Source of the DNA: Prevotella sp.
Lineage (GTDB): Bacteria > Bacteroidota > Bacteroidia > Bacteroidales > Bacteroidaceae
Assembly (NCBI GenBank): GCA_017445845.1
Contig: JAFSRY010000025.1
Location: forward strand, 47,575 to 111,574
Reading direction: 5' to 3'
DNA length: 64,000 nucleotides
The notes beneath the pieces were generated by a model, which saw only the letters and a list, made by a program, of their open reading frames with translations, had not been told where the DNA came from and did not search any database. Made by a program: the position numbers and the translations under genes. Positions within the stretch are counted from its first letter, which is position 1. Each line of letters opens with the position of its first letter. Below, one piece after another: positions 1-64,000 of the stretch.

Positions 1-2544
1 GACCTCAACGAAGTCAACGTCGAGGACATCCAGTCGTTCTCCGTATTGAAAGACGCCTCCGCCACCGCCATTTACGGTTCACGCGGTGCCAACGGCGTCG
101 TGCTCATCACCACCAAGCGCGGTGCCGAAGGGCAGGTGCGCATCAATGCCAAGGGAGAATATTCGTACAGCTTCCGCACCATGACACCCGAACTCATCGA
201 CGGCGTCACCTATGCCCGCATGAAGAACGAGGCACTGACCACCCGCAACCAGGAACGGGCCTACAGCGACGACATGCTGGCGCTCATCGGAAACGGACTC
301 GACCCCGACCTGTTCTCCAACACCAACTGGATGGACCTCATCCTCAACGACGGTGCCCCCACCTACCGCGCCAACTTCGATGTCAGCGGCGGCGGCTCGC
401 TGGCCCGCTACTACCTCTCCGGTTCCTACGTCGAAGAGGGCGGCATCTACAAGGTAGACCGCGAACAGAAGAAAGACTATAACACCAATGCCGACTACCA
501 CCGATGGAACTATCGCATGAACGTCGACGTGAACATCACCAAGACCACGCTGCTCAGCCTCGGCGTGTCGGGGTCGCTCGACAAGAAGAACTCCCCCGGC
601 GGATGGAACGAGCACATCTGGAGCTCGGTGATGGGGCAGGACCCCATCTCCATCCCCATCGTCTATTCCAACGGCTACATCCCTGCCACCGGCGTTGCCA
701 ACCGCCAGAACCCCTGGGCCCTCATCACGCAGTATGGCTATGAGGAATACTGGCGCAACCGCATCCAGACCACCGTGAACCTCAAGCAAGACCTTGACTT
801 CATCACCCCCGGCCTGGTGTTCTACGGACGCTTCGGCTTCGACAACTCCAGCACCAACAGCAACGACCACAACAAGCAGCCCGAGACGTGGATGGCCCAG
901 CGGCTGCGCGACAGCGAGGGCAACCTGGTATTCACCAAGATGACCAACGAGGTGCTGATGTGGATAGAGTCGCACTCCTACGGCGAGCGCAAGGAGACGC
1001 TGGAAGCCGAGTTGCACTGGGACCGCACGTTTGCCAGGAACCATAAGGTGGGAGCCGTGCTGAAATATTCCGTCGACAAGACGGTCAACACGTCGGAGAA
1101 CACCAGCAACACCTACATCCAGAACATCGACCGCCGTCACCAGGGACTGGCCGGACAGCTCACCTACGGCTACAAGATGCGCTACTTTGCCGACTTCAAC
1201 TTCGGCTACAACGGCTCGGAGAATTTTGCCAAAGGCCACCAGTTCGGTTTCTTCCCCGCCGCCTCGGCCGCATGGAACATTGCCGAAGAACCCTGGGTGC
1301 AGGCACATGCCCCGTGGATGGACATGCTGAAGGTGCGCTACAGCTACGGCAAGGTGGGCAACGATTACATGACCGTGCGCTTCCCCTATCAGCCGTCGTT
1401 CAAGACCTCTGCCGCCTACGGCTACGACTACCGCGATTTCGTAACCGGCAACGAAGCCGTCGACCCGCGGGCCATCGGCTCGTCAGGCGGTCTCTACGAC
1501 GGTCTGACCTACGCCGTAGCCGCCTCGAAGGATGTCACCTGGGAAGTGGCCAAGAAGCACGACCTCGGCGTCGACTTCGCGCTGCTGGGCAACAAGGTCA
1601 GCGGCACCGTCGACCTCTTCTCCGAACGCCGCGACGGCATCTACATGACGCGCAACTACCTGCCCGCCATCATCGGCCTGACAAACCTGAACAGCCAGCC
1701 TGCCGCCAACTTCGGCTCCGTCAGCTCGCAAGGTTTCGACGGCAATGTGGCCTTCAACGAGAAGATGGGCAAGGTAGACGTCACCCTGCGTGCCAACATG
1801 ACCTACAGCAAGAACAAGATAGAAGCGTACGACGAAGAGATGAGCCGCTACCCCTACCGCATGTACAGGGGCTTCCGCGTCAATCAGGCCCGTGGTCTCA
1901 TTGCCGAAGGACTCTTCACCTCCTACGACGAGATACGCGACAGTCCGCTGCAGACCTTCGGCGACTATGCGCCCGGCGACATCAAATACAAGGACGTCAA
2001 CGGCGACGGACTCATCGACGACAACGACGTCGTGCCCATCGGAGCCACCACCAAGCCCAACCTCATCTACGGCTTCGGTGTCTCGGCCCTGTGGAAAGGT
2101 TTTGATGTCAACGTCCACTTCCAGGGGGCAGGCAAGTCCACCTTCTTCATCAACGGCTACGGCGTGCGCCCCTTCAGCGGCAGCGACTGGGGAAACATCC
2201 TGACCGATGTCGTCGGCAACTACTGGTCGCTGGGCGTCAACGAAGACCCCGATGCCCGCTATCCGCGACTCACCTACGGCAACAACAGCAACAACTACCG
2301 CAACTCCACCTTCTGGCTGCGCGATGGCTCCTACCTGCGTCTGAAGACCCTTGAGATAGGCTACACCCTTCCACGGAAGATGCTCTCGAAGGCACATATC
2401 ACCAATCTCCGCGTCTACGGCATGGCCACCAACCTGCTCACCTTCTCGAGCTTCAACCTGTGGGATCCCGAAATCGGCAGCTCTACGGGGCAGGAATACC
2501 CCCTTTCGCGCGTGTTCACCCTGGGCTTCACCGTGGGACTGTGA
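1..2544 (+). CDS. SusC/RagA-family TonB-dependent outer-membrane transporter, 5' partial
   Basis: The reading frame is open from base 1, so the signal peptide, carboxypeptidase-like domain and most of the plug lie upstream; 847 residues are visible. The first 40 residues carry the plug-domain signature of SusC proteins (DASATAIYGSRGANGVVLIT). The rest is a beta-barrel with the usual late segment NGDGLIDDNDVVPIG and a C-terminus ending FTLGFTVGL, as expected for a Bam-inserted barrel. SusC proteins import oligosaccharides across the outer membrane with TonB energy, capped by a SusD lipoprotein, and a susD gene follows after 61 bp. Family assignment is secure; the glycan imported cannot be read from the sequence. 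A methionine codon at 46 is internal and is not the start. Confidence 0.96.
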   Translation, partial: DLNEVNVEDIQSFSVLKDASATAIYGSRGANGVVLITTKRGAEGQVRINAKGEYSYSFRTMTPELIDGVTYARMKNEALTTRNQERAYSDDMLALIGNGLDPDLFSNTNWMDLILNDGAPTYRANFDVSGGGSLARYYLSGSYVEEGGIYKVDREQKKDYNTNADYHRWNYRMNVDVNITKTTLLSLGVSGSLDKKNSPGGWNEHIWSSVMGQDPISIPIVYSNGYIPATGVANRQNPWALITQYGYEEYWRNRIQTTVNLKQDLDFITPGLVFYGRFGFDNSSTNSNDHNKQPETWMAQRLRDSEGNLVFTKMTNEVLMWIESHSYGERKETLEAELHWDRTFARNHKVGAVLKYSVDKTVNTSENTSNTYIQNIDRRHQGLAGQLTYGYKMRYFADFNFGYNGSENFAKGHQFGFFPAASAAWNIAEEPWVQAHAPWMDMLKVRYSYGKVGNDYMTVRFPYQPSFKTSAAYGYDYRDFVTGNEAVDPRAIGSSGGLYDGLTYAVAASKDVTWEVAKKHDLGVDFALLGNKVSGTVDLFSERRDGIYMTRNYLPAIIGLTNLNSQPAANFGSVSSQGFDGNVAFNEKMGKVDVTLRANMTYSKNKIEAYDEEMSRYPYRMYRGFRVNQARGLIAEGLFTSYDEIRDSPLQTFGDYAPGDIKYKDVNGDGLIDDNDVVPIGATTKPNLIYGFGVSALWKGFDVNVHFQGAGKSTFFINGYGVRPFSGSDWGNILTDVVGNYWSLGVNEDPDARYPRLTYGNNSNNYRNSTFWLRDGSYLRLKTLEIGYTLPRKMLSKAHITNLRVYGMATNLLTFSSFNLWDPEIGSSTGQEYPLSRVFTLGFTVGL

Positions 2545-2605
2545 AGGAGTGTTGAGCGTTTAGCGTTTAGCGTTTTTATTAATATGATTACTAATATAAT
2601 TAAGT

Positions 2606-4693
2606 ATGAATAAGAAACCACAAATTACGATGACTGGGTCGTACATCCATGCTGCAGCGACCTGCTGCGCCGTGCTGGCAGGACTCCTTGTCATGTCGGG
2701 ATGCACCGGCTATCTTGATGAGGAAAAGTACTTCCGCGACCTGCAGACAGAAAAGCGCATCTTCTCGAAGAAAGACTACAGCGAACAGTGGCTGGCGGCC
2801 TGCTACAACATGCTGCTGGGCGACAACCTCGAAGCCGAGGCCCACCGCGTCAACTCCGTCACCAACTTCTCTGACGACATGGTGTTCAACGAAGGTCTGA
2901 ACGAAGGCCGGCGCGGCTCCCTCTTCCGCAGCTGGAAGCTCGGCGAGTATCAGTATATTCAGGAAGAGATGAAGTATTTCTGGCGTTCGTGGCAATTGTC
3001 ATACGCCGGCATCCGGCAGGCCTCTATCCTCATTCACAACATCGACATCAACGAGGAACTGACCCCCGCCGAGATTACCGACATGAAGGGTCAGGCCCGT
3101 TTTGTGCGAGCCTACCTCTACTGGCTGCTGCTGAAGAAGTACGGTCCCTGCCCCATCATGCCCGACGAGGGTGCCGACTACTCGCTCTCCTACGAAGAAA
3201 TTTCCTATCCGCGTATGCCCTACGACAGCGTGGCCAATTACATCGCCCGCGAGATGGAGCAGGCCGCCCGCGAACTGCCCATGACGCGGACCGTCATCGG
3301 GGCTGGCCGACCCACACGCGGTGCCGCCCTGGCCCTGCGCGCCAAAGTGCTCATCTACGCCGCCAGCCCCCTGGCCAACGGCAACGCAGAGATGGCCGAC
3401 TTCACCGACAACAACGGGCGTCCCCTGATTTCGCAGACTTATGACGAGCGCAAGTGGGCACGCGCTGCTGCTGCCTGCCGCGACCTCATCGACTATTCCG
3501 AGCAGAACGGGCAGCTCTATCAGCTGCACATCGCCTACAAGGTGGAAAATTCCACCGACTACGCCTACCCCCAGACCATCGAGCCTCCCTACCATCCCGA
3601 GTACTCCGAGAAGAAATTCCCCGACGGCTGGGCCGACATAGACCCCTTCGAGTCCTACCGCTCGGAGTTCAACGGCGACGCCCTCGTCACGCAGTGCAAG
3701 GACATCATCTTCTCCCGCGTCAACAACGTCCGCGACAATGGCAGCACCGCAAGTATCGCCAACAACACCCGTCTGGCCTCCCACCAGCTGCCAGCCTCCT
3801 GCGGTGGATGGAACTGTCACGGACTCACCCAGAAGCAGGTCGATGCCTACGCCATGGCCGACGGCACTCCCTTCGACACCGAGCACCGTCCCACAGGCTT
3901 CACCACCGCCGCCAATGCCGCCAGCCATCCCTACGACCACCTGGGCAACAACGTCAGTATGCAGTACGCAAACCGCGAGCCACGCTTCTACGCCTCCGTC
4001 GGCTTCAGCGGCGACTATTGGGCCTGCACCAGTGCCAACAATCAGGCCAACCGCAACGTGCAGGTGTTCTACTATCGAGGACTGATGGACGGACGGCAGA
4101 ATGCTTCCGAACGTTGGCAGCTCACAGGCATCAGCATGAAGAAATACGTCAACCCCGCCGACTGCATGGTTGACGGCGGCACCATGCACGTCGAGGTGGA
4201 ACCTACCATCCGCTACGCCGACATCCTGCTACTCTACGCCGAAGCCCTCAACGAGCTCACCACCTCCCACCAGATGCCGTCGCTGAGCGGACAGACGTAC
4301 ACCGTCAGCCGCGATGAGACCGAGATGCGCCGCGCCATCAAGCCCATCCGCATGAGAGCCGGCGTCCCAGAGTACGCTCCCGAGGTGTTTGCCGACCGCG
4401 ACCTGCTGCGCCGTGCCATCAAGCACGAGCGGCAGATAGAATTCCTCGGTGAGAGCCAACGCTACTACGACCTGCGCCGCTGGAAGGATGCGCCACAGGA
4501 AGAGGGCACGCCTATCTACGGCTGCAACGTCAACATGAACAGCGCCCATGCCGCCCAGTTCTACGTGCCCACCCGCATCACCGACGTGCAGTCCAACTTC
4601 TCGCCGCGCATGTACTTCTGGCCCGTACTGAAGTCAGAGCTGCGCCGCAACGCCAACCTCACCCAGGCACCCGGATGGGAAACGTATGATTAG
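2606..4693 (+). CDS. SusD/RagB-family outer-membrane glycan-binding lipoprotein
   Basis: A 695-residue lipoprotein: hydrophobic N-terminus, then lipobox VMSGC with Cys33 as the lipidated residue. The helical SusD fold is indicated by the early segment GQARFVRAYLYWLLLKKYG, typical of TPR-like SusD cores, and the late hallmark ADILLLYAEALNEL followed by RQIEFLGESQRYYDLRRWKD. The C-terminus ends on the familiar YFWPVLKSELRRN pattern. SusD caps its partner SusC on the cell surface and binds the substrate. The length is somewhat above the family norm because of a 340-520 insertion region. It lies 61 bp after the SusC gene and 27 bp before the next lipoprotein gene, so the three are probably co-transcribed. 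Confidence 0.95.
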   Translation: MNKKPQITMTGSYIHAAATCCAVLAGLLVMSGCTGYLDEEKYFRDLQTEKRIFSKKDYSEQWLAACYNMLLGDNLEAEAHRVNSVTNFSDDMVFNEGLNEGRRGSLFRSWKLGEYQYIQEEMKYFWRSWQLSYAGIRQASILIHNIDINEELTPAEITDMKGQARFVRAYLYWLLLKKYGPCPIMPDEGADYSLSYEEISYPRMPYDSVANYIAREMEQAARELPMTRTVIGAGRPTRGAALALRAKVLIYAASPLANGNAEMADFTDNNGRPLISQTYDERKWARAAAACRDLIDYSEQNGQLYQLHIAYKVENSTDYAYPQTIEPPYHPEYSEKKFPDGWADIDPFESYRSEFNGDALVTQCKDIIFSRVNNVRDNGSTASIANNTRLASHQLPASCGGWNCHGLTQKQVDAYAMADGTPFDTEHRPTGFTTAANAASHPYDHLGNNVSMQYANREPRFYASVGFSGDYWACTSANNQANRNVQVFYYRGLMDGRQNASERWQLTGISMKKYVNPADCMVDGGTMHVEVEPTIRYADILLLYAEALNELTTSHQMPSLSGQTYTVSRDETEMRRAIKPIRMRAGVPEYAPEVFADRDLLRRAIKHERQIEFLGESQRYYDLRRWKDAPQEEGTPIYGCNVNMNSAHAAQFYVPTRITDVQSNFSPRMYFWPVLKSELRRNANLTQAPGWETYD

Positions 4694-4720
4694 TAAGAGA
4701 ACCCATAAATAACATACACT

Positions 4721-5728
4721 ATGAAGACATTAGCCAAAGCCATTTGCGCCCTGACCATCATCGCCTCGCTGACGGCCTGCAACGACGAATGGAAAGACGA
4801 ACTATACGAACAGATGGTGTCACTCAAGTCGCCCGACAACAGCGAGGGCGTCTACGACATCTATCTGCGCTACAGCGACAGCGGTGAAGCCACCTACCGG
4901 CTGCCGGTCATCATCAGCGGCACGCGCGACAACGACCGCGACTATGACGTGCGCATCAGCGTGGACAACGACACGCTGACCCTCTTCAACCGCGAGAAAT
5001 ACCTCGACCGCACCGACCTCTACTACCGACAGCTGGAGGCAGACCACTACAGCCTGGGCAACGGCCACTGCCACATACCGGCAGGCAGCAACACCGAGCC
5101 CTTCGTCATCACCTTCAACCTCAGCGGCATCGACTTCGTGGACAAGTGGATACTACCCTTGAAGATAGTGTCCGACCCCGCCTACGTCATCAACACCTAC
5201 AAAGGACGCGGCAAGGCCCTGCTCAACATCAACCTCTTCAACGACTTCTCCGGCACCTACTCGTCGACGGCCATGAACATCTACTTCCAGGGAGAGAACA
5301 CCTCGCCCAGCGTCGTTGACAAGCGTACGGCTCGCGTCGTCGATGCCAACACCATCTTCATGTACGCAGGAGTAACATGGGAAGAAGACATCGACCGCCG
5401 CGACTACAAGATGCTCATACACTTCGGCGAGGGCACGCCCGACGAAGAAGGCAACATCACAGGAGCCCTCACCCTCGAAGCTGCCGACCCCGCCAACCCC
5501 ATCGCCCTGCGGGCCACCGGAGAGTGCACCTACGAGATCCGCCGGGTGGCCGACCCGCAGAAGCCCTATCTCATGCACTACTACGTGGTGCTGCACCTCA
5601 ACTACACCTATCAGGACATCACCACCAACCCCGACTCACCCATCACCTACCGCGCCACAGGCTCGATGACGATGGAACGCCAGATCAACACCCTCATACC
5701 CGATGAAGACCAGGCCGTGCAATGGTAG
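4721..5728 (+). CDS. DUF4973/DUF1735-like surface lipoprotein of a SusCD locus
   Basis: A 335-residue lipoprotein with lipobox LTAC, Cys20 being the lipidation site. The mature N-terminus (NDEWKDELYEQMVSLKSP) and the segment ending in YDIYLRYSDSGEATYRLPV resemble the short lipoproteins that follow susD in many Bacteroidota loci, annotated as DUF4973 or DUF1735. The protein is mostly beta-strand. By position it would be a SusE-like accessory glycan-binding protein on the cell surface. The domain name is recalled from family pattern, not computed. A structured 250-bp spacer follows, so this may be the last gene of the susCD transcript. Confidence 0.75.
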   Translation: MKTLAKAICALTIIASLTACNDEWKDELYEQMVSLKSPDNSEGVYDIYLRYSDSGEATYRLPVIISGTRDNDRDYDVRISVDNDTLTLFNREKYLDRTDLYYRQLEADHYSLGNGHCHIPAGSNTEPFVITFNLSGIDFVDKWILPLKIVSDPAYVINTYKGRGKALLNINLFNDFSGTYSSTAMNIYFQGENTSPSVVDKRTARVVDANTIFMYAGVTWEEDIDRRDYKMLIHFGEGTPDEEGNITGALTLEAADPANPIALRATGECTYEIRRVADPQKPYLMHYYVVLHLNYTYQDITTNPDSPITYRATGSMTMERQINTLIPDEDQAVQW

Positions 5729-5982
5729 ACATTATTATTCGACTTTCCGAAGTAGTTAAGTAGTCAGAAGTTAAGAAGTTAAGCCAAATGTCTGTAGGCA
5801 GAAACAAGCGAAAAGAGTAATGGCTTAACTTCAGTCCGAAAGGACGAGCGAAGCGAGACTCCGGCTTTGCCGCCTGAGCACCTACTGGAGCGCAAGAACT
5901 TCTTAACTTCTTGACTACAAGAAAAACAGAACGAACGCGAAACTTGAGCATTATTATATTTAACCCTTTAAACAACACAGCT
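5729..5982. repeat. structured 254-bp spacer with nested inverted repeats
   Basis: No gene seen. Between about 5765 and 5925 the left half carries GAAGTTAAGAAGTT and the right half its complement AACTTCTTAACTTC, so the spacer can fold back on itself. Inside are AAGTTAAGCC against GGCTTAACTT and the small hairpin GTCCGAAAGGAC. This could end the susCD transcript or process the RNA between lipoprotein and FG-GAP genes. No clear TTTG/TAnnTTTG promoter was found. Confidence 0.5.
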
Positions 5983-7839
5983 ATGAAAAAATGGTTTACA
6001 ACAGCCGCTCTCACGCTGACGGCCACCGCCGCCCTTGCACAGGGAGCACAGACACTCGAGACCATCGTCTCGCAAACACAATGGGGAACCCAATGGGGAA
6101 ACATGGTGCCCATTGACATGATGAACAACGGACAGATGCAGGTGCTCACCGGTGCCGCACACGTATGGGGCAACGAAGCCCCCTTCGCCACCGTCCTGAT
6201 GAAGGATGGTGACAACTGGGTGGAGATCGCACCTTTCAGCACGGCCAACGACCGCCCAAGCTATTCCGTCTGCGACATGAATGGCGACGGCATCATGGAC
6301 GTTGTCGTCTCTGAATCCCTCAACACTGCTGGGACCCAGGGTATCTTCCTCGGACGCGGCGACTGCACCTTCGAACGTGCCGAGATAACCATCGTCGACG
6401 CAGAAGAGGGACTGCCTGCAAACTTCGAAAACCCCTTCAGCAACTTCGCATTCATACAGAACTCCTTCGTGGCCGACTTCAACAACGATGCCCTGCCTGA
6501 CATCGTAGGCATCGGAAACAACGAAAACTACGTCGTGCTGCTCAACCAGGGAGACCTGAAATTCAAGCCCGTCTACTTCGATGCCGGAACAGAGTACGGA
6601 GGTAACGGACACCAGATGTGGCAGACCTGCGTAGCCGTGGCCGACCTGAACAACGACACCTATCCCGACATCGTGGCGTCCTTCTGGAAAATTAACGTAG
6701 GAGGCGGACAAGGCCACGACCGCGAATGCTTTACCGAAGTCTACCTGAACGACGGAACAGGCACACACTTCACCCGCACCTATCTTGCTGACACCACCGT
6801 CAGCTCGTGCAACGGAGGCGTTGCCCTGGGCGACCTCAACAACGACGGATTCATCGACATGGTCATCAACGGCAACGGCGGCCTCTATGCCGGAACACCC
6901 TATGCCATCGAGGAAACCGGCAACGACTATACCGCCGTCTGGGACCAGGCACACGTATGCCTCAACGACGGCACTGGCCACTTCAAGCTGGCATCGAAGG
7001 AAGACTTTGACCGTCCCCGCGTCCGCCCCTATAACAGCGGACAGAACATCATCAGCCTCTTCGACTGGGACGGCGACGGACAGCTCGATATCGTATTCAA
7101 CGGACATACGCCCGAAGACGGTACCAACGTATGGGATGCAGGCTACTGCACCGGTTATGTATACCTGAACAACCAAGACGGTAAGCCCGGCAAGTTCGCC
7201 CGTAAATACTACTATGCAGGAGGTTCCGAAGGCTCATGCTGCCTGATGGACTGGGACGGCGACGGAAAGAAAGACATCCTCGCCACCGGCTATCTGCGCT
7301 GCGATAAGTTCGGCGACATCATCAGCCGCAGCTTCTCCGTCTCGAAAAACAACGAGGCAAGCACCCCCGCACCCGCTGCCCCCGGCAACCCCAAGGCAAC
7401 CGTAGAAGCCAATAAGGTGACGCTCAGCTGGGAGGCTTCCTACGGCGCACCCGCCAGCACCACCTACGAGCTATACATCAAGAACGCTGAAGGCACACTG
7501 CTCGGCAACTGCCGCGCCTATATCGAAGGCGAGAACGAGGGACTGCGCAAGACTGAAGCCTTCGGCAACCTCGGCACCAACAAGACCATCACCTACACAC
7601 TGCCCGACGGCAGCTACGAGTGGGGTGTGCAGGCCGTCGACGGACGCCGCACAGGCTCAAAGTTCGCAAAAGGCAACTTTACCATTGTCGCAAACGGCAT
7701 TCAGGAACGTCAGATGGCAGAGACCGCACAGAGCGTCGCAAGATACAATGTTGCAGGTCAGCAGGTTTCAGCCCGCATGAAAGGCGTGCAAATAGAAAAA
7801 CTTGCCGATGGAACGATTAGAAAAGTTGTTAATAAATAA
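5983..7839 (+). CDS. secreted FG-GAP/VCBS repeat protein with fibronectin III-like domain and T9SS tail
   Basis: The start is set at the ATG followed by a clear signal peptide (MKKWFTTAALTLTATAALAQG); an in-frame ATG 72 bp upstream would bury it. The mature 618-residue protein has at least six calcium-binding FG-GAP loops (DMNGDGIMD, DFNNDALPD, DLNNDTYPD, DLNNDGFID, DWDGDGQLD, DWDGDGKKD), the blades of a beta-propeller spanning about residues 60-440. An FN3-like domain (about 465-565) and a C-terminal stretch with YNVAGQQV and a lysine-rich end, resembling a T9SS type A sorting signal, follow. It is therefore likely surface-exposed or released. FG-GAP propellers bind ligands or carry polysaccharide lyase folds; no catalytic motif was recognised. 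It sits between susCD and a GH127 gene, suggesting a role in handling the same glycan. Confidence 0.85.
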   Translation: MKKWFTTAALTLTATAALAQGAQTLETIVSQTQWGTQWGNMVPIDMMNNGQMQVLTGAAHVWGNEAPFATVLMKDGDNWVEIAPFSTANDRPSYSVCDMNGDGIMDVVVSESLNTAGTQGIFLGRGDCTFERAEITIVDAEEGLPANFENPFSNFAFIQNSFVADFNNDALPDIVGIGNNENYVVLLNQGDLKFKPVYFDAGTEYGGNGHQMWQTCVAVADLNNDTYPDIVASFWKINVGGGQGHDRECFTEVYLNDGTGTHFTRTYLADTTVSSCNGGVALGDLNNDGFIDMVINGNGGLYAGTPYAIEETGNDYTAVWDQAHVCLNDGTGHFKLASKEDFDRPRVRPYNSGQNIISLFDWDGDGQLDIVFNGHTPEDGTNVWDAGYCTGYVYLNNQDGKPGKFARKYYYAGGSEGSCCLMDWDGDGKKDILATGYLRCDKFGDIISRSFSVSKNNEASTPAPAAPGNPKATVEANKVTLSWEASYGAPASTTYELYIKNAEGTLLGNCRAYIEGENEGLRKTEAFGNLGTNKTITYTLPDGSYEWGVQAVDGRRTGSKFAKGNFTIVANGIQERQMAETAQSVARYNVAGQQVSARMKGVQIEKLADGTIRKVVNK

Positions 7840-7860
7840 GATTTAAGTTCTCTTTCTTCA

Positions 7861-7892
7861 GGTTGTTTGGGCGGAGACCCGCCCAAACAACC
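7861..7892 (+). terminator. 14-bp perfect stem-loop after the FG-GAP gene
   Basis: GGTTGTTTGGGCGG pairs perfectly with CCGCCCAAACAACC around the tetraloop AGAC, starting 21 bp after the stop codon. Only a weak T tract (TATTTTC) follows. It probably ends or stabilises the upstream transcript. Confidence 0.7.
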
Positions 7893-7972
7893 GTATTTTC
7901 GTTCAAGTTGACAAGTAGACGAGTTATTAGTTAACGAGTTAATAACTAAAAAAAAACTATAGAACTAAAAAG

Positions 7973-10369
7973 ATGAAAAACCACATCATTGCAATTGCCA
8001 TCCTGTTGCAGTTGGCCGTCGGAATGGCAGGTCAGAACGAGCCGAGTAAGGCTCAGGAGAATGTGAGAACGCTCTTTCCGCTGGATGAGATTCGCGTGAC
8101 GGATGCCCAGTTTCTGCATATTCAAGAACTGAACCATCAGTATCTGCTCACGTTGGAGCCCGACCGCCTGCTGTCGAATTTCCGCAGGGAGGCTGGACTG
8201 ACACCGAAGGCCCGGCCTTATCCTGGATGGGAAGATGGCCGGGGCGGTCTGCTGGGCCATATGATGGGGTTCTATCTGTCGTCCATGTCGATGATGTATC
8301 AGACAACGAAAGACGAGGCCATTGCCGACCGACTCCGCTATGCTGTGGCAGGTCTGGCAGAGTGCCAGAAGACCCACGGTGACGGTTTCCTGTCGGCCAC
8401 ATTGATGGGGCGACACCTGTTTGAGCGCGTTTCGACCCACGACTTCACGACGGACGCTGCCCACATCAACGGCGTGTGGGAGCCAACGTACGTCATCAAC
8501 AAACTGATGCTCGGTCTCTACGACGCATATGCATGGGCTCACATCAATCAGGCCAAGGATGTGCTCATCGGAGTAGCCGACTGGTTCGGACAGTCGGTAA
8601 TGGACCATCTCGACCACGAGGAGATGCAGAAACTGCTATTCTGCGAGCACGGCAGCCTGAACGAGTCGTATGTAGACGTATACAGGCTGACGGGCGACCA
8701 CCGCTACCTGGCCTGGGCGCAACGGCTGAACGACGAAAAGATGCTCCTGCCTCTACAGGAAAACCGCGACATCCTCAACGGTTGGCATGCCAACACGCAG
8801 ATTCCAAAATTTACGGGCTTCAACAGCATCTACCGCTATACAGGCGATGAAAACCTCTACAATGCAGCCCGCAACTTCTGGAATATCGTAACAGGCAAGC
8901 ATACTTGGGTGAACGGTGGCAATAGCACCGGCGAACACTTCTTTGCCGAGGACCAGTTCAAGACGCGTGTCACCAACGACGTAGGACCGGAGTCTTGTAA
9001 CTCGGTGAACATGATGAGGCTGACGGAAAGTCTCTACGAAACGGATGGAAGGATGGACCGCATCGACTACTACGAGCGGGTGCTCTACTCGCACATCATT
9101 GCTAACTACGACCCTGTGGAAGGCATGTGCGTCTACTATACGCAGGTTCGCCCCGGCCACTACAAGCGTTATCCGACGAAGTACGAGTCGTTCTGGTGTT
9201 GTGTGGGTACGGGTATCGAGGCTCCCGGCAAGTTTGGTAAAATGATCTATGCCCACGACAGCGAGACGCTCTATGTGAACATGTATCTGGCTTCGGAGCT
9301 GAACTGGCAGGAGCGTGGTTTCAGACTGACGATGGAGTCGGGTTTCCCCGATGAAGACCATGCCCGGATGGTGGTGAGCACGAAGGGCGTGCGGCAGGCT
9401 ATCGCCCTGCGCGTGCCGAAATGGGTGACGCCCGGCTCGTTCACGGTGAAGGTGAACGGCCACCGGCAGCGGACAGCCGTCGTCGACGGTTACGTTCGTC
9501 TGAACCGCACGTGGAAGAACGGCGATCGCATCGACGTAGACTTCAAGCCTGAGCTGCGTCTGGAGTCGGTGCGCGGCACCGACCGCTACGAGGCCTTCGT
9601 CTACGGCCCCGTTGTCCTGGGTGCCAGTCTGCCCAACGTCAACCTGACCGACGAAGACGGTCCTGACTGGCGTATGCCCCACGGCCAACAGGCCCACGAG
9701 CGCATTCCCATGAGCGAGGCTCCCATCCTCTACGGCAGCACGGAAGACATTCTCCGCCACACCAAGCGTGAGAAAGGGTCAGAGCTGAAGTTTGTCTATC
9801 AGGCCGATGGCGAGCAGCCGGTGACGCTGATTCCCTATAACCGCATCCACTTCACACGCTATGCCATGTACTTCCTCCATGCCAACGACAAGGCCGACTA
9901 CTATCAGACGATGGCCGACGGCAGCAAGTATGAGGACCACGATGCCGAGCTGAACGGCGCGGCAACGGACTATGTCATCATCGGCGACGGAGCGTCAGAG
10001 CAGGCTCACGCCATGCAGGAGGTAGACAGCTATTGCATGAGGGTGACACTCAACAAGATGTTCCGTCAGGCCCGTGGCGGCGGCTACTTCATGTATGAAC
10101 TGAAGGGAGAACCCGGCAAGGCGTGCACGCTCTATCTGGGTCACCGTGTGATGGACAACGAGGGTTATGCCTTCGACGTGAAAGCCAACGGCCGCATCGT
10201 GAAGTCTTACGACAGTGCGGGCAGCACACCCGTCACCAGCTACAAGGCCGACCGCATTGCCATCCCTGCCGAACTGATGACCGACGGCCGTGTGACCATC
10301 AAGGTGGAAGCCCGCTGTATGCAGCAGTCGACAGAGATATTCGACCTTAAACTGTTGAAAGATTTTTAG
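7973..10369 (+). CDS. GH127 glycoside hydrolase, probable beta-L-arabinofuranosidase (DUF1680)
   Basis: A 798-residue protein with a signal peptide (MKNHIIAIAILLQLAVGMAG). The (alpha/alpha)6 barrel region shows GH127 hallmarks: GRGGLLGHMMGFYLSSMSMM near residue 90, NGGNSTGEHF near 315, and the paired cysteines FWCCVGTG at Cys409-Cys410. In characterised GH127 enzymes a zinc-bound cysteine is the nucleophile. The C-terminal half is beta-sandwich, typical of longer GH127 proteins. Characterised members release beta-L-arabinofuranose, but GH127 relatives act on other furanosides too, which matters because a ribokinase gene follows in the locus. There is no T9SS tail, so it is probably periplasmic. 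Family is secure, exact sugar is not. Confidence 0.9.
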   Translation: MKNHIIAIAILLQLAVGMAGQNEPSKAQENVRTLFPLDEIRVTDAQFLHIQELNHQYLLTLEPDRLLSNFRREAGLTPKARPYPGWEDGRGGLLGHMMGFYLSSMSMMYQTTKDEAIADRLRYAVAGLAECQKTHGDGFLSATLMGRHLFERVSTHDFTTDAAHINGVWEPTYVINKLMLGLYDAYAWAHINQAKDVLIGVADWFGQSVMDHLDHEEMQKLLFCEHGSLNESYVDVYRLTGDHRYLAWAQRLNDEKMLLPLQENRDILNGWHANTQIPKFTGFNSIYRYTGDENLYNAARNFWNIVTGKHTWVNGGNSTGEHFFAEDQFKTRVTNDVGPESCNSVNMMRLTESLYETDGRMDRIDYYERVLYSHIIANYDPVEGMCVYYTQVRPGHYKRYPTKYESFWCCVGTGIEAPGKFGKMIYAHDSETLYVNMYLASELNWQERGFRLTMESGFPDEDHARMVVSTKGVRQAIALRVPKWVTPGSFTVKVNGHRQRTAVVDGYVRLNRTWKNGDRIDVDFKPELRLESVRGTDRYEAFVYGPVVLGASLPNVNLTDEDGPDWRMPHGQQAHERIPMSEAPILYGSTEDILRHTKREKGSELKFVYQADGEQPVTLIPYNRIHFTRYAMYFLHANDKADYYQTMADGSKYEDHDAELNGAATDYVIIGDGASEQAHAMQEVDSYCMRVTLNKMFRQARGGGYFMYELKGEPGKACTLYLGHRVMDNEGYAFDVKANGRIVKSYDSAGSTPVTSYKADRIAIPAELMTDGRVTIKVEARCMQQSTEIFDLKLLKDF

Positions 10370-10413
10370 GGTGTGTTCTATTTCAATACGTCATGTATAA
10401 GAAATAATTTAGA

Positions 10414-13398
10414 ATGCTAATCACTGTCTCGTCTGTTAGTTTGTCTAAAAAAATACAGCCGGCAAGGTTGCTTCTCGCCATTGTGCAGTTCTTCCTCTTG
10501 CCTGGCCATGTGTCTGTGGCTACAGCACAGACGCTATGCATCAACGAGGTGATGTCGGCCAATATCGACGAAGTGCTGTCGCCGGCTGTCAATTTCGACG
10601 GGTGGATTGAGGTCTTCAACAAGGGCAGTGTGCCTTTGAACCTTACGGGGCTATGGTTGAGCGACGATGCTGCCCATCCTAAGAAATGGCGCATCGGCAG
10701 TGGTTTCTCCGCAGTTGCAGCCCAGGGCTTTGCCACCATCTTCTTCGACCACAATGACATCGACGGCCGTCAGGCTCCTTTCAAACTCGATGTCGACGGC
10801 GGCACCCTGTTGCTGAGCAATCAGGTAGGCGGCCTGATAGACCGTGTTGACTACCCTGCGGCCGTACCCCACATGGTCTACGCCCGTCGCTCCGACGGTG
10901 GCGACCAGTGGGGGATGACGGCCACGCCGACACCAGGTGGCTCAAACCGTCGGGCTGTCTTCGCCTCGGCGCAGGCGGAGGCTCCGCAGGTGAGCCTGGA
11001 CGACCAGCTATTCACGGGGTCACTGACCGTAAGGGTGACGGTGCCCAAAGGAGCCACGCTTCGCTATACCACCGACGGCTCGCTTCCCACCCTTACCAAT
11101 GGTGCGACGAGCACCGACGGCGTCTTTACGTTCGTTCCCACCCGGTGTTTCCGCTTCCGCTGTTTCAAGGAAGGCCTCCTGCCCAGCGAGGTGGTGACGC
11201 GCAGCTATATACAGGCCAACAAGGATTATACTACGGGGCGCGTCCTCTCCGTCGTCACCGACCCACGCTACCTTTACGACGACCAGATAGGCATCATGGT
11301 GAAGGGCAGCAACGGTCGCACGGGCAACGGACAGGCTGAGCCCTGCAACTGGAATATGGACTGGCAACGTCCGGCCCACTTTTCGCTCCTCGACACATCG
11401 GGACACGAGGTTTTCAGTCAGGACGTGAACATCCAGATGTGCGGCGGATGGAGCCGTGCCTACGAGCCTCACTCCTTCAAGCTGAAGGGCAACAAGAAGT
11501 ATGGACAGGGCAAGACGCTCGACTATCCGTTCTTCACGGCAAAGCCCTACATCAGAAACCGTACGCTGCAAGTGCGCAACGGCGGCAACGACAACTACTG
11601 CCGGCTGAAGGATGCGGCCCTGCAGACCATCATCCAGACCTCGGGGATTGATATCGACGTGCAGAGCTACGAGCCCGTGCATGTGTTCCTGAACGGGAGA
11701 TACACCGGCACGCTGAACATGCGCGAGCCCAATAACAAGGACTTCGTCTTTGCCAACTACGGATGGGACGACGACGAGATAGACCAGTTTGAGATGTCGC
11801 CCGACTCGGGCTATGTGCAGAAGTGCGGTTCGAGGGAGTCGTTCCAGCGCCTCTACGACCTGACGAGCCAGGCTGCCGACGAACAGACATGGAACGAAAT
11901 CGTCAGCCGTGTCGATATCGACGAATACATCAACTACATGGCCATGCAGCTCTATCTGGGTAACGACGACTGGCCCCGGAACAACCTGAAGGGCTTTGCC
12001 CGCAAGGATGGCGGACGCTACCGCTTCGTATGCTACGACCTCGACATGGCCTTCAACCGTTCTTCGAGCATGTTCACCCACTTCGCCCAGATGCAGACGT
12101 GGACCTTCGACTGGCTGTTCGACCGGCTGACACGGCTGACGAAAGAGATCGAGATGGTGACCATCTTTCTCAACCTGCTGCAGAACGATGAGTTCCGCCG
12201 GCGTTTTGCCACCGTCTTCTCGCTGATGGGTGGCAGCGTGTTCGAAGCATCGCGCTGCGAGGCTGTCGTCGACTCTCTGGCGGCCCGTGTGCGGCCGATG
12301 ATGGTGCAGGGAAACACACAGCCCGACCCGACGGCCCAGACGCTGAAAGATAAGCTCAGAGACCGCATGCCTAAGATGATGAAGGCCCTGCACGACTTCC
12401 AGCCCATGCAGCTCGGCGAGACCATCCTCAGGACGCTGACGCTGCAAAGCCGGCAGAGGGGAGCCCGTCTCTATCTCAACGGCGAACTTATCCCGACAGG
12501 CTATTTCAACGGACAGGTGTTTGCTCCCGCAAAGGTCAGCGCAGAGGCACCGGCGGGCTATCGCTTCAAGCACTGGGAGGAGCTTCGCAGCGGCCATGTA
12601 TACTCTTCGCAGCCTATGGTGCAGCTGCAGGCGTCCGACCTCAGCCTCGTGGCCGTCTTCACGCCCGATGAAGCCCTCGGCGGCGACTTCATGCCCGTCG
12701 TCATCAACGAGGTCAGCGCCGGCAACGACGTTGCCGTGAGCGACTACTTCAAACGCAGCGACTGGATTGAGCTTTACAACCGCACGTCCCAGCCCGTTGA
12801 CATAGCAGGCTGGCGGCTGTCGACCGACGGCGGGCATGGGTACATAGCGCAGGGCGACGGGGTCGCCTCGACCATTATTCCGCCCTACGGCTTCTGCATC
12901 GTGTGGTGCGACCGTCGGGAGCCGCTGTCACAGCTGCACTGCGGCATCAAGCTTCCCGCCGCCGGCGGCAGTGTAGAACTGACAACGGCCGACGGCATGC
13001 GGAGCGACATCCTGCACTATACGGCCCACGACGGCAACGCCTCCGTAGGCCGCAGCCCCGACGGTGGCGATAGGACGTATGTCTTTTCGCTGCCCACCAT
13101 CGGCAAGCCAAACCTCAGAAACAGCTATGCACAGGCATGCGGAAACGTCCCTGCGGCTCTCGACCGAACCATCGGGGCACAGAAGGCAGAGCTGACGGTG
13201 CTGCCCGGACGGCTCATCGTCAGACACAACGGCCACAGCCCCCTCACGGTTGCCCTATACGCCATTTCCGGCATCCGGCTCTGGACGGCAACCATCCCTG
13301 CCGACGAGCAATACGCCGAGTTCAGCACGAACAGCTTCCCACCGGGATGTTATATTCTCCAAATGGGAGATGAGAAAACAAAAATCGTTACGAAGTAA
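10414..13398 (+). CDS. secreted lamin-tail and CotH-kinase-like protein with T9SS tail
   Basis: A 994-residue protein with a long N-region and signal peptide ending near ATAQ (about residue 39). Order of domains: lamin-tail domain (LTD, about 40-165; NEVMSANIDE, GWIEVFNKG, LTGLWLSDD), a chitobiase C-terminal-like repeat (about 190-265; LRYTTDGSLPT), a CotH kinase-like domain (about 270-650; GGWSRAYEPHSFKLKGNKKY and RFVCYDLDMAFN), a second LTD (about 755-905; INEVSAGN, DWIELYNR, GWRLSTDGG), and a C-terminal T9SS-like domain ending GCYILQMGDEKTKIVTK. CotH homologues are atypical protein kinases in spore formers; in Bacteroidota such proteins are secreted and their role is unknown. It follows GH127 by 44 bp and precedes the ADP-ribosylglycohydrolase by 18 bp, so they are probably co-expressed. 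Confidence 0.85.
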   Translation: MLITVSSVSLSKKIQPARLLLAIVQFFLLPGHVSVATAQTLCINEVMSANIDEVLSPAVNFDGWIEVFNKGSVPLNLTGLWLSDDAAHPKKWRIGSGFSAVAAQGFATIFFDHNDIDGRQAPFKLDVDGGTLLLSNQVGGLIDRVDYPAAVPHMVYARRSDGGDQWGMTATPTPGGSNRRAVFASAQAEAPQVSLDDQLFTGSLTVRVTVPKGATLRYTTDGSLPTLTNGATSTDGVFTFVPTRCFRFRCFKEGLLPSEVVTRSYIQANKDYTTGRVLSVVTDPRYLYDDQIGIMVKGSNGRTGNGQAEPCNWNMDWQRPAHFSLLDTSGHEVFSQDVNIQMCGGWSRAYEPHSFKLKGNKKYGQGKTLDYPFFTAKPYIRNRTLQVRNGGNDNYCRLKDAALQTIIQTSGIDIDVQSYEPVHVFLNGRYTGTLNMREPNNKDFVFANYGWDDDEIDQFEMSPDSGYVQKCGSRESFQRLYDLTSQAADEQTWNEIVSRVDIDEYINYMAMQLYLGNDDWPRNNLKGFARKDGGRYRFVCYDLDMAFNRSSSMFTHFAQMQTWTFDWLFDRLTRLTKEIEMVTIFLNLLQNDEFRRRFATVFSLMGGSVFEASRCEAVVDSLAARVRPMMVQGNTQPDPTAQTLKDKLRDRMPKMMKALHDFQPMQLGETILRTLTLQSRQRGARLYLNGELIPTGYFNGQVFAPAKVSAEAPAGYRFKHWEELRSGHVYSSQPMVQLQASDLSLVAVFTPDEALGGDFMPVVINEVSAGNDVAVSDYFKRSDWIELYNRTSQPVDIAGWRLSTDGGHGYIAQGDGVASTIIPPYGFCIVWCDRREPLSQLHCGIKLPAAGGSVELTTADGMRSDILHYTAHDGNASVGRSPDGGDRTYVFSLPTIGKPNLRNSYAQACGNVPAALDRTIGAQKAELTVLPGRLIVRHNGHSPLTVALYAISGIRLWTATIPADEQYAEFSTNSFPPGCYILQMGDEKTKIVTK

Positions 13399-13416
13399 TC
13401 CATAAAACATATCATC

Positions 13417-14931
13417 ATGAAAAGAAATCCATTCTTAGCAGTATGCATCATGCTCTTCGCCTTGTGTGCAGAGTCGCTTGCGGCCCGCGGGACGGCCGAC
13501 GTCGTTATCAGCAAAGCTACGTTGATGGACAAAATCAAGGGAGGGTGGGCCGCACAGACCATCGGTTGTACCTATGGCGGACCGACAGAGTTCCGCTATC
13601 AGGGACGCACCATCGCCGACTCCATCCCCATCAGCTACGAGCCGGGCTATGTCAGGCAGAACTACGACAACCATCCTGCCCTCTACGACGACATCTACAT
13701 GGACCTGACGTTTGTCGACGTGTTTCAGCGGCTCGGCACCGAGGCTCCCGTAGACTCGCTGGCCAAGGCCTATGCCGATGCACCCTATCCGCTGTGGCAC
13801 GCCAACCAGTGCGGCCGCTACAACCTGCACCGCGGCATCGCTGCTCCGCAGAGCGGCCACTGGCGCAACAATCCTCATGCCGACTGCATAGACTTCCAGA
13901 TTGAGGCCGACTTCGCCGGACTGATGTCGCCGGGCATGCCGCGCTCAGCCACACGCTATGCCGACCGCGTCGGACACATCATGAACTATGGCGACGGATG
14001 GTACGGCGGCGTTTACGTGGCCAACATGTATTCACTGGCCTTCATCTCGTCGGACATCAGCTACATCGTCCGTGAGGCCTTGAAGAGCATACCGGCGAAG
14101 AGCCAGTTCCGTCAGTGCGTCAGCGATGCCATTGCCTGGCACGACCTCTACCCCGACGACTGGCGCAAGGCCTGGCGACTGCTCGAAGATAAATATGCCG
14201 ACGAGCGAGGCTGCCCCGAAGGAGTGAAGAAACCGCTCAACATCGACGCCAAGATCAATGCCGCATACGTGGTGCTCGGACTGCTCTACGGGCAGGGCGA
14301 CTTCGGGCGGACGCTGGAGGTCTCAACCCGCTGCGGACAGGACAGCGACTGCAATCCGGCCACGGCAGCCGGCATCCTCGGTACGATGATGGGCTACAGT
14401 CAGATACCCGAACAGTGGCTGGCTAACATCCGTGAGGTGGAAGATCGCCCGTTCTGCTATACCGACATCTCGCTCAACAAAGCCTACCGGATGAGCTTCG
14501 AACAGGCGTTGCAGGTCGTCTGCCGTGACGGCGGACGCATTGACGGCGACCGCATCGTCATCAAGACGCAGAAACCCAAGCAGGTGCGCTACGAAGAGTC
14601 GTTCAGAGGATTGCGCGTGGCAGAGGTCCGACCGATGAATCTGGCTGAAGCCGGACAGGTGGGCACGCTGACGTTCACGGGAAGCGGCATCGTCATGAGC
14701 GGCTACGTAGAGTCGAAAGACGACAACTACGTTGCCAGGCTCGCCGTCAGCATCGACGGCCAGCCAGCCGAGGAGTGGCTGCTGCCGGTCCGATACCACG
14801 ACCGCAACTACGAACTGTTCTGGAACTACGGCCTGAAGCAGAAGACCCATTCCGTCAGCCTGGAGTGGCTCAACCCACAGGACGGCACCCGCATCCTCTG
14901 CCGAGATCTCATCTCGTATGAAAAGGAATAA
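13417..14931 (+). CDS. exported ADP-ribosylglycohydrolase-family protein
   Basis: A 504-residue protein with a signal peptide (MKRNPFLAVCIMLFALCAESLAARG). The core, about residues 30-375, has the family pattern of acidic metal-binding clusters: DKIKGGWAAQTIGCTYGG at the N-terminus, DDIYMDLTFVDVF near 90, and GQDSDCNPATAAGILGTMMG near 308, the second Asp-rich motif. Family members use two Mg ions to cleave ADP-ribosyl or related ribosyl bonds. About 130 C-terminal residues form an extra beta-rich domain. Export is notable because the well-studied enzymes are cytosolic. It precedes ribokinase by 81 bp, so a role in releasing a ribosyl unit from extracellular material is attractive but inferred. 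Confidence 0.85.
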   Translation: MKRNPFLAVCIMLFALCAESLAARGTADVVISKATLMDKIKGGWAAQTIGCTYGGPTEFRYQGRTIADSIPISYEPGYVRQNYDNHPALYDDIYMDLTFVDVFQRLGTEAPVDSLAKAYADAPYPLWHANQCGRYNLHRGIAAPQSGHWRNNPHADCIDFQIEADFAGLMSPGMPRSATRYADRVGHIMNYGDGWYGGVYVANMYSLAFISSDISYIVREALKSIPAKSQFRQCVSDAIAWHDLYPDDWRKAWRLLEDKYADERGCPEGVKKPLNIDAKINAAYVVLGLLYGQGDFGRTLEVSTRCGQDSDCNPATAAGILGTMMGYSQIPEQWLANIREVEDRPFCYTDISLNKAYRMSFEQALQVVCRDGGRIDGDRIVIKTQKPKQVRYEESFRGLRVAEVRPMNLAEAGQVGTLTFTGSGIVMSGYVESKDDNYVARLAVSIDGQPAEEWLLPVRYHDRNYELFWNYGLKQKTHSVSLEWLNPQDGTRILCRDLISYEKE

Positions 14932-15012
14932 AGTTGACGAGTCAACTAAAAAGCTAAGCTTTCATGAGAACTAATAGAAGTCAGTGACTTTCGAAATATA
15001 CACGTAAGGAAA

Positions 15013-15933
15013 ATGAAACAGAAAGAAAACATCATCGTCGTAGGCAGTGCCAACACAGATATTGTCATCGGCGTCGAGCGCTTTCCGAAGCCGGGTGAGA
15101 CGATTGCCGGTCACGGCTTCCTCACCAACCGGGGTGGGAAAGGAGCCAATCAGGCTATGGCGGCAGCGCGGCTGGGCGGCAGCGTCGCCTTTGTCGGCAA
15201 GGTAGGCAACGACGACTACGGACGTCAGACCATCGAAGCCCTGAACGACGAAGGCATAGACACACGCTACATGCTGACAACCGACGAAACTCATTCGGGC
15301 GTCGCCGTGATTACCATCGACGGCCACGGAGAGAACAGCATCATTGTCGACGGCGGTGCCAACATGCAGCTTTCTGCTGCCGACATCGAGGCGGCGGAAG
15401 AGGTGTTCAGAGACGCAGCCATCGTCCTGCTGCAGCTGGAAACGCCCGTCGACGCACTGACGGCAGCCGCACGACTAGCCCACCGGCACGGAGCATACGT
15501 CGTGCTGAACCCCGCACCGGCTCCGAAGTCACCGCTGCCCGAAGCACTCCTGAGCCATGTTGACCTGCTCATTCCCAACCAGACCGAAGCCGAGCTCTTC
15601 TGCGGCTATGCCGTCGACAGCATGGACACCGCAGCCAAGGCCATCAGCGACCTGCGCGAGAAGGGCATCAGGCAAACCATCATCACGATGGGAGGCCAGG
15701 GAGCCGTCGTAGGCATTGAGGCCGAACACGTGGCAGCCTACCCGACAACCGTCGTCGACACGACGGCAGCCGGCGACACCTTCTGCGGAGCCTTGTGCTC
15801 GGCACTCGTGCGAGGCTCGTCGCTCAAGGAGGCAGCCGACTTCGCCTGTCGGGCCGCATCGGTGACCGTCAGCCGCATGGGAGCACAGCAAGCCATGCCC
15901 AGACTTGAAGAAATTGAGGCTATGAGTCTGTAA
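15013..15933 (+). CDS. rbsK: ribokinase (PfkB family)
   Basis: A 306-residue cytosolic sugar kinase, normal ribokinase length. It carries GSANTDIV at the N-terminus, the family signature NRGGKGANQAMAAARLGG (about residues 38-55) and the catalytic motif DTTAAGDTFCGAL (about 250-262), in which the Asp of GD is the base that activates the sugar hydroxyl. The N-terminal sugar-contact residues and the whole length match RbsK more closely than fructokinase or adenosine kinase. It would convert ribose plus ATP to ribose 5-phosphate. The permease gene follows after 41 bp, forming an uptake-and-phosphorylation pair at the end of the exported-enzyme cluster. Confidence 0.9.
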   Translation: MKQKENIIVVGSANTDIVIGVERFPKPGETIAGHGFLTNRGGKGANQAMAAARLGGSVAFVGKVGNDDYGRQTIEALNDEGIDTRYMLTTDETHSGVAVITIDGHGENSIIVDGGANMQLSAADIEAAEEVFRDAAIVLLQLETPVDALTAAARLAHRHGAYVVLNPAPAPKSPLPEALLSHVDLLIPNQTEAELFCGYAVDSMDTAAKAISDLREKGIRQTIITMGGQGAVVGIEAEHVAAYPTTVVDTTAAGDTFCGALCSALVRGSSLKEAADFACRAASVTVSRMGAQQAMPRLEEIEAMSL

Positions 15934-15974
15934 GTTGACAAGTTGACATCTAAATAACTAAAAACCAAATAAAT

Positions 15975-16979
15975 ATGTTTATCATCAACAGTTATGCCCT
16001 TGCCGTGGTGCTCTGCGTAGTTACCATGCTGTGCTGGGGCTCCTGGGGAAACACCCAGAAGCTGGCAGCCAAGAGCTGGCGTTATGAATTGTTCTATTGG
16101 GATTATGTCATCGGCATCGTGCTGTTCTCCCTGCTGATGGGGTTCACACTCGGCAGCCACGGCGACGCCGGGCGCCCCTTCGTGAGCGACCTGCAACAGC
16201 TGGCACCAGCAGCCGTTTGGAGTGCCCTGCTCGGGGGCATCATCTTTAACGCATCCAACATCCTGCTGAGCACCTCCATATCGCTGGCAGGCATGTCGGT
16301 GGCCTTTCCTATAGGTGTCGGTCTGGCACTGGTGCTGGGTGTCTTCAATACCTACCTCTTTGCGCCCAAGGGCAACCCCGTGATGCTCTTCGCAGGAGTG
16401 GCATTGGTGGTGCTCGCCATCATCTTCAATGGCATCGCTTCGTCGAAGACGCAGCAGTCGGCCGACAACCACTTGAAGAAAGGCATCACGGTAGCCGTCG
16501 TCGCCGGAGTGCTGATGTCGCTGTTCTATCGCTTCGTGGCGGCCGCCATGGACCTGAGCGACTTCGTCCATCCTGCCGAAGGCAAGGCTACACCCTATAC
16601 GGCGTTCTTCGTCTTCGCAATGGGCATCTTCCTGAGCAACTTTGTCTTCAACACCTACGTCATGCGTCGGCCTTTCGTAGGCCAGCCCGTAGGCTACAGA
16701 CAGTACTTCCGCAGTTCCCTGCCGACTCACTGCGTGGGCATCCTCGGTGGATGCATCTGGGGGCTGGGTACGCTTCTCAGCTATATCAGTGCCGGAAAGG
16801 CAGGCGCCGCCATCTCATACGCCCTCGGACAGGGAGCGCCGATGGTCGCAGCCCTCTGGGGTGTGTTCGTGTGGAAAGAGTTCAAAGGCTGCAACAGACA
16901 GGTTGCCGGCCTGCTTGCGCTGATGTTCGTGCTCTTCATCGCCGGCCTGAGCCTCATCGTGCTGTCGGGAGGAAGCTGA
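15975..16979 (+). CDS. inner-membrane sugar permease, RusT/GRP-like (DMT superfamily)
   Basis: A 334-residue polytopic membrane protein with about ten hydrophobic segments and no signal peptide. It begins with LAVVLCVVTMLCWGSWGNTQKLA, a pattern shared by GRP and RhaT-type sugar transporters and by the ribose permease RusT of the Bacteroides ribose-utilisation locus. GGIIFNASNILLSTSISLAG and GVGLALVLGVFNTYLF are further conserved-looking helices. Its position right after ribokinase supports ribose, or another pentose, as substrate; L-rhamnose transport is the main alternative. The assignment to the transporter class is firm, the substrate is inferred from the neighbour. Confidence 0.8.
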   Translation: MFIINSYALAVVLCVVTMLCWGSWGNTQKLAAKSWRYELFYWDYVIGIVLFSLLMGFTLGSHGDAGRPFVSDLQQLAPAAVWSALLGGIIFNASNILLSTSISLAGMSVAFPIGVGLALVLGVFNTYLFAPKGNPVMLFAGVALVVLAIIFNGIASSKTQQSADNHLKKGITVAVVAGVLMSLFYRFVAAAMDLSDFVHPAEGKATPYTAFFVFAMGIFLSNFVFNTYVMRRPFVGQPVGYRQYFRSSLPTHCVGILGGCIWGLGTLLSYISAGKAGAAISYALGQGAPMVAALWGVFVWKEFKGCNRQVAGLLALMFVLFIAGLSLIVLSGGS

Positions 16980-17035
16980 TTTAAAAGGAATAGTGAAATT
17001 CCTCCAAAAGGAGTGACTTTCTCAGATTTTATTTG

Positions 17036-17043
17036 TACCTTTG
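17036..17043 (+). promoter_or_regulatory. -7 box (TACCTTTG) upstream of the GH2 gene
   Basis: TACCTTTG matches the Bacteroidota -7 consensus TAnnTTTG, 152 bp before the GH2 start. No good TTTG lies at the -33 spacing. Its last bases run into the left arm of a 12-bp inverted repeat. Confidence 0.55.
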
Positions 17044-17113
17044 CCATGTCATTGATGATTTTGCTTGTCTTTAAATGCAGCACTAAGGTAAGTGAAAAAT
17101 ATGACATGGCAAA
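17040..17113. repeat. 12-bp perfect inverted repeat flanking 50 bp in the GH2 leader
   Basis: TTTGCCATGTCA at 17040-17051 is repeated as its exact reverse complement TGACATGGCAAA at 17102-17113. The left arm begins inside the -7 box at 17036-17043. A second, shorter pair (GCAGCACT at 17079, AGTGCTGC at 17165) lies inside and downstream. Possible roles are a regulator site, an RNA fold or recombination ends. Confidence 0.75.
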
Positions 17114-17159
17114 ATCCTGGGCAACATTTTATCGCTCAGGAACTTATAAAGATAGTTAA

Positions 17160-20813
<3,654 letters not shown>

Positions 20814-20824
20814 CAAGACACCCA

Positions 20825-20872
20825 GCCTCACCCCCGGTCCGTCTCCCCTTGGAGAGGGGCCGGGGGTGAGGC
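20825..20872 (+). terminator. G/C-rich hairpin of the CCTCACCCCCGG repeat type
   Basis: GCCTCACCCCCGG (20825-20837) pairs with CCGGGGGTGAGGC (20860-20872), with a second CTCC/GGAG stem inside. It starts 12 bp after the GH2 stop. Related sequence recurs at 32221-32250 and 33262-33290, so it is both a likely terminator and a member of a dispersed repeat family. Confidence 0.7.
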
Positions 20873-20909
20873 ATAAAGTATAAAAAAACAAAAACTACAA
20901 GCGCTTTTC

Positions 20910-20940
20910 ATTGTTTTGTGGCAAGGATGTTGTAACTTTG
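20910..20940 (+). promoter_or_regulatory. ftsX-operon promoter
   Basis: ATTG, 19 bp, then TAACTTTG at 20933-20940 closely fits the Bacteroidota TTTG-N19-TAnnTTTG promoter. It lies 92 bp before the ftsX start. Confidence 0.75.
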
Positions 20941-21032
20941 CAGGCAAATTGGCGGAGTAGGCACTTTTTTGAAGAAGTCAGGAGTAAAACCTCAAGACTC
21001 AAATATCAAACCACAAAGCCAACAACGTGACC

Positions 21033-21914
21033 ATGAGTAAAAAGAAATATAAGCGCAGAGAACGGCGCGGCCTGCAAGTGATGACACTGTGCATCAGTAC
21101 TGCCATGGTGCTGGTCCTTCTGGGACTGGTGGTACTGTCGGTATTGGCAGCCCATAACCTGTCGTCGTTTTTCCGCGAACACCTGGTAGTAACGGTGACG
21201 CTCGACGACGAGATGAACGAAACGGAGGCCGCACAGTTCTGCAAACGGATTGAAAGGATGCCGGCTGTGAACGAACTGACCTATGTGAGCAAGGAACAGG
21301 CATTGAAAGAAGGCACAGAGGCCCTGGGCACCGACCCTACGGAGTTTACCGACGGTGAGAACCCATTCCCGTCGTTGGTGAAACTGACGATGAAGGCCGA
21401 CTATGCCAACAACGACTCACTGGCTGCAACGGCAAAGCTGCTGAAGAAATATCCAAAGGTGAGCGAAGTGAGCTATCAGCAAGACCTTATTGACAAAGTC
21501 AACCGACATCTGGCCAAGGGCAGTGCCGTTCTGTTGGTGCTGGCCCTGTTGCTGACATTCGTGTCGTTTGCCCTCATCAACAACACCGTCCGGCTGGGCA
21601 TCTATGCCCGACGCTTCAACATCCACACGATGAAACTCGTCGGAGCCTCATGGTCGTTCATCCGAAAACCCTTCCTGCGGCAGGCGCTGACGGTGGGCAT
21701 TGTTGCTGCCCTCATTGCCTGCGTAGTCTTAGGCACTGTTGTCTATGCCTGGTTCACACGCCAGCCAGAGGTGTCGACCATCATCACATGGACCGTGTTG
21801 GCTATCACGGCAGGGGTCGTCGTCTTATTCGGCATTGCCATCACTACCGCCTGTGCCTATGTCTCTGTCAACGAATTCCTGCGAATGAAGGCGGGCGAGT
21901 TGTATAAGATATAA
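21033..21914 (+). CDS. ftsX: cell division permease-like protein FtsX
   Basis: A 293-residue protein starting at ATG 21033; a GTG two codons earlier is less likely. It shows the FtsX layout: basic N-terminus (SKKKYKRRERRG), a first transmembrane helix (about residues 20-43), an extracytoplasmic domain (about 45-165) with the conserved-type segment EAAQFCKRIERMPAVNELTYV, then three further helices and the cytoplasmic loop GIYARRFNIHTMKLVGASWSFIR. With the ATPase FtsE it transmits energy across the membrane to control peptidoglycan hydrolases at division. ftsE is not in this window. It begins a syntenic block shared by many Bacteroidota. Confidence 0.92.
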   Translation: MSKKKYKRRERRGLQVMTLCISTAMVLVLLGLVVLSVLAAHNLSSFFREHLVVTVTLDDEMNETEAAQFCKRIERMPAVNELTYVSKEQALKEGTEALGTDPTEFTDGENPFPSLVKLTMKADYANNDSLAATAKLLKKYPKVSEVSYQQDLIDKVNRHLAKGSAVLLVLALLLTFVSFALINNTVRLGIYARRFNIHTMKLVGASWSFIRKPFLRQALTVGIVAALIACVVLGTVVYAWFTRQPEVSTIITWTVLAITAGVVVLFGIAITTACAYVSVNEFLRMKAGELYKI

Positions 21915-22011
21915 TTTAAAAAGTGAAAAGGTAAAAGAGTAAACAAATAGACAAGTTAAATGATAAAGGTAATAACTCGTTAACTCGTCAACTAAAAGAA
22001 ACAATAAACAT

Positions 22012-22251
22012 ATGGAAAAGAACCATTCAAATCGTGACTTCGCTTTCGACAAGACCAACTTCATCCTGTTGGCGGTGGGCATGGTCATTGTCATTCTGGG
22101 CTTCGTGCTGATGAGCGGAGGCAGTTCGTCGGCAGAGGCTTTCAATCCGGACATCTTCGGTGTGCGTCGTACCAAGGTTGCTCCCGCCATCTGTTTCATC
22201 GGCTTTGTCTCAATGATTTATGCCATTGTAAAGAAACCAAAAGACTGTTGA
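22012..22251 (+). CDS. DUF3098 small membrane protein
   Basis: A 79-residue protein with two hydrophobic helices (about residues 17-38 and 54-72) separated by SSSAEAFNPDIFGVRRTKVAP. The FNPDIF...R-K-AP loop is the DUF3098 hallmark. Genes of this family sit between ftsX and uppP in many Bacteroidota, which is exactly the position here, so a role connected with cell-envelope growth is plausible. The function is unknown. Confidence 0.88.
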   Translation: MEKNHSNRDFAFDKTNFILLAVGMVIVILGFVLMSGGSSSAEAFNPDIFGVRRTKVAPAICFIGFVSMIYAIVKKPKDC

Positions 22252-22274
22252 ATGTATAAAGTGAAATAACGTTC

Positions 22275-23138
22275 ATGACTGTTTTTGAAACCATTATCCT
22301 GGCCATTGTCGAAGGTCTGACAGAGTTTCTGCCTGTTTCCTCGACCGGTCACATGATTATTACGCAGAGCCTGTTGGGCATTGAGAGTACGCCCTTCGTC
22401 AAGGCTTTCACCATCATCATCCAGTTTGGTGCCATCCTTTCGGTGGTATGCCTCTATTGGAAGCGGTTCTTCCGTCTCGACCATTCACCGGCCCCCGAAG
22501 GCAGCACAGCCTGGCAGCGGTTCATCCACAAGTGGGATTTCTACTGGAAACTACTTGTCGCTTTTGTCCCTGCCGTCTTCATCGGCTTTGCCGCAAAGGC
22601 CACCGGACTCATCGACCGTTTCCTCGAGAGCGTAGAGGTTGTAGCCATCATGCTCGTCGTGGGCGGCATCTTCATGCTGTTCTGCGACAAGATTTTCAAT
22701 AAGGGCAGCGAAGCCAACAAGCTCACCGAGCGCAGAGCCTTTAACATCGGTCTGTTCCAGTGCATCGCCATGATACCGGGTGTATCGCGTTCGATGGCCA
22801 CCATTGTCGGCGGTATGGCACAGAAGCTCACCCGCAGGGCAGCCGCCGAGTTCTCCTTTTTCCTGGCCGTACCGACGATGGCAGCAGCAACAGCCCTCGA
22901 CGTGCTCGAACTCTTCTTCGGCAGTGAAGCCGACACCAACTGGGCTACCACCGACAATCTGCTGATGCTGGCCTTGGGATGCGTCGTTGCCTTTGTCGTA
23001 GCACTGCTGGCCATGAAATGGTTCGTCAACTTCCTGACCAAATATGGCTTCAAGGCCTTTGGTGTCTATCGTATCATCGTCGGCGGCATCATCCTCATAT
23101 TGTTGATGACCGGCCATTCACTCGTCATGGTAGACTAA
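22275..23138 (+). CDS. uppP: undecaprenyl-diphosphatase UppP (BacA)
   Basis: A 287-residue integral membrane enzyme that dephosphorylates undecaprenyl diphosphate, recycling the lipid carrier for peptidoglycan and surface glycans. Diagnostic motifs are near-perfect: [19 protein letters not shown] at residues 9-27, including the catalytic Glu pair and Ser-rich stretch, and [14 protein letters not shown] near residue 170. About eight hydrophobic helices follow the family topology. It starts 23 bp after the DUF3098 gene and runs in the same direction as truB. Confidence 0.96.
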
Positions 23139-23193
23139 GAAGTTAGAAATTATCCGCACAGGTAATCATCAATATCAATTATCAATTAGAAGA

Positions 23194-23916
23194 ATGGACT
23201 TCCTCGAAGGTGAAATCATTGGTATCGACAAGCCCTACCGCATGTCGAGTTTCGGAGCATTGGCCCATGTGCGCCATGTGCTGTCGAAACGGCTCGGCGT
23301 ACGTCGCGTAAAAACGGGACATGCAGGGACACTCGACCCATTGGCCACCGGCGTCCTCATCCTTTGCACGGGCAAGATGACCAAACGCATTGAGGAGCTT
23401 CAACAACATACGAAGGAATACACTGCCACACTGCAACTCGGAGCCACGACAGCCAGCTTCGACATGGAACATCCGGTCGACGCCACCTACCCCACGGAGC
23501 ATATCTCGCGAGAAAGCATCGACAGCGTATTGCCCCGTTTCATCGGCGACATCCAGCAAGTGCCGCCTGCCTATAGTGCCTGCATGGTCAATGGAAAACG
23601 TGCCTATCAACTCTCACGAAAGGGCAAAGAGGTGGAACTGGCTCCTAAGAACATCCATATCGACGAGATTGAAGTCCTCGACTTCGATACCGAGAAGATG
23701 CAGCTGTCGCTGCGTGTCATCTGCGGGAAAGGCACCTACATCCGTTCCCTGGCCCGCGACCTCGGCGAGGCACTCGGCTCTGGCGCCTATCTGACAGCCC
23801 TGCGACGCACGCGAGTCGGCAACATCCGTGTGGAAGACTGCATAGACTTCGACCACCTTCAAGAATGGATTGACAGCAACCTGGCTGCAACCGATTCCAC
23901 CATGCAGGTCTCCTGA
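23194..23916 (+). CDS. truB: tRNA pseudouridine(55) synthase TruB
   Basis: A 240-residue enzyme that makes pseudouridine 55 in the T-loop of tRNA. The catalytic motif GHAGTLDPLATGVLIL places the nucleophilic aspartate at Asp48. DKPYRMSSFGALAHVR is the usual N-terminal KPxGxTS-like segment with a variant core. GKGTYIRSLARDLGEALG near 178-195 is the other conserved TruB block. The C-terminal PUA domain seen in Escherichia coli TruB is absent, giving the shorter form common in this phylum. queA starts 27 bp downstream, so the two tRNA modification genes are probably co-transcribed. Confidence 0.95.
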   Translation: MDFLEGEIIGIDKPYRMSSFGALAHVRHVLSKRLGVRRVKTGHAGTLDPLATGVLILCTGKMTKRIEELQQHTKEYTATLQLGATTASFDMEHPVDATYPTEHISRESIDSVLPRFIGDIQQVPPAYSACMVNGKRAYQLSRKGKEVELAPKNIHIDEIEVLDFDTEKMQLSLRVICGKGTYIRSLARDLGEALGSGAYLTALRRTRVGNIRVEDCIDFDHLQEWIDSNLAATDSTMQVS

Positions 23917-23943
23917 ATAAAGAATAATGTTTGAAGAAATAAT

Positions 23944-25110
23944 ATGAAGCTATCACAATTTAAGTTCAAGCTGCCGGAAGAGCAGATTGCCTTGTACCCA
24001 CACCATGTGGTGCATGAGTATGAGAATGAGAACGGCGAGAAGGAAGTCTATCGCATGACCCGCCGCGACGAAAGCCGACTGATGGTCGTCCATAAGAAGT
24101 CGGAACAGATAGAGATGTTCCGCAAGGATGCCGATGGAAATCCCATCGAAGGTGAATACCTGCAGTTCCGCGACGCTCTGAACTACTTCGACGAAGGCGA
24201 CGTCTTCATCTTCAACGACACACAGGTGTTCCCTGCACGCCTCTATGGCACCAAGGAGAAGACCGATGCGAAGATTGAAGTCTTCCTCCTTCGCGAGCTC
24301 AACGAGGAGATGCGCCTTTGGGATGTGCTCGTAGAGCCTGCCCGAAAGATACGTATCGGCAACAAGCTCTTCTTCGACGACACTTCGACGATGGTGGCTG
24401 AAGTCATCGACAACACGACCAGTCGCGGACGCACCCTCCGCTTCCTCTATGACTGCCCGCACGATGAGTTCAAGCGCGAACTGTTCGCCTTAGGCGAAGC
24501 TCCCCTGCCCCGATACATCATCGACAAGCGAGAGGTTCACCATGCCGAGCCGCAAGACATGGAGGACTTCCAGTGCATCTTTGCCAAGAACGAAGGTGCC
24601 GTCACCGCTCCCGCCACAGGCCTTCACTTCACACGCGAGATGATGAAACGCATGGAAATCAGAGGCATCGATGCCGCCTTCATCACCTTACACTGCGGCT
24701 TGGGCACCTTCCACGACATCGAAGTCGAGGACCTCACGAAACACAAGATGGACTCCGAGCAGATGATTATTCCTGCCAAAGCCTGCCAGCAGGTCAACGA
24801 TGCCAAGGTGGCCGGCCATCGCGTCTGTGCCATCGGCACCAGCGTCGTCAAGGCCACAGAGAGTGCCGTGGGTACCGACGGAATGCTGAAGGAATTCGAC
24901 GGATGGACCAATAAGTTCATCTTCCCGCCCTACGACTTCGGACTTGCCGACTCCATGATGGCCAACTTCTATCATCCCCTCTCGACGTTGCTCATGCAGA
25001 CGGCGGCCTTCGGCGGCTACGACCTTGTCATGGAAGCCTACCACAAGGCAGTGAAGAACGGCTATATGTTCGGTTGCTTCGGCGACTCCCTGCTTATCCT
25101 CAATGACTAA
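23944..25110 (+). CDS. queA: S-adenosylmethionine:tRNA ribosyltransferase-isomerase QueA
   Basis: A 388-residue enzyme of queuosine synthesis that transfers and isomerises the ribosyl group of SAM onto preQ1-tRNA. Family signatures are [10 protein letters not shown] at the N-terminus, [19 protein letters not shown] near 85-103, [17 protein letters not shown] near 218, and TLHCGLGTF near 248. It is longer than E. coli QueA (356) because of an insert around residues 25-65 ([20 protein letters not shown]). It ends 34 bp before the folK start. Confidence 0.96.
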
Positions 25111-25144
25111 ACGCCCGCCCAACACCTAATTGGTACCATTTTCT

Positions 25145-25576
25145 ATGGTCACTAAGCACACTGTCTATTTAGGACTCGGCTCGAACATTGGCCACCGCCA
25201 ACGGAACCTACGCCGGGCTATTGCACAAATAAAAAAGTTGATTGGCGAAGTAGACCGCCAATCAACTTTTATCGTTACTGAGCCGTGGGGCTATGAGTCG
25301 CCCAACAGCTATGTCAACGCCTGTGTCCGCGTGCTGACTGAATTGACTCCGCGCCAGTTGCTCGAGACCACACAAGCCATCGAGCGAAACATGGGGCGCA
25401 CCACCCACACGGTCAAAGACTACGAAACAGGCATCATGCTTTATTCCGACCGGCCCATCGACATTGACATCCTTCTCTACGACGACCTCACCATCGATGA
25501 GCCCGACCTGAAGATTCCTCATCCGCTGATGAAGGAGCGCGACTTTGTCATGACACCCCTTCGCGAAATCCTTTAG
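25145..25576 (+). CDS. folK: 6-hydroxymethyl-7,8-dihydropterin pyrophosphokinase FolK
   Basis: A 143-residue enzyme of folate synthesis, starting at ATG 25145; a TTG five codons upstream is an unlikely start. GLGSNIGHRQRNLRRA at the N-terminus and RPIDIDILLYDDL near residue 108 are the two diagnostic HPPK motifs, with the paired Asp residues binding Mg-ATP. It is a single-domain form, without fused FolB or FolP. Its stop overlaps by four bases the stop of the convergent CCA-adding enzyme gene. Confidence 0.95.
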   Translation: MVTKHTVYLGLGSNIGHRQRNLRRAIAQIKKLIGEVDRQSTFIVTEPWGYESPNSYVNACVRVLTELTPRQLLETTQAIERNMGRTTHTVKDYETGIMLYSDRPIDIDILLYDDLTIDEPDLKIPHPLMKERDFVMTPLREIL

Positions 25577-27048
25577 ACAGCCTCTATCCCCAGCACCTTT
25601 GCCTTTTCGTGAAGCAGACGCAGCAATGGTTCGCGCTCGTTGGGAACGACATTGTCGAGGACGGCATCCTTCAGCGCCTGCTTTAAGACGCCCACCTCGC
25701 GACAGGGCTTCAGGTTGAACATCTCCATGATTTCGTTACCATCGACCACAGGCTGCAACAGGCGGCGGTAGTCGCGGACTTTCAAGTCGGCTATCTTCTC
25801 GCGAACCATTCGGAAGTTCTCCAGGAAACGAGCCTTCCGCACTTGGTTCTTCGAGGTGATGTCGGCTTCGCACAGAGTCATCAGGTCGTCAATGTCGTCG
25901 CCGGCATCGCTCACCAGTCGCCGCACGGCACTGTCGGTCACTTCTTCGTCGGCAATGACAATCGGACGCATGTGCAGGTCGACGAGTTTCTGGACATATT
26001 TCATCTTGGCATCCAACGGCAACTTCAGCCGACGGAACAACTCCGGAACCATCTTTGCTCCGACATAGTTATGATTGTGAAAAGTCCAACCCAGCTGTGG
26101 GTCCCAACGCTTCGTCTTGGCCTTGCCGATGTCGTGGAGCAGGGCTGCCCAACGGAAGTATAATGGAGAATAGAGTGTGTTCTGACTCATTCTTATCGCA
26201 TTCTCCAGCACTTCGAGCGTATGGTAGAAATTGTTCTTATGTGCACGTCCGTTCTTGGTCTCAACGTTGTCGAGGGCTGCCAGTTCGGGAAGGATGATGG
26301 CCAGGAGTCCCGAGCGTTGCAGATATTCGAAGCCGATGCTCGGATGGGGTGACATCATGATTTTGTTCAGTTCCTCACTGATCCGTTCACCGCTGATGAT
26401 ACGGATACGGTCAGCCATACGGCAGAGTCCGTCGAAGGTCCCGTCTTCAATCTGGAAGTTGAGTTGAGTGGCAAAGCGGATGCAGCGCATCATGCGGAGC
26501 GGATCGTCAGAGAAGGTCACCTCCGGGTCGAGGGGTGTGGCAATGATACGGTCCTCCATGTCGAGCAGTCCGCCAAAGGGGTCGACAAGTGTGCCGAAGC
26601 GCTGCCGGTTCAGACAGATGGCCATGGCATTGATGGTGAAGTCGCGACGGTTCTGGTCGTCTTCCAGCGTACCGTTCTCAACGACAGGCTTGCGCGAGTC
26701 GTGACTATAGCTCTCCTTGCGGGCCCCGACGAACTCCAGTTCCAGTTCCTCCCCCGGCTGGGTCAGTTTAGAGAAAGCCGATATTTTCAACTGTGCCGTA
26801 CCGAAATTCCTGAACACCGAAAGGTGGGCGTTTCTGCCAAGTTTCTTCTTCAGCGCCTCAGCCAGCATGATGCCTGAGCCGACCACGACGACGTCAATAT
26901 CTTTCGAGGGACGCTCCAGGAAGATGTCGCGAACATAACCGCCCACAACATAACACTCCATGCCCAGTTCGTCGGCCGTATCGCCGATAACGTGGAAGAC
27001 ATCATTGTCCAAAAGCTCTGCCAATTCGGCATCTGTGTACTGTTTCAT
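25573..27048 (-). CDS. cca: CCA tRNA nucleotidyltransferase with HD domain
   Basis: A 491-residue class II CCA-adding enzyme. The nucleotidyltransferase head has YVVGGYVRDIFLERPSKDIDVVVVG (about residues 32-56), containing the GGxVRD and catalytic DxD motifs. RRDFTINAMAICLN (about 133-146) is the second metal/NTP site and DPLRMMRCIRFATQLNF the neck region. A C-terminal HD domain has WAALLHDIGKAKTKRWD (about 304-320). The enzyme completes tRNA 3' ends; the adjacent tRNA-Val gene on the same strand lacks an encoded CCA, so the enzyme is needed for it. It is convergent with folK. Confidence 0.95.
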   Translation of the reverse strand: MKQYTDAELAELLDNDVFHVIGDTADELGMECYVVGGYVRDIFLERPSKDIDVVVVGSGIMLAEALKKKLGRNAHLSVFRNFGTAQLKISAFSKLTQPGEELELEFVGARKESYSHDSRKPVVENGTLEDDQNRRDFTINAMAICLNRQRFGTLVDPFGGLLDMEDRIIATPLDPEVTFSDDPLRMMRCIRFATQLNFQIEDGTFDGLCRMADRIRIISGERISEELNKIMMSPHPSIGFEYLQRSGLLAIILPELAALDNVETKNGRAHKNNFYHTLEVLENAIRMSQNTLYSPLYFRWAALLHDIGKAKTKRWDPQLGWTFHNHNYVGAKMVPELFRRLKLPLDAKMKYVQKLVDLHMRPIVIADEEVTDSAVRRLVSDAGDDIDDLMTLCEADITSKNQVRKARFLENFRMVREKIADLKVRDYRRLLQPVVDGNEIMEMFNLKPCREVGVLKQALKDAVLDNVVPNEREPLLRLLHEKAKVLGIEAV

Positions 27049-27267
27049 AGCTCTTACGCGTACATTATTATTTATTATTCAAGTTCCGTATCTGCCCAAC
27101 CTATATAGAAGTGAAAGTAGCTAAAGAAGTTGAACTTATCATATATACCGACGCGTGTCACAACTATCTACGGACAGAAGTTGAGTCACATCATCAAACA
27201 CAGAGGCCTTGGGAAGGAAAAAAGGGACGAGGGGAAATCGGGTTCTCATGACAGCATCCCTTTGGAA
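27049..27267. other. 219-bp spacer, no gene recognised
   Basis: Between the cca start and the tRNA terminator nothing coding or strongly structured was recognised. It is AT-rich on the cca side and should contain the cca promoter, but no good TAnnTTTG box was identified. Confidence 0.4.
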
Positions 27268-27306
27268 GAAAAATCCTCCCCGAATTCCGAAGAATGTCGG
27301 AGAGGA
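27268..27306 (-). terminator. terminator of the tRNA-Val transcript
   Basis: On the minus strand, CCTC-TCCGA and its partner TCGG-GGGGAGG form a hairpin followed by ATTTTTC, beginning about 11 bp after the mature tRNA end. Confidence 0.65.
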
Positions 27307-27316
27307 AACACCCCTG

Positions 27317-27391
27317 TGGGCGTTGACGGATTCGAACCGCCGACCCTCTGCTTGTAAGGCAGATGCTCTAAACCAGCTGAGCTAAACGCCC
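27317..27391 (-). tRNA. tRNA-Val, anticodon TAC
   Basis: The minus strand folds into a full cloverleaf: acceptor GGGCGTT/AACGCCC, D stem GCTC/GAGC, anticodon stem TCTGC/GCAGA with loop CTTACAA (anticodon TAC, valine), T stem GGCGG/CCGTC with TTCGAAT loop, and discriminator A. The next bases are CAG, so the CCA end is not encoded. The gene lies on the same strand as the neighbouring CCA-adding enzyme gene. Confidence 0.97.
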
Positions 27392-27411
27392 TTACCTCTG
27401 TAAGGCGGGTG

Positions 27412-27443
27412 CAAAGGTAGTGCTTTTTCCCGACACTCACAAA
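27412..27443 (-). promoter_or_regulatory. tRNA-Val promoter
   Basis: On the minus strand TTTG (27440-27443), 20 bp, then TACCTTTG (27412-27419) is a full match to the Bacteroidota promoter, 20 bp before the mature tRNA 5' end. Confidence 0.85.
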
Positions 27444-27542
27444 TTTTTTCACAATTATTTTTCAAAAAACCTCAAAAAAAGAAGTTTACTTCATCACGTT
27501 AAGCAGAGATGACGAGCCCGATAAAGCCTTCCGACTGTGACA

Positions 27543-27685
27543 TCTCTAAGACTTCGTAAAGTAAAATAGGCTATTTTACAAAACAAAATAAGCTATTTTA
27601 CTAACCAAAATAGGCTATTTTACTGACCAAAATAGGCTATTTTACTGACCAAAATAGGCTATTTTACTTTACGAAGTCTTAGAGA
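27543..27685. repeat. array of five 22-bp palindromic units inside a 35-bp inverted repeat
   Basis: The near-palindrome AAAATAGGCTATTTTA recurs at 27563, 27585 (one base changed), 27607, 27629 and 27651, exactly 22 bp apart, separated by six-base spacers such as CTGACC. The outer arms 27543-27577 and 27651-27685 are inverted copies of each other with one mismatch, and weaker symmetry extends further outward. See also the arrays near 48.7 kb and 63.7 kb. Confidence 0.9.
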
Positions 27686-27797
27686 CGGCACTGCCGAAGG
27701 GCTGAAACGCAAGGATGAAAGCCTATAAACGGCAGAAAGAAAACATAAAAAACGAGGGTGTGTCAAGTTACTCTCGCTGACTACGCCGACCTCTGTC

Positions 27798-27836
27798 ACT
27801 CGGCCATCTATACAAGTCGATGGCTCTCGCTGCTCT
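27798..27836. repeat. dispersed hairpin repeat, copy 1
   Basis: ACTCGGC, a hairpin with stem GCCATC/GATGGC (27803-27808 with 27819-27824), then CTCGCTGCTC. A related unit with a different stem but the same flanks lies at 63199-63242. Confidence 0.55.
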
Positions 27837-27861
27837 ATCCGTTCTGCAAAACATAAAAAAC

Positions 27862-27887
27862 GATTTTGTCCTTAAGCGGACAAAATC
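27862..27887. repeat. perfect 10-bp stem-loop upstream of trpS
   Basis: GATTTTGTCC pairs with GGACAAAATC around TTAAGC. No T run follows on either strand, so it is not a classical terminator. Confidence 0.7.
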
Positions 27888-27892
27888 TTCAG

Positions 27893-28026
27893 AACAAGTT
27901 TCTGTTTTCTTTGTTTTGCGCTCACTTATTCGTAACTTTAAATAAGTTACTCCCGCTCGGCAAAACATAAAAAAACATAAACAAGTTTCTGTTTTCTTTG
28001 TTTTGCGCTCACTTATTCGTAACTTT
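27893..28026 (+). repeat. 47-bp direct repeat duplicating the trpS promoter
   Basis: The 47 bp at 27893-27939 are repeated without change at 27980-28026. The second copy supplies the trpS promoter. The first copy is followed by A instead of G, giving TAACTTTA, and the next bases make an inverted repeat GTAACTT/AAGTTAC (27932-27950). The first copy is probably an inactivated promoter. Confidence 0.85.
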
Positions 28027-28027
28027 G
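27997..28027 (+). promoter_or_regulatory. trpS promoter
   Basis: TTTG (27997-28000), 19 bp, TAACTTTG (28020-28027): a perfect Bacteroidota housekeeping promoter, 40 bp before the trpS start codon. Confidence 0.88.
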
Positions 28028-28067
28028 TGCTCCGAAACAAAAAAATAACGACTAATAAGAAAAAAAT

Positions 28068-29057
28068 ATGGAAAAAGTAGTTAGCGGCATCCGTCCGACT
28101 GGCAATCTCCACTTGGGCAACTATTTTGGCGCCGTGAAGAGTTTTGTGAAGATGCAAGATGAATATCAGAGCATGTTCTTTATCGCCGACTGGCACTCTC
28201 TCACCACCCATCCCAAACCCGAAGATATCCAGCAGAGTGCCCGCACGATTTTGGCCGAATACCTTGCCTGCGGCATCGACCCCAAGAAGGCTCCCATCTA
28301 CATCCAGAGCGACGTGAAGGAAACCCTTGAGTTCTATCTATACCTTAATATGAACACCTACATCGGCGAACTGGGCCGCGTGACCACCTTCAAGGAGAAA
28401 GCGCGCCAGCAGCCCGACAATGTCAACGCAGGCCTCTTCACCTACCCCACCCTCATGGCAGCCGACATCCTTCAGCACCGCGCCGTGAAAGTGCCCGTTG
28501 GCAAAGACCAGGAACAAAACATGGAGATGGCCCGCAAGTGTGCGCGCCGCTTCAACAATATCTATGGTGTTGATTTTTTCCCCGAGCCACAGAACTTCTA
28601 CTTCAGCGACAAAGCCTTGAAGGTGCCCGGCCTTGACGGTTCCGGCAAGATGGGAAAGAGCGAGGGAAACTGCATCTACCTTCGCGACGACGACAAGACC
28701 ATCACGAAGAAAGTCATGAGAGCCGTGACCGACAACGGCCCTCAGACACCCAACAGTCCGCGTCCCGACGTCATCGAGAACCTGTTCACCTTCCTCCGCA
28801 TCTGCTCCACGGCAGACACCTATCAGTATTTCGACGAGAAGTGGAACGACTGCACCCTGCGCTACGGCGACCTGAAAAAGCAGATTGCACAAGACCTCTG
28901 CGCCGTCGTCGCACCCATCCGCGAACGCATCGAAGAGTACTCCGCCAATCCCGAGTTACTCGACCGGATTGCACGCGAAGGAGCCGAGGTGGCACGCGCC
29001 AGCGCATCAGAAACACTGCGCGAAGTACGCAAGATTATCGGCTTCCGCATCGGATAG
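28068..29057 (+). CDS. trpS: tryptophan-tRNA ligase TrpS
   Basis: A 329-residue class I aminoacyl-tRNA synthetase of typical bacterial TrpRS length. GIRPTGNLHLGNYFGAVK at the N-terminus contains the HIGH-like HLGN motif, and GSGKMGKSEGN near 192-202 is the KMSKS loop. FIADWHSLTTHP and GVGKDQ-like VPVGKDQEQNMEMAR are further TrpRS blocks. The gene has its own strong promoter and is followed by an intrinsic terminator, so it is transcribed alone. Confidence 0.97.
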   Translation: MEKVVSGIRPTGNLHLGNYFGAVKSFVKMQDEYQSMFFIADWHSLTTHPKPEDIQQSARTILAEYLACGIDPKKAPIYIQSDVKETLEFYLYLNMNTYIGELGRVTTFKEKARQQPDNVNAGLFTYPTLMAADILQHRAVKVPVGKDQEQNMEMARKCARRFNNIYGVDFFPEPQNFYFSDKALKVPGLDGSGKMGKSEGNCIYLRDDDKTITKKVMRAVTDNGPQTPNSPRPDVIENLFTFLRICSTADTYQYFDEKWNDCTLRYGDLKKQIAQDLCAVVAPIRERIEEYSANPELLDRIAREGAEVARASASETLREVRKIIGFRIG

Positions 29058-29096
29058 CCTGACCGTCTTTTATCTATTATTAAATTAATAAATCTA

Positions 29097-29128
29097 AAAA
29101 CTCCGCACACATACGGAGTTTTTTTTTT
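29097..29128 (+). terminator. intrinsic terminator of trpS
   Basis: AAAACTCCG pairs with CGGAGTTTT around CACACATA, followed by an uninterrupted T run. It lies 39 bp after the trpS stop. Confidence 0.92.
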
Positions 29129-29135
29129 ACTTTTG
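29128..29135 (+). promoter_or_regulatory. -7 box (TACTTTTG) before the lipoprotein gene
   Basis: TACTTTTG fits TAnnTTTG and overlaps the end of the trpS terminator T run. The next ATG is only eight bases further, so the transcript may have almost no leader. No TTTG is seen at the -33 position. Confidence 0.5.
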
Positions 29136-29143
29136 TCCCTGTT

Positions 29144-29575
29144 ATGAAAACTTGGGCCTACATATTAACCACAATCATGGTCATTACAGCCTGTTCGAAG
29201 ACCAACGACAAACAGGCTGAGGACATGCTTGCCGAGATACAGTCACTCTACGACAGGGGATACTATGCCGAGACGCTCGACTCCATTGAATCGCTCCGCA
29301 TACGTTATCCAAAGGCCATCGACACCCGTAAGAAAGCCCTTCGCCTCTGGCAGGACGCATCGCTGCGGATGGCCCAAGCCGACATCCAGGTCACCGACTC
29401 GGCCCTTCAGGCCACCCTTCAGCAAATCAAGCAGGCGCAGACCCTACTCGAAGCCAACCAGCTTCGTCAGAAGCGTGACTCGCTGAAAGCGCGCTTCGAT
29501 GCGATGTGCGGTGTGGTCCGCATGATCCATCAGCGGCAAGGCTGCTGCCATGAAGCTGATTCTCTACACAAGTAA
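29144..29575 (+). CDS. small lipoprotein with a long helical region
   Basis: A 143-residue lipoprotein: MKTWAYILTTIMVITAC with Cys17 as the lipidation site. The mature part is rich in Gln, Leu, Ala and Arg, with heptad-like spacing between about residues 65 and 120 (DSALQATLQQIKQAQTLLEANQLRQKRDSLKARF), so probably a coiled coil. No family was recognised. It is followed after 19 bp by a gene for a secreted T9SS protein, and the two may share a transcript. Confidence 0.8.
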   Translation: MKTWAYILTTIMVITACSKTNDKQAEDMLAEIQSLYDRGYYAETLDSIESLRIRYPKAIDTRKKALRLWQDASLRMAQADIQVTDSALQATLQQIKQAQTLLEANQLRQKRDSLKARFDAMCGVVRMIHQRQGCCHEADSLHK

Positions 29576-29594
29576 CAACCAATCGGAAATAACA

Positions 29595-30176
29595 ATGAAA
29601 CGACTTTTACTGACAGTTCTGACACTCGTCTGGATAGCCGTCCTACAGGCACAGACCGTCATCAACATTCCTTTCCAGCAGTACCCGCGACTAAAGGTCG
29701 TAGCTCCCACCGTAAGCATCAACCTCGACAATGGTGCCGACCTCTTAGGCAGCGACCTCGTCGTAGAGGGTGGCGACGGTCAGTATGCCTACCTCTGGAC
29801 CGACACCAACGGCAATGAACTCGGCCAGGAGCGCACCCTCCGCGTTCAGCGCGCCGGCGACTACTACCTTCGCGTCAGCGACGGACAGCAATGTCAGGTG
29901 ACCGCCAAGTTCACCGTCACCGGCACCAGCGGCATCGAGGCCCTTGCCCAACGCGGGCTCACCGTCACGATGAATGGCAGCCTGCTCACCATGACCTATC
30001 CCTCCGCACCCCTTCAGGTACGCATCGTCAACGCAGCCGGACAGCTGGAGCGGAAGCTGACACGCCTTCCTGCCGACAGCTTCACCGAAGATCTCTCAGC
30101 ACTGCCTACAGGTTTCTATATGGTCTGCATCGCCTTCCCCGACGGACAGGCCATCGTCATGAAACTCGAGAAATAA
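29595..30176 (+). CDS. small secreted protein with T9SS sorting tail
   Basis: The start is taken at the ATG of the signal peptide MKRLLLTVLTLVWIAVLQAQ; a more upstream ATG at 29550 overlaps the previous gene. The 193-residue product has a single beta-sandwich-like region (about 30-120; YLWTDTNGNELGQERTLRV, reminiscent of Ig/PKD-type modules) and a C-terminal domain with VRIVNAAGQLERKL, LPTGFYMVCI and a final KLEK, a type A T9SS signal. It is therefore probably carried to the surface. The role is unknown. The Asp-box protein gene begins 20 bp downstream. Confidence 0.75.
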   Translation: MKRLLLTVLTLVWIAVLQAQTVINIPFQQYPRLKVVAPTVSINLDNGADLLGSDLVVEGGDGQYAYLWTDTNGNELGQERTLRVQRAGDYYLRVSDGQQCQVTAKFTVTGTSGIEALAQRGLTVTMNGSLLTMTYPSAPLQVRIVNAAGQLERKLTRLPADSFTEDLSALPTGFYMVCIAFPDGQAIVMKLEK

Positions 30177-30195
30177 CATCCCCCCCATCGCTTAT

Positions 30196-32217
30196 ATGAA
30201 AAGACATTTCCTGCTCATCACCCTGTTCGCCCTCACCGCCACCCTTCAGGCGCAGCGCGTCATCAACCATTATGCCAAGGCCTCGCTCAATGCGACGATG
30301 CAACTCGTATGGACTCCCGACAACTATGGTGACATACAGTGGCAGTCCTCATCCGACAAGGGACAGACGTGGACCGACATCAGCGGAGCCACCAAGACCC
30401 AATACACCGTGAAGGCTCCTGCCAGCGGAGCCCTTTACTATCGGGTCGTCGTCAATGGCGACGAAGCCTGCGAACCCTTCGTAGAGACCCACATCCTCAA
30501 CGTTGTCAACTTCAATGTCAACCTGACCGACATCACCTTCAACTCGGCCACCTTTGAAGTATCCGGCTTCAACGTCCCTGCCGACGAAGTCATCGAATAC
30601 GGCTTCTGCTACAACCTCAGCGGACTCAGCCCGACCTTTACACGGATGCCCCGCAACCCCATCGGCACCACCCTGCCCGAAGGCGACACCTTCGAAGTCA
30701 CATGCAATGACCTCAAACCCGGCCGCAACTATTCCGTGCGCTTCTATTTCAAGACCAAGGACGGCTCCCTTGTCTATGGCCCAGGTAAACTCGCACAGAC
30801 CCCTGCCGGCATCGAATGGAGTTCAGAGGGATGGACAGCCACGAAGAACAGCATCCGCGCTCGTTTTGCCATTGCCGGTTACACCGGGGCCACACCGCAG
30901 CGCACCTTCGAATTTGGTACGCCGGGCAACATGAAGACCTATTCTACGACGCCCGTCAACGGCAAGACAAACACCTTCCAGTCGGCACTCATCAGCGGCC
31001 TGCAGCCCTCTACCGACTATACAGCGCGCCTCACAGCCATCATCGACGGTGAAGAGCAAGTCATCGAGAAGACCATCCGCACCAGTACCGACTATGGAAC
31101 CTACGAAGTAGACCCCACGGTGAAGCCCGTCACCCATCGTATCACATGGCACCGCACCCGCACGCAACTCAACCCCGACAACATCCAGGCTGAATATCCA
31201 CGTATGCTGCGCGTCTCGGGCGACACCATCCTGCTGGCCTATCATGGCGGCGACGGAGCCGGGGCGGGGGTTGACCATTGGCTCAACATCTACCTGCAGC
31301 GCTCAACCGACAACGGAAAGACATGGTCGGAAGCAGAGAAAATCATGGACAAGTCGCGCAACTTCGGCACTAACAACTGGTTCCGCTTCTGCAATCCAGA
31401 ACTCGTGAAGCTGCAGAACGGATGGATTCTGTTGTCCTTCATCGGCAATGCCAATCCAGAGACCAACGACAACTGCCAGGTGCTTGTCATCATCTCGAAA
31501 GACGGCGGCCAGACATGGGGCGACCCCATCACCGTCATGCGCGGCCGCTGTTGGGAGCCGATGATTGTTCAGTTGCCCGGTGGCGAACTCGAACTGCTCG
31601 TGTCGAGCGAAGCAGCATGGTTCCAGGACGGAAACGCATCAAATCAGGAGATACGCTGCGCACGGTCGAACGACAACGGTCTGACCTGGACTACCGACAC
31701 CCGCGCCTGTTACTATCCCGGCCACCGCGACGGTATGCCCGTCGCCGTATGCCTGCAAGGCAACCAAGGCCTGCTCTTCAGCATAGAGACACCAACCTCC
31801 AACATCAATCCGTCACTCGTCCACCGCGACCTCAACGGATCGTGGGACACCTCCGAATGGGATGGCAAGCAAGACGACGACCGATGGATCAACACGACAC
31901 TGCAAGGAGGCTGTGCACCCTTCATCCTGCAGCTGCCCACCGGAGAAATCGTCATGTGCGCCCACCAGAACCAGAACGGCTCTGTATGGCAGACCTGCCG
32001 CTCGTCCGTTTCCATCGGTGACAGCAGCGGACATAACTTCACCAACCGGACACTGCCCTTCGCATCGCTGCCTGCAGGACAAGGTGCCTACTATTGTCAG
32101 CTGTTCCTCAAAGACGACACCCACATCTGGCTCGTCATCAGCCACAGCACCTATAACGGCACTACCTGCACAAAGAATACAGTGGAATATATCGAAGGAA
32201 CAATCAGCGAGAAATAA
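30196..32217 (+). CDS. secreted Asp-box (BNR/sialidase-fold) protein, GH33 or GH93-like
   Basis: A 673-residue protein with signal peptide (MKRHFLLITLFALTATLQAQ). Residues about 25-100 form an Ig-like domain, 100-310 two FN3-like domains, and about 325-670 a beta-propeller. The propeller has Asp-box repeats STDNGKTWS, SKDGGQTWG and SNDNGLTWT, the hallmark of sialidase-fold enzymes. It lacks the clear Arg triad and FRIP motif expected of GH33 sialidases; CWEPMIVQLPGGELELLVSSE and HRDGMPVAVCL recall GH93 exo-arabinanases instead. The fold is secure, enzymatic specificity is not. It has no obvious T9SS tail. It converges on lacI, with only 9 bp between stops. Confidence 0.75.
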   Translation: MKRHFLLITLFALTATLQAQRVINHYAKASLNATMQLVWTPDNYGDIQWQSSSDKGQTWTDISGATKTQYTVKAPASGALYYRVVVNGDEACEPFVETHILNVVNFNVNLTDITFNSATFEVSGFNVPADEVIEYGFCYNLSGLSPTFTRMPRNPIGTTLPEGDTFEVTCNDLKPGRNYSVRFYFKTKDGSLVYGPGKLAQTPAGIEWSSEGWTATKNSIRARFAIAGYTGATPQRTFEFGTPGNMKTYSTTPVNGKTNTFQSALISGLQPSTDYTARLTAIIDGEEQVIEKTIRTSTDYGTYEVDPTVKPVTHRITWHRTRTQLNPDNIQAEYPRMLRVSGDTILLAYHGGDGAGAGVDHWLNIYLQRSTDNGKTWSEAEKIMDKSRNFGTNNWFRFCNPELVKLQNGWILLSFIGNANPETNDNCQVLVIISKDGGQTWGDPITVMRGRCWEPMIVQLPGGELELLVSSEAAWFQDGNASNQEIRCARSNDNGLTWTTDTRACYYPGHRDGMPVAVCLQGNQGLLFSIETPTSNINPSLVHRDLNGSWDTSEWDGKQDDDRWINTTLQGGCAPFILQLPTGEIVMCAHQNQNGSVWQTCRSSVSIGDSSGHNFTNRTLPFASLPAGQGAYYCQLFLKDDTHIWLVISHSTYNGTTCTKNTVEYIEGTISEK

Positions 32218-32220
32218 TAA

Positions 32221-32250
32221 AAAGCCTCACCCCCGGCTGCTCTCCCGGAA
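32221..32250. repeat. G/C-rich repeat overlapping the 3' end of lacI
   Basis: The sequence GCCTCACCCCCGG followed by CTCTCC matches one half of the hairpin at 20825-20872. It contains the lacI stop codon and encodes its last residues. Confidence 0.6.
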
Positions 32251-33243
32251 CCGAAGCTGCATGGGAATGACTTCGTGCACAAGGTTGTGGTCACCTTGTA
32301 TACGACGGATAAGCAGTTCGCACGCCCGCATTCCCATGAGGTGCGTCTGGTCTTCAATAGCCGAGATGGCTGGCGAAAGGTAACTTACGTTCCCGTCATC
32401 GGTAAATCCGATGAGCCTAATTTCGCCAGGCATGTTGAGTCCTCTGTCTTTAATGGCTTTCATGGCGCCGTAGATAAGAGTATTATTGACAGCCAACACC
32501 CCGTCGGGTCGTTCCTCCAGGTCGAGGAGCCGGCTCATCGAGGCGTATGCAGCCTCGTGGGTCATACTGTCACAACAGACCAAATGGCGTTCTACGGGCA
32601 GCCGATGGTCATGAAGGGCTTCAATATATCCGTGCTTTCTTCTACGCACCATGTCAAGATGGTTCGGACCGCCAATGAACGCAATGCGCCGGCAGCCTTC
32701 CTCTATAAGATGCGTAGTCGCTTCGTAAGCCCCCTGCACTCCGTCGGCAATGACCGACGAAAAGAGGTCAGGCAGGCATGTCCTGGCGAAAAAGACAACG
32801 GGAATGTTCATCTCGTTGAGTTTCACAAAGTGTTCGTAGGACGTTGTGGTCTCGGCGAGTGAAGCAATGATGCCCTCTACATGCAACGAGGCAAGGTTAT
32901 CAGTCAGCGTTATCTCGTCGGCCATCCGCTCATGGCTGTTGGCACAGATAACGGCATATCCCTCCTCGCGGGCACGGTCTTCGATACCTTCGATGACACC
33001 CGAATGAAAGTGAGTGACGATGTTGGGCACAACCACGCCGATGAGCCGTGGAGCGCCCTTGCGCAGACTCTGGGCAAAGGGGTTCGGCCGATAGTTTCTT
33101 TCGGCAGCAAGCTGATGAACGCGCTGCCTCAGTTCTTCACCGATTTCCTTACTATCCTTCAGTGCCCGCGACACTGTAGCAACGCTGACGCCGAGTTCCT
33201 CGGCCATCTCGCGCAATGTCACTCGTTGTGGTTTTGTCTTCAT
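32227..33243 (-). CDS. LacI-family transcriptional regulator
   Basis: A 338-residue regulator. The N-terminal helix-turn-helix and hinge are textbook LacI (VTLREMAEELGVSVATVSRALKDS, then NYRPNPFAQSLRKG), followed by a periplasmic-binding-protein-like sensor domain (LIGVVVPNIVTHFHSGVIEGIED; GRP-type ligand pocket). The final residues ESSRG and stop lie in a dispersed G/C-rich repeat. It is on the same strand as, and downstream of, the microprotein and the 904-residue protein, with a terminator in between. The likely operator is the palindrome at 36309-36324 in the divergent spacer, so the regulator probably controls the carbohydrate locus at 33-45 kb. Confidence 0.93.
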   Translation of the reverse strand: MKTKPQRVTLREMAEELGVSVATVSRALKDSKEIGEELRQRVHQLAAERNYRPNPFAQSLRKGAPRLIGVVVPNIVTHFHSGVIEGIEDRAREEGYAVICANSHERMADEITLTDNLASLHVEGIIASLAETTTSYEHFVKLNEMNIPVVFFARTCLPDLFSSVIADGVQGAYEATTHLIEEGCRRIAFIGGPNHLDMVRRRKHGYIEALHDHRLPVERHLVCCDSMTHEAAYASMSRLLDLEERPDGVLAVNNTLIYGAMKAIKDRGLNMPGEIRLIGFTDDGNVSYLSPAISAIEDQTHLMGMRACELLIRRIQGDHNLVHEVIPMQLRFRESSRG

Positions 33244-33254
33244 CGAAGTCTGAT

Positions 33255-33290
33255 AAAAAAGGGCTCACCCCCAAGCAATGGGGGTGAGCC
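33255..33290 (-). terminator. intrinsic terminator between the microprotein gene and lacI
   Basis: On the minus strand GGCTCACCCCC pairs with GGGGGTGAGCC around ATTGCTT, then CTTTTTT. The lacI start codon lies only about 10 bp after the T run, so lacI must be reached by read-through or start almost leaderless. On the plus strand it also ends in TTTT. Confidence 0.85.
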
Positions 33291-33297
33291 TTTTCAC

Positions 33298-33468
33298 TTA
33301 TTCATCCCAAATGGACTTGAATGAGTTATCGACATTATCGAGCTCCTTAGCCTTGCTCGAATCGTCCACATTCTCGTCGGTCACTGCCAATGAGACGGCA
33401 GTCAGACAGCATTCTGCTGTATCCATCGAACTGTATTTCACAGCGGGAAAAATATATGTTCTTTTCAT
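33298..33468 (-). CDS. 56-residue microprotein of the Bacteroidales MKRTYxxP type
   Basis: A short open frame, ATG to TAA, starting 20 bp after the stop of the 904-residue protein and ending just before an intrinsic terminator. It begins MKRTYIFPAVKYSSM, has a middle part with the pair ECCLTAV, and ends in an acidic stretch closing FKSIWDE. The N-terminal pattern (basic start, aromatic, proline) and the acidic WDE end recall the many unannotated small proteins of Prevotella and Bacteroides. A second protein of the same design is at 45636-45830. No signal peptide or membrane segment is visible. The function is unknown. Confidence 0.7.
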   Translation of the reverse strand: MKRTYIFPAVKYSSMDTAECCLTAVSLAVTDENVDDSSKAKELDNVDNSFKSIWDE

Positions 33469-33488
33469 AGCTATCTATCGAGTTTTAG

Positions 33489-36203
33489 TTATTTCACAAC
33501 GATTTTCTTAGTCTCACCATTGGCCATGCGAACAATGTTGACACCCTTCTGCAGCGTATTCACACGCTGACCGCTGAGGGTATAGGCATTCTGAATGTCC
33601 AGCGCTGCACGCTCAACATTGCCGATGCCAGTCTCATCGTTCCAGATCTTCAGTTCGGCAGCACTGCTCTCAGCCTCTACATAAGCACGGAAGGCCTTGA
33701 TGGTGGCAGCGGCGGTGGTACGACCGAAAGCTGTTCCTGTAGCGTTGAGCTTATACTTGCCCTCACCGATGGTAGCGGCAGCAAAGGCACCCTTCAGTAC
33801 ACCGGTTCCGACGGGAGCAGCAACTATATCAGTCTTGCCACGCTCGACATACCATGAGTCTTCATAGTCAGTGGGGAACTGCACGAGCACAGGCTCACCG
33901 GCAGCAGCCTCAGTAGCAGCCTCAAGCACGATATAGTCACTTTCTACGGAACTCACCTTATAGAGGGCGGCACCTGCGAGCCCACTTGTCAGGGCGAAGG
34001 GCAGGCAGACCGTGTTGAAGCCAGCCACATTGCTACGCTCGTACATTACCTTACGGGCAATCACGCTCGTGGCTCCATCGGGCACTGCAAAGGCTTCGGC
34101 AGCATCGCTGATAATCAATCTTCCTGCCGTCACCACACCATCCTCGTTGTTGTAGGCAACAGTGTTCAGTCCGTCCCATTTACCGCCGTACACCTTCAGG
34201 CTTGTTGCGAAAGGCATGGGATAGTCGTCGGTACCGATAGTCTGTGTGAAAGCATCCTCTTCCTGAGTGTCGTTGGTGTTCAGCCAATAGGCCAATACGC
34301 CTGATGAGACATCATTCTTGGTCAGTCCCTCTACGACACCCTGTGTCTTGTCTTCCGTCAGTTCACTGAGGTCTACGACATTCTTCATGGTCCCGCCGTT
34401 AAATCGGCCGATGTTTCCACCGAGATGGCCCGTGATGGTTCCGAGGTTGACGAAGTTCTCAACGGTTCCACGCTCCTGATAGCAGAAGAGGGCACCAGCG
34501 TAGGGATATTCGTTGGTGGAGGTAATGTCACCTCTGTTAATGACGTTACGGACGAGGAAGTTAGCCTTGTTGCCGCTCTCACCGCCGACAATGGCGGCAG
34601 CATCCTGACCGCTGACGGTCACGTCGGCACTTGTGACGATATTCTCGATGCGGATGGTGGCAGCCTCGTTGTAGTTTTGTGAAGCGCCTGCCAGAGCACC
34701 GGCCTTGTTGGCTGCAGTGACCGAGCATGACGAGTCGATGATAAGGTCGTGGATATAAGTATTGCTGTTACCCTGCAGCCATCCGAAGAAGCCCTGAGCC
34801 TCTTTCGTAGGCTGGTTGATAATCATGTTCTTGATGTGGTGGCCCTGTCCGTCGAACTCACCCTTGAACTTACAACCTGTTGAAGGACCGATGGGGCTGT
34901 GCAGGTTTTCGATACCCTCAAAGTCGATGTCGGCTGTGAGTTTGGCCTTGGCAACAATACTGCCGCTGCCTCCGGCTATCGTTTCAGAGAACGACTCTAC
35001 ATTGCCGGCATTGGCCAGTAGCGTCCATCCTTCAGCGTCTACCTCAGGAGCCTGGAAGGGCTTGGTGCAGCCGTCGTTCTGGCAAAGACCGTTGGCTGAG
35101 TAGTTATGGGGAGGTATGACAGCTCCTTCGCCGGGGGTGTTGTCGTAGACGGTACCAGGCAGCAGTTCACCGTCGCAACGATAGTTGCCGTGGGCATAGA
35201 CCTGCTCATGACCGTCACTGAAGGGAACGGGATAAGCATCGGTGCCGATGGTCTGATAGAAAACAGTCTTTCCGGCAGTCTCATTGATGAAGAAAGCCAA
35301 TTCACCGCTTTCAATGGGGTCGGCGGTCGTCCACTCGTGGCTGGCCTTCTGACTATTTTTGGCAGCGTTTGCACCGAAGTCGTAGCTGTTGGTGATTTGC
35401 AGGTTGTCACCACGAATGAAGCCACGTCCATTGCCATCGACCGACACATTGCCCATATTAAAGCTATTCTCAACGATATGCTTCTCGGAAGCTGAGTTTG
35501 CCCAGCCTACGAAGGCACCTGCCTCGTTGGCATCACAAAGGATGTCACCCAGGTTGACGCAGCCGGAGATGATGTTCTGCGGGGTATCCTGGTTGTTGGG
35601 GTTACGACAACCTATGAAGCCGCCGGTAGCACCTGTATGGCCTTGCACTTTGGCTTCGTTGATGCAGTTCTCGATGCGTACCGGGCCGCCACTGACAACC
35701 TGCGTAACACCGACAAAAGCAGCCACACGCACCTTTCCCTCGAAGTAGCAACTCTGGTCCATGATAAGGTTTTTGATGGTTGAGCCGCCACGAACCCAGG
35801 CAAAGAAGCCAATGGCAGTAGGCGTATCAGCTGAGCCATAATTCAAGACAAGGTTTTTAATGCGATGGCCTTGTCCGTCCCAGGTACCATTGAACTTACG
35901 AGCGTCGTTACGACCAATCATCGTATGATTGACACCCGTGAAATCGATGTCGGCTGTCATCTTTACATTAGGAGTGTTGGAAACGTTCTGTACGTAGTCA
36001 CTAATCCATTCCACATTACCGGCATTGGCTACCAGAAAATAGCCTTCAGCATCCTGTGCCGGAGCCTCATAGGGGTCTTCACATCCTTCGATGCTGCAGA
36101 CACCATTCACATAAGTGTGCTCTCCGTCATGAGCCCATACAGAGAGAGTTCCCATCAAAGCAATAGCGATGATGGCACAACGAAAAAATCCTTTTGTTCT
36201 CAT
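33489..36203 (-). CDS. large secreted repeat protein with T9SS tail
   Basis: A 904-residue protein with signal peptide (MRTKGFFRCAIIAIALMGTLSVWA). Two tandem homologous halves are visible: about residues 25-340 (NGVCSIEGCEDPYEAP, GYFLVANAGNVEWIS, DGQGHRIKNLVL) and about 370-690 (NGLCQNDGCTKPFQAP, GWTLLANAGNVESFS, DGQGHHIKNMII). Each contains many short, GLUG-like strands (GGFIGC, GAFVGW, GALAGA), consistent with a right-handed beta-helix. The last 70 residues have LSGQRVNTLQKGVNIVRMANGETKKIVVK, a T9SS type A signal. No catalytic motif was recognised; adhesin or glycan-binding roles fit. It is divergent from the GH127-like gene across a spacer with a LacI-type operator. Confidence 0.85.
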   Translation of the reverse strand: MRTKGFFRCAIIAIALMGTLSVWAHDGEHTYVNGVCSIEGCEDPYEAPAQDAEGYFLVANAGNVEWISDYVQNVSNTPNVKMTADIDFTGVNHTMIGRNDARKFNGTWDGQGHRIKNLVLNYGSADTPTAIGFFAWVRGGSTIKNLIMDQSCYFEGKVRVAAFVGVTQVVSGGPVRIENCINEAKVQGHTGATGGFIGCRNPNNQDTPQNIISGCVNLGDILCDANEAGAFVGWANSASEKHIVENSFNMGNVSVDGNGRGFIRGDNLQITNSYDFGANAAKNSQKASHEWTTADPIESGELAFFINETAGKTVFYQTIGTDAYPVPFSDGHEQVYAHGNYRCDGELLPGTVYDNTPGEGAVIPPHNYSANGLCQNDGCTKPFQAPEVDAEGWTLLANAGNVESFSETIAGGSGSIVAKAKLTADIDFEGIENLHSPIGPSTGCKFKGEFDGQGHHIKNMIINQPTKEAQGFFGWLQGNSNTYIHDLIIDSSCSVTAANKAGALAGASQNYNEAATIRIENIVTSADVTVSGQDAAAIVGGESGNKANFLVRNVINRGDITSTNEYPYAGALFCYQERGTVENFVNLGTITGHLGGNIGRFNGGTMKNVVDLSELTEDKTQGVVEGLTKNDVSSGVLAYWLNTNDTQEEDAFTQTIGTDDYPMPFATSLKVYGGKWDGLNTVAYNNEDGVVTAGRLIISDAAEAFAVPDGATSVIARKVMYERSNVAGFNTVCLPFALTSGLAGAALYKVSSVESDYIVLEAATEAAAGEPVLVQFPTDYEDSWYVERGKTDIVAAPVGTGVLKGAFAAATIGEGKYKLNATGTAFGRTTAAATIKAFRAYVEAESSAAELKIWNDETGIGNVERAALDIQNAYTLSGQRVNTLQKGVNIVRMANGETKKIVVK

Positions 36204-36257
36204 TGTTTTGTGGTTTAAAGTTTAGACTTCTGCTTTTATTCATTTTCATTCACGATG

Positions 36258-36265
36258 CAAAATTA
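36258..36265 (-). promoter_or_regulatory. -7 box (TAATTTTG) of the 904-residue protein gene
   Basis: On the minus strand TAATTTTG fits TAnnTTTG, 54 bp before the start codon. No clear -33 box at the usual spacing. Confidence 0.6.
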
Positions 36266-36308
36266 ATTAATTCACTCAAAACAACCATAAAAAAAATATG
36301 AAAAAGCA

Positions 36309-36324
36309 ACGTAAACGTTTACGT
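36309..36324. promoter_or_regulatory. probable LacI-family operator, 16-bp perfect palindrome
   Basis: ACGTAAACGTTTACGT is perfectly symmetric with a central CG, the standard form of LacI-family operators. It sits between the two divergent promoters, about 43 bp from each -7 box. No second copy was noticed elsewhere in the window. The only LacI regulator in the window is at 32227-33243. Confidence 0.8.
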
Positions 36325-36366
36325 CTTTTTTTCAACGAGAATATTGCATATTAAAGGAATAAAGCG

Positions 36367-36374
36367 TAACTTTG
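36367..36374 (+). promoter_or_regulatory. -7 box (TAACTTTG) of the GH127-like operon
   Basis: TAACTTTG lies 33 bp before the GH127-like start codon; the -33 position reads TTGC, a partial match to TTTG. Confidence 0.7.
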
Positions 36375-36407
36375 CATCGATGAAACGACAGTAAACTATT
36401 ACTTCAC

Positions 36408-39400
36408 ATGGCAAAACGACTCTTTCGGGCAATCATGCTCATCCTTATTGTCTTCAATGCCTTCTCCGTTCGGGCGCAAGACTATGCCGCCTTCCGCGAA
36501 GGACTCATCGGCGACATCCATCCGCAAGGGTGGCTGCGCGAGTTTCTGCAACGGCAGGCCGACGGACTCACAGGGCATCCCGAGGCTATGGCCTACCCCT
36601 ATAACACCTGCCTGTGGGCTGGCGAGATTGAACGACAGAACGAAAACCCCGATGCCAAAGACTGGTGGCGTTACGAACAGACCGCCTACTACACCGACGG
36701 ACTGCTGCGACTGGGCTACCTCTTAGGCAACGACACCTTCATTCAGACGGGCGAGGAGGGCATCGCCTACACCATCGCCCACGCTCAGGCCAACGGCAGG
36801 CTGGGCAACGCAAAGATTGAGTCGCTGTGGCCCATGGCTGTTTTCTTCCGCGCCATGCAGGCCGACTACTGGGTTCACCACGACGCTACCGTCATCGAGG
36901 CTTTGGAACGCCACTATCTCAGTCTCAGCCCATCGTTGCTCACCAATGGCCGCCGGCACATCGTCAACCTCGAGGGGATACTCTTCGTCTATGGCATCAC
37001 CAAGAACGAACGTCTGCTCAAGATGGCAGAAGAGGCCTACAACATGGGCGGCTTCGAACTCGATGCCTCCGTGGCAGCCTCGCAGGGCAGCATCCTGCTC
37101 CATGGCGTCACCTATGCCGAAATGCTGAAGATACCTCTTTTATTATACGCGTACACGGGGAAACAACGATACCTCGACCTTGCCATGAACGCCGAACGGA
37201 AACTGGAACGCGACCACCTGTTGCCCGACGGCCTATACACCAGCGCCGAGTCGACCATGGGCAACGACATCGACTATGCCCACGAAACCTGCGACATCAC
37301 CGACTACACCTGGTCGTTAGGGTACTTTCTGCAGGTGACGGGCGAAGCTGAATGGGCCGACCGGCTCGAACGCGCCATATTCAATGCTGGCCTCGGAGCC
37401 ATCACAAAGGATTTCAAAGCCCTGCAGTACTTCTCGTCGGTCAACCAGATGATTTGCACCGGCACCTCCGACAATAACGCCTTCAAACGCGGCAAGACAT
37501 GGATGGCCTACCGACCTATCCACGAAACAGAGTGCTGTGTAGGAAACGTCAACCGCTTCATGCCCAACTTCGCCTCCAGACTCTGGATGCGGGGCAGCGA
37601 CCTCCCTTCAGCTGTCATCGCGACCCTCTATGCACCCAACGAGACGACCTTCGACATTGAGGGTACGACGGTTACCATCAGCGAAGAGACACTGTATCCC
37701 TTCGACGGCACCATCACCTTCCGCTTTACCTTAGACGAAGAGAAAGCATTTCCCTTTGTCCTTCGTATCCCCGGTTGGGCCACCGGCGCTTCACTCGAAG
37801 TCAACGGCATAGCCGCAAACATAGCCTTGGCCCCAGGCACCTTCACAACCCTCAACCACACATTCAAAAGCAACGACATCGTCACCCTTCGCCTGGACAT
37901 GGAGACCCGCATCGTCGACATCCCCGGACAGGGGCGTTATGTCGAGCGTGGACCACTGCTCTACACCTACGCAGTGCCACAGAAGAAGACTGAGGACACA
38001 ACCGTCTACTCAAACATGAACGGTAAGAAGTCGGCGAATCCCGACTTCAAGTCGTGGAGCATCACCCCCGACGGACCTTTCAACTATGGCATAGACGAAG
38101 CCACCACCGACGGTTCTGCCCTCGTAACAGCAGTATATAAGAATAAGCTCGACAACGGCTATCCCTTTGACCTCGCTGACGCACCGATAAAAATATCCTT
38201 GCCCGTGCGCGAAATCATATGGGGACTCGACGGCGGCACCCGCAATCCCAACCTGCCACTCTCCGACGTGCTCATTGCCAAAGACGAGACACAGACCATC
38301 GACCTCGTACCCTATGGCTGCACAGAACTGCGCCTGACGGTGTTTCCCGTTGTCCCTGCCGAGAAAGAGGAAGACCTGACCTCGCTACTGTTAGTAAACC
38401 CCAGCTTCGAGATGCTCGACGCTGAGACCTATAATGCCGGTGGCGTAGAACGCAAGACACAGGTGCCCTATGGATGGAAGACGACGGGCACCCTCAACGG
38501 GGTTTCCTACGGCATCAACAACGATGCCACCACACGTTTCGGTGATAACATCTGCTGGTTCCGGCTCCTGCCCTTCCCGAAAGGATTCGAACTTTATCAG
38601 ACCATCGACCACAGCCGAATCGAACCCGGCATCTATCGTGTGTCATGCTGGCTTTGGAACCAATACAACCAAAAGGGTAATTGCCGGCTGTTTGCCAACC
38701 AGAACGTGCAGTATTACGGCAGCCGCGATGAATACGACAAGAACATCATGGAGGGTGAAACAGCCACCTTTGCCGGCTATGGAGGCGGTGACTCGAACAT
38801 CTCGCCGAAATTCGTGATGAACGAGATGGTGGTCTATGTCACCGTCGGTGAGGGCGAAGACCTGCGTCTCGGCATCCGTTCCGACGGCATGAAGAAAAAC
38901 GGCACGCAGGCCACCGGCGACGATGCCACAGGCTGGTTCAAGGTCGACAACTTCCGCATCGAGCGCGTTGAAGCCATCCCGGCAGACAATGGTGACGAAG
39001 ACCTGACACTGACCAACGCCATGCTGGTCAACCCCGACTTCGAACTCAATGTGAACGGACAGGCCAACAGCGGCGGGACGACCTCGCGCGGCGTGCCCTA
39101 CGGATGGCAGGTCAACTGCCAGTTTCCCGGCAACTCCTACGGTGTGAACGGTGACGGTCTGAACAAACACGGCAACAATGTCTGCTGGTTTAATCCACAG
39201 GATGCCCCCATGCCCGATGACTTCGAGCTCTCACAGTCCGTTGCCGACCTTGAAGCCGGGCGCTATCAGGTGCGCTGTCGGCTGTGGGTACAGAAGGGTC
39301 AGCTCGGACGATGCCGGCTGTTTGCACAAGCCATTCCGCCCTCTTTGGAGGAGTGCCGGAAGGGGGTCGTGCAGTACTTTGGCCGGCCTGAAGACTATAT

Positions 39401-39806
39401 GCTCAACCGCACCGAGGGTGAGGAAGACACCTTTGCGGGTTACACCGGTGGCAACAACGGCCAGTTCATCATGCAGGAGATGATGGTCTGCATCAATGTG
39501 GAAGAAGGTGAAGTCCTCAAACTCGGCATCCGTTCCGGCAACATGGAGGGCAACGGAGAAACCACTACAGGTTTCGATGCCTCAGGATGGTTCAAAGCCG
39601 ACCACTTCCGCATCAAGAGGGTCAGCGAGGCGGGCCTGCTCCCAATCGCTCATATATCAAACGACTCTCCTAGGGAGTGGACGGGAGGGGTTCACGCCTC
39701 AAGCCTCTACGACCTGCAGGGGCGGCGCATCAAATCACGAGCCTCGAAGCCCAAAGGCATATACATTATTAATAATAGAAAGATATTAGAAATGAGAAAT
39801 GAATAA
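36408..39806 (+). CDS. GH127-like secreted enzyme with two accessory modules and T9SS tail
   Basis: A 1132-residue protein with signal peptide (MAKRLFRAIMLILIVFNAFSVRA). Residues about 25-620 form a DUF1680/GH127-type alpha-barrel: GDIHPQGWLREFLQRQADG, YNTCLWAGEIERQ, and the paired-cysteine site HETECCVGNVNRF (Cys376-Cys377). Two copies of a ~190-residue beta-sandwich module follow (about 660-860 and 866-1075; pattern NPxFE, PYGW, FxLxQ, CRLFA, FRIxRV), shared with the next two proteins. The end (LYDLQGRRIKSRASKPKGIYI) is a T9SS signal, so the enzyme is surface-located, unlike the GH127 at 7973. Activity on arabinofuranosides is inferred from family. The second module has an insert at 39332-39362, PPSLEECRKG, coded by a G/C-rich palindromic stretch. 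Confidence 0.88.
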   Translation: MAKRLFRAIMLILIVFNAFSVRAQDYAAFREGLIGDIHPQGWLREFLQRQADGLTGHPEAMAYPYNTCLWAGEIERQNENPDAKDWWRYEQTAYYTDGLLRLGYLLGNDTFIQTGEEGIAYTIAHAQANGRLGNAKIESLWPMAVFFRAMQADYWVHHDATVIEALERHYLSLSPSLLTNGRRHIVNLEGILFVYGITKNERLLKMAEEAYNMGGFELDASVAASQGSILLHGVTYAEMLKIPLLLYAYTGKQRYLDLAMNAERKLERDHLLPDGLYTSAESTMGNDIDYAHETCDITDYTWSLGYFLQVTGEAEWADRLERAIFNAGLGAITKDFKALQYFSSVNQMICTGTSDNNAFKRGKTWMAYRPIHETECCVGNVNRFMPNFASRLWMRGSDLPSAVIATLYAPNETTFDIEGTTVTISEETLYPFDGTITFRFTLDEEKAFPFVLRIPGWATGASLEVNGIAANIALAPGTFTTLNHTFKSNDIVTLRLDMETRIVDIPGQGRYVERGPLLYTYAVPQKKTEDTTVYSNMNGKKSANPDFKSWSITPDGPFNYGIDEATTDGSALVTAVYKNKLDNGYPFDLADAPIKISLPVREIIWGLDGGTRNPNLPLSDVLIAKDETQTIDLVPYGCTELRLTVFPVVPAEKEEDLTSLLLVNPSFEMLDAETYNAGGVERKTQVPYGWKTTGTLNGVSYGINNDATTRFGDNICWFRLLPFPKGFELYQTIDHSRIEPGIYRVSCWLWNQYNQKGNCRLFANQNVQYYGSRDEYDKNIMEGETATFAGYGGGDSNISPKFVMNEMVVYVTVGEGEDLRLGIRSDGMKKNGTQATGDDATGWFKVDNFRIERVEAIPADNGDEDLTLTNAMLVNPDFELNVNGQANSGGTTSRGVPYGWQVNCQFPGNSYGVNGDGLNKHGNNVCWFNPQDAPMPDDFELSQSVADLEAGRYQVRCRLWVQKGQLGRCRLFAQAIPPSLEECRKGVVQYFGRPEDYMLNRTEGEEDTFAGYTGGNNGQFIMQEMMVCINVEEGEVLKLGIRSGNMEGNGETTTGFDASGWFKADHFRIKRVSEAGLLPIAHISNDSPREWTGGVHASSLYDLQGRRIKSRASKPKGIYIINNRKILEMRNE

Positions 39807-39909
39807 TGAGTTAGTCGTTTGGTCGTTTAGCAGATTAGGATAGTTAAATGATAGAGGTAATCATAATTACTCATGACCCATGACTCATGACTTGTCAACT
39901 AAAAAAAAT
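39807..39909. other. 103-bp spacer of repeated intergenic words
   Basis: It contains GTTAAATGATA, AGGTAAT and GTCAACTAAAA. The same words in the same order occur at about 21955-21995 before the DUF3098 gene. No promoter box was identified, so the GH127-like and GH115 genes may share a transcript. Confidence 0.5.
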
Positions 39910-42900
39910 ATGAAAAAGAGTTTCTTTTTATTGTTGTCTCTTTTGTTGTCATTGACAACGGGAGCGCAGTCAGGGTTCACCGTCAGCGAGAACCCGTCGG
40001 AGGGTTGTTTCAAACTGGTCGGCGACGACCTTCATGCGGTTTTCCTCATCGACAGCGAGGATGCCGAGGTGGTGGCGACGGCTGCCGGGTGTGTGGCCGA
40101 GGACTTTCGTTCCGTCACCGGCACGGCCTTAGGTATAGAGACCACGGATGTGACGAAGAATTTTCACGACCCCCTCATCTATGTCGGAACGGTGGGAACT
40201 CCGCTCATCAACGGTTTGGCCGAAGGCGGCGAGATTGACCTGACGGACATCGAGGGAAAATGGGAGGTCTACAGCATCCAGCGCATCAGCGACGGCAAGT
40301 TGGCCATCATTGGCTCCACGCCACGCGGCACTGCCTACGGTCTCTTCGAACTGTCGCGCCTCATCGGTGTCACCCCGTGGATATGGTGGGCCGACGTGGC
40401 TCCCGGGAAGCACCCAACGCTCTTCCTGTCGGGCGACAGGATGGTGTCGAAGGAGCCGTCGGTGAAATATCGCGGTATCTTCATCAACGACGAGGACTGG
40501 GGTCTGCAGCCATGGGCTGCCAAGGGTCTCGACAAGAAGTACGGCAACATTGGTCCCGGTGCCTACGCCCGGGTGATGGAACTGCTGTTGCGCCTGCGTG
40601 CCAACACGCTGTGGCCTGCCATGCACCTCTGCTCGGAGGCTTTCTGGGCCAACAAGGACAACCTGCCCGTGGCGAAGAAGTATGACATCATGTTGGGTTC
40701 GAGCCACTGCGAACAGATGCTGCGCGACAACGAGTGGGAGTGGCGCCATGCTCCGTGGAACGGCAACAACGACGACTGGAACTATGTGACCAACAAGACG
40801 AAAATACAACAATATTGGGAGGAGCGCGTAGCTGAGAGCGTAGGCTACGATGCCATGTATACACTCGGTATGCGTGGTGTCCACGACTGGGGCATCTCCG
40901 GTTATCCGTCGACACAGGACAAGGTGCGCGGACTCACCGAAATCATCGGTTTCCAGCGCTCCCTGTTAGATAAGTATATGGGCGATGCCACCACCGTGCC
41001 TCAGCTCTTCATCCCCTACAAAGAAGTGCTCGACGCCTATAATGCCGGCCTGCAGGTTCCCGAGGATGTCACCATCTGCTGGGTGGACGACAACCACGGC
41101 TACATCCGGCAGATGCCGCGTGCCAACGAGCAGGCACGCAGCGGCGGCAACGGCATCTACTACCACCTCTCCTACCTCGGCAGCCCCGTCAGCTACCTCT
41201 GGCTCAGCACCATCTCGCCGTCGCTCATCAGCTACGAGTTGTCGAAGGCTTACAATCAGGGCATTCAGTCGCTGTGGGTCATCAACGTGGGTGACATCAA
41301 GCCGGCCGAGATGGAACTGGAGTTCTGCATGGACCTCGCATGGGATGTCGACCGGTGGGCTCCCGAGAAGGCTTACGACTACACCCACTATTGGATGGAG
41401 AAGACTTTCGGTGCCGACTTAGCCGACGAGCTGACGGCCATCAAGCACGAATACTACCGGCTGGGCGCATCGGGCAAGCCTGAGCATGTCCATGCCATTG
41501 CCTATACGCGCGAGGAGCAAAACGAACGCATCGCCGACTACCGCGCCATCGCCGACCGCGTGGCAGCGCTGAAGGGCAGCATTCCGGCGGAACTGTCGGA
41601 TGCCTTCTTCGAGCTCATCGAATACCCCGTCAGGTGTGCCTACGAAATGAATGTCAAGACGTTCCGCGCCTCACAGAGCATGGAGCTGGCGCGCGCCGGA
41701 CAGCGTGACGCAGCACTGGAGTTTGCCGCCGAAGCGCGTCAGGCCTACCGCATCATCAGCGACCTGACGAACCATTATAACACGGGTATCGCCGGTGGCA
41801 AGTGGAACGGCGTGATGAGCATGAAGCCCCACGGCGACAGCCAGTTCAACATGCCCGCCACGGCCACGCTGACCTCTATCAACAACGTGCAGACAGAACT
41901 GAAGACGAAGGAGAACGTCGTCATTCCGGCTGCCGACTTCACGGCATCGAGCGGCGACCTCACCATCCTCAACGGACTGGGCATCTCCGACCGTGCCGTC
42001 ACCGTATGGCCGCTCAACATGACGGCCTACACCACCAGCCGCATCTCACAGGCTCCATGGGCCGAATACGATGTGCCCGTGAAGGCAGGCAAGAACAGCA
42101 TCCAGGTGCGCTGTCTCTGCACATTCCCCTTGAACAGCAACTACGACCTGCGCGTGGGCGTCAGCGTTGACGGCAAGCAGGCTGAGGTGAAGTCGCTGAA
42201 GACGACTGCCATGGAAGGCAAGTGGAACACCACCGTTCCGCAAGGCTTCAACGACGGCACCGTCGACTACACGAGCGACACCGACAAGACCGTCAAGGTG
42301 CGTGTGTCGCTGATGGATCCCGGTGTGGTGCTGAGTGAAATATATAATGTAGTGCCCGATGTCGTCGACCTCACGCTGACCGAGGAGCTCATCGAGAACT
42401 ACGACTTCGAATACAACCACGACGGACAACTCAACCAACCCGGCAACATCGGACGCGGCATTCCCGCCGGATGGCTCTCGAAGGGTCAGCTGAAGAAAGG
42501 TGCCAACGGCCTCGACAGCTATGGTGTCAACCAGGATGCCCTGAACTACCACGGCAACAACGTCTGCTGGATCAACAGCGTGCCCATGCCCAGCGACTTC
42601 TGGCTCTACCAGACCATACCGGCCAGCAAGATTGAGCCGGGTGTCTATAAAATATCGTGTATGCTCTGGGTGGAGAACTCGAAGAAGACCAACTGCCGAC
42701 TCTTTGCCAACCAGAACGTGCAATACTATGGCTACGAAAGCGACTACACCAACCTGCTCACCGCAGGCGAGACAGCAACATACGCAGGCTATGCCGGCGG
42801 CGATGCCAATGCCATCACCCTGCGCGACATGGAAGTCTACGTCATCGTCAGCGAGGGTGAAGACCTCACCTTCGGCATCAAGTCGAGCAACCGCAAGAAC

Positions 42901-43740
42901 GACGGCTCGACGGCAACCGACAACAGCGGTTGGTTCAAGGTCGACTACTTCCGCATTGAGCGCGTCAGCGAGCTGCCGCCGGCCGGCGAAGGCGAAGACC
43001 TCACGCTCACCGAGCGCGTGCTGAAGAACTACGACTTCGAATACTATGAGTCGGGCGGCAACGTCATTGAGAACACCGACGGAACCACGCGCCGCTACAC
43101 CCCCTACGGATGGAACATCGTGGGCACCTTCCCCGGACAGTCCTACGGCATCAACAAGGATGCCAACAACCCGCATAAGACCAACGTGTGCTGGTGTCTG
43201 CCTCAGGGCGGTTACTTTCCCGAAGGATTCCAACTCTATCAGACCGTGCCGGCATCGGAGCTGACGCCCGGACGCTATCTCGTGCAGTGCAAGCTATGGG
43301 TAGAAGAAAACTACCTCGCCACGACACGCCTCTTTGCCAACCAGAACGTACAGTACTATGGCATGGACATCGACTATGAGCAGAACCTCACCGAGGGCGA
43401 GCAGAACACCTTTGCCGGATATATCGGCGGGGCAAACGGCAGCTATAACCTGCAGGACATGTGGGTCTATGTCGACCTGGCTGAGGGCGAAGACCTCACC
43501 CTCGGCATCCGCGCCGACCCGCGAAAGAGCGACGGTACCCGCCACTCTGAATATAAGAACGGGTGGTTCAAGGTCGACTACTTCCGCATCAACAAAGTCA
43601 GTGAAACTGGCGTTTCCAGTGAAAAGATAAACATGAGCAGTGAAAAAACCGCCCCCATGTACGACCTTCAGGGCCGCCGCATCAACTCGGCAGATAAGAA
43701 GGGAATCTATATCCAGAACGGAAAGAAAGTCATCATGTAA
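39910..43740 (+). CDS. GH115 glycoside hydrolase, probable xylan or arabinogalactan alpha-glucuronidase
   Basis: The start is the ATG of the signal peptide MKKSFFLLLSLLLSLTTGAQ; the product is 1276 residues. The first ~830 residues match GH115: IGSTPRGTAYGLFELSRLIGVTPWIWWADV (about 135-165), KYRGIFINDEDWGLQPWA (about 185-202), and WVDDNHGYIRQMPRANEQARSGGNG (about 385-410). GH115 enzymes remove 4-O-methylglucuronic or glucuronic acid side chains. Two copies of the shared accessory module (nt 42370-42970 and 43003-43605) and a T9SS tail (YDLQGRRINSADKKGIYIQNGKKVIM) follow. The gene ends 3 bp before the esterase gene, so they are co-translated neighbours. Family secure; substrate inferred. Confidence 0.93.
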   Translation: MKKSFFLLLSLLLSLTTGAQSGFTVSENPSEGCFKLVGDDLHAVFLIDSEDAEVVATAAGCVAEDFRSVTGTALGIETTDVTKNFHDPLIYVGTVGTPLINGLAEGGEIDLTDIEGKWEVYSIQRISDGKLAIIGSTPRGTAYGLFELSRLIGVTPWIWWADVAPGKHPTLFLSGDRMVSKEPSVKYRGIFINDEDWGLQPWAAKGLDKKYGNIGPGAYARVMELLLRLRANTLWPAMHLCSEAFWANKDNLPVAKKYDIMLGSSHCEQMLRDNEWEWRHAPWNGNNDDWNYVTNKTKIQQYWEERVAESVGYDAMYTLGMRGVHDWGISGYPSTQDKVRGLTEIIGFQRSLLDKYMGDATTVPQLFIPYKEVLDAYNAGLQVPEDVTICWVDDNHGYIRQMPRANEQARSGGNGIYYHLSYLGSPVSYLWLSTISPSLISYELSKAYNQGIQSLWVINVGDIKPAEMELEFCMDLAWDVDRWAPEKAYDYTHYWMEKTFGADLADELTAIKHEYYRLGASGKPEHVHAIAYTREEQNERIADYRAIADRVAALKGSIPAELSDAFFELIEYPVRCAYEMNVKTFRASQSMELARAGQRDAALEFAAEARQAYRIISDLTNHYNTGIAGGKWNGVMSMKPHGDSQFNMPATATLTSINNVQTELKTKENVVIPAADFTASSGDLTILNGLGISDRAVTVWPLNMTAYTTSRISQAPWAEYDVPVKAGKNSIQVRCLCTFPLNSNYDLRVGVSVDGKQAEVKSLKTTAMEGKWNTTVPQGFNDGTVDYTSDTDKTVKVRVSLMDPGVVLSEIYNVVPDVVDLTLTEELIENYDFEYNHDGQLNQPGNIGRGIPAGWLSKGQLKKGANGLDSYGVNQDALNYHGNNVCWINSVPMPSDFWLYQTIPASKIEPGVYKISCMLWVENSKKTNCRLFANQNVQYYGYESDYTNLLTAGETATYAGYAGGDANAITLRDMEVYVIVSEGEDLTFGIKSSNRKNDGSTATDNSGWFKVDYFRIERVSELPPAGEGEDLTLTERVLKNYDFEYYESGGNVIENTDGTTRRYTPYGWNIVGTFPGQSYGINKDANNPHKTNVCWCLPQGGYFPEGFQLYQTVPASELTPGRYLVQCKLWVEENYLATTRLFANQNVQYYGMDIDYEQNLTEGEQNTFAGYIGGANGSYNLQDMWVYVDLAEGEDLTLGIRADPRKSDGTRHSEYKNGWFKVDYFRINKVSETGVSSEKINMSSEKTAPMYDLQGRRINSADKKGIYIQNGKKVIM

Positions 43741-43743
43741 TCT

Positions 43744-45432
43744 ATGAGAAAAGCCGCACTCCTTCTGCTCACCGTCTTCGCTTGTGCCCTCGCAGCACAG
43801 CCGAAGGGAGTACCCGTCATCATCGTTTGCGGCCAGTCCAACAGCGACGGCCGCGTACCACTCTGCGACTATCCCGCCTACATGCAGACCGACCTCTGCC
43901 AGTATTGTTACGACGACGGCTCACACTTCCAAAACGGACTGTTCAAGCCCTACACGCCTTACACATGGGTGTCGGGCGACAGCGAACGCTTCGGCTATGA
44001 CGCCTTCGTCTATCACTATCTGCAGAAAGCCCTGCAGCAACCCTTCTATGTCGTCAAACTCACCCTTGGCGGTACGGCCATCGACCCCTCCTGCACCAAC
44101 AGCAACGGCGGGAAGTTCTGGTCGTGCAACCCAGCATGGTACGACCGGCAGACGGCAACATCCCTCGGCGGCAAGTCACTCATGAAAGCCTTCGAGCGAT
44201 CCTTCGACGCCTGCCGAACCCAGACACTCGAGAAACTCCAGCAGGGATACGACGTCAAGGCCATCTTATGGCATCAGGGAGAAAGCGACCATTCGGCACA
44301 GGGACCTGCCAACTACTATCAGAACCTCACCACCCTCATCGCCCACATGAGGCAATTCCTCTACGAGCAGACCGGCAGCGATGATTGCCTCTCACTGCCC
44401 TTCATCCTCGGCACCGTCTCACACATCAGCCTGCAATACAATGCCGATGTCGAACGCGCCCATCTCCGCATTGCCGACGAAGACCCCAACGTCTACGCCA
44501 TCGACATGAGCGATGCTTCGTTGTTAGGCGACGACCTGCACTTCAACGTCGAGAGTGCCCATCGGCTCGGACGCAGCGTCTTCAGCCAGCTTGTGAAACT
44601 CAACATCTGTCCTGACACAACAGAGGAGACTGCCGACAGCGACATCACCGGCGACGTGCTCATCAATGCCAACTTCGAACTGGCCACCGACGGACAACAG
44701 AACCCACGAGGAAACGTCAGCCGAGGCACCCCCTACGGATGGACACTCACCCCGCTGCCCACCGGCAACTCCTACGGCATCAACAAGGATGCCGTCAACT
44801 TCTCCGGCAACAATGTCTGTTGGGTCAACGCCACACCCCTGCCCGACGACATAGAACTCTCGCAGACCATTCCTGCCGATAAGCTCGGAGCAGGACACTA
44901 TGTCATCACCTGCAAACTGTGGGTGGAGGTAAACAAGAAGGACAACTGCCGACTCTTCGCACACGCCAATCCAGCCCAGGGAGGGGAGCGCCAAACCGTG
45001 GTGCAATACTATGGCTATGAGAGCGACTACACCAACCTCCTCTCGCCCGACGAAGAGGCCACATACGCCGGCTTTGCCGGTGGCAGTTCCGGCAATTTCA
45101 TCCTGCGCCCCTTGCGGGTGGAGATTGACCTGAACGACGGCGAAGCCCTCACCCTCGGCATCCGCTCCGGAAACCGACGCAACAACGGAACCCACTCCAC
45201 CGACAACGCCGGATGGTTCAAGGTCGACGACTTCCATGTCTTCAAGGGCAGTGAAACAGGCGTTTTAAGTGAAAAGATAAACGTGAACAGTGAAAAACTC
45301 GCCCCCATGTACGACCTTCAGGGACGGCGCATCACCCACCTCCCCTCCCTTTCTCCCCTCCCCAAGGGAGGAGTTGGAGGCAGGCCCGGGGCAGGCATCT
45401 ATATCTTGAACGGCAAGAAGGTTATTCTGTAA
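43744..45432 (+). CDS. SGNH sialate-O-acetylesterase/CE6-type esterase with accessory module and T9SS tail
   Basis: A 562-residue secreted protein with signal peptide (MRKAALLLLTVFACALAAQ). The catalytic domain (about 20-290) has the SASA/CE6 blocks: IIVCGQSNSDGR with the nucleophilic Ser, LGGTAIDPSC, and LWHQGESDH, near the His/Asp side. Such enzymes remove acetyl groups from sialic acids or from xylan; with GH115 adjacent, xylan is the better guess. One copy of the shared accessory module (about 298-502) and a T9SS tail (MYDLQGRRI ... GIYILNGKKVIL) follow. The tail linker between them contains about 18 residues (HLPSLSPLPKGGVGGRPG) coded by a G/C-rich repeat, absent from the near-identical GH115 tail. 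Confidence 0.9.
   Translation: MRKAALLLLTVFACALAAQPKGVPVIIVCGQSNSDGRVPLCDYPAYMQTDLCQYCYDDGSHFQNGLFKPYTPYTWVSGDSERFGYDAFVYHYLQKALQQPFYVVKLTLGGTAIDPSCTNSNGGKFWSCNPAWYDRQTATSLGGKSLMKAFERSFDACRTQTLEKLQQGYDVKAILWHQGESDHSAQGPANYYQNLTTLIAHMRQFLYEQTGSDDCLSLPFILGTVSHISLQYNADVERAHLRIADEDPNVYAIDMSDASLLGDDLHFNVESAHRLGRSVFSQLVKLNICPDTTEETADSDITGDVLINANFELATDGQQNPRGNVSRGTPYGWTLTPLPTGNSYGINKDAVNFSGNNVCWVNATPLPDDIELSQTIPADKLGAGHYVITCKLWVEVNKKDNCRLFAHANPAQGGERQTVVQYYGYESDYTNLLSPDEEATYAGFAGGSSGNFILRPLRVEIDLNDGEALTLGIRSGNRRNNGTHSTDNAGWFKVDDFHVFKGSETGVLSEKINVNSEKLAPMYDLQGRRITHLPSLSPLPKGGVGGRPGAGIYILNGKKVIL
45348..45400. repeat. G/C-rich intergenic-type repeat inside a coding sequence
   Basis: CTCCCCTCCCCAAGGGAGGAG and its surroundings resemble the CTCCCC-AAGGGGAGGAG cores of the triple repeat at 52851-53035, but here they are in frame within the esterase gene. 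Confidence 0.6.
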
Positions 45433-45551
45433 CCTTCGCCGTTTGCCCTATCCCCGACATCGTATCGGCACTATTTGCTGGATCATACTCGTTTTTCCCC
45501 TTCTTTTCTCTTTTTCACATAATTTCTCATTCCTATTTCTCATTTTTTTCG

Positions 45552-45559
45552 TACCTTTG
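45552..45559 (+). promoter_or_regulatory. -7 box (TACCTTTG) before the 64-residue protein gene
   Basis: TACCTTTG fits TAnnTTTG, 76 bp before the start codon, in a 203-bp spacer with pyrimidine-rich tracts (45480-45550) and no other gene. Confidence 0.55.
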
Positions 45560-45635
45560 CCCCCGTAACTTACCTCGTAACTAAAAAAAACGGCAAAAAC
45601 TCGCCAATACATTGCATCACAAAACCCATAATAAT

Positions 45636-45830
45636 ATGAAAAAGAAACAGTATTACCAACCCACAACCAAGTTCTTGAACATGCACATCAGAAATGGACT
45701 GATGGAAGGTTCAGTACAACTCCGACTCAATCCCGTTGACGACGTAGTCACCAACGACGACGGCAGCACCCAGTATGGTAAAGGGTCAACTCTCTGGGAC
45801 GATGAAGAAAACGAAAATGGCCTCTGGTAA
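45636..45830 (+). CDS. 64-residue microprotein of the MKKKQYxxP type
   Basis: Starts at the ATG followed by MKKKQYYQPTTKFLNMHIRN; an in-frame ATG 24 bp earlier is possible. The middle is hydrophobic-acidic (GSVQLRLNPVDDVVTNDDG) and the end is acidic, TLWDDEENENGLW. The basic start with aromatic and proline, and the acidic Trp-rich end, resemble the microprotein at 33298-33468. It has its own promoter and precedes the PI-PLC-like gene by 24 bp. No signal peptide is seen. The function is unknown. Confidence 0.75.
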   Translation: MKKKQYYQPTTKFLNMHIRNGLMEGSVQLRLNPVDDVVTNDDGSTQYGKGSTLWDDEENENGLW

Positions 45831-45854
45831 TAAACAATGATAATAATGACTGCT

Positions 45855-48443
45855 ATGAAAAGATACATCAAATCAATCATCGTCCTCTCGTTCATGCTCG
45901 CTGCCATGCAGACGGCATGGGCCGACGGAAGAAACTGGATGGCATCGCTGCCAGACAATGTCTATATCACACAACTCTCCATCCCAGGAGCCCATGATGC
46001 AGCCACGTCGGGGGTAAGTTCTATTTCTGCATATTTTGCAAAAACACAAAATCTGACGCTATCCGATCAATGGGATGCCGGAGTACGTGTCTTCGACCTC
46101 CGACCTACCGACGAATCTGCCGACGGTCCTATTTATCATGGGGCGGGAACGTTTCGTGCAAGCACTGGTGTCACACTTAAAAGTGCATTGAACACATTGA
46201 AGACAAAACTTACTGATAACAACAAAGAGTTTGCCATTGTCATCATTCGCAACGAAAACAATACAGGACAGGATAATGGCAAATGGAAAAACGTCATCAA
46301 ACCCATACTGGATTCTTTTAACGACGTGCTGACAGAATGGCACCGCGATCTGAGACTTAGCGACGTGAGAGGGAAAATCATCGTCCTTGCACGAGACGAA
46401 GTGACAGAAACCAAGGCAGCCAAAGTGGGCGGATGGCCCGACAACACCAATTATGGCACTATCCTGCTGAACGACGACGGTGCCTACCACATCATCCTGC
46501 AAGATTATTACGAGAACATCAACACGACGACAAAGAACGGCTACATCAAGACGATGCTCGATGAGTCGATGACCATCCACTGCCCCAACCGCCTGTATAT
46601 CAATCACACTTCTGGTTATACGGGCTCGGGCTTGTCGACCAATATCGGAGCATGTGCCAAGTCTACGAACAAATACGTCTGTGACTATCTCGACGCACAC
46701 CCCAACATAGGTCCGACAGGCATCATCATGATGGACTTCGCAGGGTCGGATGCCAGCAGCTACTACGGTGCATCGCTCGTGAACAAGATTATCGCCAACA
46801 ACAACAGCAATACGCTGCTGCCTATCTTCAGCGGTCCCGAGGGAGAATACTTCCTGCAGAACGTCGAGACGGGACTGTGGATACAGGGCTATCAGGCTAT
46901 AGCAGGGGCCGACAGAAACCGTTGGAACACAGCAGCCAACGTAGGCTCATACGGACGACCCTTCCTCCTTCAGAACCCCGCTAACGACGGCTGGACACTG
47001 AACACACAGGCAGGAAGCAATGAATTGGGCTGCGAATACGGCGATGCTGAATTGCTCTACCTCGATTGGAACGACGGAGGAGCCAGACGCTGGAAGATTA
47101 CAGGAACGAAAGACAATGCCTACATCACCATCAACCACGACCGTTGGCTGAGTGTGGACGACAGCAATCCCTATCTGCTCAGGAAAGACGGCACAACGCG
47201 CAACGCCTGGAAGCTATGGACACGAGCCGAGCGACTGGAAGCCCTCAGCGAGGCCTCGGAAGCCAACCCCATCGACGTCAGCTGGCTGATAGTGAACCCC
47301 GAACTGATGAACAACGACCGTATCACGCCACAATGGACGGAAGACCGGACGGGGGGCGACCAAAAATGGCAAGACGGGTTCCGCCCCAACCGCATCTATG
47401 AAGCATGGAGCTTCAGCAGCATCGACTTCCATCAGACCATCAGCGTGCCCAACGGTGTCTACGAGGTGCAGGCCTATGCCCTGTATAGCCCCACGGGTAT
47501 TAACAGCACCAACATCAACGATTACAACAACTACAAAAACAACGGACAGTCTACCGTGAAGGCTGCCCTCTATGCCAACAATGAGCAGGTGCCCCTGCCG
47601 AGCATCTATTCGTTCACCTCGCCTTCGCCCGTTGCTGATTATGCCGCCCGCGACCTTGGCGGCGTGAGCATCATCGACGGATGGTGGCAGGCAGCACGCG
47701 CCATGGGCGAAGACCATCAGTTCCACTCGGCACCGCTGCGCGTCATCGTGACCGACGGCACCCTGCGCCTGGGCATCAAGAACACCGACGGAAACCCGTC
47801 AAGCAACTGGGTCATCATCGGCAGCTTCTCGCTGAAATATCTCGGAACACCGACAGCACTGCCCGTCACCGTCAGCAGCAAGGGTATGGCTACGTTCAGC
47901 AGTCCCTATGCCCTCGACTTCTCCAGTGCCACCGACATCAAAGCCTATCGGGCTGAAAAAGTTAACAATGGCACCGTCACCTTCCAGCCTGTCACGTCGG
48001 CACCAGCCAACACCGGCCTGCTGCTCGTCAAGGAAGGCGGAGCCACGGAAGACATTACCGTCATCGACGCTGCACCCTCTGTGGGCGACAACCTGTTGGT
48101 GGCAACCGTCACGACCACTACCCTACCGACCGAGACAGGCTTCCTGAACTATGTCCTTGCCGACAAGTCCGGAGCGTTCGGGTTCTTCAGGGCTGCCAAC
48201 AACTATCGGAGCCAGGCCGGCAAAGCCTACCTCCGCATCAACGCTAACGACGCCCCGTCATCAAGTGCGAAGGGCCTCACGCTCAATTTCGGCGACGAGA
48301 CAGGCATTGAACTCAACACCACAAACCTCAATGTTCAAACCTCAAACCTCTACAACCTGCAGGGCCAACGTCTCAACACCCAGACTTCAAACCTCATACC
48401 TAAGGGCATCTACATCCTGAACGGAAAGAAGGTGATGAGGTAA
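45855..48443 (+). CDS. secreted PI-PLC X-domain protein with lectin-like domains and T9SS tail
   Basis: Starts at the ATG of signal peptide MKRYIKSIIVLSFMLAAMQTAWA; 862 residues. Residues about 25-310 are a phosphatidylinositol-specific phospholipase C X domain: TQLSIPGAHDAATSG with the first catalytic His, DLRPTDESADGPIYHGAG with the second, and the beta-barrel core FAIVIIRNENN. A trefoil-like region (about 315-440; WIQGYQAI, NDGWTLNTQAG) and a beta-sandwich module (about 490-660) follow. The last residues (LYNLQGQRLN ... PKGIYILNGKKVMR) are a T9SS signal. It could cleave GPI-like or phosphoinositol-glycan anchors, but the substrate is inferred. The linker before the tail is low-complexity (repeated TSNL). 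Confidence 0.9.
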   Translation: MKRYIKSIIVLSFMLAAMQTAWADGRNWMASLPDNVYITQLSIPGAHDAATSGVSSISAYFAKTQNLTLSDQWDAGVRVFDLRPTDESADGPIYHGAGTFRASTGVTLKSALNTLKTKLTDNNKEFAIVIIRNENNTGQDNGKWKNVIKPILDSFNDVLTEWHRDLRLSDVRGKIIVLARDEVTETKAAKVGGWPDNTNYGTILLNDDGAYHIILQDYYENINTTTKNGYIKTMLDESMTIHCPNRLYINHTSGYTGSGLSTNIGACAKSTNKYVCDYLDAHPNIGPTGIIMMDFAGSDASSYYGASLVNKIIANNNSNTLLPIFSGPEGEYFLQNVETGLWIQGYQAIAGADRNRWNTAANVGSYGRPFLLQNPANDGWTLNTQAGSNELGCEYGDAELLYLDWNDGGARRWKITGTKDNAYITINHDRWLSVDDSNPYLLRKDGTTRNAWKLWTRAERLEALSEASEANPIDVSWLIVNPELMNNDRITPQWTEDRTGGDQKWQDGFRPNRIYEAWSFSSIDFHQTISVPNGVYEVQAYALYSPTGINSTNINDYNNYKNNGQSTVKAALYANNEQVPLPSIYSFTSPSPVADYAARDLGGVSIIDGWWQAARAMGEDHQFHSAPLRVIVTDGTLRLGIKNTDGNPSSNWVIIGSFSLKYLGTPTALPVTVSSKGMATFSSPYALDFSSATDIKAYRAEKVNNGTVTFQPVTSAPANTGLLLVKEGGATEDITVIDAAPSVGDNLLVATVTTTTLPTETGFLNYVLADKSGAFGFFRAANNYRSQAGKAYLRINANDAPSSSAKGLTLNFGDETGIELNTTNLNVQTSNLYNLQGQRLNTQTSNLIPKGIYILNGKKVMR

Positions 48444-48503
48444 CGAGCCTACCCTCAGGGTTAGGGGGCTCCTCACCAACCGTCAGGCAACCTAACCACC
48501 CGT

Positions 48504-48567
48504 CTCACCCTCACCGTGCAGCAGAATACTAAGTGTTTTTAATATTCAGCTGCAAGGTGAGGGTGAG
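48504..48567 (+). terminator. long hairpin after the PI-PLC-like gene
   Basis: CTCACCCTCACC (48504-48515) pairs with GGTGAGGGTGAG (48556-48567); TGCAGC (48517) with GCTGCA (48549) extends the stem. It lies 60 bp after the stop and is followed by ATTTCTTTTTC. It likely ends the transcript. Confidence 0.75.
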
Positions 48568-48632
48568 ATTTCTTTTTCTGCTATCCTCACCAAAGGACAA
48601 TCATTTGGATGAACTCCTAACTATTCTCTCTT

Positions 48633-48786
48633 CCTGCATTCACTGTTCAGTCCTCCTGCATTCACTGTTCAGTCCTCCTGCATTCACTGTTCAGTCTTCC
48701 TGCATTCACTGTTCAGTCTTCCTGCATTCACTGGTCAGTCCTCCTGCATTCATTGTTCAGTCCTCCTGCATTCACTGTGCTTTCTT
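48633..48786. repeat. seven-copy 22-bp tandem repeat
   Basis: Units beginning CCTGCATTCACTG start at 48633, 48655, 48677, 48699, 48721, 48743 and 48765, exactly 22 bp apart, with a few substitutions and a truncated last copy. Each contains the small palindrome ACTG-TT-CAGT. An open frame through it is a by-product of the repeat. Confidence 0.9.
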
Positions 48787-48835
48787 CCCCACACTTCAGC
48801 CTTTCGGCAGTGCCGTTTCTAAGACTTTGTCAAGC

Positions 48836-48916
48836 AAAACAACTTGTTTTGGAAAGTAAAATAGTCTATTTTGGTCAGTAAAATAGTCTATTTTATAAAG
48901 CAAAACAAGTTGTTTT
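48836..48916. repeat. four-unit 22-bp palindrome array
   Basis: Palindromes AAAACAACTTGTTTT (48836), AAAATAGTCTATTTT (48858 and 48880) and AAAACAAGTTGTTTT (48902) are spaced exactly 22 bp apart and arranged symmetrically. Left flank GCAGTGCCGTTTCTAAGAC is the inverse of the right flank of the array at 27.6 kb. Confidence 0.9.
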
Positions 48917-49089
48917 GGTTTTTCGATTATCAATTTTCGTGCCTGTCGAAAGGCTGTATCGGGACTGCCGAAGGGCAGTATCGGGTTTTAGGACTCTGCC
49001 TCAGGTCCCGAGGTAGGTCAAAAAAAGGGAGGGGAATTTGTCGAATGAGAGTGTTGAGAAACGCTGTCGGCTTTTTTAGGGTGCTAAAA

Positions 49090-49121
49090 TTTGGTGGTTA
49101 AGCGGAAAAGTATTACCTTTG
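49090..49121 (+). promoter_or_regulatory. promoter of the GT2-GT4 gene, nearly leaderless
   Basis: TTTG (49090-49093), 20 bp, TACCTTTG (49114-49121). The start codon is only five bases after the -7 box, so the mRNA should begin at or after the ATG. Confidence 0.8.
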
Positions 49122-49126
49122 CAATA

Positions 49127-51151
49127 ATGAAACGACTGTCTGTAATTATCGTCACTTATCATTCGGAGAAAGACATCTATGATTGTCTCGAGTCGGTGTG
49201 GAAGTATTGCGACCTTCCGCACGACGACGTCGAGGTGGTGGTCGTAGACAACAGTCCGGAGAGCGACGGGATGTTCAGCCGGCTGCGCGAGGCGTATGGT
49301 GAGGAGATTGTCCTCATCCACAACACGCACAACGGCGGCTACGGACAGGGAAACAATGTGGGCATCCGTCGGGCTACGGCTCCCGTGGCGATGATTATGA
49401 ACCCCGACGTGCGCCTGGTGGAACCGGTCTTCAAGACGGCGGTCGAGGCTTTCGAACGGGACCCCGAGCTGTGTCTCTACGGTATGAAGCAGAAGCTCTC
49501 TGACAAGGTGCTGAGCATGAGTTCATTTGCCTGCACGCGCATGATGAACGGCTATGCCTACACGCTGTTGGACGGCATCTGCAACCGTCTGAACCTTTTC
49601 TTCCCGCGCTTCATGTATCTGCAAGGCTCGTGTTTCTTCCTGCGCAAGGATAAGTTCGAGGCTGTCGGTATGTTCGACGAGACGAACTTCATGTATGGCG
49701 AGGAAGACGACATCGCCTATCGCATCCGTCAACGGTTTGGCAATCATGCGAAGTTCAACCCCAACCTGCACTACCTGCACTTAGCCCTGCGGCGCGCTCC
49801 CGACGTGAAGCATGAAATCGACATGCTGGAAGCTAACGCTGTACTGAACGAGAAGAAAGGCTATGGACGGCGGAAGACCTTGAAGAACAAATTGCGCAAC
49901 ATCCGCTTCCGCCTGTGGCGTGAGCAACTGAAGTCGCTGACGGGAAAGGGGAAGAACCAACCGCTCTACGAGATGCTTACTCAGTTCAAAGACCGTCTTG
50001 ACACCCTTCTGGCGAAAGAGGACGAGGGACGGAAGCTGTTCTATATCAACCCGATGTCGTATCGCAACAGTGCTCTTTATGACTACAACCTGCTGAGCAA
50101 CCTGGAGGAGGGCTTCCGCGTGACCTTCTTCGGCAATGCCCAGTACGATGCCGGCGCCATTCCGACGGTGACCTTCAAGCCGCTCTTCAGCTACTCTCTC
50201 CACAAACGCACGGTGGGCAAAGCCCTCAGCTATGGCTGGTCGCTGGTGCGGCTGGCGGCGCATTGCCTCTGCGTGAAGCCCGACGTGGTGCACATCCAAT
50301 GGATCAAGTTCCCGGTGCTCGACACGCTCTTACTTCGATTGCTCCGGCTTCGCGGCATCCGCGTTGTCTATACCGCCCACAATGTGCTGCCCCATGCCGA
50401 CAATGGGCATCGGCAGCAACAACGCTATGGTCGCTACTACCGGCTGGTGTCGGACATCATTGTCCATTCAGCCACAACGCAGCAAGAGCTGGTGGGGATG
50501 TTCGGCATCGAGGCCGACAAGATAAAGGTCATTCCTCACGGACTCATCAAGGTGAAACACAACCCTGAGCGAGTAGCTCAGTTGGAGGCCGACCTGCGCC
50601 GCCGCTATCCGAACCGGTTGATATTCAGCAGTCTCGGCTTCCAGAAATATTATAAAGGCGTCTCGCTGCTCACAAAGCTGTGGAGCGAGGAGCCGATGAT
50701 TGCCCGGAACGAAGGCGTGCACCTCATCATTGCCGGCAAGCAGGACGGCTCTGTCGACACTTCGTCGCTCGAAGGGCGACGGAATGTCACCGTCATCGAC
50801 CGCTATATCGACGACGATGAGTATATGGCCCTGTCGAATGTTACCGATGTGATGCTGATGCCTTACCTGAGGATTTCACAGAGCGGAGTGCTCATAGCAG
50901 CCATCAACGAACACATCCCGATACTGGTCTCCAACGTGGGCGGGCTGCCCGATGCGCTTGCCATTGCCGATGTCGGATGGAACATGGGCGAGCCTACCTA
51001 TGAGAACCTGCGGCAGACGCTGCTCGACATCATCGCCCATCCCGAAGCCATCGAGGCCATCCGCCACGACGACGAGGCCTGGCGAAAGTTGGAAGAAGCC
51101 TATTCGTGGGAAGAAATTGGAAAAATAACCTCAAAACTATACATACTATGA
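49127..51151 (+). CDS. two-domain glycosyltransferase, GT2 fused to GT4
   Basis: A 674-residue cytosolic protein. The start is set at [13 protein letters not shown]. Residues 1-240 are a GT-A domain of the rhamnosyltransferase-like GT2 type ([34 protein letters not shown], and the DxD-like MNPDVRL). A basic linker (about 245-310) leads to a GT-B domain (about 310-674): [40 protein letters not shown], and the C-terminal [11 protein letters not shown]-type donor site ([15 protein letters not shown]). The fusion suggests sequential addition of two sugars to a growing glycan. Its stop overlaps the start of the heptose kinase gene (ATGA), so they are translationally coupled. Confidence 0.88.
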
Positions 51152-52200
51152 TTATCAGAAGCAAAGCACCCCTCCGACTCGGCCTTGCCGGTGGAGGCAG
51201 CGACGTGGCTCCCTATAGCGACATCTATGGCGGACTCGTGCTGAACGCAACCATTAACCTCTATGCATACTGCACCATAGAAGAGACCCATGACGGACAG
51301 ATACATATCGATGCCTATGATGCCGACTACCATGAGGACTTCCCTGCCGTCGGCCAACTGGAGAACGACGGACGGGCACTCTTGGTGAAGGGTGTCTACA
51401 ACCGCATCGTCCGCGACTACCACCCGCAGCCGTTGTCGTTCCGCATCACCACCTACAACGACGCACCGGCAGGCTCGGGTCTCGGCACATCGTCGACGAT
51501 GGTGGTGACCATCCTGAAAGCCTTCATCGAGTGGCTCAGCCTGCCCCTTGGCGACTACGAAGTGGCCAAGCTGGCCTACGAGATAGAACGCAAGGACCTG
51601 CAGCTCAGCGGCGGCAAGCAGGACCAGTATGCAGCGGCCTTCGGAGGATTCAACTATATGGAGTTCCTCAAGGACGACATGGTCATCGTCAACCCCTTGA
51701 AAATCAAACGGTGGATTGTCGACGAACTGGAAGCCTCGATGCTGCTCTACTTCACGGGCCGCTCGCGGTCGTCGGCTGCCATCATCGACGAACAGAAGAA
51801 GAACACCCAGGAGAAGAAGAGCGATGCCGTCGAGGCCATGCACAAAATCAAACAGAGTGCCGTCGACACGAAGCTGGCACTCCTGAAGGGCGACATCAAT
51901 GCCTTTGCCGACATCCTCAGGACCGCCTGGGAGAACAAGAAGAAGATGGCAGCCCACATCACCAACCCCAACATCGACAAGGCGATGGAGGTGGCACTGG
52001 CGGCAGGCGCCAAAGCCGGCAAGGTGTCGGGTGCCGGTGGCGGCGGGTTCATCATGTTCATCGTCGACCCCGTGAAGAAGAAGTGTGTCGAGGAGGCCCT
52101 CCGACAACTGGGCGAAGGCTTCATCATGCCCTTCAACTTCAGCGAGGGCGGTGCCCACGGATGGAAAATCTACGAAACAGACAATGTAAAAGCCTTTTGA
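51148..52200 (+). CDS. hddA: D-glycero-alpha-D-manno-heptose 7-phosphate kinase HddA (GHMP family)
   Basis: A 350-residue kinase. The start overlaps the previous stop as ATGA; an in-frame upstream ATG lies inside the GT gene. [23 protein letters not shown] is the HddA-type N-terminal block, [15 protein letters not shown] the ATP loop of GHMP kinases, and [17 protein letters not shown] the C-terminal glycine motif. It phosphorylates heptose 7-phosphate at O-1. The next gene (gmhA) makes its substrate and the one after (HddC-GmhB) uses its product, so the pathway context supports the call over a galactokinase or mevalonate-type kinase. Confidence 0.93.
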
Positions 52201-52202
52201 TT

Positions 52203-52850
52203 ATGGATAGTAATGTTCTAAGACACATCAGCGCACTTGAAGAGCGCTACCCACAGCTCAGCGTATGCAACGACGCCATCAAAGGAGCTTATGAAATCAT
52301 GGAGCAGGCCTACGCCAACGGTCGCAAGCTCCTCGTCTGCGGCAACGGCGGCTCGGCTTCCGACAGCGAGCACATTGTGGGCGAACTCATGAAAGAGTTT
52401 AAACTCAAGCGTAAAGTATACAAGAATCAAGCCGAGGCCATGAAGCGTATCGACAGCGAACTGGGTTCCGTCCTTGCCGAACACCTGCAGGGCGCACTGC
52501 CTGCCATCACCCTGACCGGTCACTCATCGCTGACGACAGCCTTCATGAACGACAGCCTGCCCGAGCTGATCTTTGCCCAGCAGGTGAACGGATACGGCAA
52601 GGCGGGCGACGTCTTCCTCGGCATCTCTACGTCGGGCAACAGCCGCAATGTGCTCTTCGCTGCCGTCGCCGCCAAGGCGAAAGGACTCAAGGTCATCGGA
52701 CTGACCGGAGCGAAAGACTGCCGGCTGGCTCATCTGGCCGACCTCTGCATACAGGTCCCGGAGACGGAAACCTATAAAATACAGGAACTGCATCTGCCCG
52801 TCTATCACTGCCTGTGCATGATGCTCGAGGAACACTTCTTTGGGAAATAA
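52203..52850 (+). CDS. gmhA: phosphoheptose isomerase GmhA (SIS domain)
   Basis: A 215-residue isomerase that converts sedoheptulose 7-phosphate to D-glycero-D-manno-heptose 7-phosphate. A much longer open frame continues upstream into the kinase gene in another frame and is not coding there. LLVCGNGGSASDSEHIVGELMKEF and GISTSGNSRNVLFAA are the SIS sugar-phosphate motifs, and ELHLPVYHCLCMMLEEHF the C-terminal GmhA block. It starts two bases after the hddA stop. A triple G/C-rich repeat follows immediately. Confidence 0.95.
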   Translation: MDSNVLRHISALEERYPQLSVCNDAIKGAYEIMEQAYANGRKLLVCGNGGSASDSEHIVGELMKEFKLKRKVYKNQAEAMKRIDSELGSVLAEHLQGALPAITLTGHSSLTTAFMNDSLPELIFAQQVNGYGKAGDVFLGISTSGNSRNVLFAAVAAKAKGLKVIGLTGAKDCRLAHLADLCIQVPETETYKIQELHLPVYHCLCMMLEEHFFGK

Positions 52851-53035
52851 AAAACAAAAGCCCCTCCCGACCTCCCCCAAGGGGAGGAGGGCCTGCCGGC
52901 AGGGGTAATAAAAAAACAAAAGCCCCTCCCGACCTCCCCCAAGGGGAGGAGGGCCTGCCGGCAGAGGGTAATAAAAAAACAAAAGCCCCTCCCGACCTCC
53001 CCCAAGGGGAGGAGGGCCTGCCGGTAGGGGTAATC
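52851..53035. repeat. three tandem 62-63-bp copies of a G/C-rich hairpin repeat
   Basis: Copies begin at 52851, 52913 and 52976. Each starts AAAACAAAAGCCCCTCCC, contains the hairpin CTCCCCCAAGGGGAG and ends GCCTGCCGG-AGGGGTAAT. They differ at only a few bases. They fill the 209-bp gap between gmhA and the heptose nucleotidyltransferase gene and could act as serial terminators or attenuators. Confidence 0.92.
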
Positions 53036-53059
53036 ATAATTGCTAATTACTAATTTATA

Positions 53060-54313
53060 ATGAAAGTCGTCATCATTGCAGGAGGAAAAGGAACGCGCAT
53101 CGCCGCCGTCAACGGAGACATCCCCAAGGCGATGATTCCCGTCTGCGGGAAGCCTATCATCGAACATGAGGTGTTGCTGGCGAAACGCTATGGCTACACC
53201 GAGTTTGTCTTCATCATCGGACACCTCGGCGAGCAGATACGCGAGTATTTCGGTGATGGAGCGTCATGGGGCGTCCATATCGACTATTATCATGAGACGC
53301 AACCCCTGGGGACGGCGGGCGCACTGGGGTACCTGAAAGAGCAGCTGACCGAAGAGTTCTTCGTGTTCTATGGCGACACCATCCTCGACATCGACATGCA
53401 GGCCATGCTCGACTATCACCACGCCAAGAAGGCCGATGCCACGCTCTTCGTCCATCCCAACGACCACCCCTACGACTCCGACATCGTCGATATCGACAGC
53501 GAAGGCAAAGTCAGGGAGTTCTTTATCAAGCCTCATCCGGAGGACTTCGTCAGCCGAAACATCGTCAATGCCTCGCTCTTCATCTTCACCCCGAAGGTGT
53601 TGGAACGCATAGAAACCGGCGTGAAGAGTCATATCGAGAAAGACGTGCTGCCACGCTGCCTGCGTGACGGACTGAACCTCTATGGCTACCTCTCGTTCGA
53701 ATATATAAAGGACATGGGGACGCCCGACCGCTACGAAGCCGTCTGCCAGGACATGCAGCGAGGCACCGTGGCTCAGCGCAACCGGCAGAACCCGCGACCG
53801 GCCATCTTCCTCGACCGCGACGGAACCATCACGCGGGAAGTAAACCTGCTGCACCGCCCCGAGCAGCTGGAACTCATCGAAGGCGCTGCCGAAGCCATCC
53901 GGCGCATCAATGCCAGCGGCTATCTGGCTGTCATCGTGACCAATCAGCCTGTCATCGCCCGTAACCTCTGCTCAATAGAAGAACTGGAGTTGATTCATGC
54001 TACGCTCGAAACGATGTTGGGTCGCGAACATGCCTATGTGAATGCCATCTACTACTGTCCGCATCATCCCGACAGCGGCTATCCCGAGGAACGCAGGGAA
54101 TACAAGATAAAGTGTAAGTGCAGAAAGCCCGCGCCCGGCATGTTGTTGCAGGCGGCAAAGGACTGGAACATCGACCTGTCGCGGTCCTATATGATCGGCG
54201 ACAGCCTGCGCGACGTGCAGGCCGGCGACAATGCCCATGTAAAGCAGTCGGTGCTGATAACGACCAATGAGCCTGATGCCCTGCTCGATGCTGTCAACGG
54301 AATCCTACGGTAG
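53060..54313 (+). CDS. HddC-GmhB fusion: heptose 1-phosphate guanylyltransferase and heptose bisphosphate phosphatase
   Basis: A 417-residue protein joining two enzymes. Residues 1-235 are a nucleotidyltransferase: VVIIAGGKGTRIAAVNGDIPKAMIPVCGKPIIEH, and GDTILDIDMQ with the metal-binding Asp. Residues about 250-417 are a HAD phosphatase of the GmhB type: FLDRDGTITREVNLLHRPEQL with the nucleophilic Asp, VTNQPVIARNL, YYCPHHPDSG with a Zn-binding CxH pattern, CKCRKPAPGML, and MIGDSLRDVQAG. Together with HddA and GmhA this supplies all steps from sedoheptulose 7-phosphate to GDP-D-glycero-alpha-D-manno-heptose. It overlaps the convergent gene by nine bases at its stop. Confidence 0.92.
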   Translation: MKVVIIAGGKGTRIAAVNGDIPKAMIPVCGKPIIEHEVLLAKRYGYTEFVFIIGHLGEQIREYFGDGASWGVHIDYYHETQPLGTAGALGYLKEQLTEEFFVFYGDTILDIDMQAMLDYHHAKKADATLFVHPNDHPYDSDIVDIDSEGKVREFFIKPHPEDFVSRNIVNASLFIFTPKVLERIETGVKSHIEKDVLPRCLRDGLNLYGYLSFEYIKDMGTPDRYEAVCQDMQRGTVAQRNRQNPRPAIFLDRDGTITREVNLLHRPEQLELIEGAAEAIRRINASGYLAVIVTNQPVIARNLCSIEELELIHATLETMLGREHAYVNAIYYCPHHPDSGYPEERREYKIKCKCRKPAPGMLLQAAKDWNIDLSRSYMIGDSLRDVQAGDNAHVKQSVLITTNEPDALLDAVNGILR

Positions 54314-56389
54314 TGTTGCCGTGGTCTGGACGTTCTCAATGTAGCTTCCTGGGAAGAACAGGCCGTGTTGAGAACGTGGAACGCTTCGACTTTCAATGTC
54401 GTTCAGTTTTTCTGTGAAAACCTTCTTGGCGAAACCGATGGAATGGTTCCGCTTTTTCAGTATCATCACTAATGTGTAGCCAGCAGCCGTCACAAACTTC
54501 TCCAAGCCGGACTTCACCCGATACGACAAGGCGTAGAAGAGCAGAGTGCCTTTCCGCTCTCCTTCTGTCTGCAGGTTGCGCCATATATTGCCGGCGGCAC
54601 AGGCGGGCTGCATGAAGATGGCCCCAGCTCCCTTGATGTAGCGGAACCCTTCGACCCGTTCGAACACGTTGTAGGCGGGCGGACTCATCGGTCCTTCGGA
54701 GAACCCGTGGAAGTCAAAGTCAACGGGGTGGAAGGTTGGATTAAGGTAGCTGATATGGCTAAAACGGTTGGCATAGGCGTTGCCCTCACCACCCATCATA
54801 TCGGCATAGTGGCAGCGGAATGTGATGTGACTGAACTCACAGTCGCAGGTATGGCAATAGACCTTCAGCCCTTGATGTCCGTCGTAGCCGTTGATATCGA
54901 CATGTGTGACGGTAACCTCACGGCTGTCCTGCACATAGAGTGGATTGGTGAAGTTATTGATTTCGACATGCTCGATGCTGGAGTGGGCAGCACGTTTCAC
55001 ATTGATGGCATTCCAACCATAATCCATTTCCTGTGCCTGTGCCACGCTATAGTATAGTGGCAGGCCGTGATGATGGAAGAGACCGTTCCATCGGCTGTTC
55101 AGTCGCAAGTGGCGGATGTGGATGTCCTCCAGCATGTCGACATTGTAAAGGGCTGGCTGATATTTCATCAGGCAGTCGCGTAGCAGAGGGCGACTCAGTT
55201 CGATGGTGTGCTCATCGAGGATGGAGGTCACTTCAACAAGCCATTGGAACGAAGGAGCCTCTTCATGGCCGGCGCGACGGGCCGTCAGCCATTCCGGACG
55301 AAGTTTGCTCACACCGAGCATTTCTTTGAGTAGCGTAGCATCAGGGGTGGTATTATACATTCCTAATAATATATAATGTCCCACGCGCGAGCTGTCTTCA
55401 ACGGTCAGAAGGCGGCTTCCCTTCAGGGCATCTTTCGTGACGGCCGTCGCCAGGGGAGGAGTGAGCAGGAAACCGTTGCTTCCCGGATCGGACAGGGAAC
55501 TGCTCTCCATTCTCATGCCGCTGGGCTTTCTGAAGTCAAGGCCCCAAAAGGTGTTGCTTGGCTGTAATTGTTCGCCAGTAGTAATGAAGAATGGTGAAAG
55601 CCAGGGATTTCTGTCTCCCTGAATGGTGGTTCCGCAGTTGACGAATTCAGTCAGCAGGCGGCCTTTCTCATTGAGTTCTCCCTCCAAAGTGATGTGCGAG
55701 TGGTTGATTTGAAGGTATTGCCGTTGCCTGGTTTTATTGAAGAAATAACGTCCGCGAGGAAAGAAAATCGTTCCGCCTCCATGTCGCCCTACTTCGTCGA
55801 TAAGTGTCTGCACAGCCGGCAGCACATCGCAATCCGTGTCGGGACGGATGCCGTAGTCGACAACATTATAAAAGCACTTGGATGACGATGGTGACGACCA
55901 CACGGGAGCCTCGGATGACAGTAATGCCTGTCCTTTCCGTTGAAGTATGAAGACCATCTCCATCGGCTTTCCATGAACAATGCCCAAAGGATTGTTACGC
56001 AGGCAAACTCCCCAAATCAGGAAAGGCAGAAGGGAATAACATCCACAACTGTCGATGGCGAGCAAAGTGAGGACGATCACGAAAAGGCGATAGACAAGTG
56101 ACTGCAGCAAATGTCTGGGTGAAAGCTTTGCCAACAGCCATTCGCTCAGCAACCAGAAGGGTACGAAGAGGAGGGTCTCGGCAAAGGCTACGATGATGGT
56201 TCCTGCCGTTATCGCTTCGGCTATGATGGCAGCAATGGCAACCGCCGCGGCTGTCAGTGTCACGAGTTGGGGTCTTTGCATCTCATAACGATAGTGTCCT
56301 GTCAGCAGTCGGAGTTCTGACAACTGAATCTGCAGGCCGGTAAAGGCGGCTGCGAGTGGCAGTAGAAGATAGCAGAGCAATAGTTCCAT
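54305..56389 (-). CDS. membrane-anchored right-handed beta-helix protein (pectate-lyase-like fold)
   Basis: A 694-residue protein. The first ~150 residues contain about four hydrophobic helices (MELLLCYLLLPLAAAFTGL, LVTLTAAAVAIAAIIAEAITAG, IVAFAETLLFVPFWLLSEWLL, and LVYRLFVIVLTLLAIDSCGCY) rather than a signal peptide. From about 170 onward it is a pectate-lyase-superfamily beta-helix: YGIRPDTDCDVLPAVQTLIDEV, GGGTIFFPRGRYFFN, IHIRHLRLNSRWNGLFHH, SSIEHVEINNFTNPLYVQDS. It ends with a DUF4955-like region. The combination of a multi-pass anchor with an extracytoplasmic glycan-active fold is unusual. It lies between the heptose genes and a GH16 gene, so it may trim or modify an envelope glycan. No catalytic residues were identified. 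Confidence 0.8.
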   Translation of the reverse strand: MELLLCYLLLPLAAAFTGLQIQLSELRLLTGHYRYEMQRPQLVTLTAAAVAIAAIIAEAITAGTIIVAFAETLLFVPFWLLSEWLLAKLSPRHLLQSLVYRLFVIVLTLLAIDSCGCYSLLPFLIWGVCLRNNPLGIVHGKPMEMVFILQRKGQALLSSEAPVWSSPSSSKCFYNVVDYGIRPDTDCDVLPAVQTLIDEVGRHGGGTIFFPRGRYFFNKTRQRQYLQINHSHITLEGELNEKGRLLTEFVNCGTTIQGDRNPWLSPFFITTGEQLQPSNTFWGLDFRKPSGMRMESSSLSDPGSNGFLLTPPLATAVTKDALKGSRLLTVEDSSRVGHYILLGMYNTTPDATLLKEMLGVSKLRPEWLTARRAGHEEAPSFQWLVEVTSILDEHTIELSRPLLRDCLMKYQPALYNVDMLEDIHIRHLRLNSRWNGLFHHHGLPLYYSVAQAQEMDYGWNAINVKRAAHSSIEHVEINNFTNPLYVQDSREVTVTHVDINGYDGHQGLKVYCHTCDCEFSHITFRCHYADMMGGEGNAYANRFSHISYLNPTFHPVDFDFHGFSEGPMSPPAYNVFERVEGFRYIKGAGAIFMQPACAAGNIWRNLQTEGERKGTLLFYALSYRVKSGLEKFVTAAGYTLVMILKKRNHSIGFAKKVFTEKLNDIESRSVPRSQHGLFFPGSYIENVQTTATLP

Positions 56390-56400
56390 TGATAATGCTT

Positions 56401-57207
56401 TTAATGCTTTTTCTGATAGACGCGCACCCAGTCGAAGCGCGTCTCATATTCTTCATTGGTCATCGGCGTGAAGCGGGGATAGCTGCCGTCGCCTAAGCTT
56501 TGGTTCAGACGGAGATAGAAGGGGCGGTCGAAAGTCCACTGGCCGTTGCGAAGGTCTTCCGGTAAGCTTGACTTCCGGTAGACACCGACGGACGCTCCGT
56601 CAACGGTCCAAACGATGCTGTCGGGTGTCCACTCGACACCATAGACATGCCAGCGGCTGATGTCGATGTCTTTTGAAAACTCCGTCGGTTTCCTTTTCTT
56701 CAGCGTATAGGTCTCGTGGGTATGAATGGTGTGGAACGATGCCTTCTTATAGCCATAGGTCTCCACGATGTCTATCTCGCCATAGCGGTCGTCGGTCTTT
56801 GTGTCGCTGGGTTTCATCCAGATAGCCGGAAAATTGCCCTGCTTGAGGTTGGTCTTCATGCGCACTTCCACCTTTCCATACTGAAAGCTGAACTTTCCCA
56901 GACTCTCCACCGCCCCCGTTAGCATACGGGCAGTGTCGCCAGGCTCGGTCGTGTTGGGGATGGCCCGGCAGACCAGCTTGCCACCGCGAAGAAAGGCAAC
57001 CGCCCTTGACGGACTGATCCATCGCGCCCATGTCGAGGGATTGCGATGGGGACAGCTCCACTTCGAAGCATCGGGCTGGCTGCCCCGAGGTCCTTTAAAC
57101 TCATCGCTGAACACCAGCACATAGTCATCAGAAGGCTGTTGTGCCTTGGCTTCCGCCATGCTGAGAAGAAGCAACAACAAGGCGAGACGGCAAATGTTCT
57201 TATACAT
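56401..57207 (-). CDS. GH16 family endo-beta-glucanase-like enzyme
   Basis: A 268-residue secreted enzyme with signal peptide (MYKNICRLALLLLLLSMAEAKAQ). It is a single GH16 domain: VFSDEFKGP near 32, SFQYGKVEVRMKTNLKQGNFPAIWM, and the catalytic motif GEIDIVE with Glu144 (nucleophile), Asp146 and Glu149 (acid/base). WHVYGVEWTPDSIVWTVDG and the end FDWVRVYQKKH complete the jelly-roll. GH16 members cleave beta-1,3/1,4-glucans, agar or carrageenan; the exact substrate is unknown. It has a strong promoter and is followed after 11 bp by the beta-helix gene in the same direction, so the two form an operon. Confidence 0.93.
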   Translation of the reverse strand: MYKNICRLALLLLLLSMAEAKAQQPSDDYVLVFSDEFKGPRGSQPDASKWSCPHRNPSTWARWISPSRAVAFLRGGKLVCRAIPNTTEPGDTARMLTGAVESLGKFSFQYGKVEVRMKTNLKQGNFPAIWMKPSDTKTDDRYGEIDIVETYGYKKASFHTIHTHETYTLKKRKPTEFSKDIDISRWHVYGVEWTPDSIVWTVDGASVGVYRKSSLPEDLRNGQWTFDRPFYLRLNQSLGDGSYPRFTPMTNEEYETRFDWVRVYQKKH

Positions 57208-57238
57208 CTTCTTTGAGGTTGAAAATCACTATATGCTG

Positions 57239-57270
57239 CAAAATTAATGCTTTTTCTCAGAAAGGCCAAA
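57239..57270 (-). promoter_or_regulatory. GH16-operon promoter
   Basis: On the minus strand TTTG (57267-57270), 20 bp, TAATTTTG (57239-57246): a full match to the Bacteroidota consensus, 31 bp before the start codon. Confidence 0.8.
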
Positions 57271-57323
57271 TAATCTTTTGAAAGTTTTTACAGGAAACAA
57301 CTGCTTTTTACAGAAAAAAGTTG

Positions 57324-57331
57324 TACCTTTG
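57324..57331 (+). promoter_or_regulatory. -7 box (TACCTTTG) of the GT2 gene
   Basis: TACCTTTG lies 23 bp before the start codon, divergent from the GH16 promoter; no clear -33 box. Confidence 0.6.
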
Positions 57332-57354
57332 CAGCCGAATTTGAAAAATCGCGC

Positions 57355-58182
57355 ATGAACCAAGAACTTGTATCTGTCGTCATGGCCACCTACAACTCAG
57401 GTAGAAAGCTGGCCAAAAGTATCGACAGCATACTTCAACAGACCTACCGCAACCTGGAGCTGGTCATCACCGACGACTGCTCCACCGATGCTGAGACACT
57501 GTCTGTCCTGAAGCACTACAGCGAGCAGGACAGTCGTGTCGATGTCCGTTTGCTGGACACCAATCGGGGTCCCGGGTATGCCCGCGACAAGTCAATCGAG
57601 CGTGCCAAGGGTCGCTATATAGCCTTCTGTGACAGCGACGACCTCTGGTTTGCCGACAAGCTTGAGCGACAGATAGCCTTCATGCAAGAACACCAGTGTG
57701 TGCTGAGTTATACTTCCTATATCTTAATTGATGAGGACGACCGCGAGCGAGGCATCGTCGTGGCACCACCCTCGTTGTCCTTGCGCCAGCTGATGCGTGA
57801 CAACCAGATTGGCTGCCTGACTGCCGTCTACGACGCACAGCTACTGGGACAGAAGTACTATATGCCTTTCATCCGCAAGCGGCAGGACTGGGGACTCTTC
57901 CTCACCATCCTCCGCGACACCGGACAGAAAGCCTATTCGCTCAAGCAGCCGCTGGCATACTATCGTGACACGAAGGGTTCCGTGTCGAGCAATAAGATCG
58001 GACTCATCAAATACAACATCCGCATCTACGAAAAAGTCTTAGGGTTCTCTCACCTGAAGGCAGTGCTCTTTTTCTATTTCATCTTCATGCCCTTCCACAT
58101 CCGCAAGATTATCAAGAAGAAGTGGGACAGCATTCTCTACATGCACAAACTTGGCAAATACCGCCAAAACAGCCAGCAATAA
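57355..58182 (+). CDS. GT2-family glycosyltransferase
   Basis: A 275-residue cytosolic GT-A enzyme. VVMATYNSGRKLAKSIDSIL and TYRNLELVITDDCSTDAET are the nucleotide-binding N-terminus, GYARDKSIERAKGRYIAFCDSDDLWF contains the DxD metal site (DSDD), and RKRQDWGLFLTIL carries the acceptor-side acidic residue. The C-terminus (KAVLFFYFIFMPFHIRKIIKKKW) may contact the membrane. It resembles WcaA-type transferases of capsule and LPS loci. A sugar transferase gene follows after 94 bp. Confidence 0.9.
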   Translation: MNQELVSVVMATYNSGRKLAKSIDSILQQTYRNLELVITDDCSTDAETLSVLKHYSEQDSRVDVRLLDTNRGPGYARDKSIERAKGRYIAFCDSDDLWFADKLERQIAFMQEHQCVLSYTSYILIDEDDRERGIVVAPPSLSLRQLMRDNQIGCLTAVYDAQLLGQKYYMPFIRKRQDWGLFLTILRDTGQKAYSLKQPLAYYRDTKGSVSSNKIGLIKYNIRIYEKVLGFSHLKAVLFFYFIFMPFHIRKIIKKKWDSILYMHKLGKYRQNSQQ

Positions 58183-58276
58183 AACTTTTTTCCACAAACT
58201 TGTTTTTGCCATACAATAAAATCAATGATGTTGCGTTTATAAAATAAAACGGAACGCATTATTATATCGTTGATAC

Positions 58277-58906
58277 ATGACAAAGCTTGAAAACGGATAT
58301 ATATTAGACGGCATGAACGAGTTTGAGCGCAACATCAAACGCATGGTTGATTTCTGCATCGCACTCCTTTGTCTTGTTGCCTTCTCACCGCTCTTTCTCA
58401 TCTGTTACATTGCCATTCGGCATGAAGACGGAAAACCGGCCATCTTCAAACAAGAACGTATCGGTCGTTTCGGCCGCCCCTTCAACATCTATAAGTTCCG
58501 CTCGATGCGCATCGACGCAGAGAAGGACGGTCCTGCCCTCTATCAGCATGAGAACGACACGCGCATGACGAAGGTCGGCAAGTTCCTGCGCGACCATCAC
58601 CTTGACGAGCTGCCCCAGCTATGGAACGTCGTCAAGGGCGACATGGCCTTCATCGGTCCCCGCCCCGAACGTGAATACTACATCAAGCAGATTATCGAGC
58701 GCGACCCTCGCTATGTCTATCTCTATCAGATCCGGCCCGGCGTAACCTCCTATGCCACCCTTTACAATGGTTACACGGACACGATGGAGAAGATGCTGCG
58801 TCGACTGGAGCTCGACCTTTACTATCTTGAACACCGGTCGTGGTGGTTCGACATTAAACTGCTGTTCAAGACGTTTACCAATATCGTCTTCGGAAAGAAG
58901 TTCTGA
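58277..58906 (+). CDS. initiating sugar phosphotransferase (bacterial sugar transferase family)
   Basis: A 209-residue, PglC/WcaJ-C-like phosphoglycosyl transferase. An N-terminal re-entrant helix (VDFCIALLCLVAFSPLFLICY) is followed by FKQERIGRFGRPFNIYKFRSM with the catalytic-type RxG...YKFRSM block, KVGKFLRDHHLDELPQLWNVVKGDMAFIGPRP, and IRPGVTSYATLYNGYT. It lacks the extra N-terminal helices of WbaP, giving the minimal form. It would start a glycan by moving a sugar phosphate to undecaprenyl phosphate. Start at 58277 or a second ATG at 58313 are both possible. Confidence 0.93.
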   Translation: MTKLENGYILDGMNEFERNIKRMVDFCIALLCLVAFSPLFLICYIAIRHEDGKPAIFKQERIGRFGRPFNIYKFRSMRIDAEKDGPALYQHENDTRMTKVGKFLRDHHLDELPQLWNVVKGDMAFIGPRPEREYYIKQIIERDPRYVYLYQIRPGVTSYATLYNGYTDTMEKMLRRLELDLYYLEHRSWWFDIKLLFKTFTNIVFGKKF

Positions 58907-58912
58907 ACGGTC

Positions 58913-59359
58913 TTATTTCCTTAGGTTCAGTTGCAGCTGCTCGTTCTTCAGTACGAGCCGGCTTCTTGTGAGCGTTACAATGGTGAAGTGCTCTTCAAGA
59001 CTGTTGATGCCGAAAGGCTTCAGCACCTCTATATCCTCCACGGCAGGGTCATTCTCGTCGCGATCGTTATAGATGGGCTTTGTGACGGTCAGCGAAGTCG
59101 GCGTGCTCTCAAACTCACAGATGAAATCAGGAAACTTATAGTACAGCAGTGTTGCCTTCCGCAACTGCAACAGTTTGCCTTGGAAGCTCCATGTGAGTTC
59201 TTCCTCAGCCACGTTGGCAGAGTTTCCTGTCGACAGCGTGTCAACAGAGGTGAGAAGCCAGAAGCCATCCAGTTTCCCATTTTCGGACTTCTCCAGTTCA
59301 CAGCTGCTCAGAACTGCCAGCATCATCACCGATAATACTATATTTATATATCTCTTCAT
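58913..59359 (-). CDS. lipocalin-like lipoprotein
   Basis: A 148-residue lipoprotein: MKRYINIVLSVMMLAVLSSC with Cys20 as the lipid site. The mature part (LDGFWLLTSVDTL, LTWSFQGKLLQLR, LLYYKFPDFICEFEST, ITVTLTRSRLVLKN-like) resembles lipocalin-like domains found in Bacteroidales lipoproteins. The stop is close to the convergent sugar transferase stop. Its start overlaps the end of the upstream Wzi-like gene by four bases (59356-59359), so the two are translationally coupled. Confidence 0.75.
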   Translation of the reverse strand: MKRYINIVLSVMMLAVLSSCELEKSENGKLDGFWLLTSVDTLSTGNSANVAEEELTWSFQGKLLQLRKATLLYYKFPDFICEFESTPTSLTVTKPIYNDRDENDPAVEDIEVLKPFGINSLEEHFTIVTLTRSRLVLKNEQLQLNLRK

Positions 59360-60939
59360 CTTTTTCTATATTGACGGTTTGGTAGAATACTTCCCTGCCT
59401 GGCAATGGTGAGTTGAGCGCCATAGTTGTTGCCGACCCATTTACCGTTGTCCATGCCGAACGCACCTCTTATCGACCAGCCCTTCAGGGCAGACTCCTCC
59501 GGGAAACAGTAGAGTACTTCGGCCATGACACTCACGTCATGGCGGGCCTTCGGATAGACATGATAGTAAGAGCCCAGGCCATTCCGGTAGGTTGCCAGCA
59601 GCCGATAGCTGCATTCGTCGGCGAGTCGGCCTCCGATGCCGAGGTGAACGGCCTGGAAACGATTGTCCTCGACGATGATGCGTCCGTCGTCATTATAGAT
59701 TGGCGACAGGTAGAGAGGGTTTCCGATGACCTGTCCCCAGTGCTGCCAACCCGTATAGAGATGGTGGTTATAGTAGTTGTCGAGACCAGCCAGCTGGGTA
59801 GACTTTGTCGGTGTGCGGTCGTGATAGACGGGGCCGCCCTGATAGGTTGTGCTGAGATACTCCAATACGATGTCGTTGACCCAGCGTAATGACTTCAGCT
59901 TCACTTCCGCTCCCACCTGAATGTCGTGCAGACCATAGAAGAACCATCTGTTTTTCTTTCTCGTCCGGTATTCGGCACCTTCGCCGTAGCCGTCGTATTC
60001 GAGGAAGAACATCTGCGAGCCGTCTTCGAAGAAGTGGTCGGCATAGATGCTTGCTGCCCACATCTCCTGGTCGATGCTCAGCCGGGCCATATAGCTGCCC
60101 AGATGGTTGCCCTCGGCATGAGTATAGTCGCCGTCGGTAGCATCGGTGCCGCCGGGGATGAAGGCATGGACAAACGAGGAGAGTCCTGTGCTGCCTTTCG
60201 CCGTTTCTTCGTTAAAGTAAGAGGTGCCGCCAAACTGACAGGCCATCTCCAGTCCGAGTTCCAATGACACCGGCATGAACCGCTCGGGGTTGCCAATCAT
60301 CAGATAGCCAGCCTTCGAATGGTAGAGGGTGTTCTCGGTGTATCGGGCGCGAGCCGTGACAAAGTCCTTTTGCCACTTGTCGTCAGTAGTCATGCCATAA
60401 GCCATGTGACCTTTTATACGCACCCATCCGTTCGTCTTCGGGATGGCCCAATAGTCGGGCAGCGACAGCCGAACCTGTGGTATCGGGCGGGCGTTGATGC
60501 CGAAGGTCTGTGCCCCCGAGCTGAGCTGTTGGTTCTTGAGTTCCAAGGGCTGCTGCTTACTGCCGATGGTGAGCACTCCGTGCAGCCATCGTGCTTCGGC
60601 AAAAGCCTGTTGGATGACGACACGGCTGGTGAACCCTTCGGTGAGGGCGGCGTCGACACCATAGCCGATGCCCCATCGACGCATCGAGTCGGTGCGGAGA
60701 GGTCGGATGAGTGACCCGCGCACATAACCGTTCATGTCGTCGAGCGAGCTGAGTCCGTAGCGGTTGGCATTCAGCCACAACGGGGTCTTCCCGTCGGAGA
60801 CGGTAGCCTGGACCTCTGCCTTATATTCCAGTCCTTCTGCCAGGTCGATGGAACCCTTTGGAGCCTCACCATCCCAGCCTTGTGCAAGGGCCGTGAACGG
60901 GAGGGATAGCAGTGCGACAATAAATAGTATTCTGAACAT
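59356..60939 (-). CDS. capsule assembly Wzi-family outer-membrane protein
   Basis: A 527-residue protein with signal peptide (MFRILFIVALLSLPFTALAQG) and an aromatic-rich beta-barrel body. Segments such as TPLWLNANRYGLSSLDDMNGYVRG, LTIGSKQQPLELKNQQLSSG and WGIGYGVDAAL are typical of the Wzi family in Bacteroidota. Wzi proteins sit in the outer membrane and help attach capsular polysaccharide. It is downstream of metG by 19 bp on the same strand and coupled to the lipocalin-like gene. Its presence beside an initiating sugar transferase fits a surface-glycan region. Confidence 0.88.
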   Translation of the reverse strand: MFRILFIVALLSLPFTALAQGWDGEAPKGSIDLAEGLEYKAEVQATVSDGKTPLWLNANRYGLSSLDDMNGYVRGSLIRPLRTDSMRRWGIGYGVDAALTEGFTSRVVIQQAFAEARWLHGVLTIGSKQQPLELKNQQLSSGAQTFGINARPIPQVRLSLPDYWAIPKTNGWVRIKGHMAYGMTTDDKWQKDFVTARARYTENTLYHSKAGYLMIGNPERFMPVSLELGLEMACQFGGTSYFNEETAKGSTGLSSFVHAFIPGGTDATDGDYTHAEGNHLGSYMARLSIDQEMWAASIYADHFFEDGSQMFFLEYDGYGEGAEYRTRKKNRWFFYGLHDIQVGAEVKLKSLRWVNDIVLEYLSTTYQGGPVYHDRTPTKSTQLAGLDNYYNHHLYTGWQHWGQVIGNPLYLSPIYNDDGRIIVEDNRFQAVHLGIGGRLADECSYRLLATYRNGLGSYYHVYPKARHDVSVMAEVLYCFPEESALKGWSIRGAFGMDNGKWVGNNYGAQLTIARQGSILPNRQYRKR

Positions 60940-60958
60940 GGTTTACATTTCTCTTTAT

Positions 60959-63130
60959 TCAACCCACCTGACTGCCGGGCTTCACCTGTCTGAGGGTGGT
61001 GGTGACGCTGAGTGACCCGTCGAAGTTCTCCGCCGACAGTATCATGCCCTGGCTTTCGATGCCCATCATGGTGCGTGGCGGGAAGTTGGCAATGAAGAGC
61101 ACATCCTTGCCGATGAGGTCCTCGGGTTCGTAGTAGGCGGCAATGCCCGAGAGGATGGTACGCGGCGTACCCGACCCGTCGTCGAGGGTGAACTGCAGGA
61201 GTTTCTTCGACTTCTTCACCTTTTCACAGTTCACGACGTGACCGACGCGGATGTCGAGTTTCTCAAAGTCTTCAAAGCTCACGCTGTCCTTCACGGGAGC
61301 GGCCTTGTGCTGGGCAGCCTGGTTCTCCTTCTTGATGCGTTCCAGACGGTCGAGTTGCCGTTGGATGGCGTCGTCCTCAATCTTTTCGAAGAGCAGCTGG
61401 GGCTCGTTGAGCATCTTCCCTTCAGGCAGGATGTCGGTCTGTCCGAGTTGTTGCCAGTCAAAAGTCGGCATATCGAGCATTTTGCGCAGCTTGTTCGACG
61501 AGAAAGGCAGGAAGGGTTCAAAGGCGATAGCCAGGTTGCCCACCAGCTGCAGCGACACATAGAGGATGGTAGCCACGCGGCGGGCTGCCTCCGACTGTGC
61601 CGTGAGGTCGGCGTTCTGCCTGACCTGTTTCTTCAGCTGTGCTGCCGACAGGATGCCTTCGTCGTTGCGAGCCACAGGCTCCTGTGCGCCTTCCACGGCC
61701 TTCCACAGCTTCCAGGGTTCGCCGTCGGTGATATACTTGTTTCCGATGCGGGCCAGGTTCATGGCCTCCTTCTGAGCTTCGCGGAACTTGAACTGGTCTA
61801 ACAGCTGTTCCATGCGTACCTTGACATCCTTGAACTCTTCGACGGCCTGACGGTCGGCATCGGTCAGTTCGCCACAAGCAGGCACGACACCGCCGAAGTA
61901 TTTCTTCGTGAGCTGCAGGGCACGGTTGACGAAGTTTCCATAGATGGCGACCAGCTCGGAGTTATTGCGCTCCTGGAAGTCCTTCCAGGTGAAGTTGTTA
62001 TCCTTCGTTTCCGGCGCATTGGCAGTGAGCACATAGCGCAGCACATCCTGCTTGCCCGGGAAGTCGACGAGGTATTCGTGCAGCCAGACAGCCCAGTTGC
62101 GCGAAGTCGAAATCTTGTCGTCCTCAAGGTTGAGGAACTCGTTGGCAGGCACGTTGTCGGGCATGATGTAGCCGCCGTGGGCCTTCATCATGACGGGGAA
62201 GATGATGCAGTGGAACACGATGTTGTCCTTGCCGATGAAGTGGACAAGGCGCGTGTCCTCCTGCTGCCACCACTGCTGCCAGGAGCCCCAGCGCTGCGGG
62301 TCTGTTTCGCAGAGTTCCTTCGTGTTCGAAATGTAGCCGATGGGGGCGTCAAACCAAACATAGAGCACCTTGCCGTCGGCACCCTCGACAGGCACGGGTA
62401 TGCCCCAGTCCAGGTCGCGCGTCATAGCACGAGGCTGCAGGTCCATCTCCAGCCACGACTTACACTGTCCGTAGACATTCGGCCGCCACTCCTTATGTTC
62501 CTCTAAGATCCACTGCTTCAACCAGTCCTGATAGAGGTTAAGCGGCAGATACCAGTTCTTCGTCTCCTTCATCACCGGCGTAGAACCCGAGATTGTAGAC
62601 TTCGGATTAATCAGCTCCGTAGGACTCAGGTCGTGGCCGCACTTCTCGCATTGGTCACCATAGGCACCCTCGTTATGGCAATAAGGGCATTCACCCGTGA
62701 CATAGCGGTCGGCCAGAAACTGCTTCGCCTCCTCGTCGTAGAGCTGCGTCGTCGTCTCTTCCACCAGCTTCCCTTCGTCGTACAGCTTACGGAAGAAGTC
62801 GGAGGCAAACTGATGATGCGTCTTCGAGGTCGTACGCGAATACACATCGAAAGAAATACCGAAGTCCTCAAACGACGTCCTGATCATCTGATGATAGCGG
62901 TTGACAACATCCTGCGGAGTGATGCCCTCCTTGCGGGCACGAATGGTGATGGGCACACCATGCTCGTCGCTTCCTCCGACGAACATCACAGGCTTCTTCT
63001 GCAGGCGCAGATAGCGAACATAAATGTCGGCAGGCACATAGACGCCAGCCAGGTGACCAATGTGCACACCGCCGTTGGCATAAGGCAGGGCAGCGGTCAC
63101 GGTAGTCCTCTTATAGTCTTTCTTTTCCAT
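60959..63130 (-). CDS. metG: methionine-tRNA ligase MetG
   Basis: A 723-residue class I synthetase. [22 protein letters not shown] holds the HIGH motif, [18 protein letters not shown] the four zinc-binding cysteines, and [12 protein letters not shown] the KMSKS loop as KISTS. The C-terminal domain from about residue 620 ([33 protein letters not shown]) is the tRNA-binding, dimerising EMAP-like domain. Its length is that of E. coli MetG with the fused tail. The promoter may lie far upstream, near 63468. Confidence 0.97.
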
Positions 63131-63198
63131 TAAATAAGTGTTATCGTTATTAATTATTGAATTTCATTCGACCTTTTGACTTCGTCTTCGTCCGTCAC

Positions 63199-63242
63199 GA
63201 CTCGGCAGACTTCATGCAAGCATGGTCTGCCCTCGCTGCTCC
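63199..63242. repeat. dispersed hairpin repeat, copy 2
   Basis: GGCAGAC-TT-CATGC-AA-GCATG-GTCTGCC (63204-63231) is an almost uninterrupted hairpin, flanked by ACTCGGC and CTCGCTGCTC as in the copy at 27798-27836. Confidence 0.65.
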
Positions 63243-63312
63243 GTCCGTTGACTTTGTCTTCCTCTTTCGCGACTCGAGGGCGTGTCAAATCGAAGGTAGT
63301 GCGCTTTGCGCA

Positions 63313-63394
63313 GAAATCTCACAAATCTATCCAAAATCTTTCATCTTGTCTTTCAGGACTTTTGATTTGTATAGATTTGTAGGATTTCTCGTCC
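63313..63394. repeat. imperfect 25-bp inverted repeat in the metG upstream region
   Basis: GAAATC-TC-ACAAATCTAT (left) faces ATAGATTTGT-AG-GATTTC (right), with about 25 bp between. On the metG transcript it could form a long hairpin if the promoter at 63468 is used. Confidence 0.6.
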
Positions 63395-63467
63395 GTAGGA
63401 CGACTGAATTTCTATTTTGACACCAAGCAAGCTTGGTCTGCTCTTTTGGCTTAACGAAAACGTTCTG

Positions 63468-63475
63468 CAAATTTA
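63468..63475 (-). promoter_or_regulatory. candidate -7 box (TAAATTTG) of metG
   Basis: On the minus strand TAAATTTG fits TAnnTTTG, but lies 337 bp upstream of metG and has no -33 partner. It is the only good match seen in this spacer. Confidence 0.4.
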
Positions 63476-63636
63476 CATAAAAAGCAGCAATAACAGGCCA
63501 GAAGAAGAAAGAAATTAAGTTTTCTTTAGACGAAAGCACCGAAAAGCCCACAAGTAATTTGTTTCAGTAATATTTTTGAAAGATTTTGATGAGATTTGTT
63601 TGATATCTGTCACGAAGTGACACTTTATGTTTTTGT

Positions 63637-63762
63637 GACCAAAGGCTGGTCACGATGAGACCAAAGCTTGGTCACAATGAGACCAAAGGCTGGTCACGAT
63701 GAGACCAAGGGCTGGTCACGATGAGACCAAAGTGAGGTCGTGTTTCTGGTCACGACGAGACC
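63637..63762. repeat. 22-bp tandem palindrome array (GACCA-TGGTC units)
   Basis: Units beginning GACCAAAGGCTGGTC start at 63637, 63659, 63681, 63703 and 63725, exactly 22 bp apart; the last has a 12-bp insertion. Each unit is a GACCA/TGGTC palindrome. Downstream sequence includes CCGAAAGGCTGA and AAGTCTTTAGAAAC, words also found beside the arrays at 27.6 and 48.8 kb. Confidence 0.9.
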
Positions 63763-64000
63763 AAATTCCGTTAACCATTCCGGTCTCATCCGAAAGGCTG
63801 ACTTCCTCCCGTCAAGTCTTTAGAAACCATTCTGTTAGCACCTTTATGCATTCAGACGCTTTTGTAAATATTTCCGAGCGGAGGGCACTGTTCTTCTTGC
63901 GCTTTCTCTAATTCACAAATTCGGGATAAATAAAAAAACGCCCATAAGAATTGCTAATTCTACCGACGGAGGATAAAAGTCAGGAGGGCGTGTCAAAACG
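63763..64000. other. 238-bp window end, no gene recognised
   Basis: No convincing coding sequence. The window ends with GAGGGCGTGTCAAAACG; GAGGGYGTGTCAA also occurs at about 27755 and 63268, so this is another dispersed word. Confidence 0.4.

Follow-up and report, generated by a model that had tools for sequence, protein, structure and literature searches.

The array of AT-rich palindromes between a tRNA-Val gene and trpS in this Prevotella sp. sequence may be one copy of a large MITE/BIME-like extragenic class whose 22-bp pitch is held by a dimeric protein that reads helical phase, an explanation to which we give a little less than even credence. The window analyzed is a 64,000-nucleotide stretch of contig JAFSRY010000025.1 (assembly GCA_017445845.1, positions 47,575 to 111,574 of the forward strand), and its own genome, hereafter G000, is an assembly of 2.46 Mb in 103 contigs that is 75.5% complete. 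The points that favor a protein-read pitch are the share of tandem arrays with a 22-bp period (58/166), the spacings within two dyad families (144/144 and 92/92), the continuation of the phase into flank modules, a stable core, the insertion and deletion of whole modules, and an extragenic position. The wider comparisons drew on a pooled sample of 1.46 Mb from 12 genomes of the same genus, to which G000 contributed 367,582 bases (1,852 of them N); four of the 12 assemblies (G000, G226, G310, and G175) are only 56 to 81% complete, and G003 and G026 are 99% complete.

The window array is a run of five AT-rich dyads, which start at 27563, 27585, 27607, 27629, and 27651 and have the sequence AAAATAGSCTATTTT and, in one unit, AAAATAAGCTATTTT; TRF reports 27563-27668 with a period of 22 bp and 94% matches. 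The initial annotation had described palindromes of 16 bp every 22 bp, and the spacing stands on both the five starts and the TRF period, whereas the length does not, given that each dyad is 15 bp with a single central base. The inverted arms that it placed around the array are borne out in the window sequence, where 27543-27577 and 27651-27685 pair at 34 of 35 positions, 15 of which are the first and last dyads themselves. It was also right about outward-facing flank words that are more degraded on the left: CACTGCCGAAGGGCTGA stands at 27689-27705 and an inverted, degraded version at 27517-27539. Its proposal that all dyads would lie on one face of the DNA is a reasonable reading of the phase. 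The features of this locus are as follows.

27316..27391, minus strand: tRNA-Val(tac), left neighbor of the array
27517..27539, minus strand: outer unit, degraded and outward-facing, reading CACAGTCGGAAGGCTTTATCGGG outward
27543..27562, plus strand: left inverted arm outside the core, holding most of the first flank unit, whose center at 27548 is 22 bp before the first dyad, at the distance where palindromicity peaks outside the core in 23 elements
27563..27665, no strand: core array of five dyads (27563-27577, 27585-27599, 27607-27621, 27629-27643, and 27651-27665) with a pitch of 22 bp and linkers of 7 bp
27666..27685, minus strand: right inverted arm, complement of the left arm, with its first flank unit centered at 27680
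27689..27709, plus strand: outer unit, outward-facing, CACTGCCGAAGGGCTGAAACG
28068..29057, plus strand: trpS, right neighbor of the array and divergent from the tRNA, interpreted as tryptophanyl-tRNA synthetase from a match to Pfam tRNA-synt_1b (class I W and Y)

The gap between tRNA-Val and trpS that holds the array is 676 bp. The same two genes are adjacent in the same-genus relatives G009, G019, and G029, where about 130 to 230 bp separate them and no array is present; in a fourth relative, G005, the genes lie apart, and this genome was left out of the comparison. Next to the array, 27736-28040 is further dispersed repeat DNA, with a partial 96% match at C44:21415 of G000 and a similar stretch in G175 (L141). 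The array was also considered as a CRISPR and rejected as such, given that its 7-bp linkers come from a small set and are not unique spacers of the usual length.

Two further 22-bp sites that the initial annotation had noted in the window are real, and both carry flank words related to those of the window array (CCGAAAGGCTG and AAGTCTTAGAAAC or AAGTCTTTAGAAAC). None of the blocks listed here has an assigned strand.

48632..48778: second site, side array, TCCTGCATTCACTGTTCAGTCC x 6.7, period 22, with a consensus that is not significant as a dyad
48832..48908: second site, core, four dyads at 22 bp of the same family as the window array, AAAACAASTTGTTTT and AAAATAGTCTATTTT
48943..48985: second site, outer units, CTGCCGAAAGGCAGTATCGGGA x 2, period 22
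63637..63732: third site, GACCAAAGGCTGGTCACGATGA x 4.4 at a period of 22, from a different dyad family that is dispersed in G000 and G310

The mutual phase of the sub-blocks at the second site, worked out by hand, is not exact. Elsewhere in the window, 52842-53034 holds about three tandem 62-bp GC-rich copies with a strong hairpin, CCCCTCCCGACCTCCCCCAAGGGGAGGAGGG, and 63180-63260 is related to a 72-bp tandem repeat found at two sampled G000 sites (L105 11109-11332 and L112 1-140).

The dyad family of the window array, which we call the A family, is dispersed through G000. A DNA search with the array returned 50 matches at 27 hand-counted places, both A-family sites of the window included; some of these places are at contig ends, so a few could be parts of one locus. 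The flank recurs at these 27 places and is not single-copy, which agrees with the family with related flank words proposed in the initial annotation. Three or more in-phase dyads are present at 23 of the 27 places (five dyads at 13, four at 6, and three at 4), and these 23 were taken as elements, leaving out L095, which has no core dyad, and L096, L101, and L102, which have fewer than three dyads in phase. By eye, the variable part of the A-family linkers in G000 takes only a handful of forms, including CCGACC, CTGACC, CAAAAC, and CTTTGC. Two A dyads separated by a free gap of 0 to 30 bp were found in 36 stretches among the GTDB contigs of about 85,000 species genomes, and 35 of these lie in records titled Prevotella or Prevotellaceae; the remaining one is a Parcubacteria record (L062) with dyads 21 bp apart. 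A looser pattern with a gap of 1 to 29 matched at least 10 of 398 same-genus genomes. The A pattern was found in no stretch of the viral contigs, and plasmids and phages gave no match to the window array.

The spacing within the A family is strict. All 144 distances between successive A dyads at the fetched loci are multiples of 22 bp (133 at 22, 10 at 44, and 1 at 66); they come from 64 distinct groups with 208 dyads, with the Parcubacteria locus left out and duplicates removed by an approximate rule, and two of the 64 groups contain only one exact A dyad. None of the 16 exact A dyads in the 367,582 bases of G000 is solitary, and the one solitary exact dyad, found in the G028 sample, has an imperfect neighbor 22 bp away. 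At a Prevotella disiens locus (L052), two A dyads stand 44 bp apart with a different dyad, AAAAGCATAACTTTT, exactly midway. A second family, GACCAARNNNKGGTC, searched with a gap of 1 to 29 in seven genomes, gave 92 matches, with one place counted on both strands, and all 92 are at 22 (87) or 44 (5) bp; 47 of the matches are in G000, 44 in G310, 1 in G175, and 0 in the other four. A third dyad family of G000, GATAA...TTATC, also has a period of 22 (L106 18763-18897, L110 10384-10533, and L118 15073-15138), with a 66-bp higher-order repeat at two of these loci. Outside the core of the 23 A-family elements, palindromicity peaks at 22 bp (z 5.7), 44 bp (z 3.4), and 33 bp (z 3.2), so the phase extends into flank modules of other sequence.

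The initial annotation had pictured a fast-changing core, and the reverse is true within G000, where the core is the conserved part and the flanks degenerate. Only 13 of 707 cells are changed on one side in the inner seven pairs of 101 A-core units, compared to 165 of 368 in the eight pairs of the first flank unit (46 units), where 29 more cells are changed on both sides and left unpaired. We considered compensatory change as proof and rejected it, given that the double changes in the A core come mostly from one subfamily (AAAACAASTTGTTTT) and thus represent few events. Paired double changes in the first flank unit were not above expectation (174 paired, with 173.1 expected). The same A core occurs in several species, and dispersed copies with decayed flanks and an intact core that is shared across species point to a trans-acting reader or to homogenization between copies.

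The 22-bp period extends well beyond the A family. Among 166 arrays with a best TRF period of 10 to 60 bp in the pooled sample, 58 are at 22, followed by 21 (16 arrays), 16 and 18 (13 each), 14 (11), 24 (8), 44 (6), and 23 (3). A fixed period with differing units, as the initial annotation had proposed, is strongly supported both within the genome and across species by the dyad scans, by TRF, and by the spacings of the two families, and 22 bp is the commonest period; together with the recurring flank, this means that both refuting checks named in the initial annotation were survived. The density of 22-bp arrays per 100 kb is highest in G226 (9), G026 and G028 (8 each), G003 (7), and G310 and G175 (4 each), and lower in the poorer samples (2 in G010, 1 each in G289 and G024, and 0 in G004 and G016, the last with one array at 44); G000 has 14 such arrays in 367 kb. 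The unit consensuses fall into about 16 groups at a threshold taken from shuffling, a rough number given that single linkage can both join units that are unrelated and separate ones that are related; examples of 22-bp units from other species are TTATACACGTTTGTATAATGAG, ATTGTTCGCGAACAATTTCGAG, and GTATTCTCTTAGGGATTACACT. In four other families of the order (400 kb), none of 19 arrays is at 22 bp, and one of the genomes sampled there, G061, has a single three-dyad cluster at 22. Samples from 20 further genera of the family (352,576 bases, with two very short stretches) have 12 of 35 arrays at 22 bp, spread over five genera, so the period is not restricted to one genus; all 12 have about two to three copies, and none shows a three-dyad cluster at 22. 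A 340-base stretch of G012 was left unused.

Counts of rows of three dyads at equal spacing, whatever their sequence, show that the pattern exceeds chance. The 367,582 bases of G000 contain 9 clusters at 22 bp, 9 at 33, 5 at 44, and 3 at 55, and every other period from 14 to 60 has 0 or 1; the pooled sample contains 24, 24, 13, and 6 clusters at the same four periods. Clusters at 33 and 55 bp are expected because the linkers are partly dyadic themselves. Counting against a protein-read pitch, clusters exceed the shuffles at other periods too: periods of 14 to 60 that are not multiples of 11 average 1.23 in the pooled sample (with 5 at 18 and 5 at 21), compared to 0.29 in two local shuffles of the same 1.46 Mb, which had none at 22. 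Dyad symmetry at P values of 0.05 or below was found in 13 of 54 unit consensuses but in only 1 of 57 control arrays, in a test that is underpowered for AT-rich units. Dyad symmetry is thus enriched and not universal, and the period is the wider rule; with 13 of 54 consensuses dyadic, some arrays cannot be rows of dimer sites.

The arrays are largely extragenic. Mechanical open reading frames of at least 100 amino acids cover 88% of the bases, and 59 of the 64 arrays with a period of 22 or 44 lie outside them, as do 59 of the 102 arrays of other periods. The 56 arrays with both neighbors comprise 18 in convergent, 34 in tandem, and 4 in divergent gaps, with about 10 convergent and 13 divergent expected from a hand calculation weighted by the gaps of each genome; divergent gaps make up about 31% of the pooled intergenic bases. 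The arrays lie a median of 114 bp from a 3' end, compared to 296 bp from a 5' end. The scarcity of divergent placements and the proximity to 3' ends are unlike promoter operators and count against a protein-read pitch. The excess of convergent placements and the proximity to 3' ends are in keeping with an element that acts as RNA, the transcript folding as one long hairpin or as several in a row and thereby protecting or terminating the mRNA, and both strands of 27500-27720 do fold far better than shuffles (z of -9.0 and -10.3). We nevertheless regard an RNA-level role as improbable, given that a row of hairpins needs no exact 22-nt pitch, that a number of the G003 dyads are perfect palindromes and leave hardly any space for a loop, and that the A family of G000, unlike the class, is often in divergent gaps (7 of 18). 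Within 25000-30000 of the window, only the tRNA reached its Rfam gathering score; two microRNA matches scored far below theirs and were set aside as chance matches to a long hairpin.

The neighbors of the arrays bear on whether these could be operator arrays of ordinary transcription factors, arranged like the tandem operators of lambda with one regulon per family. Cooperative repressors do use a two-turn operator spacing, and in lambda OR, dyads of roughly 16 bp are separated by about 6 bp, lie about two turns apart, and are bound cooperatively in tandem, much as the arrays are laid out here. The A core is identical in several species, and in two genomes an A-family array lies about 100 to 120 bp upstream of a gene for an HU-HIG DNA-binding protein (L010 and L045, 61% identity). 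This was the one clear common neighbor, found at 1 of the 26 array places of G000 that were compared to array places in loci L042-L077 of other genomes. The neighbors examined are otherwise unrelated: of 20 proteins, 17 had a Pfam match at an E value of 0.001 or below, among them RsgA, tRNA synthetases, and an AAA protein with ClpB_D2-small. Given further that the class is rare in divergent gaps, that a genome carries many arrays and several sequence families (4 to 9 arrays per 100 kb in the six richest samples), and that the arrays have no tie to one regulator gene as lambda OR does, we consider ordinary operators very unlikely.

The turnover of whole modules was seen in a family of elements of about 310 bp, which, taken from G026, had 34 matches in G026, 20 in G003, and none in G010, G226, or G289; plasmids gave no match to it, nor was there a meaningful match between it and the P. 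disiens locus L052. Fifteen copies were aligned, and in most of these a core of about four dyads is enclosed by inverted outer modules. Thirteen of them, with the partial copies L219 and L223 left out, differ from the consensus by 16 indels, 11 of which are 22 or 44 bp and 5 of which are 1 to 2 bp, alongside 370 substitutions in 3,455 sites; some indels are common to orthologous copies, so the independent events are fewer. Modules are thus gained and lost whole, in the core and in the arms. Three apparently orthologous pairs between G026 and G003 have element gaps of 22, 1, and 1 bp; 22 and 22 bp; and 1 bp, and their elements change about twice as fast as flanks that include genes. Indel depletion was rejected as proof of selection, given that the elements do not clearly have fewer small indels than the flanks; together with the faster change of the elements, this gives no proof of selection on phase, which is unproven. 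A separate set of short repeats lies at L224 1907-2266 of G026, with some forty matches in G003, including the hairpin AAGAGACGCCC / GGGCGTCTCTT.

The initial annotation had also suggested mobility, which is supported indirectly by neighbors that are rarely shared and by the absence of the array at tRNA-Val/trpS in three relatives, and not by an identified transposase or by a clean empty site with a target duplication. When L204, L216, and L224 of G026 were compared to G003 as candidate empty sites, we met broken synteny or further differing DNA and no clean site with a target duplication. The presence of elements at many intergenic sites, mostly not shared among the compared species in these limited data, supports spread or repeated origin. 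The main rival to a protein-read pitch is a selfish MITE lineage with an internal minisatellite, moved by a transposase, in which the units are by-products of slippage and the 22-bp length was inherited from one ancestral unit and has no function. The dispersed family in G026 and G003, the indels of whole units, the relatives with no array at tRNA-Val/trpS, and the faster change of elements compared to flanks all fit such a lineage, and one old 22-bp repeat as common ancestor would also yield a single period. However, no link to a transposase was found, and no target duplication at the compared sites, which also differ by other DNA; the A core is far better conserved than its flanks, and about 16 unit groups, roughly clustered, hold one period, with 23 bp in only 3 of the 166 arrays. 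We consider the selfish lineage a serious possibility, though on balance probably not the correct one.

The nearest precedent for such a lineage is BrickBuilt of Porphyromonas gingivalis, which the available text of Klein et al. 2015 (PMC4596501) describes as a dispersed intergenic MITE with 1 to 22.8 tandem 23-nt units, a minisatellite of direct repeats, between a leader and a tail, with IS5-like 12-bp terminal repeats; 22-nt tandem repeats in P. gingivalis W83 are mentioned there too. As far as that text goes, BrickBuilt and the elements here share an order (Bacteroidales), an intergenic and dispersed position, tandem units that span about two turns, flanks in the form of a leader and a tail, inverted ends of small size, and a variable unit number, and they differ in that the arrays here comprise several sequence families at 22 bp, with dyad cores and an inverted symmetry of the whole element. 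The elements were not filed as BrickBuilt given that two families show only multiples of 22; a non-systematic look at the aligned element ends and printed flanks noticed no IS5-like 12-bp terminal repeats (GAGACC...). The available text of Naito et al. 2015 (PMC4755523) describes PINSR of the Prevotella intermedia/nigrescens group as an intergenic non-coding repeat with a 188-bp consensus and 177 and 184 copies in two P. intermedia strains, present in four related species (P. intermedia, P. nigrescens, P. falsenii, and P. disiens) with 18 species examined by PCR. It is reported to be without terminal inverted repeats, and neither "22-bp" nor "22 bp" occurs in the main text (PMC4755523). Judged by that description alone, PINSR resembles the elements here in being intergenic, non-coding, and dispersed in Prevotella, including P. 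disiens, which also has the A-type dyad pair at L052, and is set apart from them in that they are inverted repeats. Dispersed Prevotella repeats are therefore not new, and what appears to be new is the shared pitch, which the available text of the open-access literature searched on such repeats did not contain. Being short, non-coding, dispersed, and of inverted-repeat structure, the elements share the general features of MITEs, and by description they are MITE/BIME-like and near BrickBuilt and PINSR.

BIME, REP, and REPIN sequences are extragenic palindromic units of high copy number in mosaic order, and the arrays here are likewise high-copy extragenic palindromes. A REP/BIME or REPIN system spread by a RAYT (Y1) transposase would account for the mosaic of units, and PF01797 was matched in the array-rich G028 and in G310. 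It was also present, however, in the array-poor G004 and G016 and in G010, making 5 positive genomes of 12, and had no match in the array-rich and 99% complete G003 and G026, nor in G000 (75.5% complete), G226, G175, G289, or G024. The strict 22-bp pitch and the AT-rich A cores are also unlike BIME, REP, and REPIN, and we find a RAYT-driven system hardly credible. BOX and other modular intergenic elements form stem-loops and gain or lose modules, as the elements here do; unlike BOX, these share one module length across all parts and families.

We return to a pitch held by a phase-reading protein, which is an inference. RNA hairpins would need no exact pitch, and slippage alone would let the unit length drift. 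The element would be built of 22-bp modules and contain no gene, with outer modules in inverted order around a homogeneous core that often consists of dyads, and whole modules would be gained and lost, as was seen in one family. New modules may arise by slippage or unequal exchange. A putative dimeric protein, or a set of paralogues, would read the modules cooperatively in double-stranded DNA from a single face of the helix, with out-of-phase copies being lost, such that the pitch is kept across many unit sequences. Our search found no partner protein for the arrays. A broader proposal is that Bacteroidaceae carry a positional code, in which dozens to hundreds of intergenic arrays, a number extrapolated from the samples, are docking tracks of a chromosome-organizing protein that reads phase, bridges DNA, or forms filaments; the two-turn spacing and not the sequence would be under selection, and unit sequences would be free to turn over if the pitch were kept. 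We consider this code unlikely as it stands. Bacterial repeat families are usually defined by sequence, whereas here a length of 22 bp is the property common to different repeats and across species. If selection holds the pitch, the spacing by itself would point to a protein able to read helical phase, with the arrays as a ready assay; if the pitch is only inherited, the arrays would represent an unusually stable minisatellite lineage that makes up a good part of the tandem repeats in Prevotella spacers.

One further repeat was observed beside the arrays. A repeat starting TGACTTTTCCTGATTTCACTAGACAC has three matches in G000, all at contig ends (L008, L012, and L016, on C81, C87, and C52) and each directly against an A-family array. 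Insertion sequences that target REP sequences are known, which may bear on this repeat, and it is perhaps an insertion sequence that targets the arrays.
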